Source: Peteryoungia desertarenae (lineage in GTDB: Bacteria > Pseudomonadota > Alphaproteobacteria > Rhizobiales > Rhizobiaceae). Taken from it: DNA of 64,000 nt. How positions within the stretch are numbered: position 1 is the first letter of the stretch; the number at the start of each line of letters is the position of its first letter. Position numbers and translations under genes: made by a program. This document shows, one piece after another, positions 1 to 64,000 of this stretch. The stretch spans positions 3,526,543-3,590,542 of the forward strand of contig NZ_CP058350.1 of assembly GCF_005860795.2 (NCBI RefSeq), written 5' to 3'. The notes below the pieces were generated by a model, which was given only the letters and a program-made list of their open reading frames with translations, did not search any database and was not told the DNA's origin.

Positions 1-2
1 TT

Positions 3-317
3 GTCATCGGCTTCTCGCTCGCTTCGATGATTGCGCTGGTTTTCTTGGTCAGGCTGTTGCTTTTTGCGCTCTACTGGCAGGATCCGGACCATCGCAACCA
101 GCCGCTCGAAGCCTGGATGACGCTGGGTTATGTCGCCCATTCCTACGACATTCCGCGACACGCGCTGTTTGAGGAACTAGCCTTCGACCCGACTGCCAGA
201 GAAGAACGCCCCACCCTTGCCGAGCTTGCGGAGGAACGCGGCGTGACGTTCGAAGTGCTTGAACAGCAGATCATTGCCGCCATTGAAGACATCCGACGCG
301 AGACACCTCGCCCATGA
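3..317 (+). CDS. Hypothetical membrane-anchored protein, 5' partial
   Basis: The reading frame is open from the left edge of the window, so the true start probably lies upstream; the first internal Met codon is at 27. The visible part begins with a hydrophobic helix (residues FLVRLLLFALYW) followed by a soluble, acidic C-terminal region of about 75 residues ending in a predicted helix. I do not recognise a functional family. The stop overlaps the start of the DedA-like gene (ATGA at 314-317), which implies translational coupling and a shared transcript, so a role linked to a membrane process is possible but is inference only. Confidence 0.6.
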   Translation, partial: VIGFSLASMIALVFLVRLLLFALYWQDPDHRNQPLEAWMTLGYVAHSYDIPRHALFEELAFDPTAREERPTLAELAEERGVTFEVLEQQIIAAIEDIRRETPRP

Positions 318-925
318 GCGAAGCCTTGCTGGAAATCATACCGGCCTACGGCTTGCCCATGCTGGCGCTTTTGACGGCGCTCAGTTGCCTCGGCCTGCCC
401 TTCCCCGTCTCTTTCGCCATGATGCTGATGGGATCGCTTGCAGCAGCCGGGGACTTCGACGTCACGCTGGTCTTCATGACAGCATTTCTTGCAGCGCTGC
501 TGGGCGACCAGATCGGATTTGCTGTTGGTCGCTACGGTGGAACCCGGGTCATCGCGAGGATTACCAGAACGCCGCAGCGCAAGGCGATGCTGGCGCAAGC
601 CGAGGCCCGGATGGCGGCGACTGGAATGACCGCAGTCTTCTTCACCCGCTGGCTGCTGTCACCGATCGGCCCCTATGTGAACATCATAGCCGGGGCGACA
701 CGCTTTCCCTGGGCCCGCTTTTCTCTGGCGAGCTTTGCCGGTGAACTGATCTGGACTGGCGGCTACACAGGTCTCGGCGTGGTGTTCGCCGATAACATCG
801 TGGCCATTGCCGAATTTGCGAGCGACCTGAGCGGCCTCCTTGTCAGCGCCGTCGTGGCGCTCGCGCTTGGCTGGCGAATCCTGCAGATCCTGCGGCACAG
901 CCGGAGCGACAATCACGAAGCCTGA
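314..925 (+). CDS. DedA/SNARE-associated family membrane protein
   Basis: A 203-residue polytopic inner-membrane protein with the hallmark of the DedA family: a long central region with Gly/Pro-rich re-entrant segments (GLPFPVSFAMM; LLGDQIGFAVGRYGG near 60-75; FFTRWLLSPIGPYVNIIAG near 115-133) and C-terminal transmembrane helices. DedA proteins are proposed lipid scramblases or flippases (undecaprenyl-phosphate recycling is one known role). The start overlaps the stop of the upstream gene by four bases. The 3' end overlaps the convergent aldolase gene by 13 bp. The family call is firm; the specific substrate cannot be inferred. Confidence 0.85.
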   Translation: MSEALLEIIPAYGLPMLALLTALSCLGLPFPVSFAMMLMGSLAAAGDFDVTLVFMTAFLAALLGDQIGFAVGRYGGTRVIARITRTPQRKAMLAQAEARMAATGMTAVFFTRWLLSPIGPYVNIIAGATRFPWARFSLASFAGELIWTGGYTGLGVVFADNIVAIAEFASDLSGLLVSAVVALALGWRILQILRHSRSDNHEA

Positions 926-1689
926 CGCGAGGCCTTTGCTAAAGCGGCAGCCCCACTCATCAAGAGGCCGACATCGGACCCGATGCCGGCAAAACGGATA
1001 CCGGCTGACTTGGCCACCGCCAGCATGTCGGGATCCGTTGTCATGATGCCCGCCGGTTTGCCTGCGGCCCGGATCCTGGCGATCAGCGCCTCCACCACGG
1101 CCTTCACCTCAGGATGCGATGATGTGCCCGGATAGCCCATATCCGCGGCAAGATCGGCAGGACCGATCAGGATCGCATCGATGCCGGGTGTGGCCAGAAT
1201 GGCATCAGCATTGTCAACGCCCAGACGGCTTTCGATCTGCGCCACGAGACAGATTTCCCGATTGGCGGTTTCGGCATAATCCTTGATCCGACCAAAATCC
1301 GAGGCTCGGCCAAGACTGGCGCCCATGCCTCGGTTTCCTTCAGGCGGATAGCGGCAGGCGCTGGCAATCTGGGCTGCCTGTTCGCCCGTCTCCACCATGG
1401 GGATCAACAGGGTCTGCGCCCCGATATCGAGCGCCTGCTTGATCAGCCAGGTCTCTCCCATCGGCAGCCGGACAATTGGATGGGCCGGATGACGGGCAAC
1501 CGCCGCCAGTTGCTGCGCCAGCAGCGGGATGTCGTTCGGGCCATGCTCGCCATCTAGCAGGATCCAGTCGAAACCGGCTCCGGCAACAATTTCCGCCGCG
1601 TGCGAATTGGCAAGCGCCACCCAAAGGCCGATCAGCAGATCCTGCCCCTCACAAAGCGCTTTCTTGAACGGGTTCACGGGTGCCGGCAT
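913..1689 (-). CDS. HpcH/HpaI family aldolase (4-hydroxy-2-oxoheptanedioate aldolase type)
   Basis: The 258-residue product matches class II pyruvate aldolases of the HpcH/HpaI family. Visible hallmarks are DGEHGPN near residue 46 (catalytic His), IVRLP near 72, QIES near 150 (metal-binding Glu) and IGPADLAADMG near 175 (metal-binding Asp). Such enzymes reversibly cleave 4-hydroxy-2-oxo acids to pyruvate and an aldehyde, using a divalent metal. A good ribosome binding site (AGGAG) precedes the ATG. The gene stands alone, convergent with the DedA-like gene, and no homoprotocatechuate pathway genes are nearby, so the physiological substrate is uncertain. 2-Keto-3-deoxy-sugar acid cleavage is an alternative. 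Confidence 0.85.
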   Translation of the reverse strand: MPAPVNPFKKALCEGQDLLIGLWVALANSHAAEIVAGAGFDWILLDGEHGPNDIPLLAQQLAAVARHPAHPIVRLPMGETWLIKQALDIGAQTLLIPMVETGEQAAQIASACRYPPEGNRGMGASLGRASDFGRIKDYAETANREICLVAQIESRLGVDNADAILATPGIDAILIGPADLAADMGYPGTSSHPEVKAVVEALIARIRAAGKPAGIMTTDPDMLAVAKSAGIRFAGIGSDVGLLMSGAAALAKASRQAS

Positions 1690-1802
1690 GAGATCTCCTA
1701 AGGGGTATCAGGCCTCTGAAACAGACGGGAAGCAGAGACATTAGTGGAGCCGTGTGACGGCGCAAGTGAAACGGTAGCTTGTTCACATTGAACTGTAGGA
1801 AA

Positions 1803-1841
1803 TCAAAAAACCAAACGGGCACAAGCTCTTGCTTGCGCCCG
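1803..1841 (-). terminator. Rho-independent terminator of the GMC oxidoreductase operon
   Basis: On the minus strand, just after the GMC gene stop, an 11-bp stem (1816-1826 paired with 1831-1841, one G-T pair, 4-nt loop) is followed by a run of T (complement of the A-run at 1805-1810). Confidence 0.8.
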
Positions 1842-1869
1842 CTGTTGTGGAAGTTTCAGTTCTACACGC

Positions 1870-3441
1870 TCAGATCGCACCCTGTCCCATCTGCTCGGCG
1901 ATGTAATCCGCCTGGCGGATCGACAGCGACACGATCGTCAGCGTGGGGTTTTCGGCAGCGCCGGTGGTGAACTGGCTGCCGTCCGAAACGAAGAGATTGC
2001 TGATGTCGTGGCTCTGACCCCATTTGTTGACCACACCGTCCTGCGCCTTTTCGCTCATCCTGTTGGTGCCGAGATTGTGGGTCGACGGATACGGCGGCGT
2101 CGGGAAGGCGCGGGTCGCGCCGACTGCTTCGTAAAGCGCAACACCCTGCTTATAGGCGTGATTGCGCATGGCCTCGTCGTTCGGGTGGTCGGTGAACCAG
2201 ACATCCGGGATCGGCATGCCGTATTTGTCCTTGAGCTCGGCATGCAGCTTCACGGCATTCTGCTCCTGCGGCATGTCTTCGCCGACGATCCAGAGTCCGG
2301 CCATGTTGGCGTAATTGTCGAGCGCCGAGGTGAAGGACCGGCCCCAGCCGCCCGGATCGAGGAAGGCCGCCATGAAGGGCAGACCGAGCGCCAGGGTTTC
2401 AAGCTCGTACCCACCGACGAAACCGCGCGACCGATCGTGACGGGCTTCGTCTCTGATAATGCCGGCCATGGTCGTACCGCGATAGAAATGCACCGGCTTG
2501 TCGAAGACGGCATAGACCGAGCCGGTCGTGTGGCGCATGTAGTTCTTGCCGACCTGGCCCGACGAGTTGGAGAGCCCGTCCGGAAACATCGACGATGCGG
2601 AGTTCAAAAGCAGGCGCGGGCTTTCGATCGAATTGCCGGCCACGCAGACGACGCGGGCCTTCTGGCTCTGCAGATTGCCGTCCTTGTCGGCATAGACGAC
2701 GGCATTCACCTTGCCGCTCGCATCATGCTCGATCTTGATGACGTGCGACTGCGGTCTGACTTCCAGCTTGCCGGTCGCTTCGCCCTTCGGAATTTCGGTG
2801 TAGAGGGTCGACCACTTGGCACCCCATTTACAGCCCTGGAAGCAGAAGCCGGTCTGCTGACAGCTCATGCGGTCGTCGCGATCGGCCGAGTTGATTGCCA
2901 TGTTGCCGGTGTGACAGTCCTTATAGCCGAGCTTGTCGGCGCCGGCCTTCAGGATCTTGAAGTTGTTGTTGCCGGGCAGCCCCTCGATCCCGTTGGTCCG
3001 GGTCACGCCCATCTTGTCTTCGGCTTTGGCGTAATATGGCTCCAGATCGGCATAGCTGATCGGCCAGTCGAGAAGATTGGCACCTTCGACCTTGCCGTAG
3101 TGGGTCAGCGTCTTGAACTCATGCTCCTGGAAGCGCAGCGATGCACCCGCCCAGTGCGTGGTCGTGCCGCCAACCGCCTTGACGATCCAGGCCGGCAGAT
3201 TGGGGAAATCCTTTGATACCCGCCAGCCGCCGCCGGTCGTGCGGTGATCGAGCCAGGCGAGCTGGGCAAAGCTGTCCCACTCGTCGTTGATGAATTCCTC
3301 ATACTCGATGCGGGCACCAGCTTCGAGCACGACAACATCGATGCCCTTTTGCGCAAGCTCGTTGGCGAGCGTTCCGCCGCCTGCACCGGAGCCGATGATG
3401 ACGACCACGCTGTCGTCGTTGAGATCATAGGGGGCTGCCAT
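1870..3441 (-). CDS. GMC family oxidoreductase (gluconate 2-dehydrogenase large-subunit type)
   Basis: A 523-residue flavoprotein with the FAD-binding dinucleotide fold at the N-terminus (IGSGAGGGTLANEL, residues 16-29), the second ADP-binding strand ending in VLEAG near 38-42, and the GMC C-terminal region ending NPTLTIVSLSIRQADYIA. The sequence GGTTTHWAGA near 92-101 and a Cys cluster (MSCQQTGFCFQGC near 192-204) resemble the large subunit of membrane-bound gluconate/sorbosone-type dehydrogenases. It lies downstream of the small-subunit gene with about 100 bp between, so the two very probably form one complex that oxidises a sugar or sugar acid in the periplasm. The substrate is unknown, and the usual cytochrome c subunit is not adjacent. 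Confidence 0.85.
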   Translation of the reverse strand: MAAPYDLNDDSVVVIIGSGAGGGTLANELAQKGIDVVVLEAGARIEYEEFINDEWDSFAQLAWLDHRTTGGGWRVSKDFPNLPAWIVKAVGGTTTHWAGASLRFQEHEFKTLTHYGKVEGANLLDWPISYADLEPYYAKAEDKMGVTRTNGIEGLPGNNNFKILKAGADKLGYKDCHTGNMAINSADRDDRMSCQQTGFCFQGCKWGAKWSTLYTEIPKGEATGKLEVRPQSHVIKIEHDASGKVNAVVYADKDGNLQSQKARVVCVAGNSIESPRLLLNSASSMFPDGLSNSSGQVGKNYMRHTTGSVYAVFDKPVHFYRGTTMAGIIRDEARHDRSRGFVGGYELETLALGLPFMAAFLDPGGWGRSFTSALDNYANMAGLWIVGEDMPQEQNAVKLHAELKDKYGMPIPDVWFTDHPNDEAMRNHAYKQGVALYEAVGATRAFPTPPYPSTHNLGTNRMSEKAQDGVVNKWGQSHDISNLFVSDGSQFTTGAAENPTLTIVSLSIRQADYIAEQMGQGAI

Positions 3442-3539
3442 TGTTTCCTCCCGGAAAATCAGTCAATTGGAAATACGCCGCCGCTCCCATACGCGATGGG
3501 CCTCCTTCGGCTGCGATGAATGCGTGTCTTGGGTCAGGC

Positions 3540-4070
3540 TCAGAGCCAGGTGATGTCGTCGAACCCGCGCTCGATATAGCCGCCCTTGGAATAGGACTCG
3601 CCCTCGTAACCAAAGATCGGCCAGATCTCCTTCTGGTTATAGAGACTGACCACCATGTCGCCACGCACCGCCTGGAAGAAGGGCATCTTCTCGATTTCGC
3701 GCAGGATCGCCACGCGATCATCCTCCCAACCAAGGCCCCGATAACCGCCGGCACCGGCTCTGCGGTCGAGATCGGCCACGCCCTCCTCGATCAGCGCCTT
3801 GTGCGCCTCATCTTTCGCCGCCATCATGTCCTGGCCCTTGACCGCAACCGCATAGAAGCGGTCGGCAAGCTGGTCATGCGGGTAGATGTCGCGCGCCATC
3901 TTGATGAGCGTCGCCAGCGTATCCGGCTTCAGGGCTGTCGCTTCCAGGCCCCAGGCCTGATCGGGACAGATCACTGCCGTTCCCGTGATGATCAGCGCAG
4001 CCGTTGCCGCGCCGCTTTTCAGCAGTTGGCGGCGGGACATATGCCCGGTTTTGTCGAGTATGGTTACCAC
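3540..4070 (-). CDS. Gluconate 2-dehydrogenase subunit 3 family protein, Tat-exported
   Basis: A 176-residue product with a twin-arginine signal near the N-terminus (SRRQLLKSG at about residues 12-20, then a hydrophobic stretch), followed by the gluconate 2-dehydrogenase subunit 3 fold (DIYPHDQLADRFY motif and a C-terminal YNQKEIWPIFGYEGES region). I chose the GTG at 4070 because GGAGGAG sits 6 nt before it; an in-frame TTG at 4085 has no suitable site. The small subunit typically carries the folded GMC flavoprotein through the Tat pathway. It is the first gene of the pair and co-oriented with the GMC gene. Confidence 0.85.
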   Translation of the reverse strand: MVTILDKTGHMSRRQLLKSGAATAALIITGTAVICPDQAWGLEATALKPDTLATLIKMARDIYPHDQLADRFYAVAVKGQDMMAAKDEAHKALIEEGVADLDRRAGAGGYRGLGWEDDRVAILREIEKMPFFQAVRGDMVVSLYNQKEIWPIFGYEGESYSKGGYIERGFDDITWL

Positions 4071-4187
4071 GATTGTCTCCTCCAATTATGATGCAGCGCG
4101 GCTTACCGCCACCTGCCGGCATGCGCCCAAACGGCGCCGTCCACATTGCCTGTCGGAGCCGGACAGCCTCCACTGTCCGGCTCCGCC

Positions 4188-4583
4188 TTACTTGAACCGA
4201 CCGTGGCGCTGCAGGACTTCGATCTTGTAGCCGTCGGGATCGGTGATGAAGAAGAAGCGGGCGACCAAGGCTCCGTCCCGGTTGAACTCGACGATCTTGT
4301 TCGGATTCAAGCCCAGATCCGTCAGCCGCTTGTGCTCGGCATCAAGATCCGCAACGCTGACAGCAAGATGGCCGTAACCATCGCCAAGATTGTAGGCCTC
4401 TTCCCGTCCCTTGTTGACGGTCAGTTCCAGCTCGAATTCGCATTCCGCATTGCTGAGATAGACCAGCGTGAATGTTTCGAAGTCCAGGCGGTCCGCAATC
4501 TCAAGGCCAAAGGCTTGGGTGTAGAAAGAAACCGACCGCGTCTCATCGAGAACCCGGATCATCGAATGGATCATCTTTGCCAA
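4188..4583 (-). CDS. gloA: VOC family protein, glyoxalase I-like
   Basis: A 131-residue single-domain vicinal-oxygen-chelate protein. It has the glyoxalase I layout: HSMIRVLDETRSVSFYTQAFG at the start (metal His at residue 6), ECEFELE near 47-53 (metal Glu), GYGHLAVSV near 69-77 (metal His) and DPDGYKIEVLQR near the end (metal Glu). Lactoylglutathione lyase converts the methylglyoxal-glutathione hemithioacetal to S-lactoylglutathione. All four expected metal ligands can be located, which favours real glyoxalase I over other VOC enzymes, although no glyoxalase II gene is adjacent. Confidence 0.8.
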   Translation of the reverse strand: MAKMIHSMIRVLDETRSVSFYTQAFGLEIADRLDFETFTLVYLSNAECEFELELTVNKGREEAYNLGDGYGHLAVSVADLDAEHKRLTDLGLNPNKIVEFNRDGALVARFFFITDPDGYKIEVLQRHGRFK

Positions 4584-4800
4584 GTCATGCTCCTCGTTGT
4601 TGGGCAGTTTTGATGTTCCGATGATGATCCAGCTTTTGTCGCCGTGGGTAGCAGCGGGCTACCGCATCATCTTTTTCTGAGCCGGTTGAATGGCCCATTA
4701 TGCGCCGTCCTGGAGATGCACTTTAGAAAAGCCGGAAATTGACCAAAGAGAAGCCTCGGGCCATACTCGTCGAAAACATAAGACAAGGGAGGAGTACGAG

Positions 4801-5109
4801 ATGTGCGAAGTCTTCGCAGGACAGGATCCGGCTCGCTACCGAGCCGTCAACCGATCGGTAAGGATCGCCGGTCATTCGACCAGCATTCAGCTTGAAGCCG
4901 CATTCTGGGACCTCATCGACGAAATTGCGGCAAGCCAGAACTTTTCGACCTCGCGATTCTTGTCGACGCTCTATGACGAAGCCATGGAGATCAACGGCAC
5001 GGTATCCAATTTCGCTTCACTCCTGAGAACGAGCTGTCTCATCTATCTGATGAGCAAGGCTCAGCATCCGGGTAAAGAGCCGGAATTCCACATTATTGCA
5101 GCCGAATAG
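4801..5109 (+). CDS. Ribbon-helix-helix domain protein
   Basis: A 102-residue protein whose middle (NRSVRIAGHSTSIQLEAAFW, then a helical segment DLIDEIAASQNFSTSRFLSTLYDEA) matches the ribbon-helix-helix domain found in small rhizobial proteins of the RHH_4 type: one beta-strand able to pair in a dimer followed by two helices. I chose the ATG at 4801 because GGGAGGAG lies 7-14 nt upstream; the reading frame is open further upstream but lacks a ribosome site. Such proteins bind DNA as dimers or act as adaptors. The target is unknown; the neighbouring polyol regulator may be coincidental. Confidence 0.75.
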   Translation: MCEVFAGQDPARYRAVNRSVRIAGHSTSIQLEAAFWDLIDEIAASQNFSTSRFLSTLYDEAMEINGTVSNFASLLRTSCLIYLMSKAQHPGKEPEFHIIAAE

Positions 5110-5217
5110 GTCGCATTTCTGCTCTTGTATTCGTCAGCCGCCAGCGACAGGCATCTGCCGCGATTGACAGCCCTTTTGCCAAGGCGCTACTCAATCTGAC
5201 GGAGATGAAGGATTGCA

Positions 5218-6165
5218 ATGACGAAACGGACAGGCAGCAACGGTCGTTTGGATGACGCAGCACGGGCCGGTTGGCTCTATTACGTCGCCGGTCGCACCCA
5301 GGACGAGATCGCTGCCGCCATGGGGATATCCCGGCAGAGTGCCCAGCGCCTCGTTTCCCTGTCCGTCGCCGAAAAGCTCGTGAAGGTGCGGCTCGATCAT
5401 CCGATCGCCGCCTGTCTGGAACTGGCAGACGCAATTCAACAGAAATACGGTCTGAAGCAGGTCGAGATTGTCCCCTCCGACCCAGGCTCCGAATCGGCCA
5501 CGGTCGGCGTTGCCGAAGCCGGTGCCGCAGAGCTTGAGAAATGGCTGAGGCAGACGGATCCGCTTGTCATTGCCATGGGAACGGGTCGAACATTGCGGGC
5601 GATGATCGATCAGCTTTCGCCGATGGAATGTCCCCAACACAAGATCGTCTCACTGACAGGAAATATCAGTCCGGACGGCTCTGCCGCCTATTTCAACGTC
5701 ATTTTCTCCATGGCGGACGCCATCAAGGCCCCCCACTTCCCCATGCCTCTGCCCGTGATTGTTTCCTCGCGGGCCGAGCGCGAACTCCTGCATCGCCAGC
5801 CGCTGGTGGCGCCCACGCTCGAACTCGGGAAGCACTCGGATGTGACCTTCGTCGGCATCGGAGAAATGGCGCTGGGCGCACCGCTGCAGCTCGACGGTTT
5901 TCTGGACAAGGGCGAGATGGAAGACCTGCTCAAGGCGGGTGCCACCGGCGAGATCTGCGGCTGGGTCTATGGCAAGGACGGCCGCCTGCTTGATCACCCG
6001 GTCAATGAACGCGTGGCCAGCATCACCATTCCGTCACGCGAGACGTCTACCGTCATTGGCATGGCTCGCGGCAAGCGCAAGCACGCTGCCATCAAGGCCG
6101 CCGTTACTGGTGGCCATATCAACGCGCTCATTACCGACGAAGACGCCGCCAGAGCGCTGCTCTAA
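5218..6165 (+). CDS. SorC/DeoR-type sugar-binding transcriptional regulator of the polyol operon
   Basis: A 315-residue regulator. Residues about 10-55 form a helix-turn-helix (ARAGWLYYVAGRTQDEIA, then MGISRQSAQRLVSLS), and the remainder is the SorC C-terminal sugar-phosphate-binding domain (VIAMGTGRTLRAMIDQL near 118-134; VTFVGIGEMALGAPL near 206-220). These proteins sense phosphorylated sugars and control adjacent catabolic operons. It lies directly upstream of, and co-oriented with, the sorbitol/mannitol transporter operon with a 242-bp gap, so it is very probably the operon's regulator. Whether it activates or represses cannot be told from sequence. Confidence 0.85.
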   Translation: MTKRTGSNGRLDDAARAGWLYYVAGRTQDEIAAAMGISRQSAQRLVSLSVAEKLVKVRLDHPIAACLELADAIQQKYGLKQVEIVPSDPGSESATVGVAEAGAAELEKWLRQTDPLVIAMGTGRTLRAMIDQLSPMECPQHKIVSLTGNISPDGSAAYFNVIFSMADAIKAPHFPMPLPVIVSSRAERELLHRQPLVAPTLELGKHSDVTFVGIGEMALGAPLQLDGFLDKGEMEDLLKAGATGEICGWVYGKDGRLLDHPVNERVASITIPSRETSTVIGMARGKRKHAAIKAAVTGGHINALITDEDAARALL

Positions 6166-6331
6166 CGCGCAGATCAGCCTGAAAATGCAATTCAGCTTTG
6201 CTTGTCCGGTCACTGCGGGACAGGGATCGGCCACGCCGCATTCTTTTGCTTGGCATCACGGTGATCGATTTTTTTCGCAATCTTATCAATTGCCTGATGA
6301 AGAATTCCGGCATTGCAGCACAGAATCCGTG

Positions 6332-6360
6332 TTGACATTTGCCATCAGTAAAGTGAGTAA
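6332..6360 (+). promoter_or_regulatory. Candidate promoter of the polyol transport operon
   Basis: A consensus -35 hexamer TTGACA (6332-6337) is followed after 17 nt by GAGTAA (6355-6360), a weak -10. GCC-containing repeats at 6292, 6341 and 6363 (GCCTGATG, GCCATCAG, GCCCATGAG) flank it and could be regulator sites. Only the -35 is strong. Confidence 0.4.
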
Positions 6361-6407
6361 TTGCCCATGAGCTAAGCGAATGCTCATTTTTCTTCTGGGA
6401 GGAAGTC

Positions 6408-7721
6408 ATGAAATTGAAGACAATTCTGCTGGGCGCATGCTCGGCTCTCGCGCTGGCTGGCTTTGCCTCGGCGGAAACCCTGACGATCGCCACAGTCAAC
6501 AATGGCGACATGATCCGCATGCAGGGCCTGACCGACGACTTCAAGGCGAAGAACCCAGGCATCGAGCTCGAATGGGTGACATTGGAAGAAAACGTCCTGC
6601 GTGAACGCGTGACGACGGATATCGCCACCAAGGGTGGCCAATATGACATCATGACGATCGGTACCTATGAGGTTCCGATCTGGAGCAAGCAGGGCTGGCT
6701 TCTGCCGCTGGAAAACCTCGGCGCCGATTATGACGTCGATGATCTCCTGCCCGCGATCCGTTCCGGCCTCACCGGTGAAGACGGCAAGCTCTATGCCGCA
6801 CCCTTCTACGGCGAAAGCTCGATGGTCATGTACCGCAAGGACCTGATGGAAAAGGCCGGGCTTACAATGCCCGACGCCCCGACCTGGGACTTCATCGCCG
6901 ACGCGGCGCGCAAGATGACCGACCGCGCCAACGATATCAACGGCATCTGCCTGCGCGGCAAGGCCGGCTGGGGTGAGAACATGGCCTTCCTGACGGCCAC
7001 CTCGAATGCGTTTGGCGCCCGCTGGTTCGACGAGAACTGGCAGCCGCAGTTTGACCAGCCCGAATGGAAGAACACGCTCGAATTCTACGTGAACCTGATG
7101 AATGACGCCGGCCCGCAGGGTGCGTCTTCCAACGGCTTCAACGAAAACCTGGCTCTCTTCCAGCAGGGCAAGTGCGGCATGTGGATCGATGCGACCGTCG
7201 CAGCCTCTTTCGTGACCAACCCGAATGACTCAACCGTCGCCGACAAGGTCGGTTTCGCCCTCGCCCCCGACACCGGTCTGGGCAAGCGCGGCAACTGGCT
7301 CTGGGCCTGGAACCTCGCCATCCCGGCAGGTACCCAGAAGGCGGAAGCAGCCGAGAAATTCGTCGCCTGGGCAACCAGCAAGGACTACCTTGCGCTGGTT
7401 GCGGAAAAGGAAGGCTGGGCTAACGTTCCTCCGGGCACGCGGACCTCTCTCTATGAGAACCCGGAATACCAGGCCGCGGCACCCTTCGCCAAGATGACAC
7501 TCGACTCGATCAATGCCGCCGACCCGAAGAACCCGACGGTGAAGCCGGTGCCCTATGTCGGTGTGCAGTTTGTCGCGATCCCCGAGTTCCAGAGCCTCGG
7601 CACCTCCGTCGGCCAGCTCTTCTCGGCAGCCCTTGCAGGCCAGATGTCGGTTGATGACGCGCTTGCCCAGGCTCAGAGCCTAACGACACGCGAAATGACC
7701 CGCGCGGGCTACATCAAGTAA
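6408..7721 (+). CDS. smoE: Polyol (sorbitol/mannitol) ABC transporter substrate-binding protein
   Basis: A 437-residue periplasmic binding protein of family 1 (MalE type). Residues 1-22 form a signal peptide (hydrophobic core then AGFASAE). The mature part has the usual two-lobed fold with a YDIMTIGTYEVPIW segment near 81-94 and many Trp residues suited to sugar stacking. It is preceded by GGAGGAA 4-10 nt before the ATG. It is first in an operon with two permeases, an ATPase and polyol dehydrogenases in the order known for the smo locus of Sinorhizobium, which supports sorbitol/mannitol as ligands. A perfect hairpin follows the stop and may hold its mRNA level above that of the permease genes. 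Confidence 0.88.
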   Translation: MKLKTILLGACSALALAGFASAETLTIATVNNGDMIRMQGLTDDFKAKNPGIELEWVTLEENVLRERVTTDIATKGGQYDIMTIGTYEVPIWSKQGWLLPLENLGADYDVDDLLPAIRSGLTGEDGKLYAAPFYGESSMVMYRKDLMEKAGLTMPDAPTWDFIADAARKMTDRANDINGICLRGKAGWGENMAFLTATSNAFGARWFDENWQPQFDQPEWKNTLEFYVNLMNDAGPQGASSNGFNENLALFQQGKCGMWIDATVAASFVTNPNDSTVADKVGFALAPDTGLGKRGNWLWAWNLAIPAGTQKAEAAEKFVAWATSKDYLALVAEKEGWANVPPGTRTSLYENPEYQAAAPFAKMTLDSINAADPKNPTVKPVPYVGVQFVAIPEFQSLGTSVGQLFSAALAGQMSVDDALAQAQSLTTREMTRAGYIK

Positions 7722-7738
7722 TCATACCTCCCGACCAA

Positions 7739-7766
7739 CACCGCCCGGATTGCGATCCGGGCGGTG
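7739..7766 (+). terminator. Intercistronic hairpin between smoE and smoF
   Basis: A perfect 12-bp stem (7739-7750 with 7755-7766) closes a TGCG tetraloop 17 nt after the smoE stop. No T-run follows, so it is more likely an mRNA-stabilising or partial attenuator hairpin that raises binding-protein expression over the permeases than a full terminator. Confidence 0.65.
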
Positions 7767-7871
7767 CAGACAGGACCGTACCATCCACCTTGGGTGGCGA
7801 CTGGTTCCAGCATAGACTGACGACGAGATAACAACCGGAGGGCAGGCTTTTGCCGTCACTTCGGAGACAGG

Positions 7872-8756
7872 GTGGACAAGACCATGGCGACACAGAACAC
7901 AAGGGCGCTCGCGCGCCTGATGATGGCACCGTCGGTGGTGCTGCTGCTGATCTGGATGATCGTACCGCTGTCGATGACCCTTTGGTTCTCGTTCCAGAAC
8001 TACAATCTTCTCAATCCGGCCAATGTCAGCTTTGCCGGCCTCTTCAACTACCGCTACTTCTACACCGACCCGGCCTTCTTCCAGTCGATCTGGAACACGC
8101 TCGTCATCGTTGGCGGCGTCCTGCTGATCACGGTCATTGGCGGAACGGCTCTCGCCTTGCTGCTCGATCAGCCGATGTTCGGCCAGGGGATCGTTCGTAT
8201 CCTGGTGATCTCGCCCTTTTTCGTCATGCCGCCCGTGGCCGCCCTGATCTGGAAGAACATGATCATGCATCCCGGTTACGGCGTTCTGGCCGACATCGAC
8301 CGGGCTTTGGGCTTTTCGCCGGTAGACTGGTTTGCCCAGTATCCGCTCTTTTCGATCATCATCATTGTCGCATGGCAATGGCTGCCGTTTGCCACGCTGA
8401 TCCTGCTGACCGCGCTGCAATCGCTGGATGCCGAGCAGAAAGAAGCCGCCGAGATGGACGGCGCCAATGCCTTCAACCAGTTCATCTACCTGACCATCCC
8501 GCATCTGGCGCGCGCCGTGACCGTGGTGATCCTGATCCAGACCATCTTCCTGCTCGGGGTCTATGCGGAAATCCTGGTCACCACCAATGGCGGCCCCGGC
8601 TATGCCTCCACCAATCTCGTCTTCCTGATCTACCGCACGGCCCTTCTCGGCTACGACGTCGGTGGCGCTTCGGCAGGCGGCATCATCGCAATCATTCTCG
8701 CCAACATCGTCGCCATCTTCCTGATGCGCGCCGTCGGCAAGAACCTCGACCGGTAA
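7872..8756 (+). CDS. smoF: Polyol ABC transporter permease 1
   Basis: A 294-residue inner-membrane permease of the MalF type with six predicted helices and the cytoplasmic EAA loop (EKEAAEMDGANAFNQFIYLTIP region near 193-213) that docks onto the ATPase. The GTG at 7872 is chosen because GGAG lies 6-9 nt upstream; an ATG four codons later (7884) is an alternative. It follows smoE after a 150-bp gap containing a hairpin, and precedes smoG by 10 bp. With smoG it should form the translocation pore for sorbitol/mannitol. Confidence 0.88.
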   Translation: MDKTMATQNTRALARLMMAPSVVLLLIWMIVPLSMTLWFSFQNYNLLNPANVSFAGLFNYRYFYTDPAFFQSIWNTLVIVGGVLLITVIGGTALALLLDQPMFGQGIVRILVISPFFVMPPVAALIWKNMIMHPGYGVLADIDRALGFSPVDWFAQYPLFSIIIIVAWQWLPFATLILLTALQSLDAEQKEAAEMDGANAFNQFIYLTIPHLARAVTVVILIQTIFLLGVYAEILVTTNGGPGYASTNLVFLIYRTALLGYDVGGASAGGIIAIILANIVAIFLMRAVGKNLDR

Positions 8757-8766
8757 GGACAAGGCC

Positions 8767-9591
8767 ATGGCTCGCAACGTCACAACCCGGCGCAAGATCA
8801 TCTTTACGGCAATTGCCTGGTCGCTCGCCCTCGTGATCTTCTTCCCGATCCTCTACACGCTGATCACCAGCGTGAAGACCGAGGCGGAGGCAATCCAGGG
8901 CTTCGACCTGATACCGACTTTCACGCTGGAAAACTATGTGACGGTCCAGACCCAGCGGGATTACGTCAAGCCGTTCATGAACTCCGTCATCCTGTCGGTG
9001 GGCTCAACCATCCTGGCCCTGATCGTCGGCATTCCTGCCGCCTGGGCCATGGCGTTTTCGCCGACCAAGCGGACCAAGGACATCCTGATGTGGATGCTCT
9101 CGACCAAGATGATGCCAGCCGTCGCCGTCCTCGTTCCGATCTACCTGCTGTTCCGGGATTTCGGCCTGCTCGACACCCGTATCGGCCTGACGATCATGCT
9201 GACGCTGATCAACCTGCCGATCGTCATCTGGATGCTCTACACCTATTTTCGCGAGATCCCCGGCGAGATCCTGGAAGCCGCGCGCATGGACGGTGCCTCG
9301 CTGTTCAACGAGATCGTCTATGTGCTGACACCCATGGCGATCCCGGGCATTGCTTCGACCATGCTTCTCAACATCATCCTCGCCTGGAACGAAGCCTTCT
9401 GGACCATCCGGCTCACGACGACAGATGCCGCGCCGCTCACCGCCTTTATTGCCTCCTTCTCCAGTCCGCAGGGGCTGTTCTGGGCGAAGCTGTCGGCGGC
9501 CTCGACCATGGCAATCGCGCCAATCGTCATCCTCGGCTGGTTCAGCCAGAAGCAACTCGTGCGCGGTCTGACCTTCGGCGCCGTCAAGTAA
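8767..9591 (+). CDS. smoG: Polyol ABC transporter permease 2
   Basis: A 274-residue MalG-type permease with an N-terminal helix (residues about 14-34), a periplasmic loop, five further helices and the EAA loop (ILEAARMDGASLFNEIVYVLTP near 169-190). It is separated from smoF by 10 bp and from the ATPase gene by 12 bp, so the three are clearly cotranscribed. It pairs with the smoF product in the inner membrane. Confidence 0.88.
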   Translation: MARNVTTRRKIIFTAIAWSLALVIFFPILYTLITSVKTEAEAIQGFDLIPTFTLENYVTVQTQRDYVKPFMNSVILSVGSTILALIVGIPAAWAMAFSPTKRTKDILMWMLSTKMMPAVAVLVPIYLLFRDFGLLDTRIGLTIMLTLINLPIVIWMLYTYFREIPGEILEAARMDGASLFNEIVYVLTPMAIPGIASTMLLNIILAWNEAFWTIRLTTTDAAPLTAFIASFSSPQGLFWAKLSAASTMAIAPIVILGWFSQKQLVRGLTFGAVK

Positions 9592-9603
9592 GGATACCCG
9601 ATC

Positions 9604-10602
9604 ATGGGCAGCATCAAACTCGAACAACTCTCCAAGTCTTTCGGCGAACACGCAGTCATCCCCGGGATCGACCTTGAGATCAACGACGGCGAATTCGTCG
9701 TCTTCGTCGGGCCATCGGGCTGCGGCAAGTCGACCCTTCTGCGTCTGATCGCAGGTCTGGAAGACGCGACCGGCGGACGCATCCTGATCGATGGCAAGGA
9801 CCAGACCGCAACACCGCCGGCACAACGCGGCCTGGCGATGGTGTTCCAGTCCTACGCCCTTTATCCGCATATGAGCGTACGCTCGAATATCGGCTTTCCG
9901 CTGAAGATGGCAAAGGTCGATCCGGCCGAGATCGCCCGCAAGGTAGAGGAAGCAGCCCGCATCCTGAACCTCACCGACTATCTGGAGCGTCGACCGGGGC
10001 AGCTCTCGGGCGGCCAGCGCCAGCGTGTTGCCATCGGTCGTGCCATCGTGCGTAATCCGCGCTGCTTCCTTTTCGACGAGCCGTTGTCCAATCTGGATGC
10101 AGCACTTCGCGTCGCCATGCGACTCGAGATCACCGACCTGCATCAGAAGCTGAATGCCACCTCGATCTACGTTACCCATGATCAGGTGGAGGCCATGACC
10201 ATGGCCGACAAGATCGTCGTTCTCAACAAGGGTCGCATCGAGCAGGTCGGATCGCCACTCGAACTCTATCGCAGCCCCGCCAATCTCTTTGTCGCCGGCT
10301 TCATCGGCTCCCCGAAGATGAACCTGATCAGCGGCAAGGCAGCCGCCGAACATGGAGCCCATACGATCGGAATGCGGCCAGAGCATCTGACCCTCTCCAC
10401 GGACGGCGGCACATGGAAAGGCAAGGTTCAAATCGCCGAGCACCTGGGATCCGACACGTTCCTGCACATCGACGTCGAGGGGGTTGGCGCCCTGACGACC
10501 CGCACCGGCGGAGAATTCCCCGTGCGCCACGGCGACACGGTCTATGTGACCCCAGACATCGACCGCATCCACAAATTCAATGACAAGGGACTGGCCCAAT
10601 GA
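9604..10602 (+). CDS. smoK: Polyol ABC transporter ATP-binding protein
   Basis: A 332-residue ATPase of the MalK/UgpC group. Walker A is GPSGCGKST (36-44), the ABC signature LSGGQ (134-138), Walker B CFLFDEP (154-160) and the switch His is in THDQ (191-194). The C-terminal 100 residues form the OB-fold regulatory domain typical of sugar importers, here slightly short. The last codons overlap the start of the sorbitol dehydrogenase gene (ATGA at 10599-10602), tying import to catabolism. Confidence 0.92.
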
Positions 10603-11375
10603 GTGGCAGACTGAGCGGAAAATCAGCAATGATCACGGGTGCGGCACGCGGCATCGGACGCGCCTTCGCCGAGGCCTATGTCCAAGAGGGCGCAACAGTT
10701 GCGATCGCCGATATCGATCTCGCCCGCGCAGCCGCCACCGCCACGGAACTCGGATCATCGGCCTTTCCGGTCCATATCGATGTCTCGGATCAAGCCTCGA
10801 TCGAGGCAGCCGTGGAAGCCTGCGTCAGACAGGCTGGCGGAATCGACATCCTCATCAACAATGCCGCAATCTTCGATCTCGCCCCCATCGTCGAGATCAC
10901 CCGCCAAAGCTATCAGCGCATCTTCGATATCAATGTCGGCGGCACACTGTTTACCCTCCAGGCTGTCGCAAAGCAGATGATTGCTCAAGGGCGGGGCGGC
11001 AAGATCATCAACATGGCAAGCCAGGCAGGCCGTCGCGGCGAGCCCTTGGTAGGCGTCTATTGCGCCTCCAAGGCAGCGGTCATCTCGCTGACCCAATCGG
11101 CAGGTCTCGACCTGATCAAGCACGGCATCAATGTCAACGGCATCGCGCCCGGCGTGGTCGGCAGCGAGATGTGGGACGAAGTCGACGCACTCTTTGCCAG
11201 ATATGAGAACCGGCCCCTTGGAGAGAAGAAGCGTCTGGTCGGCGAAGCCGTCCCCTTCGGTCGCATGGGCAAGGCGGAAGATCTGACGGGCATGGCGATT
11301 TTCCTTGCCACCGCCGAGGCCGATTACATCGTCGCCCAGACATACAATGTCGACGGCGGCAACTGGATGAGCTGA
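10599..11375 (+). CDS. smoS: Short-chain sorbitol (L-iditol) dehydrogenase
   Basis: A 258-residue short-chain dehydrogenase. The NAD(P)-binding TGAARGIG motif is at 13-20, NNA at 87-89, the catalytic Ser at about 141 and YxxxK at 154-158 (YCASK). Position between the polyol ABC ATPase and mannitol dehydrogenase, together with its length, matches SmoS, which oxidises sorbitol to fructose (and galactitol to tagatose) with NAD+. Its start overlaps the smoK stop by four bases, so translation is probably coupled. Confidence 0.9.
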
Positions 11376-11425
11376 GCGAAACCCGGCGGACCGGCAAACG
11401 CGCCTGCCAATTCAAGGAACGGACC

Positions 11426-12910
11426 ATGACCACCAAACTCTCGCTCGCCAATCTGCCCGCTATCGCAGCCAAGGCCACGGTCCCGGCCTACAGGCGCGAG
11501 CAGCTCTCACCCGGCATTCTTCACCTTGGCGTGGGCAATTTCCACCGCGCCCACATGGCGGTCTATCTGCACGAATTGTTCAATCAGGGACGTGATCTGG
11601 ATTGGGCGATCATCGGGGCAGGTGTCATGCCGTCCGACCAGAAAATGAAGGCGACACTTGAGGCGCAGGACTGCCTGACGACGGTGGTCGAACAGGATAT
11701 CGCCCGTTCTGAGGCCACCGTGACCGGCGCCATGATCGGCATCGTGACTGCCCCGGACTATGCCGCCATCATCGCGACAATGACCGACCCGAAGATTAGA
11801 ATCGTATCGCTGACCATCACGGAAGGCGGCTACTTCATCGATCCGGCCACCGGCAGTTTCGACCCGACGCATCCGGCGATTGCCGCAGATGCCGCGGATC
11901 CCGAACACCCGAAGACCGTCTTCGGGCTCATTCTCGCGGGGCTGAAAGCCCGCCGCAAGGCAGGGATTCCGCCCTTTACGGTCATGTCCTGTGACAACAT
12001 CCCCGGCAATGGCGAGGTAACGGAAGCCGCCGTGACCGGTCTTGCCAGACTGTTTGACCCGGAGCTTGCCCACTGGATCGAGGAAAACGTCGCCTTCCCC
12101 AATTCCATGGTCGATCGGATCACGCCAGCAACCGGCCCGCGCGAAATCGGCATCGTCAGCGAAAGCTACGGCATCGATGATGGCTGGCCGGTCTTCTGCG
12201 AAGAGTTCAAGCAATGGGTGCTGGAAGACAATTTTTCCATCGGACGCCCCGCATTGGAAGATGTCGGGGTTACCTTCGTCCCGGATGTTGCACCCTATGA
12301 GCTGATGAAACTGCGTATTCTCAACGGCGGCCATGCAGCGATTGCCTATCCGGCGGCCCTCATGGATATCCACTTCGTCCATGAGAGCATGGAAAACCCG
12401 CTGATCCGCGCCTTTCTTGCCAAGCTGGAAAAGGAGGAAATCATTCCGGTCGTTCCGCCGGTTCCCCATACGAGCCTGACCGACTATTTCGATCTGATCG
12501 AACGGCGCTTTGCCAATCCGAAGATCGGCGACACGATCCCGCGTCTCGCCCAGGACGGATCGAACCGTCAGCCGAAATTCATCCTGCCCTCGACAGCGGA
12601 TCGCCTGGCACGAGGTCTCGATGTGACCGGGCTGGCGCTGGTGTCTGCCCTGTGGTGCAAGTATTTCGAAGGCGTCAGCGATAGCGGTCGACCGATCACC
12701 TTCAACGATACGGCAGCCGAGCGTCTTAATGCAGCGGCACTTGCCTCCCGCGCTGACCCGAAAGCCTTCCTCGCGCTTGGCGACATATTCGGCAAGGTCG
12801 GCACCAATCCTCTGTTCATTCAGCGCTTTTCGTCCGCCCTTGAAAGCTTGCGAAGCCTCGGCACCGCCGCTACGCTTCAGCGCTATCTCGAAAACAGACT
12901 GCAAGATTGA
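11426..12910 (+). CDS. mtlK: Mannitol 2-dehydrogenase
   Basis: A 494-residue member of the long-chain polyol dehydrogenase family, which is zinc-independent and NAD-dependent. Visible hallmarks are the N-terminal LGVGNFHRAHMAVYLHEL region near 29-46 (nucleotide-binding fold) and the catalytic block KLRILNGGHAAIAYPA near 295-310, whose Lys acts as the general base. It converts D-mannitol to D-fructose. AAGGAA lies about 8 nt before the ATG. The length agrees with the family (about 490). The HAD gene starts 4 bp after its stop. Confidence 0.92.
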   Translation: MTTKLSLANLPAIAAKATVPAYRREQLSPGILHLGVGNFHRAHMAVYLHELFNQGRDLDWAIIGAGVMPSDQKMKATLEAQDCLTTVVEQDIARSEATVTGAMIGIVTAPDYAAIIATMTDPKIRIVSLTITEGGYFIDPATGSFDPTHPAIAADAADPEHPKTVFGLILAGLKARRKAGIPPFTVMSCDNIPGNGEVTEAAVTGLARLFDPELAHWIEENVAFPNSMVDRITPATGPREIGIVSESYGIDDGWPVFCEEFKQWVLEDNFSIGRPALEDVGVTFVPDVAPYELMKLRILNGGHAAIAYPAALMDIHFVHESMENPLIRAFLAKLEKEEIIPVVPPVPHTSLTDYFDLIERRFANPKIGDTIPRLAQDGSNRQPKFILPSTADRLARGLDVTGLALVSALWCKYFEGVSDSGRPITFNDTAAERLNAAALASRADPKAFLALGDIFGKVGTNPLFIQRFSSALESLRSLGTAATLQRYLENRLQD

Positions 12911-12914
12911 TCCG

Positions 12915-13592
12915 ATGAAGCCGCGGGCGAAGAGACTGGTGATTTTCGACTGCGACGGTGTTCTCGTCGATAGCGAGGTCATTGCGCTTGAGGTTCTCGT
13001 CTGGGCCCTTCAGGAAAAGGGGATCGCCCTGGACATCGATGGTGCCTCGGCACGGTTTCTGGGCCGCAGCCTCGGCTCCATGGCCAAGGTGGTTCAGGAC
13101 GAGTTCGGTGTCGCCATCGACGACGACTTTCTCAACCGCATGCGGGACGAACTCTACAGCCGTTTTCGCCGTGAGCTGCGACCCGTCCGGGGCATAGAGG
13201 ACGCTCTCCAGGATCTCGCGAAACAAGGCATCGACTGGTGCGTGGCATCCTCCAGCCAGCGGGAACGCATCGAATTGTCCCTTTCCGTCACCGGGCTTCT
13301 GGCGCATTTTTCCCCGCATATCTTCAGCGCCACCATGGTGGAAAACGGCAAGCCGGCACCCGATCTCTTTCTCCATGCGGCAAGCAGCATGGGCATCGAG
13401 CCGAAGAATTGTATGGTGGTGGAAGACAGCCCAGCCGGCATTTCAGCAGCAAAGGCGGCAGGCATGAAGGTGCTGGCCTTTACCGGCGGGTCCCATACGA
13501 CCAGTCCGGCCTATGGCGATGCACTGGACGCCCTGCATCCGGATCACCGGTTTGACGCCATGGGCGAATTGCTCCAGTTTGTCCAAAAATGA
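12915..13592 (+). CDS. HAD-superfamily (subfamily IA) sugar phosphatase or phosphoglucomutase-like hydrolase
   Basis: A 225-residue haloacid-dehalogenase-fold hydrolase with motif I FDCDGVLVDSE (nucleophile Asp12, acid/base Asp14), motif II ASSSQ near 110-114, motif III Lys in GKPAPDLF and motif IV EDSPAGISAA near 169-178. I chose the ATG at 12915, which directly starts the motif I strand. It begins 4 bp after mtlK and lies before the FGGY kinase gene, so it is part of the polyol operon. Removal of toxic sugar or polyol phosphates is a reasonable guess; the substrate cannot be read from sequence. Confidence 0.82.
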   Translation: MKPRAKRLVIFDCDGVLVDSEVIALEVLVWALQEKGIALDIDGASARFLGRSLGSMAKVVQDEFGVAIDDDFLNRMRDELYSRFRRELRPVRGIEDALQDLAKQGIDWCVASSSQRERIELSLSVTGLLAHFSPHIFSATMVENGKPAPDLFLHAASSMGIEPKNCMVVEDSPAGISAAKAAGMKVLAFTGGSHTTSPAYGDALDALHPDHRFDAMGELLQFVQK

Positions 13593-13617
13593 AAAACCGG
13601 GATGGAAGCAGGCCACA

Positions 13618-15198
13618 ATGCGCGACCACGTGATTGCGGTGGATGTCGGGACGGGCAGCGCACGCGCCGGCATCGTCGACGTGCAGGGCACGCTCCTTTG
13701 CCGTCGGGAGCATCCCATCGAGACCCGCTTCGAAGGCGATACCCGTGCTGAACATGCCTCAGAGCAGATCTGGCGGGCCGTTTGCGTAGCGGTCGGCGAG
13801 GCCTTGTCGGCGAGCGGTGTTGCGGCAACGAAGATCGCGGCAATCGCCTTCGATGCCACCTGCTCGCTGGTCCTTCGGGACCGAAAGGGTGAGCCGCTTG
13901 CCCTGACGCGTGAAGATGGCAAGACCTTCGACACCATCCTGTGGCTGGACCATCGCGCTGCCGCCGAAGCCGATGAATGCACAGCGACCGATCACGCCGC
14001 CATTCGCCACACCGGCGAGGTCATGTCGCCGGAAATGGAGATCCCGAAACTTCTGTGGTTGAAACGACACCGCCCAGATCTGTGGAACAAACTCGGCTAC
14101 GCCTTTGACTTGGCTGATTTTCTCACCTGGCGCGCCTCCGGCTCGAACGCCCGCTCGCTCTGCACGATCACGGCGAAGTGGAACTTCCAGCAACACCAAA
14201 CGGAAGGCTGGCCTCGTGATTTTCTGGCAAAGCTTGGTCTTGACGACCTCGAAGATCGGGCGAGCCTTCCCCGCATAGGCCACCCCGTGGGCGACGCCGT
14301 CGGGCGCCTGACAAGACAGGCGGCTGCGGACCTCGGCCTGGATGTTTCGGTGGTCGTGGCAAGCGGCATGGTCGATGCCTATGCCGGCGCGCTTGGCGTG
14401 CTGGGTGGCTATGGCCATGCCCCTCAAAGCCTGTCGCGCCAGATCGCGCTCATCGGCGGCACCTCCAGTTGCCTCATCGCCTTTGCGCCGGAGCCGCGTT
14501 TTCGCCGCAGCCTCTGGGGGCCTTATTATGAGGCAGTCTTCCCCGGCCAATGGCTGGTCGAGGCCGGCCAGTCGGCGACAGGCGCGCTGCTCAACCATCT
14601 GCTGAGCCTCCATTCAGCGGGCGGGACACCGACAACGGCGCTCCATCAGAAGGTCATTGCGCGGGTCAGTCAATTGCGGGCCGAGGCTGGTCCTGGCCTC
14701 GCCGATCACATCAACATCCTTCCCGATTTCCACGGGAACCGGTCGCCTTTTGCCGACCCGAACCTGACAGGCGTCATCACGGGCCTGACACTGGATACCA
14801 GCTTTGACGGGCTCTGCCGCCTCTACTGGCGGGCCTGCGTCGCAATTGCGCTGGGCCTGCGACAGATTCTGGAGACGATGGCAGCCTCCGGCATGCAGAC
14901 GGAGCAACTGCATCTGACCGGAGGACATGTGAAGAACCCGCTTCTGACCGAACTCTATGGCGATGTCACCGGCTGCGATCTGGCAATCCCCGAGACCGAT
15001 GACGCCGTGCTGGTCGGCACTGCGATCAATGCAGCAGCGGCAGCCCGCCTTCATCCTTCTCTGGCAGAGGCAGGGCGCGCCATGGCCCCGAAGGCCAGGA
15101 TGCGCAAGGTCGATCCGGACGCACACCGTCGCTATGAGCGCGACTACCGGCGCTTCCTCGCCATGCAGCGGCACCGGGCGGAACTTGACGGCATGTAG
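13618..15198 (+). CDS. FGGY-family pentulose/carbohydrate kinase
   Basis: A 526-residue sugar kinase of the FGGY pentulose type. It has the N-terminal phosphate-binding strand IAVDVGTGSARAGIVD (residues 6-21), DATCSLV near 78-84, WLDHRA near 103-108, and the C-terminal nucleotide-binding loop HLTGGHVKNPL. I chose the ATG at 13618, immediately before the first strand. The closest recognisable group is the ribulokinase-like YpCarbK/FGGY pentulose set, so D-ribulose or D-xylulose is a plausible substrate. It is the last gene of the polyol operon, 25 bp after the HAD gene. Fructose from mannitol/sorbitol would normally need a fructokinase, so the in vivo substrate deserves a test. Confidence 0.85.
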   Translation: MRDHVIAVDVGTGSARAGIVDVQGTLLCRREHPIETRFEGDTRAEHASEQIWRAVCVAVGEALSASGVAATKIAAIAFDATCSLVLRDRKGEPLALTREDGKTFDTILWLDHRAAAEADECTATDHAAIRHTGEVMSPEMEIPKLLWLKRHRPDLWNKLGYAFDLADFLTWRASGSNARSLCTITAKWNFQQHQTEGWPRDFLAKLGLDDLEDRASLPRIGHPVGDAVGRLTRQAAADLGLDVSVVVASGMVDAYAGALGVLGGYGHAPQSLSRQIALIGGTSSCLIAFAPEPRFRRSLWGPYYEAVFPGQWLVEAGQSATGALLNHLLSLHSAGGTPTTALHQKVIARVSQLRAEAGPGLADHINILPDFHGNRSPFADPNLTGVITGLTLDTSFDGLCRLYWRACVAIALGLRQILETMAASGMQTEQLHLTGGHVKNPLLTELYGDVTGCDLAIPETDDAVLVGTAINAAAAARLHPSLAEAGRAMAPKARMRKVDPDAHRRYERDYRRFLAMQRHRAELDGM

Positions 15199-15213
15199 TC
15201 CGCAATCAAGCAG

Positions 15214-16197
15214 TCATCCCCAGAGCGCTGCCGGCGGAATCTGCATCAGAGATCCCTCATAGGCAATCGGCGACACGCGATCCTGGCCGAGAAGCAGCGG
15301 CCCGTCGAGATCGACGTAATCGGCGCCCTGCGCCACCAGAAACGCCGGTGCCATGGCAAGCGATGTGCCCAGCATGCAACCGACCATAACGCCAAAACCG
15401 GCAGAACGGGCAGCATCGCGAAGGGCGAGCGCCTCGGTCAGCCCACCCGTCTTGTCGAGCTTGATATTGAGAGCGTCATACTTGCCCTTCAGCGTCTCAA
15501 GGGTGGAGGCCGTATGGCAGCTTTCATCGGCACAGACCGGCAGGATGCGATCCAGCGTCAAAAGGGCGTCGTCATCGCCAGCAGGCAGAGGCTGTTCAAC
15601 GAGAACCACGCCCAGCCGCAGCAGGTCGGGCGCAAGACGCCGATACGCCTCCACTGTCCAGCCTTCATTGGCATCGACGATGATCGAAGCCTTGGGCGCG
15701 CCGCGCCGGACGGCTTCGATGCGCGCGAGGTCCCCCTCGCCACCCAGCTTGACCTTCAGGAGAGGCCGGTGCGCATTGTCTGCCGCCACCGCTTGCATGC
15801 TCTCCGGGCTGGCGAGCGACAGGGTAAAGGCCGTTTGCAAGGGTTTGGGTTCCGCAAGGCCTGCCAACTGCCAGACGGGCCTGCCCAGGCGCTTGGCCTC
15901 CAGATCCCAGAAGGCGCAGTCGAGCGCATTGCGCGCCGCACCCGGCGGCAGACGCAGCTGCAGGCCTTGCCGGTTGAGACCCGCTGCGATTTCTGGTGCC
16001 AGCGCCTCGATCTCGGCCATCACACCTTCGACGGTTTCGCCATAACGCGCATAGGGCACGCATTCGCCCTGCCCCTGATAACCGTCTTCGGTCAGCGTGA
16101 CCGTGACCACGCGGATTTCGGTGCGCGACCCGCGCGAAATCGTGAAGGCACCATCGACGGGAAAAATCTCCGCAGCGACCTGCAAACGCCTCGTCAT
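15214..16197 (-). CDS. Enolase-superfamily dipeptide epimerase (L-Ala-D/L-Glu epimerase type)
   Basis: A 327-residue mandelate-racemase/muconate-lactonizing-type enzyme. With the start at 16197 the KxK motif is K148/K150 (LLKVKLGG), metal ligands are D175 (VDANEGW), E201 (LVEQPLP) and D224 (CADES), and the opposite-face Lys is K246 (NIKLDK). This arrangement is that of AE epimerases, which convert L-Ala-D-Glu from murein to L-Ala-L-Glu for recycling. I chose 16197 because AGGAGAGG lies upstream at a suitable distance; an in-frame ATG at 16263 lacks a site. It is convergent with the kinase gene and separated by 15 bp. Confidence 0.85.
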   Translation of the reverse strand: MTRRLQVAAEIFPVDGAFTISRGSRTEIRVVTVTLTEDGYQGQGECVPYARYGETVEGVMAEIEALAPEIAAGLNRQGLQLRLPPGAARNALDCAFWDLEAKRLGRPVWQLAGLAEPKPLQTAFTLSLASPESMQAVAADNAHRPLLKVKLGGEGDLARIEAVRRGAPKASIIVDANEGWTVEAYRRLAPDLLRLGVVLVEQPLPAGDDDALLTLDRILPVCADESCHTASTLETLKGKYDALNIKLDKTGGLTEALALRDAARSAGFGVMVGCMLGTSLAMAPAFLVAQGADYVDLDGPLLLGQDRVSPIAYEGSLMQIPPAALWG

Positions 16198-16387
16198 TCT
16201 GGCTGCCTCTCCTGAGATGGGCCGATGATACCGGCGAATCAGCGCCCTTGCATGATCCGCCATTCCTTTCTATATCCCTCAACATTCAGACCGGAACTGG
16301 CGAATGGGCGCTTGCCCCTCGGATAAACCGCCAGCACAATGCAGATGCAGTCGAGAGACGGTCAGGTAAAGCACAGAGACGAAGCCC

Positions 16388-17584
16388 GTGAACACGCTGG
16401 ATTTTGACAAGAGACCGGAAGATACGCGCGTTGTCGTCGCCATGTCGGGCGGCGTGGATTCCTCCGTCGTCGCCGGTATCCTGAAGCGCGAGGGCTATGA
16501 CGTCCTCGGCATCACGCTGCAGCTCTATGACCATGGCGCCGCCGTCCACCGGGCCGGTTCCTGCTGCGCCGGTCAGGACATCGACGATGCCCGCCGCGTT
16601 TGCGAAACGCTTGGCATTCCCCATTACGTGCTCGACTACGAACAGCGCTTCCGCGACACCGTGATCAACCCGTTCATGGAAAGCTATGTCGCCGGCGAAA
16701 CGCCGATCCCCTGTGTGGCCTGCAACCAGACGGTCAAGTTCGCGGACCTTTTGGCGACCGCAAAAGAACTCGGCGCCGATGCACTGGCGACCGGCCATTA
16801 CATCCGCTCGAAGCCCGTGCCGCTTGCCAATGATCCCGGCCACCGCGCCCTCTTCCGCCCGATCGATAGCGAGCGCGACCAGAGCTATTTCCTCTTTGCC
16901 ACCACGCAGGAGCAGATCGACTATCTGCGCTTCCCGCTCGGCGCCATGTCGAAGGCGGAAGTCCGCGTGCTCGCCGAAGAGATGGGCCTCGTCGTCGCCC
17001 AGAAGGCCGACAGCCAGGACATCTGTTTCGTGCCCCAGGGCAAATATGCCGACGTCATCAACAAGCTGAAGCCGAATGCGGCTCTGGCCGGCGAGATCGT
17101 CCATCTCGATGGCCGGGTGCTCGGCAATCACGAAGGCATTCTGCATTACACCATCGGCCAGCGGAAAGGCTTGGGCGTCGCGACCGGCGAGCCGCTCTAT
17201 GTCATCTATCTCGACGCCCGCTCGCGCCGCGTCATCGTCGGGCCGAAGGAAGCGCTGGAAACCCACCGCGTCTATCTGCGTGACATCAACTGGCTGGGCG
17301 ACCGGACGCTGGCGGAAGACGCAAGTGACGGCATGCCCTGCTTCGCCAAGGTCCGCTCCACCCGTCCGCCAACCCCGGCGGTCCTGCATGCAGACGAAAA
17401 GGGAGTCTATGTCGATCTCGAAATCGGCGAAGCCGGTGTGGCCCCCGGCCAGGCCTGTGTCCTCTATTCCGCACCGGGCGCTGACGCCCGCGTCTATGGC
17501 GGCGGCTTCATCGAGCGGTCGGAACGCTCCGGCACGGCGGAAGCCTCGTTGAAGGCGCTTCTGGCAGGCTCTGTCGCGGCCTGA
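16388..17584 (+). CDS. mnmA: tRNA-specific 2-thiouridylase MnmA
   Basis: A 398-residue tRNA-modifying enzyme. It has the PP-loop SGGVDSS (20-26) that adenylates U34, the first catalytic Cys in a CxxCN motif (C109/C112) and the second in CFVPQG (C213). It makes 2-thiouridine at the wobble position of tRNA-Lys, -Glu and -Gln using sulfur relayed from IscS. The start is a GTG at 16388 in the sequence CCCGTGAAC; no stronger upstream start is visible. The length is slightly above the usual 360-390. A tRNA-Met gene lies 135 bp downstream. Confidence 0.95.
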
Positions 17585-17637
17585 CGGCATTTCAAGAAAT
17601 CGCAGTGAAAGCAGGTTTGTTTTTGTTCTCACTGCGC

Positions 17638-17667
17638 TTGACTTTGGTCGGACCGACACCTTATAAG
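17638..17667 (+). promoter_or_regulatory. Promoter of the tRNA-Met gene
   Basis: TTGACT (17638-17643) and TATAAG (17662-17667) are separated by 18 nt, placing a start about 45 nt before the tRNA. Both hexamers are close to the sigma-70 consensus. Confidence 0.6.
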
Positions 17668-17719
17668 CCGCCCATCGCTTCGGACAGCGGCGGCCTCAGA
17701 GCCCGAAAATCCGATGTGT

Positions 17720-17796
17720 GGCGGGGTAGCTCAGGTGGTTAGAGCGTGGGATTCATAACCCCAAGGTCGGCGGTTCAAGTCCGCCCCCCGCTACCA
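17720..17796 (+). tRNA. tRNA-Met (anticodon CAT)
   Basis: A 77-nt cloverleaf with a 7-bp acceptor stem (GGCGGGG with CCCCGCT, one G-U), D-stem GCTC/GAGC, anticodon CAT at 17754-17756, T-arm GGCGG-TTCAAGT-CCGCC and an encoded CCA end. The anticodon stem TGGGA/CCCCA has an A-C mismatch at its loop-closing pair. The 5' end lacks the unpaired C1 and the three G-C pairs of initiator tRNA, so this is an elongator Met tRNA. A tRNA-Ile with lysidine-modified CAT is less likely but cannot be excluded by anticodon alone. Confidence 0.93.
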
Positions 17797-17944
17797 AATT
17801 TCTCCGTGACATCAGACGCTTGAGGCGCCTCTTTGAATGAGGGCGGCTCTGCGACGGCGCTAATCGCATGCCGTTCTTGACGCGCAACCGTTTTCCCGCA
17901 AAGATTGCACCGATTATCAGGATTGTGGGATTGGATGAGTTTGC

Positions 17945-18259
17945 ATGGCGAACGACACGCCGAAACGCCGCATGCCAACGGCAGCCGCCTTGAAAGACAG
18001 CGACGGCAGTGGCACATTTGATACCATGGAACAGCGCGTCAAGGCCCTCGAAGACGATATGAAGCGGATCCTGCAGGACACGGCGGAGATCAAGGGCATG
18101 CTGCGCGCAGCCCCTTCCGCGATCGAATTCGGCGAGCTGAAAGGCCGCGTCAACAGCCTGCCGACCATGGGCAAGGCCGCCGCCATGCTGTCGATCGCCA
18201 CAGCCGTCATCGTCATCCTGAACAACTGGACGACCGTGCGCTCCTGGCTCGTCGGCTAA
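17945..18259 (+). CDS. Small coiled-coil protein with C-terminal membrane anchor
   Basis: A 104-residue protein of unknown function. Residues about 25-60 have heptad-like charged and hydrophobic spacing (MEQRVKALEDDMKRILQD) suggesting a coiled coil, and residues about 77-95 form one transmembrane helix (AMLSIATAVIVILNN) followed by a short tail. The arrangement is that of a tail-anchored inner-membrane protein. It stands alone between the tRNA gene and the convergent ThuA-like gene. Layouts like this occur in phage holin-associated or stress proteins, but nothing nearby supports a phage origin. Confidence 0.65.
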   Translation: MANDTPKRRMPTAAALKDSDGSGTFDTMEQRVKALEDDMKRILQDTAEIKGMLRAAPSAIEFGELKGRVNSLPTMGKAAAMLSIATAVIVILNNWTTVRSWLVG

Positions 18260-18266
18260 TCCCCCC

Positions 18267-18908
18267 TCACCGAGCCGCCCCAACCAACCCCCGCCGCACA
18301 ATCTCCCGCATCTGCGGCACCTCGAACTCCGCCGCCTGGTGGCCGAGGGAGGAGTAGAATACCCGGCCCTGCCCGTGGCGGCGCTTCCAGACGACAGGCA
18401 TCACATGCCCGTCGATCCAGGCATCGTGCTCGCCGGTAAAGGTGGTCGTCGCCAGAACCTCGTTGTTCGGGTCGACATGCATGTAATACTGCTCGGAGCG
18501 ATAGGGGAAATGGCCGATGCCGGAGACGAGCGGGTCTTCGGGCTTCACGATATTGACCGTGTAATCATAGATATTGCCGGGATGGGCGACCCATTGGCCG
18601 CCGATCATGTATTGATACTGCACGCAATCGCGAAAGCTGTCGCCCGCCTGGCCGTGAAAGCCGCCGAGGCCGACGCCGCCGCGAATGGCGAGCTCCAGGT
18701 TCTCGATTTCAGGCTTCTCGATCTTGGTCATCGTCAGCATCGGCACGATGAGGCTGTAGTCGCGGATCGCGGGATCGGCAAAGGCCTCCGTGCCCGCTTC
18801 AACGCGGACGGAAAAGCCTTCAGCCTCCAGCATCTCGGAGACGATGGCCGCACATTGGTCGGGCTGGTGTCCATCCCAGCCGCCCCAGCAAATCAGAACC
18901 TGACGCAA
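18267..18908 (-). CDS. ThuA domain protein (trehalose-utilisation-like)
   Basis: A protein of about 213 residues with the ThuA/class I glutamine-amidotransferase-like fold: it opens with QVLICWGGWDGHQP, has GVGLGGFHGQAGDSF near 91-105 and ends with VWKRRHGQGRVFYSSLGHQ, the ThuA signature. I chose a TTG start at 18908 because GGAGGAGGG ends 7 nt before it; in-frame ATGs at 18926 and 18956 have no ribosome site. ThuA-type proteins act on sugars, for example in trehalose breakdown. No thuB-like dehydrogenase is adjacent, so the substrate is open. Confidence 0.78.
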   Translation of the reverse strand: MRQVLICWGGWDGHQPDQCAAIVSEMLEAEGFSVRVEAGTEAFADPAIRDYSLIVPMLTMTKIEKPEIENLELAIRGGVGLGGFHGQAGDSFRDCVQYQYMIGGQWVAHPGNIYDYTVNIVKPEDPLVSGIGHFPYRSEQYYMHVDPNNEVLATTTFTGEHDAWIDGHVMPVVWKRRHGQGRVFYSSLGHQAAEFEVPQMREIVRRGLVGAAR

Positions 18909-18976
18909 ATGATGACCCTCCTCCATGCCGTCGACCGGGCCGCAGACTGGGTGCAAATGCAGCCGAGGTCAACGCG

Positions 18977-19378
18977 TCATTGCATCAGCGTCAGCGCTTC
19001 GCGGCAGGCGTCCTCGCAGCGATGGCATTCGTCGGCACAGACGCGGCAATGCTCATGGCTTTCGGCGTGGCGGGCGCATTCTTCGCCGCAGGCCGCACAG
19101 GCACGCGCACAGGCGTCGATCATCTTCATCAGAACCTCGCGGTTTTCGCTCGTGCGCCGGATCGCCACCTGCCCGGTGGCAAGGCAGATGACCGCACAAT
19201 CGAGATTGAGCTGGATGCAGCGGCGCAGGCTTGCAACCATCTCCTCTCCAAGGCAGGCATCGGCACAGCTTGCGCAGACCGAGCCACAGCGAAAGCATTG
19301 TTCGATGCAGGCCACCAGTGCATCAGACACCTGACCATCGGTCATCGGATGGGTATTCAGCATTTCGCGGACAGACAT
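18977..19378 (-). CDS. Cys-rich four-helix-bundle copper-binding protein (DUF326)
   Basis: A 133-residue protein with many Cys in repeated CxxC/CxxxC spacings (for example CIEQCFRCGSVCASCADAC, CARACAACGEEC and HCRVCADECHRCEDAC), as in the DUF326 four-helix-bundle family whose characterised members (Csp proteins) store Cu(I) through inward-facing Cys. No signal peptide is visible, so a cytosolic Csp3-like role is inferred. The ATG at 19378 has GGAG 7 nt upstream. It lies 68 bp before the ThuA-like gene in the same direction; no copper exporter gene is near. Confidence 0.82.
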   Translation of the reverse strand: MSVREMLNTHPMTDGQVSDALVACIEQCFRCGSVCASCADACLGEEMVASLRRCIQLNLDCAVICLATGQVAIRRTSENREVLMKMIDACARACAACGEECARHAESHEHCRVCADECHRCEDACREALTLMQ

Positions 19379-19526
19379 GAACGGGCTCCTTTGCATGATC
19401 CCTGCCCAAACGGATCAAGCCCGCCGCAGTTCCCACCCATCATCCGGCTGGCCAGAAAGATCTCGTTAAGAAAACCTTTCATTAAATTTTAAGGAATAGA
19501 ATGCCGGGTCAAAGCGAGGTTTTGTC

Positions 19527-20111
19527 ATGCGTACCGCTCTTGTATCCGCGCTTGGAGCCATGCTGCTGTTGTCGGCCTGCGCCAAGCCCCCTACCCAGCA
19601 AAGAAACGCCTGCGCGATTTTTGAACAGCGCGACGGCTTGCTCAACAACTGGCGCCGCGAAGCGATCAAGGCCGAACGGGAATACGGCATCCCCGTGCCG
19701 ATCCTGATGGCGACGATCTACACAGAATCAAACTTCCGCCACAACGCGCGACCGCCGCGCGAAAAAATCTTCGGTTTCATTCCCGGAAAGCGTCAGTCGA
19801 CAGCCTATGGCTACTCCCAGGCGCTGGATGGCACCTGGGAACGCTATCAGCGGGAGACAGGACGCTGGAGCGCGCGGCGGACCGATTTCGGCGACGCCGT
19901 CCGGTTCATCGGCTGGTATCACCGCCAGAGTGCGGACAAGACCGGGATCTCGCTGAGCGACCCCTATAACCTCTATCTCGCCTATCACTCCGGCCATGCA
20001 GGCTTCCTGCGCGGCGCCTACAAGAGCAGGCCTGAAGCACTCCGGGGCGCCAAGCGCTTCACAGACATTACCTATACTTACGCCAAGCAGTTGCAGCAGT
20101 GCCCGAATTGA
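19527..20111 (+). CDS. Lipoprotein with lytic-transglycosylase-like (SLT) domain
   Basis: A 194-residue exported lipoprotein: the signal peptide ends in the lipobox LSAC with the acylated Cys at residue 18. The rest resembles an SLT domain, with IPVPILMATIYTESNF near 55-70 (Glu of TES as probable catalytic acid), GYSQALDGTWERYQ near 94-107 and NLYLAYHSGHAGF near 151-163. Such enzymes cleave the MurNAc-GlcNAc bond of peptidoglycan to give 1,6-anhydro products. It is monocistronic and ends at a bidirectional terminator. Confidence 0.82.
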   Translation: MRTALVSALGAMLLLSACAKPPTQQRNACAIFEQRDGLLNNWRREAIKAEREYGIPVPILMATIYTESNFRHNARPPREKIFGFIPGKRQSTAYGYSQALDGTWERYQRETGRWSARRTDFGDAVRFIGWYHRQSADKTGISLSDPYNLYLAYHSGHAGFLRGAYKSRPEALRGAKRFTDITYTYAKQLQQCPN

Positions 20112-20137
20112 TGGGTTGATGCCATCAGCCAAGCGAA

Positions 20138-20169
20138 AAAGGGGACCGGTCCTCAGACCGGTCCCCTTT
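20138..20169 (+). terminator. Bidirectional terminator between the SLT lipoprotein and Tim44-like genes
   Basis: A perfect 14-bp stem (20138-20151 with 20156-20169) with a CTCA loop has A-rich and T-rich flanks, and sits between two convergent genes. Confidence 0.9.
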
Positions 20170-20195
20170 CTGATTCAGTCAACGCGGCGGCTGCC

Positions 20196-21200
20196 TCAGC
20201 CTTCAACGCCCTGGATAGCCGAAATCTGCCAGCGTGTGTTGTCGCGGCGAACGAAGGTCCAGATCTCAGTCGTTTCGACCGGAGCCTCGGCATCGCCATC
20301 GACGACGTTACCCGTCTGCCGATCGATCATATAGTCGACCGCCTCATAGCGCATCGCGACAGTTGCATATTCCAGCTTGTCTTCGCGCCAGCTTTCCGCG
20401 ACATCACCCTGGACGAGGTGCACATCGCGCACCTGGTTCTTGATGCCCTTGGTGGCATTATCGCTCAGCTCTTCCGCCAGATAGGACATGGCCTCCGGCG
20501 TGGTGATCCGACGAAGCGCCGAATAATCTTCCGCCGCATAGGCCGCCTGCATTTCCTGCAAGAGCTTCTCAAAACTGTCCAGATCCTGCGGGGTCACGCC
20601 GATCTCGTCGGTGCGTCCGGTAAAGGACCGTGCCGCACCGCCGCCCATGCGCGGGATCTCGAACAACGGACGACCCGCACCGCCACCATTGCCGGCGGGA
20701 CCGCCTGCCCCGTCGCCACTGGCATTGTCACGGGACATGCCATCCGCATAGGCCGGGCGACGATTGGCGAACATGCGCATGGCGAAACGGATCAGGAAGA
20801 AGATCAAGAGACCCTGCAGAAGCAGGCCGAGCAAGCCAAAGCCGCCGCCGAAGCCGGTGCCCATCAGCAGGCCGAAGAGACCACCGAGCAGAAGTCCGCC
20901 CATGAGACCGCCGGCAAGTCCGCCAAACATGCCGCCCGAACGAGCTGCGGTCTGGGTCGCCGCACCGGCCGGCGCTGCTGCATTCGGCTGGGCCGCATTG
21001 GTGCGCGGCGTCATGGTCCGCTCGATGGGAGCGGCCGGTGTCGGCGCTGTCCGTGTCTGTGCCGGCGCATCGAATGTGCGTGTGCCACGGCTACCAAAGC
21101 CGCCGCCAAATCCGCGACGCGCCTCGGCATAGTCGACGGCGACCAGCGTCACCATCATGCCCAATGCCAAGGACGCAAATACCTTACCATAACGCTGCAT
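20196..21200 (-). CDS. Tim44-like domain membrane protein
   Basis: A 334-residue protein with an N-terminal signal or anchor (residues 5-27), a low-complexity Pro/Ala/Thr linker (about 40-85), a Gly/Leu-rich membrane segment (GGMFGGLAGGLMGGLLLGG onward, about 88-145) and a C-terminal Tim44-like domain (about 195-334). It includes the expected SFEKLLQEMQAAYAAEDYSALRRITTPEAMSYL-type region and the C-terminal TEIWTFVR strand. Bacterial Tim44-like proteins are found in many alphaproteobacteria; their function is not settled. The mitochondrial relative tethers the import motor. Confidence 0.8.
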   Translation of the reverse strand: MQRYGKVFASLALGMMVTLVAVDYAEARRGFGGGFGSRGTRTFDAPAQTRTAPTPAAPIERTMTPRTNAAQPNAAAPAGAATQTAARSGGMFGGLAGGLMGGLLLGGLFGLLMGTGFGGGFGLLGLLLQGLLIFFLIRFAMRMFANRRPAYADGMSRDNASGDGAGGPAGNGGGAGRPLFEIPRMGGGAARSFTGRTDEIGVTPQDLDSFEKLLQEMQAAYAAEDYSALRRITTPEAMSYLAEELSDNATKGIKNQVRDVHLVQGDVAESWREDKLEYATVAMRYEAVDYMIDRQTGNVVDGDAEAPVETTEIWTFVRRDNTRWQISAIQGVEG

Positions 21201-21346
21201 CGCGTTTCCTACCCTCGTGTTTGTGTGCTCAGGTCCGCAAACCTTTGACCCTTATATGGCGAGGGCCGGCCCTCATTTGAAGACCGGCCCTTCGATCTGA
21301 CGAAGAATTGACCAGAAGTGCTGACTTTACAGGCAGATCTGGCGGC

Positions 21347-21460
21347 TCAGGCACCAAGCCAGAGCTTGATGCCGAGGCCGACCACGGTCACCGTGGCGAC
21401 CCCCGCTGCCCACAGAGCGATGAACCAGAGCAGCCGCTTTGCAAGGGTGGACGACCGCAT
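21347..21460 (-). CDS. DUF2474 small membrane protein of the bd-type (CIO) oxidase
   Basis: A 37-residue, single-helix protein (sequence begins MRSSTLAKRLLWFIALW, then a hydrophobic segment ending IKLWLGA). Its ATG overlaps the cydB stop by one base (TGATG), and GGAGG lies in the last codons of cydB as the ribosome site. The position and size match the DUF2474 genes that follow cydAB/cioAB in proteobacteria and are analogous to CydX, a subunit that stabilises heme binding in cytochrome bd. Confidence 0.85.
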   Translation of the reverse strand: MRSSTLAKRLLWFIALWAAGVATVTVVGLGIKLWLGA

Positions 21461-22464
21461 CAATGATAGCCCTCCTCCGGATTGATCTTGCCGCGGAACA
21501 CCCAATAGGCATAGGCGGTATAGCCCAGGATCATCGGCACCAGAATAACGGCCCCGACCAGCAGGAAGGCGAGGCTGTCATCAGGCGCCGCCGCCTGCCA
21601 GATGGTCAGCGACGTGGGCACAATATAGGGATAGAAACTGATGCCAATGCCTGCATAACCGAGCACGAAGAGCCCGAGCGCCGCCAAAAAGGGCCGTGCA
21701 TCATGCCCCCGCTTCAGGCCGGTCACGATCAGGTAGAGACAGGCGAGCACCAGGAGCGGCACGATCACCGAGAAGATCATGGTCGGGTAACCGAACCAGC
21801 GCTCCAGATAGAGTGGTTTCAGCCAGGGCGTCCAGAGACTGAAGATGCCCATCGCCCCGACAGTGGCAAAGGCGAGAAAGAAGGCGAAATGCCTGGCCCG
21901 CGCTGCCAGATGGCCGGTGGTTTTCATCACCAGCCAGGTGGCGCCAAGCAAGGCATAGCCGATCACCAGGGCCACGCCGGTTGCGAGCGAAAACGGTGTC
22001 AGCCAGTCCCACCAGCCGCCGGAATAGGCACGATCAGCCACCGGAATACCCTGGACCAAGGCACCGAGCGCTATTCCCTGACAAAGGGCAGCCAGCGTTG
22101 AGCCGCCGGCAAAGGCCCAGTTCCACAGATATTCGGCCCGCTTGGTCCGCCAGCGATATTCAAAGGCAACGCCGCGAAAGATCAGCCCGAGCAGCATCAG
22201 GATCAGCGGCGCATAGAGCGCGGGCAATATGGTGGCATAGGCGAGCGGAAACACTGCAAGCAGTCCGCCACCACCCAAGACCAGCCAGGTTTCATTGCCA
22301 TCCCAAACCGGGGCGACCGAATTCATCATCTGGTCGCGGTCATGTTTTTCCGGAAACAGCGGAAAGAGAATGCCGACCCCGAGATCGAATCCGTCGAGAA
22401 TGACATAGGCGAGCACGGCAAAGGCAATGATGCCGGCCCAGATGAAGGGGAGATCAATGGGCAT
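21460..22464 (-). CDS. cydB: Cytochrome bd-type ubiquinol oxidase subunit II (CIO type)
   Basis: A 334-residue polytopic subunit beginning MPIDLPFIWAGIIAFAVLAY and containing DGFDLGVGILFP and VAPVWDGNETWLVLGGGGL, both characteristic of CydB/CioB. It pairs with CydA to form the quinol oxidase in the inner membrane. I chose the ATG at 22464 because GGAGG lies 5 nt upstream; it overlaps the end of cydA by 11 bp. The length fits the cyanide-insensitive (CioB) group. Confidence 0.93.
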   Translation of the reverse strand: MPIDLPFIWAGIIAFAVLAYVILDGFDLGVGILFPLFPEKHDRDQMMNSVAPVWDGNETWLVLGGGGLLAVFPLAYATILPALYAPLILMLLGLIFRGVAFEYRWRTKRAEYLWNWAFAGGSTLAALCQGIALGALVQGIPVADRAYSGGWWDWLTPFSLATGVALVIGYALLGATWLVMKTTGHLAARARHFAFFLAFATVGAMGIFSLWTPWLKPLYLERWFGYPTMIFSVIVPLLVLACLYLIVTGLKRGHDARPFLAALGLFVLGYAGIGISFYPYIVPTSLTIWQAAAPDDSLAFLLVGAVILVPMILGYTAYAYWVFRGKINPEEGYH

Positions 22465-23863
22465 GCTTGCCTCCATGTCCAGGTTGGGATGCAGGCGTGA
22501 TACCGGAGGTCCGGATCGGACCTTCATCGAGTGGTTCCAGTGGATCGCGCGGCAGGCGTCCCATCAGGCGCAGAATGTAGAATGTACCTGCTCCGAAAAC
22601 GACGAAATAGACGATGATGAAGCTGATGAGCGAGGCAGCCACGGCTGGAGCGGCAATCGGCGACAAGGAGTCAGCCGTCATCAGGTGGCCGTAGACCGTA
22701 TAAGGCTGACGCCCGACCTCCGTCGTGATCCAGCCGGCCAGCACCGCGACGAAACCTGACGGTCCCATTACAACGGCCATCCGATGCAACCCTTGGTTCT
22801 CATAGAGCGTACCACGCCAGCGACACCAGAGACTGAAGAGGCCGACACCCAGCATCGCAAAACCAAGAGCGACCATCACCCGGAACGACCAGAAGACGAT
22901 CGTCACTGGCGGCTCCAACGCGTCGGGGACCGCATCCAGCCCGTCAAGCGGCGCATTGAGATCATGCTTCAGGATCAGGCTGGAAAGCTTGGGTATCTCG
23001 ATTGCATAATCCACCCGCTTTTCGGTTTCGTTCGGTATGCCAAAGAGAATGAGCGGTGCACCCTCCGGATGGCTGTCGAAATGCCCCTCCATCGCCATGA
23101 TTTTCGTAGGCTGATGCTCCAGCGTATTGAGCCCGTGCATGTCGCCGACGAAAATCTGGATGGGAGCGACGATGGCAGCCATCCACATCGCCATGGAAAA
23201 CATCGTCCCGGCACGTCGCGGCGCCGTGCCCTTGATCAGGTGCCATGCCCCGACCGCGCCGACGACGAAGGCCGTCGTCAGATAGGCGGCGATGACCATA
23301 TGGGTGAGACGATAGGGGAAGGACGGGTTGAAGACGATCGCCCACCAGTCAACCGGCACGAACTGTCCGACATCGTTCATGGCAAAGCCCGCTGGCGTCT
23401 GCATCCAGGAATTCACCGAGAGGATCCAGGTGGCCGAGATCAGCGTGCCGAAGGCAACCATCAGCGTAGCAAAAAAATGCAACCCCAGTCCCACACGACT
23501 GCGGCCAAACAGCATGACCCCAAGGAAGCCGGCTTCAAGGAAAAAGGCAGTGAGCACCTCATAGCCCATCAGCGGGCCGATGACCGGGCCAGCCTTGTCG
23601 GAGAAGACGGACCAGTTCGTGCCGAACTGATAGGACATCACAATGCCGGACACGACCCCCATGCCGAAGGCAACGGCAAAGATGATCTTCCAGAAATCAA
23701 AGAGTTCCAGATAGATCTTGTCTTTCTTCCAGATATAGAGGCCCTCCAGCACGGCGAGATAGCTCGCCAGTCCAATCGAAAAAGCCGGAAAGATAATGTG
23801 GAAGGATACTGTGAACGCGAACTGGATTCGCGCCAAGATCTCGGCATCGAAGTTCTCGAACAT
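22454..23863 (-). CDS. cydA: Cytochrome bd-type ubiquinol oxidase subunit I (CIO type)
   Basis: A 469-residue subunit with the heme-ligand His near residue 22 (TVSFHIIFP), further His in PYRLTHMV near 187, and the conserved GRQPxTVYGHLMTADS segment near 390. It is about 50 residues shorter than E. coli CydA, as expected for the short Q-loop of cyanide-insensitive oxidases. The complex reduces O2 to water with quinol without pumping protons, which gives high oxygen affinity or cyanide/sulfide tolerance. The gene is the first of a cydA-cydB-DUF2474 operon. I found no clear Fnr box in its upstream region. Confidence 0.93.
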   Translation of the reverse strand: MFENFDAEILARIQFAFTVSFHIIFPAFSIGLASYLAVLEGLYIWKKDKIYLELFDFWKIIFAVAFGMGVVSGIVMSYQFGTNWSVFSDKAGPVIGPLMGYEVLTAFFLEAGFLGVMLFGRSRVGLGLHFFATLMVAFGTLISATWILSVNSWMQTPAGFAMNDVGQFVPVDWWAIVFNPSFPYRLTHMVIAAYLTTAFVVGAVGAWHLIKGTAPRRAGTMFSMAMWMAAIVAPIQIFVGDMHGLNTLEHQPTKIMAMEGHFDSHPEGAPLILFGIPNETEKRVDYAIEIPKLSSLILKHDLNAPLDGLDAVPDALEPPVTIVFWSFRVMVALGFAMLGVGLFSLWCRWRGTLYENQGLHRMAVVMGPSGFVAVLAGWITTEVGRQPYTVYGHLMTADSLSPIAAPAVAASLISFIIVYFVVFGAGTFYILRLMGRLPRDPLEPLDEGPIRTSGITPASQPGHGGKHAH

Positions 23864-24011
23864 GGGCTAAGCCTTTCGTTCCTGGTCCCCCGACACGGAA
23901 ACGACCCTACAGGATCAACTACCAAGAAGCCAATGCGAAGCCTCGCCCTGCGTCAGTTACACGCATATCAATTTCCATATTTTTGATGACTGCGGCGCAC
24001 ACCTCGGCAAA

Positions 24012-24042
24012 ACGCAAACGGCGCGGGTTTGATCCCGCGCCG
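24012..24042 (-). terminator. Terminator of serA
   Basis: On the minus strand, after the serA stop, a 9-bp GC stem (24019-24027 with 24034-24042, 6-nt loop) is followed by T-rich sequence. Confidence 0.8.
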
Positions 24043-24072
24043 CCTTGAATTCCTGGAGAAGCAGTCAGTCGA

Positions 24073-25668
24073 TCAATCGACGTTGAACACCAGCGACTTG
24101 GCCTGCTTCACAGCCGGATTGGCGGTCAGCTGGTTCAGCACGGCCTGATCAACCGGGCCATCGACATAGAGAAGCGCGATGGCATCGCCGCCTTCCTTGT
24201 CGCGACCGAGCTGGAAGTTCGCGATATTGACCTTAGCATTGCCGAGCGTGGTGCCCATGAAACCGATCATGCCGGGCACGTCGGTATTGGAGATATAGAT
24301 CATGTTCTGACCGACATCGGCATCCATGTTGATGCCCTTGATCTGGATGAAGCGCGGCTTGCCGTCGGAGAAGACGGTGCCGGCAACCGAGCGGGTCTGC
24401 TTCTCGGTGGTGATGGTGAGCTTGATGTAACCGTCGTAGACGCCGGTCTTGTCGCGCTTCACTTCCGAGACAATGATCCCCTTTTCCTTCACCATGATCG
24501 GTGCCGAAACCATGTTCACATCGGCCACCAACGGGCGGATCAGACCGGCGAGCAGTGCCGAGGTCAACGCCTTGGTGTTCATCGTCGAGGTGACACCGTC
24601 ATAAAGGATTTCGATTTCCTTGATCGGGTTCTCGGTCATCTGGCCGGCAAAGGAGCCGAGCACGTCGGCGAGGCGGATGAACGGCTTCAGGATCGGCGCT
24701 TCTTCAGCCGTGATCGACGGCATGTTGATGGCGTTGGAGACGGCACCCTTCATCAGGTAGTCCGACATCTGTTCGGCGACCTGAAGCGCGACGTTTTCCT
24801 GGGCTTCGGTGGTCGAGGCGCCCAGATGCGGCGTGCAGACGACATTCGGCAGGCCGAAGAGCGGGCTTTCGGTCGCGGGTTCGACCTCGAAGACATCGAA
24901 ACCGGCACCTGCGACATGGCCGGACTTGATGGCTTCGGCAAGGGCGGCCTCGTCAACCAGACCACCGCGGGCGCAGTTGATAATGCGCACGCCAGGCTTG
25001 GTCTTGGCAATGTTCTCCTTGCTGAGGATGCCGCGTGTCTTGTCGGTCATCGGCACATGCAGCGTGATGAAATCAGCCTTGGCGAGGAGTTCGTCCAGCT
25101 CAACCTTGGTCACACCCATTTCTTGGGCGCGATCATTCGACAGGAAGGGGTCATAGGCCAGCACATGCATGCCAAGGCCGATGGCCTTCTTGCAGACGAT
25201 GCCACCGATATTGCCGGCACCGATGACACCGAGCGTCTTGCCGGTGATCTCGACACCCATGAACTTCGACTTTTCCCACTTGCCGGCCTGGGTCGAAACG
25301 TCGGCCTGCGGGATCTGGCGGGCAACGGCAAACATGAGGGCGATGGCATGTTCCGCCGTCGTGATCGAATTGCCGAAGGGCGTGTTCATCACGATGATGC
25401 CGCGCTTGGACGCAGCCGGGATATCGACATTGTCGACGCCGATGCCGGCGCGGCCGATGACCTTGAGGTTGGTCGCAGCAGCGATCAGTTTTTCCGTTGC
25501 CTTGGTGGCAGAGCGAATGGCGAGACCATCGTAATTGCCGATGATTTCAGCGAGCTTTTCCTTGTCCTTGCCGAGCTTCGGCTGGAAATCAACTTCGACG
25601 CCGCGATCGCGGAAGATCTGGACGGCGGTTTCCGAGAGTTCGTCGGATACGAGAACGCGAGGTGCCAT
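24073..25668 (-). CDS. serA: D-3-phosphoglycerate dehydrogenase
   Basis: A 531-residue long-form enzyme. The N-terminal substrate/nucleotide domains (about 1-310) contain the Rossmann motif GVIGAGNIGGIVCKKA near 145-160, catalytic Arg in NCARGGLVDE near 231-240 and the catalytic His in TPHLGAST near 281-288. An intervening (ASB) domain and a C-terminal ACT domain (about 455-531) follow, as in long SerA enzymes. It catalyses the first step of serine synthesis from 3-phosphoglycerate. It lies downstream of serC with 150 bp containing a repeat-like hairpin element. Confidence 0.96.
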   Translation of the reverse strand: MAPRVLVSDELSETAVQIFRDRGVEVDFQPKLGKDKEKLAEIIGNYDGLAIRSATKATEKLIAAATNLKVIGRAGIGVDNVDIPAASKRGIIVMNTPFGNSITTAEHAIALMFAVARQIPQADVSTQAGKWEKSKFMGVEITGKTLGVIGAGNIGGIVCKKAIGLGMHVLAYDPFLSNDRAQEMGVTKVELDELLAKADFITLHVPMTDKTRGILSKENIAKTKPGVRIINCARGGLVDEAALAEAIKSGHVAGAGFDVFEVEPATESPLFGLPNVVCTPHLGASTTEAQENVALQVAEQMSDYLMKGAVSNAINMPSITAEEAPILKPFIRLADVLGSFAGQMTENPIKEIEILYDGVTSTMNTKALTSALLAGLIRPLVADVNMVSAPIMVKEKGIIVSEVKRDKTGVYDGYIKLTITTEKQTRSVAGTVFSDGKPRFIQIKGINMDADVGQNMIYISNTDVPGMIGFMGTTLGNAKVNIANFQLGRDKEGGDAIALLYVDGPVDQAVLNQLTANPAVKQAKSLVFNVD

Positions 25669-25710
25669 GGTGCTGGGCTCCTTAAAGGGGTTCAGACTGC
25701 AACCTTTCCG

Positions 25711-25805
25711 CCGTCATGCGCGGGCTTGTCCCGAGCATCTGCGACCGATCGGTCCTGGTGATGGGATAAGATCCTCGGCACAAGGCCGAGGATGACGTTG
25801 TCATG
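25711..25805. repeat. Palindromic intergenic element between serC and serA
   Basis: This stretch holds two hairpins: a short CGGG-CCCG stem at about 25720-25733 and a perfect 9-bp stem ATCCTCGGC/GCCGAGGAT (25771-25779 with 25785-25793, 5-nt loop). It is bordered by GTCAT/ATGAC ends. The sequence style (GGGCTTGTCCCGAGCATCTGCG) resembles dispersed rhizobial palindromic elements. I saw only one copy in this window, so its repeat nature rests on recollection of similar rhizobial sequences. Confidence 0.55.
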
Positions 25806-25818
25806 CCTTGAAAAAGGA

Positions 25819-26997
25819 TCAGGCGGCAGCCTTGGCGAGAGACGCCTTCTGCGTCTCATAGGCGAAGGAGAGCCACGGCATCAGAGCCGCCATGTCAGCA
25901 GTCTCGATCGTGGCACCCGCCCAGATGCGAAGACCGGCCGGTGCATCGCGATAAGCTCCGATGTCATAGGCGACACCCTGCTTTTCGAGAATGCTGGCAA
26001 TGCCTTTGGCAAAGGCGGCCTGAGCGTCGGCATCAAGCGCCGTAATCTCAGGGTCAACGATCTTGACGCAGACCGAGGTGTTGGAGCGCGTGGCCGGGTC
26101 GACGGCGAGATTGGCGATCCAGTCGTTCTTCTCGATGAAGTCGAAGATCACCTTCGCATTGGCATCGGCACGCGCGATCAGGGCTTCGAGACCACCGATC
26201 GACTTCGCCCACTTCAAGGCATCGATATAGTCTTCGACGCAGAGCATGGACGGGGTGTTGATGGTCTCGCCGACAAAGATGCCTTCGATCAGCTTGCCGC
26301 CAGAGGTCATGCGGAAGATCTTCGGCAGCGGCCAGGCCGGAACATAGGTCGTCAGACGCTCGACAGCGCGCGGCGACAGGATGATCACGCCGTGACCGCC
26401 CTCGCCGCCCAGAACCTTCTGCCAGGAGAAGGTGGTGACATCGAGCTTCGAGAAGTCCATGTCCTGGGCAAAGGCTGCGGAGGTGGCGTCGCAGATGGTC
26501 AGGCCCTTGCGGTCAGCCGGAATGAAATCGGCATTCGGTACGCGCACGCCCGAGGTGGTGCCGTTCCAGGTGAAGACGACATCGCGGTCGAAATCGACGG
26601 CGGAAAGGTCCGGCAGCAGGCCGTAATCGGCATTGAACTTGCGGACATCGGCAAGCTTCAGCTGCTTCACCACATCGGTGACCCAGCCGGCGCCAAAACT
26701 TTCCCAGGAGAGCATGTCGACGCCACGTTCGCCGAGCAGCGACCACATGGCCATTTCGACGGCGCCCGTATCGGAGGCCGGAACAATGCCGATGCGGTAG
26801 TCAGCGGGGACGTTCAGGATTTCGCGGGTCAGGTCGATGGCCAGCTTCAGCTTTTCCTTGCCGACCTTGGCGCGGTGCGATCGGCCGAGCGGGGCATCGG
26901 AAAGCGCATCGAGCGACCAACCGGGACGCTTCGAGCAGGGGCCAGACGAAAAATGAGAGTTTGCCGGACGCGCGGCAGGGGCGACGATATCAGCCAT
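25819..26997 (-). CDS. serC: Phosphoserine aminotransferase
   Basis: A 392-residue PLP enzyme of the alphaproteobacterial SerC group, which is distinct from E. coli SerC. It starts [20 protein letters not shown] and includes [14 protein letters not shown] near 180-193 and [16 protein letters not shown] near 200-215, whose Lys is the PLP-binding residue. I chose the ATG at 26997 because GGAAGGG lies 7 nt before it. It converts 3-phosphohydroxypyruvate to phosphoserine and is cotranscribed with serA. Confidence 0.95.
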
Positions 26998-27149
26998 ATA
27001 GATACCCTTCCAGGTAATTAGCCTCTCGTTGGGGAGAGGTGTCCCGCCGTCGGAACTACTCCTGTCGCCTGTCGTCGTCAAGCGGCGCAACGTCGCTCCG
27101 AGAAATATTTTTGGCGCGCCTGCGGCATGTCTCGGTGTTCACCAAATGC

Positions 27150-27174
27150 AGAAAGGCCGCCCGGAGGCGGCCTT
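27150..27174 (-). terminator. Terminator of the outer-membrane protein gene
   Basis: A 9-bp stem AAGGCCGCC/GGCGGCCTT (27153-27161 with 27166-27174, 4-nt loop) lies just after the stop of the minus-strand gene and is followed there by TTTCTG. Confidence 0.8.
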
Positions 27175-27197
27175 GCGAGAAGTCAGTGACATCGATC

Positions 27198-28028
27198 TCA
27201 CTTGTAGACCAGCGGAGGCGGTGGGTCGAAAGCGACCTGCTGCTCCTGGCAACCGCCGAATACATAGCGAGCACCGGCATACAGCTCATGGCTTTGGAAG
27301 CCCTTGTCATAACCCGGCCCACCGTTGGAAGCGAAGCCGAACATATCACCACCCATGGTATGGCGGAAACGGTAGCCGGCATCGGCCTTGACGGCGCAGG
27401 TGAGATCAACGGAAGCACCCGCCATCAACTGGTAGGCAAAGCGCCAGCTGCCGGCTCCATGATGCTCGACTGTGGCGTCGCATCCGCCTCCATCGTTTTG
27501 GCAGGAGGTGTTTCTGAGTTTGTCCCACTTGACATACGAGCCGCCGATACCGCCACCGACATAGGGCGTGAAGTATCCGTAAGTGCCGAGGTCAACATAG
27601 GCATTGGCCATGAGAGTGTAGGCACGCATTGCGGAAATGTCAGTCGATCGGCACGGCTCAAGCGGGAAGCCGCAGCTCCCGACAGTCGAACCGCGGAAAT
27701 CGCTCTTGAACTTGTAGTCGAAGGTCAGATCGGTGCGCAGATAGTTGTTGATCTGGTAGCCGACACCAGCACCGACGGTGAAGCTGTCTTTCAGGTCGAC
27801 GGTTGCAAAATCATTAACGAGGGCGTTGGATCCCTGAAAATAATGAGCGCCTTTGATCTTGTTGAAGCTATAGCCAAGGTCACCGCGCAGATACCAGCCG
27901 GAAGCCTCGGATACCGTGATTTCCGGTGCCGCGATATAGGGCGCCGGCTCGGGTTGATACACATCTGCAGAATAGGCAGTCGTGCTGGCCAGCATGGCGG
28001 CAGCGACAGCAATCAAGCTCGTCTTCAT
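27198..28028 (-). CDS. Outer membrane beta-barrel protein (Omp25/opacity type)
   Basis: A 276-residue exported protein. The signal peptide (about 1-23, ending TTAYSA) is followed by a short Pro-rich segment and alternating amphipathic strands with Gly/Tyr/Phe content (GWYLRGDLGYSFNK, VGAGVGYQINNYLRTDLTFDYKF, YFTPYVGGGIGGSYVKW, HELYAGARYVFGG), typical of the 8-stranded Omp25/Omp31 group in Rhizobiales. Four Cys in loops (near 131-140 and 185-191) could form disulfides. The ATG at 28028 directly precedes the signal peptide. It is likely monocistronic. Confidence 0.82.
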   Translation of the reverse strand: MKTSLIAVAAAMLASTTAYSADVYQPEPAPYIAAPEITVSEASGWYLRGDLGYSFNKIKGAHYFQGSNALVNDFATVDLKDSFTVGAGVGYQINNYLRTDLTFDYKFKSDFRGSTVGSCGFPLEPCRSTDISAMRAYTLMANAYVDLGTYGYFTPYVGGGIGGSYVKWDKLRNTSCQNDGGGCDATVEHHGAGSWRFAYQLMAGASVDLTCAVKADAGYRFRHTMGGDMFGFASNGGPGYDKGFQSHELYAGARYVFGGCQEQQVAFDPPPPLVYK

Positions 28029-28213
28029 GGCAGGATACTCCAAATTCCCCTGGTTGCTTAAATCAGGCCAGAAGCGGCCGATAATCAGAACACGTGAGGA
28101 TAATGGAATGGAAAAGTTAAGTTGCACTTAACCCTAGTCATTAACTCTGCCTCTTTGGACCTTGCTAACCAAGACGCTTGGGAACGAAGTAATGTTCCTT
28201 GCGACAGGAAAGG

Positions 28214-28248
28214 AAAGCGGCGCGCGTCCCGTCGGACACGCGCCGTTT
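28214..28248 (-). terminator. Terminator of the minus-strand chemoreceptor gene
   Basis: A GC-rich stem with one mismatch (28217-28229 with 28234-28246, 4-nt loop) is flanked by AAA/TTT and lies just past the chemoreceptor stop at 28277 on the minus strand. Confidence 0.75.
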
Positions 28249-28276
28249 CGATCGAGTCTTGTTTTGGCAGGGCCCT

Positions 28277-30592
28277 TCAGCCAGCCATTCGTTGACGGGA
28301 CGCTGTCATCCCGTCGAACTTCCCGGGCTGATTATCCAGTGTGAACTGTCCGAGTTGTTGATCCATCTCGGCAGCTTCCTGCGCCAGCTTGTGTATTGCA
28401 GCGGTCGTTTCTTCGACCAGGGCAGCATTTTGCTGCGTCATGGTGTCGAGCTTGCCAACGGAACCATGAATATGCCCGAGGGTTTCCGCCTCTTCGCGCG
28501 TCGATTCCATGATCTCGCTGATGTGACTATTGATCGCCAGAACATGCGCGCCGATACCGTTGAGGGCAGCCCCTGCCTTTTCAACCAGGCTGACACCGTT
28601 TTCAACTTCGACCGTGGACTTGGCCAGAAGGTCACTGATCTCCTTCGCAGCCGTTGAGGAGCGCTGTGCCAATGCGCGAACTTCCTGCGCAACCACGGCA
28701 AATCCCTTGCCACTTTCGCCGGCACGCGCGGCCTCAACGCCGGCATTCAGCGCCAGGAGATTGGTCTGGAAGGCAATTTCATCAATGACGCCAATGATCT
28801 TATTGATCTCCTGGCTGGAGCACTGAATTGCTTCCATCGCGCTGATCGTATCGCCCATGATCAGTCCGGAATGCTCCGTATCCTGCTTGGCGTGACGGGC
28901 GATCTTTTCGGCTTCTGCAGCGCGTGAGATCTGTACCTGAACCGCATCAGTGATTTCCTTGATTGCATTTGCGGCTTCAGAAACAGCGATCGCCTGCCGT
29001 TCGGTGCGCTCTGCCAATTGATCGGCTCCGGCCCGCATCTCCTCAGAACCAGCCCTGACGGCAACCGAGTTTCCACCGATACCGGAAAGGGTCTGACTGA
29101 GTGTTGCCAATGCATTGTTGAAATTGGCTCGCAGGCTCTCCAGCGCGTCGGGGAAACGATGATTGATCTTGAAGGACAAATCGCCCTTTGCAAGGCGACC
29201 AAGGCCTTCGTCCAAAACCTCGACGACTTGCTGAAGAGTTGCAGCCTCTGCATCTCGTTCTGTCATCCGCTGCCGTCGCTCCAGTTCCACCCGCTCGCGT
29301 TCCTCACGCCGCTCCAGTGACTGGCGTTGCTGTTCGATCAGCCCCAGCCGGAAGCGCTCCAGCGCCCGTGCCATCCTGCCGATCTCGTCGCCGCGATGCT
29401 GATTGGGAACCGTGTTGTCCAGTTTCCCGTCAGCAACCTCACCGGTGAATTGGGTCAATGCCGCCAAGGGGGCAAACAGCCGCTTCATCAGAAAACCCGT
29501 GGCAAAGGCAAGGGCAAGAAGCGCCAGAAGACCCGTGATCATCAGGGTCTGGGCTATCCGCATGGACCCGGCCGCGAGTTCCGTGTGGCTGATGCTCTCG
29601 GCAACGACATAAACCTGATCGTTGAACATGACGGCCCGCCCGAAAGCCTTGGCAGCACCATCGTTGCGGGTGATCTCGGAACTGAAGATCTGATCGACGG
29701 TCGGATTTGCCGGGAAATTGAAATCTGCAGACTTGATGTCCACCAGCGAACCGTCGCCTCCAAGTGCAATGCCCGTGCCGTCTGCCGACAGGATCGCCGT
29801 CTGCTCCGTGCTGCCGGGCACGATTCCCTTGGACAAAATGCGGCTCAGCGCATTGGCATCCACCTGGAAAACGAAAACACCCTTGAATGACTCGAACTTC
29901 ACGACCGGGACTGCGAAGTAAACTTCGGGCGTAGCAGCATTGGCTCCGACTGAGAGGCCCGAAAAGGTTATGGCAGCGACATCATCGACCGCAGCCTCGG
30001 CCGCTTCGACGCTCAGGGCGAAGACCTTGCCCAGACCGGACGCCGCCAACGGACCTGTAGTGACATTTTCGGCGAAACTGGGCCCTTTGCGATAACTGTA
30101 GAGTACATTGCCCGACTGATCGAGGATCAGCATATCGCTGAAAGCGGTGTTGCGCAGGTAGTCGCCGACCTGGACTTGGGTCGTCTCGTGCGTGGAATAA
30201 TAGAAGCCGCTCGGACCTTCTGGCTTTACCAGCTTTTCGCGTTCGCCAGCTGGAAACGGATTTTCAGAAACAAACACCCGCTGCAGTTCTGATTTCGCGT
30301 CACCGGAGTTTTTCGTAATCGTGTTCCAGCCGCTTTTCAGCCCGGTAAGCGATTGTTGCAGACTCTCGATCTTGGCTATCGAGTTCGCCTGGTTCTCAAT
30401 CTGCTTCAACTGCTCTGACAACATGTCGCCGCGAAATGTCAGCGCTGCGACCATCGACTTCTCAGTCAGAGCCGCAAACTCAGCGTTGGAGGATCGATAG
30501 GCGAAGACGTTCAGCAGCGCGACCGTCACTACGGTAAGGAGCAGAAACAGACCAATGACCTTGGAGGAGAGAGAGTTCAAACGAGCAGCCAT
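28277..30592 (-). CDS. Methyl-accepting chemotaxis protein with large periplasmic sensor
   Basis: A 771-residue chemoreceptor. TM1 is at about 11-30 (VIGLFLLLTVVTVALLNVF), followed by a periplasmic sensor of about 330 residues (probable double-Cache), TM2 near 355-380, a HAMP domain with LAPLAALTQFTGEVADGKLD, and the cytoplasmic signalling hairpin with [21 protein letters not shown] as the CheW/CheA-contacting tip. I chose the ATG at 30592, which precedes TM1; upstream in-frame ATGs give a non-hydrophobic extension. It lacks a C-terminal CheR-binding pentapeptide, unlike the chemoreceptor at 51.3-53.3 kb. Ligand unknown. Confidence 0.9.
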   Translation of the reverse strand: MAARLNSLSSKVIGLFLLLTVVTVALLNVFAYRSSNAEFAALTEKSMVAALTFRGDMLSEQLKQIENQANSIAKIESLQQSLTGLKSGWNTITKNSGDAKSELQRVFVSENPFPAGEREKLVKPEGPSGFYYSTHETTQVQVGDYLRNTAFSDMLILDQSGNVLYSYRKGPSFAENVTTGPLAASGLGKVFALSVEAAEAAVDDVAAITFSGLSVGANAATPEVYFAVPVVKFESFKGVFVFQVDANALSRILSKGIVPGSTEQTAILSADGTGIALGGDGSLVDIKSADFNFPANPTVDQIFSSEITRNDGAAKAFGRAVMFNDQVYVVAESISHTELAAGSMRIAQTLMITGLLALLALAFATGFLMKRLFAPLAALTQFTGEVADGKLDNTVPNQHRGDEIGRMARALERFRLGLIEQQRQSLERREERERVELERRQRMTERDAEAATLQQVVEVLDEGLGRLAKGDLSFKINHRFPDALESLRANFNNALATLSQTLSGIGGNSVAVRAGSEEMRAGADQLAERTERQAIAVSEAANAIKEITDAVQVQISRAAEAEKIARHAKQDTEHSGLIMGDTISAMEAIQCSSQEINKIIGVIDEIAFQTNLLALNAGVEAARAGESGKGFAVVAQEVRALAQRSSTAAKEISDLLAKSTVEVENGVSLVEKAGAALNGIGAHVLAINSHISEIMESTREEAETLGHIHGSVGKLDTMTQQNAALVEETTAAIHKLAQEAAEMDQQLGQFTLDNQPGKFDGMTASRQRMAG

Positions 30593-30757
30593 GACGGATC
30601 CCGGAGGCCTCCATGGCTCCAGAACAGCCATGGCAGGCATTTGAAAGAAAACCGGACAGCTCACACGCCGCCCCTTTAGATTGGCAGGTTTCATGCCAAA
30701 CGCTTAAGCGGCAGTTAAAAAAATTTCCAAGCTTTCAGATTTATCGCGTTAACTCGA

Positions 30758-31759
30758 TCATGCGGCGGCGAAAATCTGCTCCCGCAAACCGGCAAGGAGG
30801 GCCACAGACATCAGCCTTGCCTCAACATCATGAATTGGTGTGGAGACGATCAATTCATCGGGTCTGAAACGTTCGATGAAATCTGCGAGCTTTTCCGCCG
30901 CAACGCCAGGCGATCCGACAATGGCATACCGCAGCGTATGCTCAACGCCGTGACGCTCAACGTCAGTCCACAACCTGGACATATCGTCTACCGGGCGCGG
31001 AAACTTGCCGCGAACATTTCTGCGCAGATTGATGAACTGCTGCTGTGCCGAGGTGAAATGATAGGCGGCACGGGCGTCGCTGTCGGCGACGGAAGCCATC
31101 ACCCCTGCCATGACATAAGGCGCCTGCAATTGCGCTGACGGTTGAAACCGCTCTCGATAGATCGCGATCGCATCTGCCAGTTGATCCGGCGCAAAATGGG
31201 ATGCGAAAGCATAGGGTAAGCCGAGCGCAGCAGCCAGATGCGCACTGTAAAGGCTGGAACCAAGGATCCAGATCGGCACATGACTTCCTGCACCAGGAAA
31301 TGCCTGCACGACGCCGTCATCGCCTCCCTCCCCGATGAGCTTTTGCAGCTCGAGAATGTCGTGCGGGAAGCTTTCGGCGCCAGCTTCCATGTTTCGGCGA
31401 AGGGCGCGTGCGGTGCGCATGTCAGTCCCTGGAGCTCGTCCGAGGCCAAGATCAATGCGTCCAGGATAGAGCGCTTCCAGCGTGCCGAATTGCTCCGCGA
31501 TCACCAGCGGCGAGTGATTGGGCAGCATGACCCCACCGGACCCCACCCGAATAGTCTGAGTGCCGGCGGCCACATGCGAGATGACCAGTGCCGTGGCGGC
31601 GCTGGCGATGCCCGGCATGCCATGATGTTCGGCCAGCCAGTAGCGGAGATAGCCATTCTTCTCCGCCACCTGTGCAAGCCGCCTGGATGCGTCCAGTGCT
31701 TCACGGACCGTATGCCCTTCGGCAACGGGAGAGAGATCGAGAATGGAAAACGGTATCAT
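30758..31759 (-). CDS. LLM-class flavin-dependent oxidoreductase (luciferase-like)
   Basis: A 333-residue bacterial luciferase-fold enzyme. It begins [14 protein letters not shown] and contains [14 protein letters not shown] near 40-53, [40 protein letters not shown] near 72-112 and [22 protein letters not shown] near 173-194, all typical of the MsnO8-type LLM group. Such enzymes use reduced FMN supplied by a reductase to oxidise small substrates. It is divergent from ruvC with about 150 bp shared. Substrate unknown. Confidence 0.85.
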
Positions 31760-31850
31760 GTCAAACGCCTTTGTTTTTCACCGCCTCCATGTAGTGGGCT
31801 TCCCCCGAAGTCCCAAGAGGTGACGATAACATATCATAATCACTTCGTAT

Positions 31851-31865
31851 GTTTCGGTTTTGTTC
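31851..31865 (+). promoter_or_regulatory. Candidate LexA (SOS) box upstream of ruvC, one mismatch
   Basis: GTTT-N7-GTTC (31851-31865) matches the alphaproteobacterial LexA motif GTTC-N7-GTTC except for the last base of the first half. It ends 45 nt before the ruvC ATG, a suitable place for operator control. Confidence 0.55.
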
Positions 31866-31910
31866 ACATTTCACTGGCAGAGATCGGCGATACCGCATTA
31901 GGATAGTTCC

Positions 31911-32423
31911 ATGACCTCTACGATTCGCATCATCGGCATCGACCCGGGCCTCCGCCGCTGCGGCTGGGGCATTATCGAAACGTTCGGAAATTCGCTGCGC
32001 TTCGTCGCGTCAGGGACCGTGACCTCCGATGGCGACATGGATCTGGCCTCCCGCCTCTGCCAGCTGCATGACGGGCTGGCCGAAGTCGTCCACACCTACA
32101 AGCCCGATGAGGCCGCCGTCGAGCAGACCTTCGTCAACAAGGATGCGGTGGCCACGCTGAAGCTCGGCCAGGCCCGCGGCATCGCCATGCTGGTCCCTGC
32201 CCGCGCCGGACTGCCGGTTGCGGAATATGCGCCGAATGCCGTGAAGAAGTCCGTCATCGGTGTCGGCCATGGCGAAAAGCAGCAGATCCACATGATGCTG
32301 AAGATCCTGATGCCCAAAGCCGAATTCAAGGGCAACGACGCCGCCGACGCACTCGCCATCGCCATCTGCCACGCCCACAATCGCGGCGGCGACAGGATGC
32401 GCAAAGTGCTAGCCTCCGCCTGA
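31911..32423 (+). CDS. ruvC: Holliday junction endonuclease RuvC
   Basis: A 170-residue resolvase with the first catalytic Asp in [14 protein letters not shown] (about D11), Glu in [10 protein letters not shown] near 68-77 and the acidic pair in [16 protein letters not shown] near 139-154, all of which are expected for RuvC. It cuts Holliday junctions symmetrically when RuvAB branch migration presents them. It is the first gene of an operon that continues, unusually, with a toxin-antitoxin pair before ruvA. Confidence 0.96.
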
Positions 32424-32426
32424 TTT

Positions 32427-32441
32427 GTTCTTGACTTGTTC
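32427..32441 (+). promoter_or_regulatory. Perfect alphaproteobacterial LexA (SOS) box in front of vapBC1
   Basis: GTTCTTGACTTGTTC at 32427-32441 is an exact GTTC-N7-GTTC direct repeat, the LexA operator of Rhizobiaceae and relatives. Its spacer contains the -35 hexamer TTGACT, so bound LexA would occlude RNA polymerase. It lies between the ruvC stop (32423) and the antitoxin start (32480). Confidence 0.75.
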
Positions 32442-32460
32442 CGCCAGTAGGAATTATCCT
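32431..32460 (+). promoter_or_regulatory. Internal promoter of vapBC1-ruvA
   Basis: TTGACT (32431-32436) and TATCCT (32455-32460) are separated by 18 nt. An imperfect dyad around the -10 (AGGA-ATTA-TCCT, 32449-32460) could be the antitoxin's own operator. The start would be about 15 nt before the antitoxin ATG, and GGAGG at 32470-32474 is the ribosome site. Confidence 0.6.
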
Positions 32461-32479
32461 TACCGAATTGGAGGCGAAC

Positions 32480-32731
32480 ATGCGCGTGACATCCAAGGGC
32501 CAGGTGACCATTCCCCGCGATCTGCGCGAACTGGTTGGCATAGAACCGAATTCGGAAGTCGTTTTCACCGTTGAGGACGGCAGGCTGATGCTTGCGCCCA
32601 AGAACGGTGCCGAGGCTCTCAGGGAAAAGGAGCGTTTGGCTGGACTTATGGAGACCCTGGCGCGACTGGAAGGCACAGGCGATCAGGATGTTGACGCAGA
32701 GACTCTGATGCAGATGACACGGGACCGCTAG
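32480..32731 (+). CDS. vapB: AbrB/SpoVT-type antitoxin (module 1)
   Basis: An 83-residue swapped-hairpin AbrB DNA-binding protein: MRVTSKGQVTIPRDLRELVG with the expected GQVTIP and a second strand VVFTVEDGRLMLAPK, then a helical acidic C-terminus that would bind and block the toxin. I chose the ATG at 32480 with GGAGG 5 nt before it; an in-frame TTG at 32468 would overlap that site. The toxin gene starts 3 bp after its stop. It is inserted between ruvC and ruvA and under a perfect SOS box. Confidence 0.88.
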   Translation: MRVTSKGQVTIPRDLRELVGIEPNSEVVFTVEDGRLMLAPKNGAEALREKERLAGLMETLARLEGTGDQDVDAETLMQMTRDR

Positions 32732-32734
32732 GTT

Positions 32735-33151
32735 ATGGCCGTACTCGTTGACACGAACGTGCTCGTCGATGTTGCCGTGCGCGATCCGAAATGGCTCGAA
32801 TGGTCTCGCGGCCAGCTTTTGCGCTTGGCGCGTCACGAGCCGCTGGTGATCAATCCGATCATCTATTCCGAATTTTCCGTTCGTTATTCCGATCGCGATA
32901 GCGTCGACGCCCTCCTGCCGGTTTCGGACTTCCATCGCGAGAGCCTCCCCTGGGCGGCTGGCTTCGCAGCTGGCGTGGCATTCAGGATCTACCGTCTCGC
33001 AGGCGGAGGACGTGAGCGCGTGCTGCCGGATTTCCTGATTGGAGCCCATGCCGCCATCAGGGGTCACAAGATCCTGACCCGGGATCCAAAAGGCTATCGC
33101 AGCTACTTCCCCGACCTCGACATCATCTCCCCCGACACCCATCCCCTGTAA
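32735..33151 (+). CDS. vapC: PIN-domain ribonuclease toxin (VapC type, module 1)
   Basis: A 138-residue PIN protein with all four acidic active-site residues visible: D6 (VDTNVLVD), E46 (YSEFSV), D99 ([10 protein letters not shown]) and D117 (TRDPKGY). VapC toxins are Mg-dependent RNases that usually cut tRNA or rRNA loops and arrest translation; the antitoxin upstream neutralises them. The active site appears intact. The gene ends 16 bp before ruvA and leaves no room for a separate terminator, so ruvA should be read from the same transcript. Confidence 0.88.
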
Positions 33152-33167
33152 CGCGACGGACGCATCC

Positions 33168-33785
33168 ATGATCGGCAAACTCAAAGGCACCATTGACGAG
33201 ATTGGCGACGACTATGTTCTCGTCGATGTCCACGGCGTCTGCTACGTCGCCCACTGCTCGTCGCGAACACTTGGCCGCATCGGCTCGCCCGGCGAGGCCG
33301 TCGTGCTCTTCATCGAAACCTATGTCCGCGAGGACCAGCTGAAACTCTTCGGCTTCCTGAGCGCGCTGGAGCGGGAGTGGTTCAACATCCTGCAGAGCGT
33401 GCAGGGTGTCGGCGCCAAGGTGGCGCTGGCCGTGCTTTCCACCCTGACCCCGTCGGAACTCGCCAATGCCATTGCCCTGCAGGACAAGGCCGCGATCTCC
33501 CGCGCCCCCGGCGTCGGCCCAAAGGTCGCGCTCCGCCTTGTCACTGAACTGAAGAACAAGGCCCCCGCCTTTGCCGGTGAAGCCTCCGGCAATATCGGGC
33601 TGAAGCAGGAGCTCGGCGAAGGCGTGGCTTTAGCCCCGGTTGCTGATGCTGTCTCAGCGCTCACCAATCTCGGCTATTCCCGCGACCAGGCCGCCAATGC
33701 GGTGGCGGCGGCGTTGAAGAACGGCGGCGAAGGCGCTGACAGCGCCAAGCTGATACGGCTGGGGCTGAAGGAGTTGTCGCGGTGA
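33168..33785 (+). CDS. ruvA: Holliday junction DNA helicase subunit RuvA
   Basis: A 205-residue junction-binding protein. It has the N-terminal OB-fold ([26 protein letters not shown] at the start), the tandem helix-hairpin-helix region with [14 protein letters not shown] near 79-92 and [17 protein letters not shown] near 113-129, and the C-terminal RuvB-contacting domain ([19 protein letters not shown] near 166-184). The gene is flanked on both sides by toxin-antitoxin modules in the same direction, which is unusual because ruvA normally adjoins ruvC and ruvB directly. Confidence 0.96.
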
Positions 33786-33802
33786 GTTGTCCTCCGAATT
33801 TG

Positions 33803-33831
33803 TCTCGTTCCGACATTTCTGATAAAGTTGG
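33803..33831 (+). promoter_or_regulatory. Candidate promoter/operator of vapBC2
   Basis: Within the 73-bp gap after ruvA, TTGTCT is followed about 17 nt later by TAAAGT. A TTCCGAC/GTTGGAA inverted repeat spans the spacer and -10. No GTTC-N7-GTTC box is present here. Confidence 0.4.
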
Positions 33832-33858
33832 AAAAACATCAAAACGTCGGAGACTCTG

Positions 33859-34146
33859 ATGAAAACATGGGAAGTTACCATGTCCCCCAAAGGTCAGATC
33901 ACCATTCCGAAAGAAATGCGTGAGCTGCTCAATCTGAGTCCCGGCGATCAGTTGGTCTACAGCGTGATTGACGGCGAAATTGTCATCACTCCCAAGAACA
34001 TCGACCTCAAGGATCTGGCCGGTTTTCTTGGCAAGCCGCCAAACGGACACGCAACACTGGAGGAAATCGACGAAGCAGTCGTCCAGACGGCAGGCGCAAA
34101 CGCACTTTCTACCGGGGGTGACGACCCATCGGATCTTGCGGCATGA
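33859..34146 (+). CDS. vapB: AbrB/SpoVT-type antitoxin (module 2)
   Basis: A 95-residue antitoxin with the AbrB swapped-hairpin fold MSPKGQITIPKEMRELLNLSPGDQLVYSVIDGEIVITPKN (residues about 7-47) and a variable acidic C-terminus that should contact its toxin. The sequence differs clearly from the module 1 antitoxin outside the fold, so this is not a recent tandem duplication. The stop overlaps the toxin start by four bases (ATGA at 34143-34146). It lies between ruvA and ruvB. Confidence 0.88.
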   Translation: MKTWEVTMSPKGQITIPKEMRELLNLSPGDQLVYSVIDGEIVITPKNIDLKDLAGFLGKPPNGHATLEEIDEAVVQTAGANALSTGGDDPSDLAA

Positions 34147-34547
34147 CCCTTGTTGGCCTTGATACGAACATCTTGATCCGGCTTCTGACCAATGACGATC
34201 CGGATCAACGGCGTCTGGCTCTAAGTTTTGCCGAAGGGCTTGGAAAGGACTACCTCGCCTTTCTCCCTCTGATTTGCGTATTGGAATTGGACTGGGCATT
34301 GCGCTCGCAACTTGGCTACGGAAGACGCGAAGCCTCGACGGCGATCGCGAAACTGCTGCAGGTCCGGGGCCTGACTGTCGAAAGCCACGACCTCGTCGTA
34401 AAAGCACTGCGGCAGGTCGACCAGAAGAATGCCGACTTCGCCGACGCCTTGATTGCCGCCCGGTCTATTCAAGAGGGCTGCACCTCCGTAAAGACCTTCG
34501 ACAAACGCGCCGCCTCCCGTGTGCCCGCCATGGAACTTCTCGCATGA
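34143..34547 (+). CDS. vapC: PIN-domain ribonuclease toxin (VapC type, module 2)
   Basis: A 134-residue PIN protein. The acidic residues are D7 ([11 protein letters not shown]), E48 (VLELDWAL), D98 ([10 protein letters not shown]) and D120 (TFDKRA), so the active site is complete. It resembles PIN toxins of the type with a C-terminal KTFDKRAA motif. Its start overlaps the antitoxin stop and its stop overlaps the ruvB start (ATGATGA at 34544-34550), so its translation should be coupled both to the antitoxin and to RuvB synthesis. Confidence 0.88.
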
Positions 34548-35584
34548 TGACCAACAACCCCATCCTCTCGCCCGAAAAGAAGGGGGAAGATCTCGATGCA
34601 GCACTCCGCCCGCAGTCGCTGGATGACTTCACTGGCCAGGCGGAAGCACGCGCCAATCTGAAAATCTTCATCGAGGCTGCGAAGAACCGGGGCGAAGCGC
34701 TGGATCACGTGCTCTTCGTCGGCCCGCCGGGGCTTGGCAAGACGACGCTTGCCCAGATCATGGCCAAGGAACTCGGCGTCAATTTCCGCTCGACCTCGGG
34801 GCCCGTCATCGCCAAGGCTGGCGATCTCGCCGCCCTTTTGACCAATCTCGAAGAGCGCGATGTGCTCTTCATCGACGAAATCCATCGCTTGAGCCCCGCC
34901 GTCGAGGAAATCCTCTATCCGGCCATGGAGGACTTCCAGCTCGACCTGATCATCGGCGAAGGGCCGGCAGCCCGCTCGGTGAAGATCGACCTGTCGAAAT
35001 TCACCCTCGTTGCCGCCACCACCCGTCTCGGCCTGTTGACCACCCCCTTGCGGGATCGTTTTGGCATTCCGGTACGGCTGAATTTCTACACGGTCGAGGA
35101 ACTCGAATCGATCGTCCGCCGTGGCGCCCGGCTCCTCAATCTGCCGATGACGGACGACGGCGCCCGCGAAGTTGCCCGCCGCGCCCGCGGCACGCCACGC
35201 ATTGCCGGCCGCCTGCTGCGCCGTGTCCGCGACTTCGCCGAGGTCGCCCGCGCGGAAGCGGTAACCCGGCAGATCGCGGACGAAGCACTCACGCGGCTCA
35301 ACGTCGACAATATGGGCCTCGACCAGCTCGACATGCGCTATCTCTCGATGATCGCCGTGAATTTCGGCGGCGGCCCTGTCGGCATCGAAACCATCGCCGC
35401 CGGTCTCTCGGAACCGCGCGACGCGATCGAGGACATCATCGAGCCCTATATGATCCAGCAGGGCTTCATCCAGCGCACCCCGCGTGGCCGTGTCTTGACG
35501 GCGACTGCCTGGAAGCACCTGGGCATGACGCCGCCAAAAGATCTCGAAGCGGCGCAATTCCGCCTGACGCTCGAGGACGATTAA
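34544..35584 (+). CDS. ruvB: Holliday junction branch-migration ATPase RuvB
   Basis: A 346-residue AAA+ motor starting [20 protein letters not shown]. Walker A is GPPGLGKT (60-67), Walker [10 protein letters not shown] near 108-116, sensor 1 is in [10 protein letters not shown] near 157-166, the Arg finger is in PLRDRFGI, and a C-terminal winged-helix follows. The ATG at 34544 is within the stop of the preceding toxin gene; longer upstream frames are antisense-like artefacts lacking family similarity. RuvB drives branch migration with RuvA. It is the last gene of the split ruv operon. Confidence 0.96.
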
Positions 35585-35588
35585 GACC

Positions 35589-36104
35589 GTGTCCAAACGC
35601 ACCCTGATCACCATCAAGGACGGTAAGCAGCGGTTCAACCATCGCATCGCAGGCCTCGCCTTCCGCGACGGTCATGTTCTGGTCCACCGCGCCACCCATG
35701 AGAGTTTCTGGACCTTTCCCGGAGGCCGGGCCGAAATCGGCGAAACTTCGGCGGAAACGCTCATGCGCGAAATGCAGGAGGAACTGGGTGTCGAGGCCAG
35801 GGTCCAGGAACTGCTCTGGATCGTCGAGAATTTCTTCGACTACGAGGGCAAGGCCTGGCATGAACTGGGCCTTTACTACCGCATGGAGATCCCGGACCAC
35901 TTCCCCTTCCATTCGACCGACATCATCCACCGCAACGAGGACGGCAAGAACAGCCTTGAGTTCAAATGGGTTCAGGCAACACGGGAAGCGCTGATTGCTC
36001 TCGATATTCCGCCTTACTTCATTGCCGACGAGATCGAATCCTTGCCGATCTCTCCGAAGCACATCGTCTGGCATGACGGCGATCTCGATGGGAAACAGGG
36101 CTGA
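35589..36104 (+). CDS. NUDIX hydrolase
   Basis: A 171-residue protein with a full Nudix box GGRAEIGETSAETLMREMQEELG (about residues 47-69), which matches G-x5-E-x7-R-E-x2-E-E-x-G. The start is a GTG 5 bp after the ruvB stop, indicating cotranscription with the ruv operon. The remainder (FFDYEGKAWHELGLYYRMEIPD) resembles ADP-sugar/mutT-like Nudix proteins, but the substrate cannot be assigned. Its position directly behind ruvB could suggest a nucleotide-cleaning role with repair, which is only inference. Confidence 0.85.
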   Translation: MSKRTLITIKDGKQRFNHRIAGLAFRDGHVLVHRATHESFWTFPGGRAEIGETSAETLMREMQEELGVEARVQELLWIVENFFDYEGKAWHELGLYYRMEIPDHFPFHSTDIIHRNEDGKNSLEFKWVQATREALIALDIPPYFIADEIESLPISPKHIVWHDGDLDGKQG

Positions 36105-36159
36105 GACTGGCTTCGACTTGTTGCGTCTGCTAGAGCCGAAAAACAAGCGAGGACTGCAC

Positions 36160-36627
36160 GTGAGCGAAACCAAATACTTTCCACTATCCGGTGAAATCAT
36201 CGAGGGCGCCCACCACCTCACCCAGCGCGTCTACTACGAAGACACGGACTTTTCCGGCGCTGTCTATCATGCCCGCTATCTGCATTTCATGGAACGCGCC
36301 CGCACGGACTACCTGCGTTGTCTAGGCGTCGAACAGTCCGCTCTTTTTGAGGCTAGTGACGAAGGCCTTGCCTTCATGGTCCACCGCATGGAAATCGACT
36401 TCAAAGCGCCGGCTCGGATGGATGACGTCATCACCGTCGTGACCAGAACGGGAAAAGCAGGTGGCGCCAAGATGATTCTCGAACAGACGATCAGCCGGGG
36501 CACGCAGCTGCTGATTGATGCGAAGGTCATCATTGCGGTGGTGAACAGACAGGGGCGCCCCAGGCGGCTGCCGGAGCAATTAGCTTACCAATTCCTTGCC
36601 AAAGGCCAGGAAAACAGCGCAAAGTAA
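36160..36627 (+). CDS. ybgC: YbgC/tol-pal-associated acyl-CoA thioesterase
   Basis: A 155-residue hot-dog thioesterase with the signature QRVYYEDTDFSGAVYHARYLHFMERAR (about residues 22-48), whose Asp is the catalytic residue in 4-hydroxybenzoyl-CoA-thioesterase-like enzymes. The GTG at 36160 is chosen because GAGG lies 7 nt upstream. YbgC heads the tol-pal cluster in many proteobacteria and is thought to act in phospholipid metabolism. It precedes tolQ by about 210 bp here. Confidence 0.92.
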   Translation: MSETKYFPLSGEIIEGAHHLTQRVYYEDTDFSGAVYHARYLHFMERARTDYLRCLGVEQSALFEASDEGLAFMVHRMEIDFKAPARMDDVITVVTRTGKAGGAKMILEQTISRGTQLLIDAKVIIAVVNRQGRPRRLPEQLAYQFLAKGQENSAK

Positions 36628-36634
36628 GACAGTC

Positions 36635-36642
36635 TTAACCAT
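36635..36642 (+). promoter_or_regulatory. TTAACCAT motif upstream of tolQ
   Basis: TTAACCAT at 36635-36642, with another TTAA at 36652, resembles the CtrA half-site of alphaproteobacteria. The two TTAA units are not at the N7 spacing of a full box, so binding is uncertain. No clear sigma-70 promoter was identified in the 212-bp ybgC-tolQ gap. Confidence 0.3.
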
Positions 36643-36793
36643 AATGATGGCTTAATCCGGCAGCAGAAATTTGTGCGCCGCACGCCTTCCTTTGACCAAA
36701 ATTTTCAGCCACGAAGCAGGCTGGGAGCTTGAAACGGGATAAGGGCGTCCACCTAAAGCGACCGTACTCTTTTCTACCGTTAAGCTGATGCGT

Positions 36794-36814
36794 CGCCCGG
36801 TCTATCGCCGGGCG
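36794..36814 (+). promoter_or_regulatory. Hairpin in the tolQ leader
   Basis: A 7-bp perfect GC stem (CGCCCGG, 36794-36800, with CCGGGCG, 36808-36814; 7-nt loop) is followed by TTT and ends 25 nt before the tolQ ATG. It may act as a weak attenuator or 5' mRNA stabiliser. Confidence 0.5.
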
Positions 36815-36839
36815 TTTGGATTTCGAGGATTATTCGGCG

Positions 36840-37559
36840 ATGGAACAAGTTGGAATGGCAGCGGCTGCCCATGACGTCAGCCTTTGGGGTCTGTTCATGC
36901 AGGCAGGCCTGATCGTGAAGCTCGTCATGATCGGCCTTGTCGGCGCCTCCATATGGACTTGGGCCATCATCATCGACAAATACCTTACCTATGCACGGGT
37001 TCGCCGTCAGTATGACCAGTTCGAACAGGTCTTCTGGTCGGGTCAATCGCTGGAAGAGCTCTATCGAACTCTCGCCGAGCGCAACAATACCGGCCTTGCT
37101 GCCATGTTCGTTGCCGCCATGCGGGAGTGGAAGAAAAGCTTTGAACGCGGTGCACGCTCTCCGATTGGACTGCAGATGCGCATAGACCGCGCCATGGACG
37201 TGACCATGGCACGGGAAAGCGAAGCGCTCGAGGCCCGCCTGCCATCGCTGGCGACCATCGGCTCGGCCGGTCCGTTTATCGGACTGTTCGGTACGGTTGT
37301 CGGTATCATGACCTCCTTCCAGGCGATCGCCGGTTCGAACAGTGCAAGCCTTGCCGTCGTAGCACCAGGTATCGCTGAAGCGCTGCTGGCAACCGCGATC
37401 GGTCTGATTGCCGCTATTCCCGCCGTCATGGCCTATAACAAGCTCTCTGGCGAAGCTGGAAAGCTGATCGGCCGCATGGAAGGCTTTGCTGACGAATTCT
37501 CTGCCATTCTCTCGCGCCAGATCGACGAGAAACTGCAGCCACGCCAGGCAGCGCAGTAA
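36840..37559 (+). CDS. tolQ: Tol-Pal system proton channel subunit TolQ
   Basis: A 239-residue MotA/TolQ/ExbB-type protein with three transmembrane helices (about 22-45, 132-158 and 170-195). The conserved GTVVGIMTSFQ and APGIAEALLATAIGLIAAIPAV segments line the channel. With TolR it converts proton flow to force on TolA during envelope constriction. I chose the ATG at 36840. tolR follows after 23 bp. Confidence 0.95.
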   Translation: MEQVGMAAAAHDVSLWGLFMQAGLIVKLVMIGLVGASIWTWAIIIDKYLTYARVRRQYDQFEQVFWSGQSLEELYRTLAERNNTGLAAMFVAAMREWKKSFERGARSPIGLQMRIDRAMDVTMARESEALEARLPSLATIGSAGPFIGLFGTVVGIMTSFQAIAGSNSASLAVVAPGIAEALLATAIGLIAAIPAVMAYNKLSGEAGKLIGRMEGFADEFSAILSRQIDEKLQPRQAAQ

Positions 37560-37582
37560 AGTAGAAGCGACGGGAGCAACAA

Positions 37583-38035
37583 ATGGGTATGTCAGTCGGA
37601 GCAGGTGGCGGAGGCGGCGGACGTCGCGGTCGCCGACGCGGCAAGAAGGCGCTGGTCAGCGACATCAACGTAACGCCGTTCGTTGACGTGGTGCTCGTGC
37701 TGCTGATCATCTTCATGGTGGCGGCACCTATGATGACCGTCGGCGTGCCGATCGATCTGCCGCAGACACGTGCCGGCGCCCTGAACACGGAAACTCAACC
37801 AATCACGGTGTCGGTAAATCCGCAGGGTGAAATCTACCTGCAGGAAACGGTCATCGGTATTGATGAAGTTGTGCCGAAGCTGGAGGCCATCGCCCAGACC
37901 GGTTACAACGAACGGATATTCGTCCGCGCCGACACCGCGGCACAATACGGAACCGTCATGCAGGTCATGGCGCGTATCTCCGCAGCCGGCTTCACCAATA
38001 TCGGTCTTGTGACCCTACAGGAACAGCAGAACTGA
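37583..38035 (+). CDS. tolR: Tol-Pal system protein TolR
   Basis: A 150-residue ExbD/TolR protein. A Gly/Arg-rich cytoplasmic tail (about 1-27) leads to INVTPFVDVVLVLLIIFMVAAP (about 31-52), a single transmembrane helix carrying the conserved proton-binding Asp (VDVVLVLL), then a periplasmic domain. The Gly-rich N-terminus (SVGAGGGGGGRRGRRRG) is longer than in enterobacteria but common in rhizobia. It lies between tolQ and tolA. Confidence 0.95.
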   Translation: MGMSVGAGGGGGGRRGRRRGKKALVSDINVTPFVDVVLVLLIIFMVAAPMMTVGVPIDLPQTRAGALNTETQPITVSVNPQGEIYLQETVIGIDEVVPKLEAIAQTGYNERIFVRADTAAQYGTVMQVMARISAAGFTNIGLVTLQEQQN

Positions 38036-38044
38036 TAGGTCGAT

Positions 38045-39079
38045 ATGAAGGGCAGTATCATTGCATCGTCGCTGATACACGGACTGGCGCTCTCGGTGGC
38101 GCTGGTCAGCCTTGGCTCGCCTGAAAAACTCGAATTCGCCAATGTCGAAACGCTCCCGGTCGACATCGTGCCGATCGAGGAATTCACCCAGATTCAGCGA
38201 GGCGACAAGAACGCACCGCTGGGCGAGAGATCGGCACCGGTTCCGACCTCACGGCCGCCGATTGCCGAGCAGGCCGAGAATTTCGGTGATAACGATGTCG
38301 ATCTGAAGACACCACCACGTCCGTCGGAGCGACCGCCACGGGAAGAGGTGGCCACAGCCCCGCCAAAGGTCGAAGAGCCCGCTCCGGCACCGGTTCCGAC
38401 ACCGACCGAGGTTGCCGAAGCTGCTCCCGCAGAGACAGCACCACCATCACCACCGGAAGAAACACCTCAGGAGGCCGCGCCGGAACCACAGCCTGCCGCC
38501 GAAGCCATTCCCTTGCCTGAAAAGGCACCCGTGCCACCTGCACGTCCCAAGGTCGAGACCGCCAGCATCCCTCAGCGGTCCGAACCGAAGCCTGAGGTCA
38601 AGCCCGATCCTCAGCGCGAGGAAACAACACGGCAGCAGCAGCCGCAGATGGACAGCAGCTTCAACGCCGACGAAGTGGCAGCACTTCTCAACAACGTGGA
38701 TGCTGCGGGCGGCGGTGCGCGTCGATCAACCGACGAGGCGGCACTGGGTGGCCGCAGCGATACCGGCGGCGAGAAACTGAGCCAGAGTGAACTCGATGCC
38801 CTGCGCGGCATCATTGAGAACAACTGGCTGATCACTCCGGGCATGGCAGATGCCCAGGACGTCCGCGTTCGCGTCACATTCCGGCTTGATCCCGATGGTA
38901 ACTTGATCGGGCAGCCAGAGGCCACCGCTACCGGAGGCTCACCAACTGCTCAACGGGTGTTGATCAGCGGCGCGGTCCGCGCCGTTCGCAAGTCGGCCCC
39001 CTTCTCGAATTTGCCCAAGGACAAATACGAGACCTGGTCCGAGGTTGTCGTCAATTTCGACCCCAGCCAACTGATGTAA
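38045..39079 (+). CDS. tolA: Cell envelope protein TolA
   Basis: A 344-residue protein with one N-terminal membrane helix (about 3-23), a long Pro/Glu/Ala/Lys-rich periplasmic linker (about 65-205) and a C-terminal TolA/TonB-like domain starting near 240 (LSQSELDALRGIIENNW, DVRVRVTFRLDPDGN). The linker is Pro-rich rather than the helical Ala/Lys-rich form of E. coli. TolA spans the periplasm to contact Pal and TolB. It follows tolR by 9 bp. Confidence 0.92.
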   Translation: MKGSIIASSLIHGLALSVALVSLGSPEKLEFANVETLPVDIVPIEEFTQIQRGDKNAPLGERSAPVPTSRPPIAEQAENFGDNDVDLKTPPRPSERPPREEVATAPPKVEEPAPAPVPTPTEVAEAAPAETAPPSPPEETPQEAAPEPQPAAEAIPLPEKAPVPPARPKVETASIPQRSEPKPEVKPDPQREETTRQQQPQMDSSFNADEVAALLNNVDAAGGGARRSTDEAALGGRSDTGGEKLSQSELDALRGIIENNWLITPGMADAQDVRVRVTFRLDPDGNLIGQPEATATGGSPTAQRVLISGAVRAVRKSAPFSNLPKDKYETWSEVVVNFDPSQLM

Positions 39080-39100
39080 GAGCTGAAAGGCTTCGATAGA

Positions 39101-40408
39101 ATGAAAAAACTCCATCTCCTCCGCCTTCTGCTGGTCTGCATAGGCATGGCAGGCGCGTTTGCCTCCCCCGTAAAGGCGGCCGTCGAGATCAACATCAATC
39201 GCGGCAATGTACAGCCTTTGCCAATTGCCATTACCGATTTCGTCTCAACGGACGGCATTGGGGCACAGATTTCCGCAGTTGTTGAGGCAAACCTCAAGCG
39301 TTCCGGACTGTTTGCCCCTGTGAGTCGGGGCGCATTCATTGAAACAATCTCCAATCCGGATCAGCCCCCGCGTTTTGCCGACTGGACCGTCTTGAAGGCG
39401 GAGGCCCTCGTGGTCGGACGCATCAGCCGCGAGCCCGATGGTCGCCTTCGTGCGGAATTTCGCCTCTGGGATACATTTGCCGGACAGCAGATGACCGGAC
39501 AGCAATTCTTCACCCAGCCGGAAAACTGGCGCCGGGTTGCCCACATCATTTCGGACGCGATCTACGAACGCATCACCGGTGAGAAGGGCTATTTCGATAC
39601 GCGTATTGTCTTTGTCTCCGAAAGCGGTCCGAAGACCGACCGCAAGCGTCAGCTGGCGATCATGGACCAGGACGGCGAGAACGTCCGCATGCTGACAAGC
39701 TCTGAAAACATCGTTCTCACCCCCCGCTTCTCCCCAAGCCGGCAGGAAATCACCTACATGTCGTTTGAAGGTGATCAGCCACGCGTTTATCTGCTACAAC
39801 TGGAAACGGGTCAGCGCGAAGTGGTGGGCAATTTTCCCGGCATGACATTCTCGCCACGCTTCTCTCCAGACGGACAGCGGGTCATCATGAGTCTGCAACA
39901 GGACGGGAATGCCAATATCTATACGATGGATCTCCGCTCGCGCACGACCACGCGTCTCACAAACACCAATGCAATCGACACCTCTCCATCCTATTCGCCG
40001 GACGGAAGCCAGATCGTTTTCGAAAGCGATCGTGGCGGGCGTCAACAGCTTTACGTCATGAATGCAGACGGTTCTGGCCAGACGCGCATCTCATTTGGTG
40101 ATGGGTCCTATTCGACACCGGTCTGGTCACCGCGTGGTGATCTGATCGCCTTCACCAAGCAGTCCGGTGGTCGCTTCTCGATCGGCGTGATGAAAACCGA
40201 CGGATCGGGCGAACGCATCCTGACGACCGGCTTCCACAACGAAGGACCCACCTGGGCACCCAATGGACGCGTCCTGATGTTCTTCCGCCAGAACGCAGGT
40301 GCAGGTGGCCCGCAGCTCTATTCAATCGACCTGACGGGCTATAACGAGCAGCAGGTCAGGACACCCAGTTTTGCCTCTGATCCGGCCTGGTCACCTCTCC
40401 TCGAATAG
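39101..40408 (+). CDS. tolB: Tol-Pal system periplasmic protein TolB
   Basis: A 435-residue periplasmic protein with a signal peptide (about 1-26), an N-terminal alpha/beta domain and a six-bladed beta-propeller shown by repeated [12 protein letters not shown] motifs ([70 protein letters not shown]). It binds Pal and relays TolA force. Length and motif order match the family. Confidence 0.96.
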
Positions 40409-40501
40409 GACATCGGATGGCCGTGTTCTTGCCGCAAACAAGAGCGAATCATGGGCTTCTGCACCTGAATTGATAACTTGTTAACCACGATCATTCGGCA
40501 C

Positions 40502-40525
40502 CGGTTAACCGCGAATGGTTATAAT
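40502..40525 (+). promoter_or_regulatory. Candidate pal promoter with TTAACC palindrome
   Basis: A perfect 10-bp palindrome CGGTTAACCG (40502-40511) precedes a consensus -10 TATAAT (40520-40525), and a second TTAACC lies at 40481. The -35 region is not clear. TTAACC half-sites are typical of CtrA control in alphaproteobacteria. Confidence 0.4.
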
Positions 40526-40562
40526 CCGGCAACCTTAATTGAGACACTCAAGGAGACTGGCG

Positions 40563-41099
40563 ATGAGCCGCACTCACACCCCGGCCAAAAGCCGCCTGCA
40601 GCAACTCGCAACGAACCCGGCCCTGCTCGCGCTGGCTATGGCGCTGGCGCTTGCTGGCTGCGCAAATAAACGAAACCTTCCCAACAATGCCGGCGAATTG
40701 GGACTTGGAGCCGGAGCAGGTGCAGCAACACCCGGCTCGACGCAGGACTTTACCGTGAACGTCGGCGACCGGATTTTCTTCGATACCGATTCCTCTGCAA
40801 TTCGCGCCGATGCCGCCCAGACGCTCGACCGCCAGGCGCAGTGGCTCATGCAGTATCCGAACTACGCGATCACGATCGAAGGCCATGCCGACGAACGCGG
40901 TACCCGTGAATACAACCTTGCACTCGGTGCCCGTCGTGCCGCGACGACACGCGACTATCTCGTCTCGCGTGGCGTGCCGGCAAACCGCCTGCGCACGATT
41001 TCCTACGGCAAGGAACGCCCGGTCGCCGTCTGCGATGACATCTCGTGCTGGTCACAGAACCGCCGCGCCGTTACCGTTCTGGGTGGCGCCGGTTCGTAA
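40563..41099 (+). CDS. pal: Peptidoglycan-associated lipoprotein Pal
   Basis: A 178-residue outer-membrane lipoprotein. A long signal peptide ends in the lipobox LAGC near residue 34, followed by a short Gly/Ala-rich linker and an OmpA-like peptidoglycan-binding domain (FTVNVGDRIFFDTDSSAIRAD; ITIEGHADERGTREYNLALGARRA; NRLRTISYGKERP). AAGGAG lies before the ATG at 40563. Pal anchors the outer membrane to peptidoglycan and binds TolB or TolA. It has its own upstream promoter-like region. Confidence 0.96.
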   Translation: MSRTHTPAKSRLQQLATNPALLALAMALALAGCANKRNLPNNAGELGLGAGAGAATPGSTQDFTVNVGDRIFFDTDSSAIRADAAQTLDRQAQWLMQYPNYAITIEGHADERGTREYNLALGARRAATTRDYLVSRGVPANRLRTISYGKERPVAVCDDISCWSQNRRAVTVLGGAGS

Positions 41100-41130
41100 C
41101 GAGAACCGCGTACACAATCAGCAATTCGTG

Positions 41131-41160
41131 AAGGCGGCCTTGTGCCGCCTTTGCTTTTCT
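41131..41160 (+). terminator. Terminator after pal
   Basis: An 8-bp stem AAGGCGGC/GCCGCCTT (41131-41138 with 41144-41151, 5-nt loop) followed by TGCTTTTC lies 31 nt after the pal stop. Confidence 0.75.
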
Positions 41161-41259
41161 CCATACTTTGGCCGAACTTGATTGCTTTTTCCCGACAATT
41201 GGAAAAATCTCCTGTCGACGCCGGTTCGGCGCAAATCACCGTGACACAGGATAAGGGAT

Positions 41260-42261
41260 ATGAACAAACTCGTGATGGCCGCGATGCTCGCGACGGCCTC
41301 GCTGGCGGGGCTTCCCGGAAGTGCAGGCGCCTTCCAGATCACCCTGCCATTCTCGATCGGTCAGCCCAAGACCCCACCCGCTGCGGTGCCGCAGGCGACC
41401 GTGCCACAGGCCGGTGTGGAAATGGTCCAGGCAACCGATCCGTCGCTGCGCATTCTGGAATTGGAAGAGCAGATCCGTTCATTGAACGGACGTATCGAGG
41501 AAATGAGTTTCCAATTGCTCCAGATGCAGGAGCAGATGCGCAAGACGCAGGAAGACAACGAATTCCGCTTCCAGGACCTTGAAGGCGGCGCTGCAAAGCC
41601 AGGCGGCCAACAAAATGGCTCGCTGCAGCGACCGGCAACGGCCGCTGCGCCGAGTGACAGCGTCGCCGGGATCATCACCCAGACACCGGATGCCGGCCTG
41701 CCCGCCGGCACAAATCAGACCTCACCCGGTACGGCACCGGGTGAGCAACTGCTGGGCTCGATCCAGCTCGATCAGAACGGCATGCCGACCATTGCCACGC
41801 GTAACGAAGGTGTCTCCAATTCCGCAGCGCTTCCCGGCGTCGATCCGGGGCTAGCCCCAGGTCAGACCGCGGCGCTGACATCGGAAAATGATGTCTATCA
41901 GGTGGCTTATGCCCATGTTCTATCCGGAGACTATGCCCTCGCGGAAAACGAGTTTCGCCAGTTCATCGAGCGCTTCCCCAACAGTCAGAGAGTGGCCGAC
42001 GCAAATTTCTGGCTTGGCGAAGCCCAGTTTTCCCAGGGCAACTTCAACGAAGCCGCCAAGACATTCCTGAATGCCCACCAGACCTATGGCTCATCACCCA
42101 AGGCTCCAGAAATGCTGTTGAAACTCGGCATGTCGCTTGCTGCGCTCGAAAACGTCGAAACTGCATGCGCGACCATGCGTGAAGTGACCAAACGCTACCC
42201 GAAGGCGTCACGGGCCGTTGTATCCAAGGTCGCGAGCGAACAGAAGCGCCTAGGCTGCTGA
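41260..42261 (+). CDS. cpoB: Tol-Pal-associated TPR coordinator protein (YbgF/CpoB)
   Basis: A 333-residue periplasmic protein. The signal peptide (about 1-25) is followed by a coiled-coil segment (LRILELEEQIRSLNGRIEEMSFQLLQMQEQMRKTQED, about 63-100), a disordered Pro/Gly-rich middle and a C-terminal TPR domain (ENDVYQVAYAHVLSGDYALAENEFRQFI onward, about 208-333). CpoB links peptidoglycan synthase PBP1B to the Tol machine at division. Typical rhizobial place after pal. Confidence 0.92.
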   Translation: MNKLVMAAMLATASLAGLPGSAGAFQITLPFSIGQPKTPPAAVPQATVPQAGVEMVQATDPSLRILELEEQIRSLNGRIEEMSFQLLQMQEQMRKTQEDNEFRFQDLEGGAAKPGGQQNGSLQRPATAAAPSDSVAGIITQTPDAGLPAGTNQTSPGTAPGEQLLGSIQLDQNGMPTIATRNEGVSNSAALPGVDPGLAPGQTAALTSENDVYQVAYAHVLSGDYALAENEFRQFIERFPNSQRVADANFWLGEAQFSQGNFNEAAKTFLNAHQTYGSSPKAPEMLLKLGMSLAALENVETACATMREVTKRYPKASRAVVSKVASEQKRLGC

Positions 42262-42280
42262 TGCGCGGCGGCACAGGCCC

Positions 42281-43582
42281 ATGACCGTGCCAGATCCCTT
42301 GCGCGAAACACAATCCCCACAGGAAACCGCCCAGCGGTTTTTGCAAAGGCTCAAGGAACCGAGCCGCATCTGCGTTGCCGTATCGGGAGGCAGCGATTCG
42401 CTTGGCGCACTGCTCGCGCTTCACAGCGCCAATGCCCGCGAGCAGCGCCATAGCCTCTACGCTATTACAGTCGATCACGCGCTTCGGTCTGAGGCAGCTG
42501 AAGAAGCAATCAAGGTCGGCGAAATCTGCCACACACTTGGCATCCACCATCAGATCCGACGCTGGACCGGTGAAAAACCAGACAGCGGACTACCGGCAAA
42601 AGCTCGTGAAGCACGCTACAATCTTCTCAGGGAGGCAGCGGATGGATTGGGGAGCAGTGTTCTGGTTACCGGCCATACGCTGGATGATCAGGCGGAAACG
42701 ATTGCCATGCGTCGGACACGGAACGACCAGAACAATCGCGGTCTTTCAGGAATGGCCGAAGCCACGCTTTACCGACGCAGCCTCTGGATCATGCGCCCAT
42801 TCCTCGCGACACGCCGTGTTGCTTTCAGGATGCTACTGCTTGAACGGAACCTCTCCTGGATCGAAGACCCCAGCAATGACAATGACCGCTATGAGCGCGT
42901 CCAGAAGCGCAAGGCCGGCGTTGTGGCAGACCTCGCCGAACTCACCCGCCATGCAAAAGCACGCCTGGAACGCTCCGACAAGGTTGCGCGCTGGATCAGG
43001 GGGGCCTGTCGGCTTGAAGCCGGATCGATTCTCCGGATCAAGGGTGACGCCTTGCATAAGGATCCTGAAACGCTTGTCGAGGCGATGTCGGTGCTACTTG
43101 CAGTCATGGGTGGCAAGGCTCATCTGCCGCCCAAGACTCGCGTGGAACAGATGCTGACGGACCTCGCATCCGAGGCGATGCGCCGCTTCACCCTCTCTCG
43201 CACGCTCGTCGTAGCGCAACCTGACGAGGTCTGGATGATGCGGGAAAAGCGCGGTCTTTTGCCGCTCTTTCTCGAACCGGGCGAGGAAAAGCTCTGGGAC
43301 GGACGTTTCAGTATCAGAAATGTGACCGAGGCAATGGGCCGCATCGACCCAGGCCCAGTTGAGGGGGCTCCAGCTGAACTGCCCGCGCCCCTGAAGCCGT
43401 CAATCCTGTCGACCTGGCCGCACATGATTTTAGATAACTCATTAAATCAATCAGTTAAGGCAGCAACCATGGAGCATTTCATCCCCCTGATTGACAACTT
43501 CCTTCCGTCATTCGACCTCGTCATGGCGGAAGCCCTGAATGACCTTTTCGGACGGGAACCACTTTCAGCCCCTCCGGTTTAA
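42281..43582 (+). CDS. tilS: tRNA(Ile)-lysidine synthetase TilS
   Basis: A 433-residue PP-loop ATPase. The N-terminal ATP-pyrophosphatase motif is SGGSDSLGALLAL (about 35-47), with TGHTLDDQAET near 129-139 and ETIAMRRTRNDQNNRGLSGM after it. It converts cytidine 34 of tRNA-Ile(CAU) to lysidine so that AUA is read as Ile. The sequence is shorter at the C-terminus than in E. coli, as usual in Rhizobiales. It lies 19 bp after cpoB and upstream of ftsH. Confidence 0.93.
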   Translation: MTVPDPLRETQSPQETAQRFLQRLKEPSRICVAVSGGSDSLGALLALHSANAREQRHSLYAITVDHALRSEAAEEAIKVGEICHTLGIHHQIRRWTGEKPDSGLPAKAREARYNLLREAADGLGSSVLVTGHTLDDQAETIAMRRTRNDQNNRGLSGMAEATLYRRSLWIMRPFLATRRVAFRMLLLERNLSWIEDPSNDNDRYERVQKRKAGVVADLAELTRHAKARLERSDKVARWIRGACRLEAGSILRIKGDALHKDPETLVEAMSVLLAVMGGKAHLPPKTRVEQMLTDLASEAMRRFTLSRTLVVAQPDEVWMMREKRGLLPLFLEPGEEKLWDGRFSIRNVTEAMGRIDPGPVEGAPAELPAPLKPSILSTWPHMILDNSLNQSVKAATMEHFIPLIDNFLPSFDLVMAEALNDLFGREPLSAPPV

Positions 43583-43664
43583 GACTTATTGACGGAAAAT
43601 CCGAGCTTATGCCTCCTTTGCCTTGGCAACGCCACGCTGCAATCCTATGTTAGGAAGGAATTTC

Positions 43665-43698
43665 GCGGGGTACCTCCCCGCTTGTACGACTCGGGGAG
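43665..43698 (+). promoter_or_regulatory. ftsH leader with two mutually exclusive hairpins
   Basis: Hairpin A pairs GCGGGG (43665-43670) with CCCCGC (43676-43681). Hairpin B pairs CTCCCCG (43674-43680) with CGGGGAG (43692-43698), an 11-nt loop between. They share the CCCCG segment, so only one can form. Hairpin B contains the complete Shine-Dalgarno GGGGAG (43693-43698) of the ftsH ATG at 43703. Hairpin A would leave that site free. This is a candidate translational switch or RNA thermometer. Confidence 0.5.
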
Positions 43699-43702
43699 TT
43701 CA

Positions 43703-45634
43703 ATGAACCCAAATTTTCGGAATTTCGCGCTCTGGGCCATCATCGCCCTCTTGCTGATTGCCTTGTTCAGCATGTTCCAGACGTCGCCGTCACAAACGAG
43801 TTCGCGCGAGATACCCTATTCGCAATTCCTTCGCGAAGTGGAAGCCGGCAGCGTTCGTGAGGTGACCGTCACGGGCAACCGTGTTCTCGGCACCTATACC
43901 CAGAACGGGACGGCTTTCCAGACCTATGCTCCGGTGGTTGACGACGGCCTGTTGTCGAAGCTTGAAGCCAACAATGTCATGATTGTTGCGCGCCCGGAGA
44001 CCGACGGGTCATCCGGCTTCCTGAGCTATATCGGCACGCTTCTCCCAATGCTGCTGATCCTCGGCGTCTGGCTCTTCTTCATGCGCCAGATGCAGGGCGG
44101 CTCCCGCGGCGCCATGGGCTTTGGCAAGTCGAAGGCAAAACTTCTGACGGAAGCCCACGGACGCGTCACGTTTGAAGATGTGGCGGGTGTCGACGAGGCC
44201 AAGCAGGATCTGGAGGAAATCGTCGAGTTTCTCCGCGACCCGCAGAAGTTCCAGCGGCTCGGCGGCAAGATTCCGCGTGGCGTACTTCTCGTCGGGCCTC
44301 CCGGCACGGGTAAGACGCTCCTGGCACGCTCCGTCGCCGGTGAAGCAAACGTTCCTTTCTTCACGATCTCCGGCTCGGACTTCGTTGAAATGTTCGTCGG
44401 TGTCGGTGCAAGCCGTGTCCGTGACATGTTCGAGCAGGCCAAAAAGAACGCGCCCTGCATCATCTTCATTGACGAAATCGACGCCGTCGGTCGCCATCGT
44501 GGTGCCGGTCTCGGCGGTGGCAATGATGAGCGCGAGCAGACGCTGAACCAATTGCTGGTCGAGATGGACGGCTTCGAAGCCAATGAGGGGATCATCCTGA
44601 TCGCTGCGACCAACCGCCCCGACGTTCTCGACCCGGCGCTTTTGCGTCCGGGCCGTTTCGACCGTCAGGTTGTCGTCCCGAACCCGGATATCGTCGGTCG
44701 TGAGCGCATCCTGAAGGTTCATGCCCGCAACGTGCCGCTGGCACCGAATGTCGACCTGAAGGTTCTGGCCCGCGGGACGCCCGGCTTCTCCGGTGCCGAT
44801 CTTGCCAACCTTGTCAACGAAGCCGCTCTTATGGCCGCACGCCGCAACAAGCGCGTCGTCACCATGTCGGAATTCGAAGACGCCAAGGACAAGATCATGA
44901 TGGGCGCGGAACGTCGCTCGTCCGCCATGACCGAAGCCGAAAAGAAGCTGACGGCCTATCACGAAGCGGGCCATGCGATCACCGCGCTCAACGTGCCGGT
45001 CGCAGACCCACTGCACAAGGCGACGATCATTCCGCGCGGTCGCGCACTCGGCATGGTCATGCAGCTCCCCGAGGGCGACCGCTACTCGATGAGCTACAAG
45101 TGGATGATCTCGCGCCTCGTGATCATGATGGGTGGCCGAGTTGCGGAAGAACTGACCTTCGGCAAGGAGAACATCACCTCGGGCGCATCCTCCGATATCG
45201 AGCAGGCCACCAAGCTGGCGCGTGCCATGGTGACGCAATGGGGCTTCTCGGACATTCTGGGTCACGTCGCCTATGGCGAAAACCAGCAGGAAGTGTTCCT
45301 CGGTCACTCGGTCTCGCAAACCCGCAATGTATCGGAATCGACTGCCCAGAAGATCGATACTGAAGTGCGTCGACTGATCGAAGAAGCTTATAACGAGGCG
45401 CGCCGGATCCTGACGGAGAAACACGAGGATTTTGTAGCCCTGGCCGAAGGTCTGCTCGAATACGAGACCCTGTCCGGGGACGAGATCAAGGCGTTGCTCA
45501 AGGGTGTAAAGCCGTCGCGCGACACGGGCGAAGATGGCCCCCCGAGCCGTGGCTCTGCCGTACCGACCGCCGGCAAAAAGGACTCGCCGAAAGGCGACGA
45601 GCCGGAAGCCGGTATGGAGCCACAGCCGCAATAA
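43703..45634 (+). CDS. ftsH: ATP-dependent zinc metalloprotease FtsH
   Basis: A 643-residue membrane AAA+ protease. TM helices lie at about 8-24 and 110-128 with a periplasmic domain between. Walker A is GPPGTGKT (198-205), Walker B IIFIDEID (253-260), the second region of homology ends with LRPGRFDRQ near 314-322, and the zinc site is HEAGH (420-424). It degrades misassembled membrane proteins and regulators such as RpoH and LpxC. I chose the ATG at 43703 because GGGGAG lies just upstream and the first helix follows; an earlier in-frame ATG at 43589 adds a non-conserved extension. The leader can form two alternative hairpins. Confidence 0.96.
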
Positions 45635-45657
45635 GGCCTGCCTAAACAAAGCCGTTG

Positions 45658-45684
45658 AAAAGCCCGTCCTCGCGACGGGCTTTT
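45658..45684 (+). terminator. Terminator of ftsH
   Basis: A perfect 11-bp stem (45658-45668 with 45674-45684, loop CTCGC) ending in TTTTC lies 24 nt after the ftsH stop. Confidence 0.9.
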
Positions 45685-45832
45685 CTTGTTATGTGACGGT
45701 AACGGGATGTAAGCGTCATTGATGGTATTTTATGTGCCTTGCCCGGGTTTTTGTGGCATGTGCAGCCTCACTTGAAGCGCCAAAGACCGATTGCGGCAGC
45801 ATTGGTTTGGCGCAGGAACTGCAGGAGCTTCT

Positions 45833-47188
45833 ATGACACGTCGCTATTTCGGCACCGATGGCATTCGCGGTCTGTCTAATCGTTTCCCCATGACACCCGA
45901 CCTCGCCATGCGGGTAGGTATTGCGGTCGGCACGATCTTCCGTCGGGGCGATCACCGCCACCGGGTTGTCATCGGCAAGGATACAAGGCTCTCGGGTTAC
46001 ATGCTGGAGAACGCCATGGTGGCGGGTTTTACGGCAGCAGGGCTGGATGTCTTCCTGCTTGGTCCGATCCCGACGCCGGCTGTCGCGATGCTCACCCGCT
46101 CGCTACGTGCCGATATCGGCGTCATGATCTCCGCCTCGCACAACCCCTTTGCCGATAATGGCATCAAGCTTTTCGGCCCGGACGGCTACAAGCTGTCGGA
46201 CGAAATCGAGGCGCGGATTGAAGATCTCCTGGAACAGGACATCTATGGCCAGTTGGCGCCTGCGCACGAGATCGGGCGGGCCAAGCGCGTCGAAGGCGAT
46301 ATCTATCGCTACATCGAATTCGTCAAGCGTACACTGCCCCGCGACGTTACTCTGCATGGACTTCGCGTTGCCATCGACTGCGCCAATGGTGCGGCCTATA
46401 AGGTCGCCCCGCTGGCGCTTTGGGAGCTCGGTGCCGAAATCGTCACCATCGGCAACGAACCGAACGGCACGAACATCAATTTTGAATGTGGCTCGACCCA
46501 CACGGCTGCCCTGCAGAAGAAGGTGCACGAGGTGCGGGCCGATATCGGCATTGCACTCGATGGCGATGCCGACCGCGTGATCATCGTAGACGAGACGGGT
46601 GCCGTCGTGGACGGCGATCAGCTGATGGCCGTGATTGCAGAAACCTGGGCGCAGGACCAGATCCTGCGGGGTGATGGCATCGTCGCAACCATCATGTCGA
46701 ACTTGGGCCTGGAACGCTTCCTCTCGAACAAGGGCCTGGCGCTGGCACGCACCAAGGTTGGCGACCGTTATGTTGTTGAGCACATGCGCCAGCATAACTT
46801 CAACGTCGGCGGCGAGCAGTCTGGTCATATCGTGCTCTCCGACTTCGGCACGACCGGAGACGGGCTGGTTGCGGCACTTCAGATCCTGTCGGCTGTCAAG
46901 CGAACCGGCAGGACCGTGAGCGAAATCTGCCGCCGCTTCGAGCCAGTCCCGCAGCTTTTGCGCAATGTACGCATCTCGGGCGGAAAGCCGCTGGATAATC
47001 CGGTGGTCCAGCAGGCGATTGCCGATGCAGAGAGCGAACTTGTGGGCAAAGGTCGTCTTGTTATTCGCCCATCCGGCACAGAACCGCTGATCCGCGTCAT
47101 GGCCGAAGGCGACGACCGTGAACAGGTCGAGCGCATTGTCAACGAACTGGTCGACGTCATCGGCAGTGTACGCAGCGCGGCTGCCTAA
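45833..47188 (+). CDS. glmM: Phosphoglucosamine mutase GlmM
   Basis: A 451-residue alpha-phosphohexomutase. Catalytic phospho-Ser is S102 in ISASHNP, the metal-binding loop is DGDADR near 243-248, the sugar loop GGEQSGH near 327-333 and the phosphate loop [11 protein letters not shown] near 413-423. It makes glucosamine-1-phosphate for UDP-GlcNAc, peptidoglycan and LPS. I chose the ATG at 45833 with GGAG 6-10 nt upstream. It is separated from ftsH by a terminator, so it should have its own promoter. Confidence 0.96.
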
Positions 47189-47223
47189 AACCAAATCCAC
47201 CGCCTGCAGGAAGACGGAAATGC

Positions 47224-47257
47224 AAGAAGCCCGGCTGGGGATACAGCCGGGCTTCTT
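47224..47257. terminator. Bidirectional terminator between glmM and yebC
   Basis: A perfect 14-bp stem (47224-47237 with 47244-47257, loop GGGATA) with AAGAAG/CTTCTT ends sits between convergent genes and can serve both. Confidence 0.9.
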
Positions 47258-47281
47258 GTTGTCAGTCGGAAGAAGCCTCTG

Positions 47282-48028
47282 TCAGGCCGACAACTTGGCC
47301 ATCACTTCGTCGGAAATCTCGAAGTTCGAATAGACATTCTGCACGTCGTCATCGTCTTCCAGCGTGTCGATCAGCTTCATCAGCGACTGCGCCTTCTCCT
47401 CGTCGACTTCGATGGTGTTCTGCGGCTTCCAGATTGCCTTGACGGATTCGGCGGCACCGAGGACGGCTTCCAGCGACTTCGAAACCTCGTTCATGTCCTC
47501 GAAGGCGCAGTAGATGGTATGGCCATCCTCATCGGATACCACATCTTCCGCACCGGCCTCGATCGCGGCTTCCATGACCTTGTCGGCATCGCCCACAGAA
47601 CCCTTGTAGGTGATTTCACCAACATGGTCGAAGGAGAAGGACACCGAGCCGGTTTCGCCAAGAGCACCGCCGGCCTTGGAAAAGGTCGACCGGACAGTGG
47701 ATGCCGTGCGGTTGCGATTGTCGGTCAGCGTCTCGACGATGATGGCAACGCCGCCCGGGCCGTAGCCTTCGTAACGGATCGCGTCATAGCTCTCAGCATC
47801 GGCACCGGATGCCTTCTTGATAGCGCGCTCGATATTGTCCTTCGGCATCGACTGCGCCTTGGCATTCTGGACGGCAAGACGAAGTGCCGCGTTCATGGCC
47901 GGGTCGGGCAGACCGGTCTTTGCAGCAACAGTGATTTCGCGCGCCAGCTTGGAAAACATTTTCGAACGGATACCATCCTGCTTCCCCTTGCGGTGCATGA
48001 TGTTTTTAAACTGTGAATGGCCAGCCAT
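47282..48028 (-). CDS. yebC: YebC/PmpR-family protein
   Basis: A 248-residue protein starting [18 protein letters not shown], the invariant N-terminus of the TACO1/YebC family, with [24 protein letters not shown] near 105-128. Members act as DNA-binding regulators or, as shown more recently for some, as ribosome-associated factors that help at proline stretches. In many rhizobia yebC neighbours ruvC; here it is about 15 kb away, after glmM and in the opposite direction. Confidence 0.95.
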
Positions 48029-48196
48029 GGCACCCCTGATCAGGTCTAATTATTGGGAATGGGGGCCTTATAAGGGCGAAACCGACCCGGTTCAAGGGGA
48101 ACTCGGCGCAAGCCAATACACGGCGCTCTCCGTCAGGAACATCTCTTCCAATCATCCGTTCACCCAGCAACCGCAAGGGATCAAAGGAGAATGATG

Positions 48197-48700
48197 ATGG
48201 CAAGCTTTTCGGAAGCCCGCGAAACACCGATCGAACAGCTCTGGGATGAGATTGATGATGTGCATGCCGGTATGCTGGGTATTGAGGGCTCATCTTCCCA
48301 TCTGCAGCCCATGGCGCCCTTTACCGACCGCAAGACCAATACAATCTGGTTCTTCACCAAGAAGGACTCGGATCTTGTCCAGGAGCTAAAGCCCGGCAAG
48401 CGCGGCATGTTCTGCATCATCGGAAAGGACCACGACTATCATGCCTGCCTCAGCGGCGCTCTGGAAGAACGCCTCGACAAGGAGAAAGTGGACAGATACT
48501 GGAGTGCAACGGTCGAAGCCTGGTATCACGAGGGTAAATCCGACCCGAACCTGACGCTGCTCGCCCTTCACCTCGACGACGGCTCCATCTGGGCCTCAAC
48601 CGGCAGTGCCTTGAAGTTCGGCTGGGAGATTGCCAAAGCCAATATGAACGACAACAAGGAGCCGGATGTCGGCGTGCACCGGCGCGTGACCTTCGCCTGA
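48197..48700 (+). CDS. Pyridoxamine 5'-phosphate oxidase-like (general stress 26) protein
   Basis: A 167-residue split-barrel flavin-binding-fold protein. It begins with a helical EARETPIEQLWDEIDDV and contains LQPMAPFTDRKTNTIWFFTKKDSDLV (about 36-61), ALEERLDKEKVDRYWSATVEAWY and LLALHLDDGSIWAS, characteristic of the general stress protein 26 type. Three ATG codons stand in tandem at 48191, 48194 and 48197; the last has the best spacing (7 nt) to AGGAG. It binds FMN or F420-like cofactors in relatives; the reaction is unknown. It is divergent from yebC. Confidence 0.82.
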   Translation: MASFSEARETPIEQLWDEIDDVHAGMLGIEGSSSHLQPMAPFTDRKTNTIWFFTKKDSDLVQELKPGKRGMFCIIGKDHDYHACLSGALEERLDKEKVDRYWSATVEAWYHEGKSDPNLTLLALHLDDGSIWASTGSALKFGWEIAKANMNDNKEPDVGVHRRVTFA

Positions 48701-48753
48701 CTTATAGCTTTGGCACCACAACCTGTGAGGCATCTCGTCCCTTCATCGGCGTA

Positions 48754-49593
48754 TCAGATGCCTTGCAAGACCATGATCAGTGGCTTGCGCGGCATGGTCC
48801 GCATCGACACTGTCACGCTTCGCTCCTGAGACATCGTCACGTCAAAGCTCTCGTCAAACATAGACAGGAAGGTCTCGATCGGCTGTCCACGACGATGCAT
48901 GGGCAGAATTAGCGCCGAACGCAGTCGCTGAACGATACGACTCATACTGTCTGCACCGAGGGTCAGCCCTCCGTCGACCGGCACCATCAGAATATCAAGA
49001 CGACCGATTTCTGCGTAATGGGCATCAGTCAGTTCATGATGCAGATGGCCCAGATGGCCGATGCAAAGCCCTGCAGCCTCAATGATGAAGATCGAATTGC
49101 CATTGGCCTCGAACGAGCCACCCCAGCTTCTGATATCGGTCGGCACGTTGCGAACATAGGCATCGCCCACGACAATCTTGTGCTCGATCTTCTCGCCCGG
49201 AGCCTGCTCGTTCCAGCCGGGCAGCACATGGGCAATCGCAGGGTCGGGATTGCTGGTGTAGTGGCTGGAATGCGCCTTGTTCATCGTCACGACATCCGGC
49301 ACCTTGGGCGTTTGGTACCATCCGTTGTAGTCGGTCGCGATGGAAATGCCGCCAGGGGTCTCTATCAGGAATGAGGCATGGCCGAGAAAGGTAATCCTGA
49401 CATCCTCCGCCAGTTGTGCCTTCTCTACTGCAAACAATGCGCCGTCATCCGGCGGCTGGAACTTCGCGAAGGTCACGCTCGGCAACGCCTCCGCTATCAG
49501 CTGGCACTGGCTCACCTGTGGGCGGTCCTGCGCGCTCGCAGGAAAGCCGAACACTACGAAAGCCAAGGCGGTAAGGGCATACTTCAGCATCAT
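48754..49593 (-). CDS. Exported MBL-fold (UlaG-like) protein with altered metal motif
   Basis: A 279-residue protein with a signal peptide (about 1-21, ending FPASA). The MBL fold shows as ITFLGHASFLIET near 67-79 and ATDYNGWY near 86-93. The usual HxHxDH motif is replaced by KAHSSH (near 106-111), so the first His and the Asp are missing, while HLGHLHHELTD near 181-191 and LPMHRR near 233-238 retain His. The family includes UlaG and NAPE-PLD-like hydrolases. With the changed motif it may bind one metal or none, or have lost hydrolase activity. It is convergent with the flavin-fold gene. Confidence 0.75.
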   Translation of the reverse strand: MMLKYALTALAFVVFGFPASAQDRPQVSQCQLIAEALPSVTFAKFQPPDDGALFAVEKAQLAEDVRITFLGHASFLIETPGGISIATDYNGWYQTPKVPDVVTMNKAHSSHYTSNPDPAIAHVLPGWNEQAPGEKIEHKIVVGDAYVRNVPTDIRSWGGSFEANGNSIFIIEAAGLCIGHLGHLHHELTDAHYAEIGRLDILMVPVDGGLTLGADSMSRIVQRLRSALILPMHRRGQPIETFLSMFDESFDVTMSQERSVTVSMRTMPRKPLIMVLQGI

Positions 49594-49706
49594 GCTGCTC
49601 CCAAGCTGGACATCGCTTGAGAAATAAGGATGGGGCAGCAGCCCCCGAACGTAAAGTTGGGCTGCGGACGCTTCACGTCACATTGACGTTATCGCGCATC
49701 CGCCAA

Positions 49707-50531
49707 TCAGGCCCAGAAGTCCGGGATGGTTTCAGCCAATCGAGGCCCAATCCGCAGCGGCGCAATCTTTTCGGCCAGACCGGTGCTGTCGGAAATCTCG
49801 ACGCCAACGCCGCAGATCGTCGCGGGGCCATTCGCAGCCTCAAAGCGGCCCTTCGGCATTTTCGAGATGAAGCGGTTCAACGGTTCCTCCTTGTCCATGC
49901 CGAGCGAGGAGTCGTAATCGCCGCACATGCCCGCGTCAGACATGTAAGCCGTGCCACCGTTGAGGATCTGATGATCGGCTGTGGGCACATGCGTATGCGT
50001 GCCAACCACAAAACTAGCGCGACCATCGACAAAATGACCGAAACACTGCTTCTCGCTGGTCGCCTCCGCATGAAAGTCGAACATCACCACATCAGCCTGC
50101 TCCTTCAGCGGACAGGCTTGGAGAATGGCCTCTGCCGACTTGAAAGGATCGTCCAGCTCGGGATGCATGAAGACGCGTCCCATGATGTTGGCCACAAGGA
50201 CACGGGCGCCGTTGCGGGCATAATAGAGGCCCGAACCCCTGCCAGGCGTGCCTGCAGGATAATTGGCGGGACGCAGGAACTGGTCATGGCGCGAGCAGAA
50301 GGAGACAGCTTCCTTCTGATCCCAGACATGGTTGCCGGTCGTGACGACATCGGCACCGGCATTGATTGTTTCGAGGAAGATATCCTCAGTGATTCCGAAA
50401 CCGCCGGCGGCATTCTCGCCATTGACCACGACGAAATCGAGCTTCAGGTCGGAGATCAGTCCTGGCAGTTTGTCCCACACGGCAGTGCGTCCTGTCTTGC
50501 CAACCATGTCGCCGAGAAAAAGAAGTCTCAT
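49707..50531 (-). CDS. ymdB: YmdB/TIGR00282 family metallophosphoesterase
   Basis: A 274-residue calcineurin-like phosphoesterase beginning MRLLFLGDMVGKTGRTAVWDKLP with metal ligands in GD (D8), NGENAAGGFG near 37-46, TTGNHVWDQKE near 64-74, DFHAEATSEK near 147-156 and VVGTHTHVPTAD near 171-182. YmdB-type enzymes hydrolyse 2',3'- and 3',5'-cyclic nucleotides. The ATG at 50531 starts the first strand, 12 bp after the folate gene stop, so the two genes are in one operon. Confidence 0.9.
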   Translation of the reverse strand: MRLLFLGDMVGKTGRTAVWDKLPGLISDLKLDFVVVNGENAAGGFGITEDIFLETINAGADVVTTGNHVWDQKEAVSFCSRHDQFLRPANYPAGTPGRGSGLYYARNGARVLVANIMGRVFMHPELDDPFKSAEAILQACPLKEQADVVMFDFHAEATSEKQCFGHFVDGRASFVVGTHTHVPTADHQILNGGTAYMSDAGMCGDYDSSLGMDKEEPLNRFISKMPKGRFEAANGPATICGVGVEISDSTGLAEKIAPLRIGPRLAETIPDFWA

Positions 50532-50543
50532 TCGCGCATCCAA

Positions 50544-51122
50544 TCAATCCACAAACCGTCGATACCCGCTTTCGGTGATGATCGCGTCAAGGGGAACATC
50601 ATGGGGTTCTAAGGGCACTTCTGCCACCTCCTGACAATCAAAAGCAATGCCGATAAGCCGAGGCGACCGTCCTTTTTGCCGCAATCGGGCTATGGCGCGA
50701 TCATAGTGACCGGCCCCATAGCCGATGCGGTTGCCCCGACCATCAAAGACCGACAGCGGAACAAGCAAGACATCAGGGTCAAGAACCTCAGCCTCAGGAC
50801 CCGGCCCGCGAGTCCCAAATCCGGTATCGACAAGTGCGGCGCCGACGACCAGCTCCCTGAAGACGATGGTTTCACGGTCGATGACAACCGGCAGACAAAT
50901 CCGGGCACCAGCTGCCTTAAGCCCCGCCATGAGCGGCCGAATGTCTGCCTCTGATCGAATGGGGAAAAAACCGGAAAAGACAGCGCCGGGCTCAACAGCA
51001 AGACCTTCAAAAGCATGATCTGCAATCCTGAGACTATACTCCAGACGCAACTCAGGGTCTATATTGTCACGTAGCGCAAGTTTTGTCTTCCGTAGTTCCG
51101 ATTTTATACTGTTTCGTTCCAC
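50544..51122 (-). CDS. ygfA: 5-formyltetrahydrofolate cyclo-ligase
   Basis: A 192-residue MTHFS-family enzyme with [16 protein letters not shown] near 50-65 and the C-terminal ATP/folate motif [18 protein letters not shown] near 145-162. It converts 5-formyl-THF to 5,10-methenyl-THF. I chose a GTG at 51122 with GGAG 5 nt upstream rather than the GTG at 51146, which has no site. In proteobacteria this gene commonly follows the 6S RNA gene; here a chemoreceptor gene separates them. Confidence 0.92.
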
Positions 51123-51290
51123 TTCTGCTCCTCTAAAAATTCTCACCCGTCAGAATTAGGGGATACCAGGTTGATGATCGTCAATTTTTCCCAAGAAAAG
51201 TACTCTCTTAATGCTTGGCAGCATCAATCCATTATTAACTCACCCCTTTTAATTTATGGATATGGATATTTGTATGGGAGGTCGCTGACC

Positions 51291-53330
51291 ATGAACATGC
51301 TTACTCGATTCGGCATCACCAAGACCGTGGCCACGGCCGCGGTCGTGGTTCTGACAGCGTCCCTCGGCGTGGTCACCTTTGTTATTGCGAACAAGATCAG
51401 TTCGCATATCGAACAGAATGCCATCACCAGTCAGGACACCAGCCTGCGCACTGCGGCAACGATCATTGAGCGAGACCTGCCGGGCACCAAGGTGACCTGG
51501 GCGAGCGACGGCAATGTCGACCGCATCGTCATGGAAGCAATCCCGACGGAATTCACCGACCACACGATGATCGACACGATCGGTCGCATGACGGGTCAAA
51601 CCGCGACTATCTTCGCCTGGGATGCTGAAAGCAAGGATTTCTGGCGTCGGACCACCAACATCATCAAGCCGGATGGCAACCGCGCCGTCGGCACACCGCT
51701 TGGTCAGACCGGTGCCGTCTACCCCTATTCGGTGAAGGGTGAGCTCTATCGCGGCGAGGCGGTCATTCTCGGCACGCCCTATTACACGATCTATGAACCC
51801 ATTTTCTCGCCTGCTGGTGATGTCATCGGCATTCTTTATGCCGGCGTCCGCTCATCCGACATCAAGGCGATTGCCAGCGAGATCAACAATGCGATCGGCC
51901 TGACGGCCATCATCGCGACGATCATCTCCGCGATCCTCATGGTGCTGCTTGTCCGCCAGATCGTGGGTGCTCTGCCACGCCTGACGGCCGTTGCCGACAA
52001 ACTGTCCAAGGGGCATCTCGATACCGAGGTTCCCGACACCCATTTTCGAAACGAGATCGGTTCGCTCGCCCGCGCCCTCAACGTTTTCCGCGAAAGCGCA
52101 ATCCAGAAGATCGACATCGAGCGTCAGGCCCGCGAAACCGAGGCGCAGAGCGAACGCGAGCGCATGGAACGCGACGCCGCCAAGATCGAAGACGCGCGCA
52201 CCGTTCAGCAGGCCGTCGATGTTCTGGCCGAATGCCTGCACAAGCTCAGCGACGGCGACCTGACGGTTCGCATCGAGAAGAGCTTCCCCGGCAATCTCGA
52301 CAAGCTGCGCATGGACTTCAATTCGGCCGTTGACAAGCTCAGCAACACCCTTGCGGAAATCCGGCTCGAAACCTCTGGGATCGATGCAGGCTCCAGCGAA
52401 ATCCGCTCTGCAACCGACGACCTGTCAAAGCGCACCGAACAGCAGGCAGCCTCGCTTGAAGAAACCTCGGCAGCCCTGGAAGAGATCACGTCGACCGTGC
52501 GCGGCTCCTCTGCCAAGGCGGACGAAGCGGCAAACATGGCTGAAAAGGCCCGCCTCAGCACGGAAAACTCCAGCAAGGTGGTTTCCAATGCCATCGAGGC
52601 CATGAGCCGCATCGAACAGGCATCCAGCGAAATCTCGAAGATCATCAACGTGATCGACGAAATCGCCTTCCAGACCAACCTTCTGGCACTTAATGCCGGT
52701 GTCGAGGCCGCCCGTGCCGGTGAGGCCGGAAAGGGTTTCGCGGTTGTCGCCCAGGAAGTGCGCGAGCTTGCACAGCGCTCCGCCAATGCCGCGAAGGACA
52801 TCAAGGCTTTGATCCACAAGTCCGGCGAGGCAGTGTCGGGCGGTGTTGCCCTGGTGCAGCAGACCGGGTCGGCGCTTGGCGAAATCTCCGGTCAGGTCGC
52901 CGCAATCAACGAACACATTGGCGCGATTGCCTCGGCGGCGCGCGAACAATCAACCGCCCTCAATGAGATCAGCGGTTCCGTCAACCACATGGACCAGTTC
53001 ACCCAGAAGAACGCTGCCATGGTCGAGGAAGCAACAGCGGTATCGCACCGGCTCGCCGACAGCGCGCGCCAGCTGAGCGGTTTGATTGGCCAGTTCCAGA
53101 TGGGACAACACGGCCATGGGATGGCAGCGGCTACACAAAAGCACACGCCAACGACCACGCAAGCCACTTCACGAACCGCAGCAGCCAAAACCGCGGCACC
53201 ACAGCCGGCAGCAGAAGCAACACGCCCTGTCGCTTCCCCGGCCCGCAAGATGGTTGGCACGCTTGCCAAGGCCTTTGGTGGCGCGAACACGGCAGCTGCA
53301 CCCTCCAAGGACAATTGGGAAGAATTCTGA
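51291..53330 (+). CDS. Methyl-accepting chemotaxis protein with Cache sensor and CheR pentapeptide
   Basis: A 679-residue chemoreceptor. TM1 is at about 11-32, the periplasmic sensor (single Cache, Cache_3-like, with [10 protein letters not shown] and [25 protein letters not shown]) runs to about 200, TM2 is near 205-225, HAMP follows, and the signalling hairpin tip is [21 protein letters not shown]. The C-terminus is a long Ala/Thr/Pro linker ending NWEEF, a CheR/CheB-tethering pentapeptide. I chose the ATG at 51291 with GGGAGG upstream; an earlier in-frame ATG (51171) gives a non-conserved extension. The 140-bp AT-rich leader contrasts with the local GC. Ligand unknown. Confidence 0.92.
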
Positions 53331-53348
53331 TCGTAGGGTTGGATAGAC

Positions 53349-53382
53349 AAAAAGCCGTCGCGTTCCATCGCGGCGGCTTTTT
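53349..53382 (+). terminator. Terminator of the plus-strand chemoreceptor
   Basis: A stem GCCGTCGCG/CGCGGCGGC (53354-53362 with 53369-53377, one G-T pair, 6-nt loop) with AAAAA before and TTTTT after lies 18 nt past the stop. Confidence 0.92.
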
Positions 53383-53413
53383 CATTGGTCCTGAACGTGC
53401 AGCAAAAATGCTT

Positions 53414-53577
53414 CAGGAATCAACATCTGCGATAAGGGTGCGATCCACGGCAACCGATGGAGATTTACGATCCTGGGCGCCTACAAAAGTAGGTGGGCGC
53501 CATATGTCCAAGCCCACGGGCCTGGTCAGGGACAGCTCCCATTGGATCGAGTATGGCCCCAGGGATTGTGGTTCCTG
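53414..53577 (-). ncRNA. ssrS: Probable 6S RNA
   Basis: This gene-free stretch lies immediately downstream of zapA on the minus strand, the usual place of 6S RNA in Rhizobiales. The ends pair (CAGGAA at 53414-53419 with TTCCTG at 53572-53577, extended by imperfect pairs) and the centre holds an apical hairpin (CCTAC-AAAA-GTAGG flanked by GGCGCC, about 53476-53501), giving one long rod of about 164 nt with internal bulges. 6S RNA imitates an open promoter and sequesters sigma-70 RNA polymerase. The exact ends are estimates. Confidence 0.65.
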
Positions 53578-53657
53578 TCGGGAAGCGCAGACCGCATTTA
53601 AGATATAGTCTTCTAAACCGGTCGACGCCAGTGGCGTGCAGCGTTCAAGACCAAAAA

Positions 53658-54044
53658 TTAATTGCCGGGTCGCGCTTCCGGTGCCGCTCTGGCTGTCAGC
53701 TTTCGGGTAATGCCGTTGATATGCTGCGTCAGCTCATCCAGCACTTCGACAACCTGGGCTTCACGGTGGTCAACCACGTTCATGACTTCCTCGCGTCCGG
53801 CGCGAAGTCCAACCATCTCATGTTCAAGCGCTGCCACGCGTCTCTTGATATCTGACAGCTCGTCCATCACCATGATGCCGGCCATCACCGTGATCCTCAA
53901 ATCGCCGATCTCGCCGAATTGTGCCTTGAGATGAGTAACATAACGGTCGAAGTCAGTTGCAAGCGAGGTAAGGTGATCTTCCTGCCCCTCCTCACATGCC
54001 ATCCGGTAGGCCTTGCCATCGATCGTTACTGTCACTTGAGCCAT
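53658..54044 (-). CDS. zapA: Cell division protein ZapA
   Basis: A 128-residue FtsZ-associated protein starting [25 protein letters not shown], the conserved ZapA N-terminal globular region, followed by a long helix ([31 protein letters not shown]) that forms the dimer/tetramer coiled coil. It stabilises the FtsZ ring. I chose the ATG at 54044; GGTAGG precedes it. It lies between the DUF4164 gene and the 6S RNA. Confidence 0.9.
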
Positions 54045-54123
54045 TAGCCTACCAACTCTCTCCAACGCGTGGGCTCAATTGCCCCTTGGCATCTGTCTGT
54101 CCGCTCCATGGCCGAGCCTTGGG

Positions 54124-54396
54124 TTAACGATCAAGCACCGCGCGAATGGTCTCCATGGCCGTTACCAGCCGCCTCGAAACTTCACGATTGACTTCTTCCA
54201 GGCGGTTCGCCCGAAACTCGCTCTCGTCGAGTTCCTGAGCAAGCCGGGCCCGGTCGGCATGGACGCGGCGCACCTCGCCCTCGACTTCCTGTCCCTCGCG
54301 TTGCGCTTCAAAGCGCAGATCTATGGCATTCTCAAGACCGGCCATGGCCTGTCGGAGTGCGCCGAGCGCCGCATCCATCGCGTTTTCCGTCGGCAT
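54124..54396 (-). CDS. DUF4164 coiled-coil protein
   Basis: A 90-residue, almost entirely helical protein with heptad spacing ([61 protein letters not shown]). It matches the DUF4164 family found next to zapA in Rhizobiales. I chose the ATG at 54396. Function is unknown; its fixed neighbourhood with zapA suggests a cell-division link, which is inference. Confidence 0.82.
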
Positions 54397-54732
54397 GAAT
54401 TCGCCTCTGCAATTCTTAACAATGATCCGAATCGAGCCAGCAGACCCTGTCAATTTTGGCGAGACAGTAAGCGTCGCAATTGTCGCGCGTCAATAAACGC
54501 TGACGGACTGTCACCCGCCAATTCTGTGGACGATCGGTTTGTTACACCGACATTACGGCATCATTTCGGGCATCGCCCACCAAACAGGCAGACTGCGGAT
54601 TTCTTGCCTGATAAACGGCCAGAATGCCGGGCATTTGTTGACTTGCCGGATGCAGGTGTTAAGGATCACCCCCGTTCAAACGAGCCGCCCCGCGCGCTCG
54701 CATTTCGAAGCCCCGGAACCAGCGGATTAGTC
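54397..54732. other. Divergent intergenic region (336 bp) upstream of tkt
   Basis: The stretch separates the minus-strand DUF4164/zapA genes from tkt. I see a candidate tkt promoter: TTGACT (54638-54643) then 16 nt and TAAGGA (54660-54665). No good ribosome-site-equipped coding frame was found. The rest is featureless apart from scattered AT-rich patches near 54415-54440 and 54550. Confidence 0.5.
54638..54665 (+). promoter_or_regulatory. Candidate tkt promoter
   Basis: TTGACT (54638-54643) and TAAGGA (54660-54665), 16 nt apart, give a start about 60 nt before the tkt ATG. The -35 is strong, the -10 moderate. Confidence 0.45.
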
Positions 54733-56715
54733 ATGATTTCTCCCGAAAAACATCAGCGGATGGCCAATGCGATCCGCTTTCTGTCGATGGATGCCGTCGA
54801 GAAGGCCAATTCAGGCCATCCCGGCATGCCCATGGGCTGCGCCGATGTCGCGACTGTGCTTTTTTCTCGCTACTTGAGCTTCGATCCCAAAAACCCGCTC
54901 TGGCCTGACCGCGACCGCTTCGTTCTGTCCGCGGGACACGGCTCCATGCTGATCTACTCGCTCCTTTATCTGACCGGATATGAGGACATGACCATCGAGG
55001 ACATCAAGGGCTTCCGCCAGATGGGCTCGAAGACGGCAGGGCATCCGGAATACGGCCATGCCTCGGGCATCGAGACCACGACCGGGCCGCTTGGCCAGGG
55101 TATCGCCAATGCCGTTGGCATGGCGCTCGCCGAAAAGAAGCTCGCCGACGAATTCGGCTCCGACCTGCAGGACCACTATACCTACGCGCTCGCCGGTGAC
55201 GGCTGCCTGATGGAAGGTATCAGCCAGGAAGCGATTACGCTTGCGGGTCATCTGAAGCTGAACAAGCTCATTGTCTTCTGGGATGACAACGGCATCTCCA
55301 TCGACGGCGCGATCTCGCTTGCCGACTCGACGGATCAACATGCCCGTTTCCGCTCCGCCGGCTGGAACACGCTTGCCATTGACGGCCACGATCCGGATGC
55401 GATCGCCGCTGCGATCGAGCAGGCCCAGGCATCCGACAAACCGACGATGATTGCCTGCAAGACGGTAATCGGATTTGGCGCCCCCAACAAAGCCGGCACC
55501 CACAAGGTCCACGGCTCGCCGCTGGGTGCTGACGAAATCGCCGCAACGCGCAAGGCGCTGGGCTGGGAAGAGGAAGCCTTCTCGATCCCTGCGGACGTGC
55601 TTGACGCATGGCGTCTGGCCGGACTGCGCTCCACGAAGACCCGCAAGGACTGGGAAGCCCGTCTCGCGAGTGCTGACGCTGAAAAGCGCGCGGAATTCAG
55701 CCGTCGTTTCGCAGGCGAACTGCCGGGCACGCTCGCAAGCGCCATCGACAATTACAAGAAAAAGCTGGCCGACACCAAGCCGACGATCGCAACCCGCAAG
55801 GCATCGGAAGACGCGCTTGAAGTCATCAATGGCGTCGTGCCGGAGACTGTTGGCGGCTCGGCCGACCTGACCGGCTCGAACAACACCAAGACCAGCCAGA
55901 CCAAGTCGATCACCCCGACCGACTTCTCCGGTCGTTACATCCATTACGGCATCCGCGAGCACGGCATGGCCGCTGCCATGAACGGTATGGCCCTGCATGG
56001 GGGCCTGATCCCCTATTCCGGCGGCTTCCTGATCTTTTCGGATTACTGCCGCCCGTCGATCCGTCTGGCCGCCCTCATGGGCATCCGCGTCATCCATGTT
56101 CTGACCCATGACTCGATCGGTCTTGGCGAAGACGGCCCGACGCACCAGCCGGTCGAGCATATGGCAGCGCTCCGCGCCATCCCGAACCTGCTGATGTTCC
56201 GCCCGGCCGACGCCACGGAAACCGTCGAGTGCTGGCAGGTGGCGCTGGAGAACAAGGAACGTCCGTCCGGCCTCGCCCTGACCCGTCAGAACCTGATGCC
56301 TGTGCGTAACGAATACGAAGAAAAGAACCTCTGCGCCTCCGGTGCCTATGAGTTGATCTCGGCAAGCGATGCACAGGTTTCGATCTTCGCTTCCGGTTCG
56401 GAAGTCGAGATCGCGGTAAAGGCACAACAGCAACTGGCAGCAAAGGGCATCTCGACCCGCGTGGTTTCCGTGCCCTGCTTCGAGCTCTTTTTCGAGCAGG
56501 ATGCCGACTATCAGGAAGCCATCATCGGCAATGCTCCGGTGAAGATCGCCGTTGAAGCCGGTATCCGCCAGGGCTGGGATGCGATCATCGGCTCCACCGG
56601 CACCTTTATCGGCATGAAATCATTCGGCGCTTCGGGCCCCTATAAGGAACTCTACAAGCACTTTGGCATCACGGCAGAAGCCGTCGTTGCCGCCGCTGAA
56701 GCGAAGCTTGCCTGA
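54733..56715 (+). CDS. tkt: Transketolase
   Basis: A 660-residue thiamine-diphosphate enzyme. It opens with [34 protein letters not shown], has the ThDP motif [13 protein letters not shown] near 156-168 ending in WDDNGIS near 185-191, a pyrimidine domain with [21 protein letters not shown] near 405-425 and a C-terminal domain. It transfers two-carbon units in the pentose phosphate and (in autotrophs) Calvin pathways. I chose the ATG at 54733, which starts the conserved N-terminus. gap follows after 74 bp. Confidence 0.95.
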
Positions 56716-56789
56716 CACCATCCCGCCAGGGCGCAGGCACTGCGCCCTGACATTGCCCAAGAGTTCAATATCCAATCGGGAGTGCACCC

Positions 56790-57794
56790 ATGACTGTGAA
56801 AGTTGCCATCAACGGCTTCGGCCGTATCGGACGTAACGTTCTCCGCGCCATCGTCGAATCCGGCCGCACCGACATCGAAGTCGTGGCCATCAACGATCTC
56901 GGCCCGGTCGAGACCAATGCGCATCTGCTTCGCTACGACAGCGTACACGGCAAGTTTCCGGCTTCGGTTGAAGTGTCCGGCGACTCGATCATCGTCGGCG
57001 GCGGCAAGCCGATCAAGGTGACCGCCATCAAGGACCCGAAGGAACTGCCTTGGGGCGACGTCGACATCGCCATGGAATGCACCGGTATCTTCACCTCGAA
57101 GGAAAAGGCCTCGCTGCACCTTGCGAACGGCTCGAAGCGCGTCCTCGTCTCGGCCCCGGCTGACGGCGCCGACAAGACCATCGTTTTCGGCGTCAACCAC
57201 AATGCCCTGACCAAGGACGACATCATCGTCTCCAACGCCTCCTGCACGACCAACTGCCTGGCACCGGTCGCCTATATCCTCAACAAGGAATTCGGCATCG
57301 AAAAGGGCTACATGACGACGATCCATTCCTACACCGGCGACCAGCCGACGCTGGACACCATGCACAAGGATCTCTACCGCGCCCGTGCAGCCGCTCTCTC
57401 GATGATCCCGACCTCGACCGGTGCAGCCAAGGCCGTCGGCCTCGTCCTGCCGGAACTGAAGGGCAAGCTCGATGGCTCGGCCATTCGCGTTCCGACCCCG
57501 AACGTATCCGTCGTCGACCTGAAGTTCATCGCCAAGCGCGCTGTGACTGCCGAGGAAGTCAATGCCGCCATCAAGGCAGCCGCCGAAGGCGAACTGAAGG
57601 GTATTCTTGCCTACAGCGAAGAGCCGCTGGTTTCGGTTGACTTCAACCACGACAGCCACTCGTCAAGCTTTGCTGGCGCGCAGACAAAGGTCATGGACGG
57701 CACGCTCGTGCGCATCCTGACCTGGTACGACAACGAGTGGGGCTTCTCCAACCGTATGTCGGACACGGCCGTGGCCATGGCCAAGCTGATCTGA
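56790..57794 (+). CDS. gap: Glyceraldehyde-3-phosphate dehydrogenase, type I
   Basis: A 334-residue enzyme. NAD-binding motif [10 protein letters not shown] (7-16) and the catalytic Cys152 in [10 protein letters not shown] are clear, with His in the [12 protein letters not shown] segment near 176-187. Residue 35 is Asn in INDLGPVET, consistent with NAD or dual specificity rather than the strictly NAD Asp. It interconverts glyceraldehyde-3-phosphate and 1,3-bisphosphoglycerate. Ends at a strong terminator. Confidence 0.96.
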
Positions 57795-57818
57795 GATCTC
57801 AGTCAGTCATGATCTGAC

Positions 57819-57853
57819 AAAGGGCGGGCCGCCAGCGGTCCGCCCTTTTTTTT
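57819..57853 (+). terminator. Terminator of tkt-gap
   Basis: A stem AAAGGGCGGGCC/GGTCCGCCCTTT (57819-57830 with 57837-57848, one G-T pair, 6-nt loop) followed by an 8-T run sits about 25 nt after the gap stop. Confidence 0.95.
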
Positions 57854-58064
57854 CGTGCCTGCCTTCAGGTTCAGGGTTGAATTACGGCTTCTTAAAAAAA
57901 TCCGATGTGACGATGGAACAATCGTCTCGCTGCTTTGTTGACCTCGGCAATTGTGGCGCAAACGCGGCATTTCGGCCATCCGGCACCAAGCCGGCAGCAG
58001 CCACTCCATCAGAAGACAACGGATATCGAAACCGACCGCCCCCAACGGAAAGGAAGTCGACCTT

Positions 58065-59723
58065 TTGGCCCATACAACCACAGACCAGGATATTGGCCCG
58101 TCCGGCGAAGCCCTGCCGGCACCGGAAGGTGAAACCCAGATCATCAAGACGCCCTATGAAATCGGGCAGGACAATATCAGCTATTCTAGGCCCTTCGTCC
58201 TCGAACTGGACATTCATAACATCGTCTTCAGCGTTTCAGCTCTGACCATCGTCGCCTTCACCTTCCTGACGCTTGCATTCCAGTCGACGCTTGAGCCAGC
58301 CTTCACGGCTCTGCGCGACGCACTTACCGGCAATCTCGACTGGTTCTTCCTGCTGAGCGGCAATATCTTTGTTCTGGTCTGCATCGGCCTGATTGCCTCG
58401 CCCCTGGGCCGCATTCGCCTTGGGGGTCCGGAGGCCATTCCGGACTATTCGAACATCTCATGGTTCTCCATGCTGTTTGCCGCCGGGATGGGGATCGGCC
58501 TGATGTTCTACGGCGTCGCCGAACCGCTTGGCCATTTCACGGCCGCCTTGGAAGGACCAGTGATCGAAAACGGCGTCCGCACGGACTGGGCGCCGCTCAA
58601 TGGCGCGGAGGGCGATCCGGAGGCTGCGCGGCGCCTCGCCATGGCCGCCACCATCTTTCACTGGGGCCTGCATCCCTGGGCAATCTATGCGATCGTCGCC
58701 CTGTCGCTTGCGCTCTTTGCCTTTAACAAGGGATTGCCGCTCACTTTGCGATCAGTTTTCTACCCGATCTTCGGAGAGCGCGTCTGGGGCTGGCCGGGTC
58801 ACGTGATCGATATCCTCGCGGTCTTCGCCACCATCTTTGGCCTGTCGACCTCGCTCGGCATTGGCGCCCAGCAGGCAAGCGGCGGGCTGGACTTCCTGTT
58901 CGGCATTCCGGCGACCGATGCAACGATCATCCTGCTGGTCATCGGCATCACGGGTATCGCGATTGCCTCCGTCATCGCCGGCATGGACAAGGGTGTGAAA
59001 ACGCTTTCCGAGGTGAACATGGCGCTCGCTGCCTTGCTTCTGATCTTCGTGATTGCCGTCGGCCCGACCATGCAGATCGTCAGCGGGTTCTTCCTCAATC
59101 TTGCCGCCTATGCACAGAACCTAGTGGCGCTTTCCAATCCCTTCGGACGCGAGGACGCCAATTTCTCGCAAGGCTGGACCGCCTTCTATTGGGCCTGGTG
59201 GATCAGCTGGTCACCCTTCGTTGGCATGTTCATCGCCCGCGTCAGCCGAGGCCGGACAGTGCGCGCCTTTCTCACCGCCGTCCTCCTGATCCCCTCGCTG
59301 GTGTCGGTTCTCTGGATGACCGCCCTCGGCGGGACGGCGATCAGCCAGGTAACGGTTGACGGCCTGTCATCGGTTGCTGACGCGGCGCTGGAACTGCAGC
59401 TTTTCGAGATGCTCACGCATCTGCCCCTGACCGGCATCACCTCCTTTATCGGCATCGTGCTGGTCATCGTCTTCTTCGTGACCTCCTCGGACTCTGGATC
59501 CCTGGTCATCGATACGATCGCTGCCGGTGGCAAAGTCAACGCCCCGGTCCCCCAGCGCGTGTTCTGGGCAACCTTTGAAGGACTGGTCGCAATTGCGCTC
59601 TTGCTCGGTGGTGGCCTCGCTGCCTTGCAGGCGATGGCCGTGTCGACCGGTCTCCCTTTCGCCCTTGTCTTGCTGGGCGCGACCTTCGCGCTGGTGAAAG
59701 GCCTGATGGCAGAACCTCGGTGA
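58065..59723 (+). CDS. BCCT family betaine/carnitine/choline-type transporter
   Basis: A 552-residue polytopic transporter with the BCCT hallmarks: FAAGMGIGLMFYGVAEPLGHF near 137-157 (Gly-rich TM3), FHWGLHPWAIYAIVAL near 198-213, and the WTAFYWAWWISWSPFVGMFIARVSRGRTVRAF motif near 370-402. I chose a TTG start at 58065 with AAGGAAG 8 nt upstream; the reading frame also extends upstream to a possible ATG at 57951 without a ribosome site. BCCT carriers import compatible solutes with Na+ or H+, suggesting osmotic protection. The ligand cannot be fixed from sequence. Confidence 0.85.
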   Translation: MAHTTTDQDIGPSGEALPAPEGETQIIKTPYEIGQDNISYSRPFVLELDIHNIVFSVSALTIVAFTFLTLAFQSTLEPAFTALRDALTGNLDWFFLLSGNIFVLVCIGLIASPLGRIRLGGPEAIPDYSNISWFSMLFAAGMGIGLMFYGVAEPLGHFTAALEGPVIENGVRTDWAPLNGAEGDPEAARRLAMAATIFHWGLHPWAIYAIVALSLALFAFNKGLPLTLRSVFYPIFGERVWGWPGHVIDILAVFATIFGLSTSLGIGAQQASGGLDFLFGIPATDATIILLVIGITGIAIASVIAGMDKGVKTLSEVNMALAALLLIFVIAVGPTMQIVSGFFLNLAAYAQNLVALSNPFGREDANFSQGWTAFYWAWWISWSPFVGMFIARVSRGRTVRAFLTAVLLIPSLVSVLWMTALGGTAISQVTVDGLSSVADAALELQLFEMLTHLPLTGITSFIGIVLVIVFFVTSSDSGSLVIDTIAAGGKVNAPVPQRVFWATFEGLVAIALLLGGGLAALQAMAVSTGLPFALVLLGATFALVKGLMAEPR

Positions 59724-59730
59724 AGCCGCG

Positions 59731-59766
59731 CCGACATACCGGAAGAACCGCCTTCCGGTATGTCGG
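59731..59766 (+). terminator. Stem-loop after the BCCT gene
   Basis: A perfect 15-bp stem (59731-59745 with 59752-59766, loop AACCGC) starts 8 nt after the stop. It lacks a strong T-run, so it may terminate weakly or protect the mRNA end. Confidence 0.7.
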
Positions 59767-59838
59767 CAGGACACAACCGAAATTGAACGGCGTGCAACAA
59801 TAAAAAGACAATCTTTCTAGTCTATCGCCCAAGTGTCA

Positions 59839-59868
59839 GCATGATCATGGGCTACATCATGATCATGC
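59839..59868. promoter_or_regulatory. Double palindromic operator-like sequence upstream of the antiporter
   Basis: Two copies of the palindrome CATGATCATG (59840-59849 and 59858-59867) are centred 18 bp apart and together form an 11-bp inverted repeat with an 8-nt spacer. It lies about 145 bp before the K+/H+ antiporter start, a place where a dimer-of-dimers regulator could bind. Confidence 0.5.
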
Positions 59869-60012
59869 CATCCAGGCAGTGTCTTTCACCCCTCGAAAGC
59901 ATCTGTGTTCAGCGGGTCAGGACCCTTTTTGGCGCTGTGGTTTGACAGCTGCAGCACCACGCGGGACACTTGGTTGTTGGGTTTGGCAAGGACGGTTTGA
60001 AGGGAGCATGAT

Positions 60013-61842
60013 TTGCAGGAATTCTATGCGATTACGCTGGTTGCGACGGCCCTCGTTCTGCTGGCCGCCTTTTCCAGCCTCATCGCATTTCGCTTCGGCG
60101 CGCCTCTGCTTCTCCTCTTCCTGCTGATCGGACTGGGCGCCGGTGTTGACGGACTGGGCATCGATTTTTCCAATTTCTCCCTTGCCTATGTGGTCGGTTC
60201 AATCGCGCTGTCCATCATTCTGTTTGATTCCGGCTATGGGACGTCGTTGCAATCCTTCAAGCTCTCGGCAGCCCCCGCCCTGACACTGGCGACGCTCGGC
60301 GTTCTTCTGACCAGCTTCATTTTGGGCGTTGCCGCTCACCTGCTCCTCGGAATGAGCTACATGGAAGGCCTGCTGCTCGGTGCCATTCTCGGCTCGACGG
60401 ATGCCGCCGCCGTGTTCTTCCTGCTGCGCATCGGCGGCATCAATATTCGTGACCGCGTCCGTTCGGCGCTGGAAGTGGAATCGGGGACCAACGACCCGAT
60501 GGCGATCTTTCTGGCAATCGCCCTGGTTGAACTGATCTCCAGCGGAGCTGGCGCCGAGGGCTTCAATCTCGAGCTCGTCCGTCTGTTTGTCGAGCAGATG
60601 GGCATTGGCCTTGCCTTCGGCATCCTCGGCGGTGTCATCATCGTCTTCATTTTGCGACGGATGCAGGTGGAACGCGGCCTCGCCCCGATCTTCATGCTCG
60701 CCTTGGCGCTGATGATCTTCTCCTTCACCGGAGCAGTCGGCGGCAGCGGATTCCTGGCAGTCTATGTGGCTGGCATCTACGCCGGTGCCCGCAAGCTGCC
60801 GGCGACAACAACGATCAGCCGCTTCCAGGACGGCATGACCTGGCTTGCACAGATCATCATGTTTCTTGTGCTTGGTCTTCTGGCCACACCCTCGCAGTTT
60901 CCGAGCATCCTGCTGCCGGCAATCCTGCTGGCCCTTTTCCTGATCTTCGTTGCACGTCCACTGGCCGTGTGGCTCTGTCTCCTCCCCTTCGACTTCACGC
61001 AGCGCGAAACCGGCTTCATCGCCTGGGTTGGCCTCCGAGGTGCAGTCTCCATCCTGCTGGGCATTCTCCCGGTGATCGGCAATCTGGAAGATGGCCAGAC
61101 CTTCTTCAACACCGCCTTCATCGTCGTGATGATCTCCCTCGTGGTCCAGGGCTGGACGATCAAGCCCGTCGCCAAGCGTCTGGGATTGATCGTCCCGCCG
61201 CGGATCGGCGCCATCGACAAGGTCGAACTGGACCTTCCGGGTTCGGCCAATCACGAGCTTCTGGCCTACAGGGTCGTCGCCGGCAGCCCCGTGCTGCGCG
61301 GTGAGCGTATTCCGCGCTGGGCCATGCCATCGCTGGTCATCCGGGACGGCAAGTCGATGCGGTATCAGTATGCCGGTCGACTGCGCGAGAACGACCATGT
61401 CTATCTGTTCATCGCCCCAAGCTATTCGAAGCTGCTGGACCGTCTCTTTGCCACGGAAGCACCTGTCGAAGCCGATGACAGCGAATTCTTCGGCACTTTT
61501 GCAATTTCGCCGACAACCCAGGTACAATCTCTCGACGATGCCTATGGACCTCTGACGATTTCGGAAGGGGAACGCGGCAGGAACGTTGCAGACATGATCA
61601 ACCAGCGCCTTGGCGGTCGCGCCGACTATGCCGATCGCGTACGTCTCGGGCCAATCGTGCTGATCGTCCGCGACATTGACGAACATGGTCACATCGCCTC
61701 GGTTGGCGTCTCGATGGAACCAGTCGAGCCGGCCACCACCTGGCCCATCTTCCTCAATATCCGCGAACTGGCTCACGCCGTACGCGATTATCTGCGTCGA
61801 AAGCGCGGCACGCTCAAGAGCGATGACAAGGTCGAAAATTAG
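60013..61842 (+). CDS. K+/H+ antiporter of the NhaP2/CvrA type
   Basis: A 609-residue protein. About twelve membrane helices (1-390) of the CPA1 type carry SGTNDPMAIFLAIALVE near 157-173 (ion-binding Asp). A C-terminal cytosolic region contains an RCK_C-like domain (VELDLPGSANHELLAYRVVAGSPVLRGERIP, about 405-480) and a further CorC_HlyC-type segment to about 600. The TTG at 60013 is chosen because AGGGAG lies upstream. It probably expels K+ in exchange for H+ during osmotic or alkaline adaptation and lies upstream of pgk. Confidence 0.85.
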   Translation: MQEFYAITLVATALVLLAAFSSLIAFRFGAPLLLLFLLIGLGAGVDGLGIDFSNFSLAYVVGSIALSIILFDSGYGTSLQSFKLSAAPALTLATLGVLLTSFILGVAAHLLLGMSYMEGLLLGAILGSTDAAAVFFLLRIGGINIRDRVRSALEVESGTNDPMAIFLAIALVELISSGAGAEGFNLELVRLFVEQMGIGLAFGILGGVIIVFILRRMQVERGLAPIFMLALALMIFSFTGAVGGSGFLAVYVAGIYAGARKLPATTTISRFQDGMTWLAQIIMFLVLGLLATPSQFPSILLPAILLALFLIFVARPLAVWLCLLPFDFTQRETGFIAWVGLRGAVSILLGILPVIGNLEDGQTFFNTAFIVVMISLVVQGWTIKPVAKRLGLIVPPRIGAIDKVELDLPGSANHELLAYRVVAGSPVLRGERIPRWAMPSLVIRDGKSMRYQYAGRLRENDHVYLFIAPSYSKLLDRLFATEAPVEADDSEFFGTFAISPTTQVQSLDDAYGPLTISEGERGRNVADMINQRLGGRADYADRVRLGPIVLIVRDIDEHGHIASVGVSMEPVEPATTWPIFLNIRELAHAVRDYLRRKRGTLKSDDKVEN

Positions 61843-61926
61843 GTCCCCTCGCCTTGCGTCGTGATGGAAGCGGTGTAAGGTCCGGCCCGTCCGCCCAATT
61901 CAACAGCATTCAAAACGGGTAAACTC

Positions 61927-63126
61927 ATGCCGGCTTTCAAGACCCTCGACGACCTCACCGACATCGCAGGCAAGCGCGTCCTCGTTCGTGTCGATCTCAA
62001 CGTTCCCGTCACTGATGGCAAGGTGTCGGACAAGACCCGAATCGAACGGGTAGCCCCGACAATCCAGGAACTCTCCGAAAAGGGAGCCAAGGTGATCCTG
62101 CTTGCACATTTCGGACGTCCGAAGGGTGAGCCCGTGGCCGACCAGTCGCTATCGCTGATCGCACCCGCCGTCGAAGAAGTGCTCGACCAGAGTGTGGCTT
62201 TCGCCTCCGATTGCATTGGCGAGCCTGCTGCGACTGCCATCGCCAAGATGAACAATGGCGACATTCTTCTTCTGGAAAACACCCGCTTCCACAAGGGTGA
62301 GGAAAAGAACACACCGGAATTTGTCGCAGAGCTTGCCAGGAATGGCGACATTTATGTGAACGACGCCTTCTCGGCTGCGCATCGCGCCCACGCCTCGACC
62401 GAGGGGCTGGCCCATCATATGCCCGCCTATGCCGGTCGCACCATGCAGGCCGAACTCGAAGCACTGGAAAAAGGTCTCGGCCAACCAACCCGTCCCGTTG
62501 TGGCTATCGTGGGTGGCGCAAAGGTCTCAACCAAGATCGACCTTTTGTCGAACCTTGTGACCAAGGTCGACGCACTCGTCATCGGTGGCGGCATGGCCAA
62601 CACCTTCATCGCGGCCCAGGGCATCAATGTCGGCAAGTCGCTCTGCGAGCATGACCTGGCGGACACCGCCCGCTCGATCATGGAAACAGCCGCCAAAGCC
62701 GGCTGTGATATCGTGCTTCCCATCGACGGCGTGGTTGCCCGCGAGTTCAAGGCCAATGCCGAGAACGAAACGGTCGATATCAACGCCATCCCTGCCGATG
62801 CCATGATGCTCGACGTCGGCCCGAAGTCGGTCGAGCTGATCAATGGCTGGATCGAGAGGGCAGCGACCCTCGTCTGGAACGGTCCGCTCGGCGCCTTCGA
62901 AATTGCCCCCTTCGACAAGGCGACTGTTTCCGCCGCCCTGCATGCCGCCGACCAGACCAAGGCCGGCAAGCTCGTCTCGGTCGCCGGTGGCGGCGACACC
63001 GTGTCGGCTCTCAATCATGCCGATGTGGCTGAAGACTTTTCTTACGTCTCGACAGCCGGCGGTGCATTCCTCGAATGGATGGAAGGCAAGGAACTGCCGG
63101 GCGTTGCTGTCCTGACCAAGGGCTGA
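61927..63126 (+). CDS. pgk: Phosphoglycerate kinase
   Basis: A 399-residue glycolytic kinase with the N-terminal [12 protein letters not shown] (about 19-29), [10 protein letters not shown] near 58-67, [13 protein letters not shown] near 117-129 and the nucleotide-domain segments [12 protein letters not shown] near 194-205 and GAFE near 324-327, then GGGDTVSAL near 356-364. It transfers phosphate between 1,3-bisphosphoglycerate and ADP. It lies 84 bp after the antiporter gene and ends at a clear terminator. Confidence 0.96.
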
Positions 63127-63154
63127 GTCTGATTACATCCTCGGCTTGCTTCAG

Positions 63155-63184
63155 AACCGCGTACCCGTTTGGTGCGCGGTTTTT
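63155..63184 (+). terminator. Terminator of pgk
   Basis: A stem AACCGCG/CGCGGTT (63155-63161 with 63174-63180), extended by ACC/GGT inside, is followed by TTTTC, 28 nt after the pgk stop. Confidence 0.85.
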
Positions 63185-63324
63185 CGTTGTCACGACAGCG
63201 TGTTAGATGACGTGACAAAGGGAACTTCAGAGGATTTTTGAGATTGTATCGGAGCGTCACGAACAGCAGGAGCGGAGACAGCCTCCATGCAAATTGAACT
63301 GCGTTTAAAAATTTTTGAATTTTC

Positions 63325-63351
63325 AAACGATTGAAATGATTTCAATCGTTT
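63325..63351. promoter_or_regulatory. 27-bp perfect dyad (probable operator) upstream of class I fba
   Basis: AAACGATTGAAAT, one central G, then ATTTCAATCGTTT: two 13-bp arms in perfect inverted symmetry. It is far too long to be chance and is not followed by a T-run, so a transcription-factor operator is more likely than a terminator. A LacI-type regulator of carbon metabolism is a plausible binder (inference from shape only). Confidence 0.65.
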
Positions 63352-63547
63352 CAATAGCTTAGCCCGCCATTTTCCCATCCTGCAAGTTCTGTTATCGGCG
63401 GTGTCATCGTGATGTGCCAGACTGCAGGCTCTGATGAGGTGCAGGTCTGGACGGGAATTTGGCCGGATCGGCTTGCGCGGACCGGCCCCGGCAAATGATG
63501 AATGATTGTTGGCGCAAGCGCGCCATATTGAGGGATAGGAGTAGAAT

Positions 63548-64000
63548 ATGGTGGACGCAAAGATGTTGAACAAAATCAGCTCGGCGCCCGGGTTTATTGC
63601 GGCGCTGGATCAGAGCGGTGGTTCGACACCCGGGGCTTTGCGTCTCTACGGTATTTCTGAAAATGACTATCAGGGTGACGAGGAAATGTTCCGCCTGATG
63701 CATGCCATGCGGGTGCGCATCATGCAGGCACCGGCTTTCTCCGGCGACAAGGTCATTGGCGCTATCCTGTTTGAACGAACCATGGATGGCGATGCCGATG
63801 GCGTGCCGGTACCGTCATACCTCTGGGAGAAGCGTGGCGTTGTCCCTTTCCTCAAGATCGACAAGGGCCTGATGGACGAGGAAAATGGCGTTCAGCTGAT
63901 GAAGCCCATGCCTGATCTTGATTCTTTGCTGATCCGTGGTCGCGAGAAGGGCGTTTTCGGCACCAAGATGCGATCCGTGATCGCCCATGCCGACAATGCG
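63548..64000 (+). CDS. fba: Class I fructose-bisphosphate aldolase, 3' partial
   Basis: The frame from the ATG at 63548 is open to the right edge (151 codons visible). It has AGGAG 6 nt upstream. The sequence begins MVDAKMLNKISSAPGFIAA and continues with LDQSGGSTPGALRLYGI and MRVRIMQAPAFSGDKVIGAILFERTMD, features of the class I (Schiff-base) aldolases of rhizobia; the catalytic Lys should lie beyond or near the edge. It cleaves fructose-1,6-bisphosphate to triose phosphates and completes the tkt-gap-pgk-fba group of central carbon genes. Confidence 0.9.
   Translation, partial: MVDAKMLNKISSAPGFIAALDQSGGSTPGALRLYGISENDYQGDEEMFRLMHAMRVRIMQAPAFSGDKVIGAILFERTMDGDADGVPVPSYLWEKRGVVPFLKIDKGLMDEENGVQLMKPMPDLDSLLIRGREKGVFGTKMRSVIAHADNA

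Follow-up and report, generated by a model that had tools for sequence, protein, structure and literature searches.

VapBC-type toxin-antitoxin modules within the ruvCAB operon of Peteryoungia desertarenae and a LexA-box match before the first of them

The ruvCAB operon of Peteryoungia desertarenae, located in a 64,000-nucleotide stretch of contig NZ_CP058350.1 (hereafter the window), probably harbors two VapBC-type pairs as built-in components, the first of which lies behind a match to the LexA (SOS) box and is predicted to be SOS-induced and co-transcribed with ruvA and ruvB. Judging from this arrangement, DNA damage is likely to switch on a predicted growth-slowing toxin along with the repair genes. 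The benefit of chromosomal toxin-antitoxin pairs to the host is an old dispute; here, a single conserved SOS-type promoter offers a natural series across the family, in which some sites are filled and others are empty, decayed or duplicated, and, because these sites are found in near-identical operons, host benefit and selfish retention become directly comparable. If the prediction is correct, ruvAB is not under plain LexA control in many rhizobia, and the phenotypes of vapBC transposon insertions in these bacteria may really be ruvAB phenotypes.

Gene order and components of the two modules

The gene order on the plus strand is ruvC - antitoxin 1 - PIN toxin 1 - ruvA - antitoxin 2 - PIN toxin 2 - ruvB (Table 1), and all seven products (RuvC, MazE/AbrB, PIN, RuvA, MazE/AbrB, PIN and RuvB, respectively) exceed the Pfam cut-offs. 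Antitoxin 1 and toxin 1 are separated by 3 bp and toxin 1 is followed by ruvA after 16 bp; antitoxin 2 and toxin 2 overlap by ATGA, and toxin 2 and ruvB by ATGATGA. A previous sequence-only reading of this DNA had reported the same order, strand and junction lengths, which we reproduced, and had described two complete modules, distinct from each other and tightly coupled to the ruv genes. By sequence, both modules indeed look like intact VapBC-type pairs, the gaps and overlaps are as short as described, and the two toxins fall in different groups. The start of antitoxin 1 is more likely the ATG at 32480, which is preceded by GGAGG at 32470-32474, than the TTG at 32468 that yields the longest ORF.

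Table 1. Features of the ruvCAB region (window coordinates)
Feature	Position	Strand	Evidence and remarks
Near-match to LexA box, GTTTCGGTTTTGTTC	31851..31865	+	60 bp before ruvC; one mismatch to GTTCN7GTTC
ruvC	31911..32423	+	Pfam RuvC 1.7e-45
LexA (SOS) box, GTTCTTGACTTGTTC	32427..32441	+	pattern match; 3 bp past ruvC stop
Predicted promoter	32431..32460	+	consensus scan; leader geometry conserved
Antitoxin 1 (AbrB/MazE type, VapB-like)	32480..32731	+	Pfam MazE_antitoxin 9.9e-13; sequence
Toxin 1 (PIN domain, predicted VapC fold)	32735..33151	+	
ruvA	33168..33785	+	NCBIfam ruvA 7.6e-56
Antitoxin 2 (AbrB/MazE type)	33859..34146	+	Pfam MazE_antitoxin 1.5e-12
Toxin 2 (PIN domain)	34143..34547	+	Pfam PIN 1.4e-10; junction statistics
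ruvB	34544..35584	+	NCBIfam RuvB 8.6e-156; start overlaps toxin 2 stop

Toxin 1 retains the acidic residues D6, E46, D99 and D117, and toxin 2 retains D7, E48, D98, D101 and D120, in agreement with the earlier statement that both PIN toxins keep all four. The PIN active-site residues are almost always preserved across relatives, and Pfam detects PIN in 27 of the 28 slot-1 members (between ruvC and ruvA) and in all 34 slot-2 members (between ruvA and ruvB) that were scanned. With dN/dS values of 0.03-0.10 in pairs with a common allele, the sequences indicate that both toxins are under purifying selection. Each toxin thus combines the traits of a VapBC pair, namely a PIN domain with conserved acidic residues and a small DNA-binding antitoxin of the MazE/AbrB type just upstream and coupled to it (3 bp and ATGA, respectively); neither toxin is of the RelE/HigB type, Pfam giving PIN alone for each (E up to 0.001). 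Toxin 1 is predicted to adopt a VapC fold. Single-sequence PDB searches returned no match for either toxin, and profile searches produced weak matches, to VapC for toxin 1 and to PcrIIC1 for toxin 2.

With starts estimated by alignment, the toxin 2 gene runs into the ruvB start in 77 of 83 loci, the overlap being 4 nt long in 63 of them. Its last codons (...MELLA stop) double as the region just ahead of the ruvB start, and inspection by eye showed these codons to be retained at toxin-free ruvA-ruvB sites (L001, L006, L009, L039 and L042). Module 2 is likely to be translationally coupled to ruvB via the overlapping stop and start, an overlap that would make clean loss of the toxin costly.

The LexA box, the predicted promoter and their association with module 1

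The sequence GTTCTTGACTTGTTC, located 38 bp before antitoxin 1, is a perfect match to the alphaproteobacterial LexA motif GTTC-N7-GTTC as stated in PMC12700426 and PMC3323433. The box contains the -35-like hexamer TTGACT of the predicted promoter, with a -10-like hexamer 17-18 nt further on. The -10-like region is overlapped by an imperfect inverted repeat (identified by eye), which may be a VapB operator; inverted repeats with arms of at least 8 between the box and the antitoxin are present in 46 of 79 leaders, compared with a mean of 0.34 after shuffling. Upstream of ruvC, at positions -65 to -55, 108 of 134 loci have a LexA match with at most one mismatch, whereas a control window gives 1 of 134. 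As expected of a LexA regulon member, the motif is found at the predicted promoter and a lexA gene is present in the P. desertarenae genome. GTTCN7GTTC is not enriched genome-wide (122 sites versus 143 for the reversed control), and therefore we give the motif match alone no weight as evidence. Four of the 14 boxes inspected in this genome precede ORFs recognizable as SOS-type genes; no exact box was found before recA. The box before module 1 had been overlooked in the sequence-only reading, of which one option was a device coupling growth arrest to recombination repair; it is the main sequence support for that option.

Across relatives, every locus whose slot 1 holds a toxin gene has the box in place (81 of 81), as do 12 of 52 loci having neither slot-1 gene. 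In the named set, which was chosen by RuvA alone and not by box (some of the remaining loci were selected for having a box or a toxin), it is found at 47 of 47 loci with a slot-1 toxin versus 4 of 32 with neither gene. The strict box pattern occurs in 83 of 199 family genomes, compared with 2 for the reversed control; among family genomes sampled evenly, it is present in all 56 with a toxin-1 relative beside ruvA, among the matches listed, and in 27 of 143 other genomes. An identical 15-mer is shared by 78 of the 81 slot-1 boxes, embedded in an otherwise variable leader. Of 16 independent pairs on the RuvCAB tree, about 7 show box and module changing in the same direction and none the reverse (median p 0.016, range 0.004-0.06).

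The possibility that module 1 carried the box in was rejected: related non-ruv modules have no exact box within 700 bp upstream (0 of 17; one-mismatch matches precede 6 of the 17 at scattered distances), and the box precedes ruvA without the module in 10 genomes from 5 other families. Among 15 box stretches from 14 out-of-family genomes, 10 contain ruvC, the box and ruvA together; these 10 show no match to the toxins and antitoxins studied, and might include unrelated small genes. Because the box precedes ruvA without the module in other families, it is probably older than module 1, a reading that draws on 10 of 145 out-of-family genomes. No exact box is present in the leaders of module 2; exact matches in L140, L144 and L153 sit 334-480 bp into slot 2, and one-mismatch matches occur in the slot-2 leaders of 3 of 80 named loci (L020, L025 and L071).

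Occupancy and evolution of the two slots

The sample comprised 140 ruv loci, four duplicates (L161, L163, L164 and L165) having been removed; slot 1 was typed in 135, with L053, L125, L127, L129 and L130 left out. A toxin gene occupies slot 1 in 81 of 135 loci (including the decayed L064, L068 and L131) and slot 2 in 84 of 140 (including a remnant in L042), and empty, decayed and tandem forms all occur. Both slots are vacant in 32 of 135 loci, which implies that the modules are dispensable. A comparison of synteny suggested by the earlier reading accordingly recovered relatives both with and without each module. Among 150 genomes with the place of ruvA listed, ruvA is the neighbor of 57 of 65 toxin-2 relatives and, among the matches listed, of 57 of 86 toxin-1 relatives; toxin relatives adjoin ruvA more often than by chance.

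On the RuvCAB tree, at least 27 state changes are required for slot 1 and at least 35 for slot 2, and occupancy of the two slots is not significantly associated (median p 0.375). Tandem copies are present in L118, L119 and L026, the first toxin of L026 being broken; by eye, the second copy of L118 is preceded by a stretch resembling the end of ruvC. Alleles appear to be swapped in place: between L021 and L031, dS is 0.08-0.11 in slot 2 versus 0.46 in ruvA, and the near relatives L044/L046 and L026/L027 carry highly divergent alleles in one slot but similar alleles in the other. L064 encodes a near-full toxin 1 beside an antitoxin lacking its front half; this toxin may be weak, or the antitoxin remnant may still neutralize it.

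In the phylogenetic tree, a fully supported branch sets 80 slot-1 toxins apart from 17 non-ruv relatives, which suggests that slot 1 holds an old resident lineage subject to swapping and loss among ruv loci. The best tree of slot-2 toxins requires 4 changes between ruv and other locations, starred branches forcing 1, and we do not claim a single origin. Nothing in the P. desertarenae genome shows recent insertion; of the earlier interpretation, the intact, coupled and variably present modules stand, and the proposal that each module inserted itself is not supported as a recent event. By eye, the ORFs that separate ruvA from ruvB in other families (L190-L192) do not form toxin pairs.

Proposed mechanism, competing readings and known systems

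The best reading of gene order, box match, geometry, conservation, purifying selection and overlap is that module 1 is a resident VapBC under LexA and VapB that shares a transcript with ruvAB; LexA and VapB binding, co-transcription, toxicity and benefit are predictions of this model. Weighing against it are the genome-wide counts of the motif, the truncated antitoxin of L064, the loci with both slots vacant, the module 2 leaders that have no exact box, the small number of out-of-family genomes behind the age of the box, and the yafNO and R. leguminosarum observations given below. In this model, LexA would occupy the -35 region, with the -10/operator region taken by the VapB-VapC complex, such that the promoter would open fully only once DNA damage had removed LexA and antitoxin was scarce. 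A single transcript would then yield VapB, VapC, RuvA, the second pair and RuvB, with module 2 riding on the transcript of module 1. Because the antitoxin is encoded first, induction by itself should not poison the cell; removal of VapB by a stress protease would allow the PIN RNase to slow translation during Holliday junction processing, and fresh VapB and LexA would end this phase. The near-box before ruvC could also drive induction, similarly to the dinB promoter upstream of yafNO (see below).

The main competitor, which we rate somewhat below an even chance, is that the modules are selfish passengers, that is, addiction cassettes under a conserved promoter that hold the ruvB translation start, so that deletion harms the host without any gain from their presence. 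The patchy occupancy with its numerous state changes, the tandem copies, the allele swaps and the toxin codons left at toxin-free sites are all in line with this possibility, but plain addiction needs no SOS control, and the box is found at every slot-1 toxin locus while the slot-1 lineage remains at ruv. We only tentatively entertain a family-wide SOS checkpoint, in which a dedicated VapBC lineage would be wired to the SOS promoter that serves ruvAB from within the operon, cleavage of RNA and a slowing of translation would belong to the recombination-repair program, toxin alleles would be swapped in place between species via flanking ruv sequences, and the second, ruvB-coupled VapC would serve as an operon lock. 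It appears unlikely that the pairs are regulators more than toxins, with VapB-VapC beside the LexA box giving ruvAB an additional brake and a feedback loop: operator-like repeats directly follow the box, and the box that elsewhere precedes ruvA precedes the antitoxin when slot 1 is filled, yet the PIN acidic residues, superfluous for a pure regulator, are kept nearly without exception. Phage defense or guarding, whereby an arms race drives allele swapping and a phage disturbing ruv or SOS expression frees the toxins, could account for the divergent alleles of L044/L046 and L026/L027 but seems improbable, given that PADLOC assigned none of the four module proteins to any family (E up to 0.01). 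Finally, genomic location is all that speaks for the PIN proteins being DNA-repair nucleases that partner RuvAB, a notion we find barely credible given the AbrB-type partner of each in a VapBC arrangement, the predicted VapC fold of toxin 1, the relatives of both away from ruv, and the absence of the genes from many genomes.

Some of these arrangements have counterparts. E. coli dinB-yafNO (PMC2814082) likewise places a toxin-antitoxin pair under LexA in an operon for DNA repair; the pair is mitomycin C-induced and autoregulated, and its induction was driven by the upstream dinB promoter and not by the box at the promoter of the pair itself. It differs in having a RelE-like toxin and a single pair, which follows dinB instead of being flanked by two repair genes. 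In Caulobacter crescentus, another alphaproteobacterium, LexA and the antitoxin both repress the higBA promoter (PMC13384398), which offers a precedent by analogy for dual LexA/antitoxin repression. The likeness to both systems is one of wiring, not membership. In Vibrionaceae, separate LexA boxes precede ruvC and ruvAB, and inserted genes, not described as toxin-antitoxin pairs in the accessible portion of the paper, split the operon in some species (PMC3323433).

Already known, for one species, is a VapBC beside ruvA; neither the SOS link nor the two-slot ruv/VapBC pattern turned up in the open-licence literature searched, and Makarova 2009 (PMC2701414) contains no word starting with 'ruv'. 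That species is Rhizobium leguminosarum 3841, in which, according to passages of PMC11406972, a VapBC pair (RL3987-RL3988), likewise an AbrB antitoxin and a PIN toxin, is directly upstream of ruvA, likely in the same slot-1 arrangement. The report concerns one species and a root-attachment screen and, in those passages, does not mention a LexA box, a second slot, distribution or evolution. All of vapB, vapC, ruvA and ruvB belong to the INSeq core set for root attachment, which its authors read as a VapBC role; the pattern is as expected if vapBC insertions are polar on ruvAB. At a later stage, vapB was placed in a different class from vapC, ruvA and ruvB.

Gene run and distribution of the modules

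In the window, ruvC, antitoxin 1, PIN toxin 1, ruvA, antitoxin 2, PIN toxin 2 and ruvB form one plus-strand run, in which module 1 occupies slot 1 (the ruvC-ruvA interval) and module 2 occupies slot 2 (the ruvA-ruvB interval). The gene families of this run were confirmed with Pfam and NCBIfam, the latter giving no match for toxin 1 or toxin 2, and the gene junctions described in the sequence-only reading were borne out when checked against the sequence. That reading had missed a LexA (SOS) box, a match to GTTC-N7-GTTC, behind ruvC (table).

Features of the window and, where prefixed C1, boxes elsewhere in the same genome
Feature	Position	Remark
LexA box GTTCTTGACTTGTTC	32427-32441	three bases past the ruvC stop; pattern match
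Antitoxin 1 start (probable)	32480	ATG behind GGAGG, rather than upstream TTG
Toxin 2	34143-34547	
Nudix hydrolase gene	35589-36104	directly after ruvB
LexA-type box, locus L201	C1:1874274-1874288	
LexA-type box, locus L207	C1:3292985-3292999	224 bp ahead of a GreA-like ORF (by eye)

We compared 140 ruv loci, comprising the window, 80 loci around the nearest RuvA relatives (the best 80 of at least 539 confirmed) and a further 63 stretches from Rhizobiaceae, less 4 duplicates; because many of the 63 were picked for carrying the box or a relative of a toxin, the fractions cannot be read as an unbiased census. A toxin gene occupies slot 1 in 81 of the 135 typed loci (3 of them decayed) and slot 2 in 84 of the 140 (1 decayed). 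Both slots could be typed in 135 loci, of which 58 have both filled, 23 only slot 1, 22 only slot 2 and 32 neither; in the RuvA-chosen set alone, slot 1 is filled in 47/79, slot 2 in 48/80 and both in 34. The comparison of ruvCAB synteny across the family that the sequence-only reading had proposed reveals loci with and without each module. Tandem modules are present in slot 1 of one relative (L118) and in slot 2 of two others (L119 and L026, the first toxin being broken in the latter). One locus with both modules (L010) comes from a record titled Arenimonas MAG, yet is rhizobial and probably mis-binned.

Outside the family, toxin-2 relatives (E 1e-15 or better) were detected in 4 of 145 genomes, and two of these, both from one family, sit between ruvA and ruvB. 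This gap seems to tolerate inserts more generally: loci of other families contain a 235-aa membrane-like ORF (L190, L191) or a 160-aa ORF (L192). A relative of the Nudix hydrolase gene also adjoins ruvB in two loci from outside the family (L228, L229).

On the RuvCAB tree, the minimum number of state changes is 27 for slot 1, 35 for slot 2 and 18 for the box. In a quick, unrooted tree of 138 columns, a branch with support 100 divides the 80 slot-1 toxin rows from 17 non-ruv rows. Since these 17 had been selected for their resemblance to toxin 1, nearer relatives away from ruv may have been overlooked for the most divergent slot-1 toxins. The corresponding tree of slot-2 toxins gives no such clear separation. 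Near relatives can have one slot in common yet differ in the other, which suggests that modules are exchanged through the flanking ruv genes.

The LexA box before module 1

GTTC-N7-GTTC is described as the LexA box of Alphaproteobacteria (PMC3323433; PMC12700426). By itself, the pattern turns up often by chance (3 matches in the window against 2.1 expected; 122 genome-wide against 143 for the reversed control), and the weight comes from the position and conservation of the box. The -35-like TTGACT forms its middle, with a -10-like hexamer downstream at promoter spacing; a consensus promoter scan over 4 kb yielded 2 promoter-like sites versus 0.6 expected. The genome encodes lexA, and 4 of 14 boxes inspected in it, mostly selected by eye for their AT-rich cores, precede ORFs read by eye as lexA, uvrA, dinB and comM; there is no exact box before recA. 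Some 60 bp 5' of ruvC, 108 of 134 loci have a further match to the box with no more than one mismatch, as against 1/134 in a control window.

Every one of the 81 loci that have a toxin gene in slot 1 carries the box, which is an identical 15-mer in 78 with varying bases to both sides, versus 12 of 52 loci with neither slot-1 gene (Fisher's test, 1e-23, kinship ignored). In the RuvA-chosen set, which was not selected by box, the figures are 47/47 with the toxin versus 4/32 without. Across an even sample of 199 family genomes, the strict pattern GTTCTTGACNTGTTC occurs somewhere in 56/56 genomes with a toxin-1 relative beside ruvA, among the matches listed, versus 27/143 others. An independent-pairs test on the RuvCAB tree gave a median p of 0.016, with 0 pairs in the opposite direction. 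Seventeen module-1 relatives at other sites of these genomes come with an antitoxin and operator-like repeats, and no exact box lies within 700 bp of them. L118 has a box for each of its two slot-1 modules, and a stretch resembling the ruvC end (by eye) lies ahead of the second module.

In 79 readable leaders, antitoxin 1 starts 36 to 57 bases (median 37) past the box, and 46 contain a perfect inverted repeat with arms of at least 8 in between (shuffled mean 0.34); the window's own leader has no perfect inverted repeat with arms of at least 5, only an imperfect one by eye. We infer joint control of the module 1 promoter by LexA and VapB, of the kind reported for LexA and HigA at Caulobacter higBA (PMC13384398).

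Outside the family, the strict pattern was found in 14 of 145 genomes, and 10 of the 15 stretches fetched from them (10 genomes, 5 families) combine ruvC, box and ruvA, with no match to the toxins or antitoxins of the window. Module-free loci with the box directly 5' of ruvA, some with ruvC elsewhere, are also seen inside the family. Because of these module-free arrangements, the box is most likely an older internal SOS promoter of ruvAB, the role described for such a promoter in Vibrionaceae (PMC3323433), and module 1 would have settled between it and ruvA. The argument for age draws on 10/145 outside-family genomes, and there may instead have been repeated gain.

Toxins and their junctions with ruvA and ruvB

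With the window's own toxin entered twice in the counts, slot-1 toxins keep the active-site residues D6 (81/81), E46 (80/81, one D), D99 (81/81) and D117 (79/81), and slot-2 toxins keep D7 and E48 (85/85 each), D98 (68/85, plus 12 with E), D101 (82/85) and D120 (84/85). Among 21 chosen pairs, genomes with the allele in common have a toxin dN/dS of 0.03-0.10; for differing alleles, at high dS, it is 0.12-0.60. The structure model of toxin 1 is confident and VapC-like. Toxin 2, a PIN protein by Pfam, also has a confident model, its structural alignment spanning the first 81 residues only; its best solved profile match is the Cas9 partner protein PcrIIC1, tied by fold with VapC chains. Decay takes several forms: remnants of an antitoxin with no toxin (L006, L133, L171, L177), the tail of a toxin (L042), an antitoxin-toxin fusion from a deletion (L131) and, in L064, a near-full toxin beside a front-deleted antitoxin, an argument against the toxin of L064 being strong.

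Of 83 loci, 77 have the toxin 2 stop inside the ruvB start, 63 of them with a 4-nt overlap (starts estimated by alignment), and the conserved last toxin 2 codons occupy the expected ruvB ribosome site. Toxin 1 overlaps ruvA in 21/79 loci and elsewhere mostly stops 7-25 bp short of it. ATGGAA occurs within 25 nt of ruvB at 19 of 56 toxin-free slot-2 sites (no control set), and remains of the last toxin codons precede ruvB, by eye, in L001, L006, L009, L039 and L042. Such leftovers would be expected under a putative need of ruvB for these codons.

In Rhizobium leguminosarum 3841, a VapBC pair is reported immediately 5' of ruvA; there, vapB, vapC, ruvA and ruvB are all core attachment genes, and vapB is classed apart from vapC, ruvA and ruvB at later stages (PMC11406972). 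SOS-controlled toxin-antitoxin pairs are already known in yafNO (PMC2814082) and higBA (PMC13384398). Our literature searches turned up neither the LexA link nor the second slot nor the family-wide pattern; new here are a pair of PIN type placed behind the probable internal SOS promoter of ruvAB and a further pair tied to ruvB. Arrest of growth during repair is a prediction.

At six loci (L125, L127, L129, L130, L122, L132), the box stays before ruvA though no ruvC was detected next to ruvA or ruvC sits some 1 kb off. At L201, in the window's own genome, and at L227, a MazG-like ORF (by eye) begins 18 bp past a LexA-type box, and the second relative of toxin 2 in the genome lies a few hundred bases away; this is possibly another SOS-linked PIN locus.
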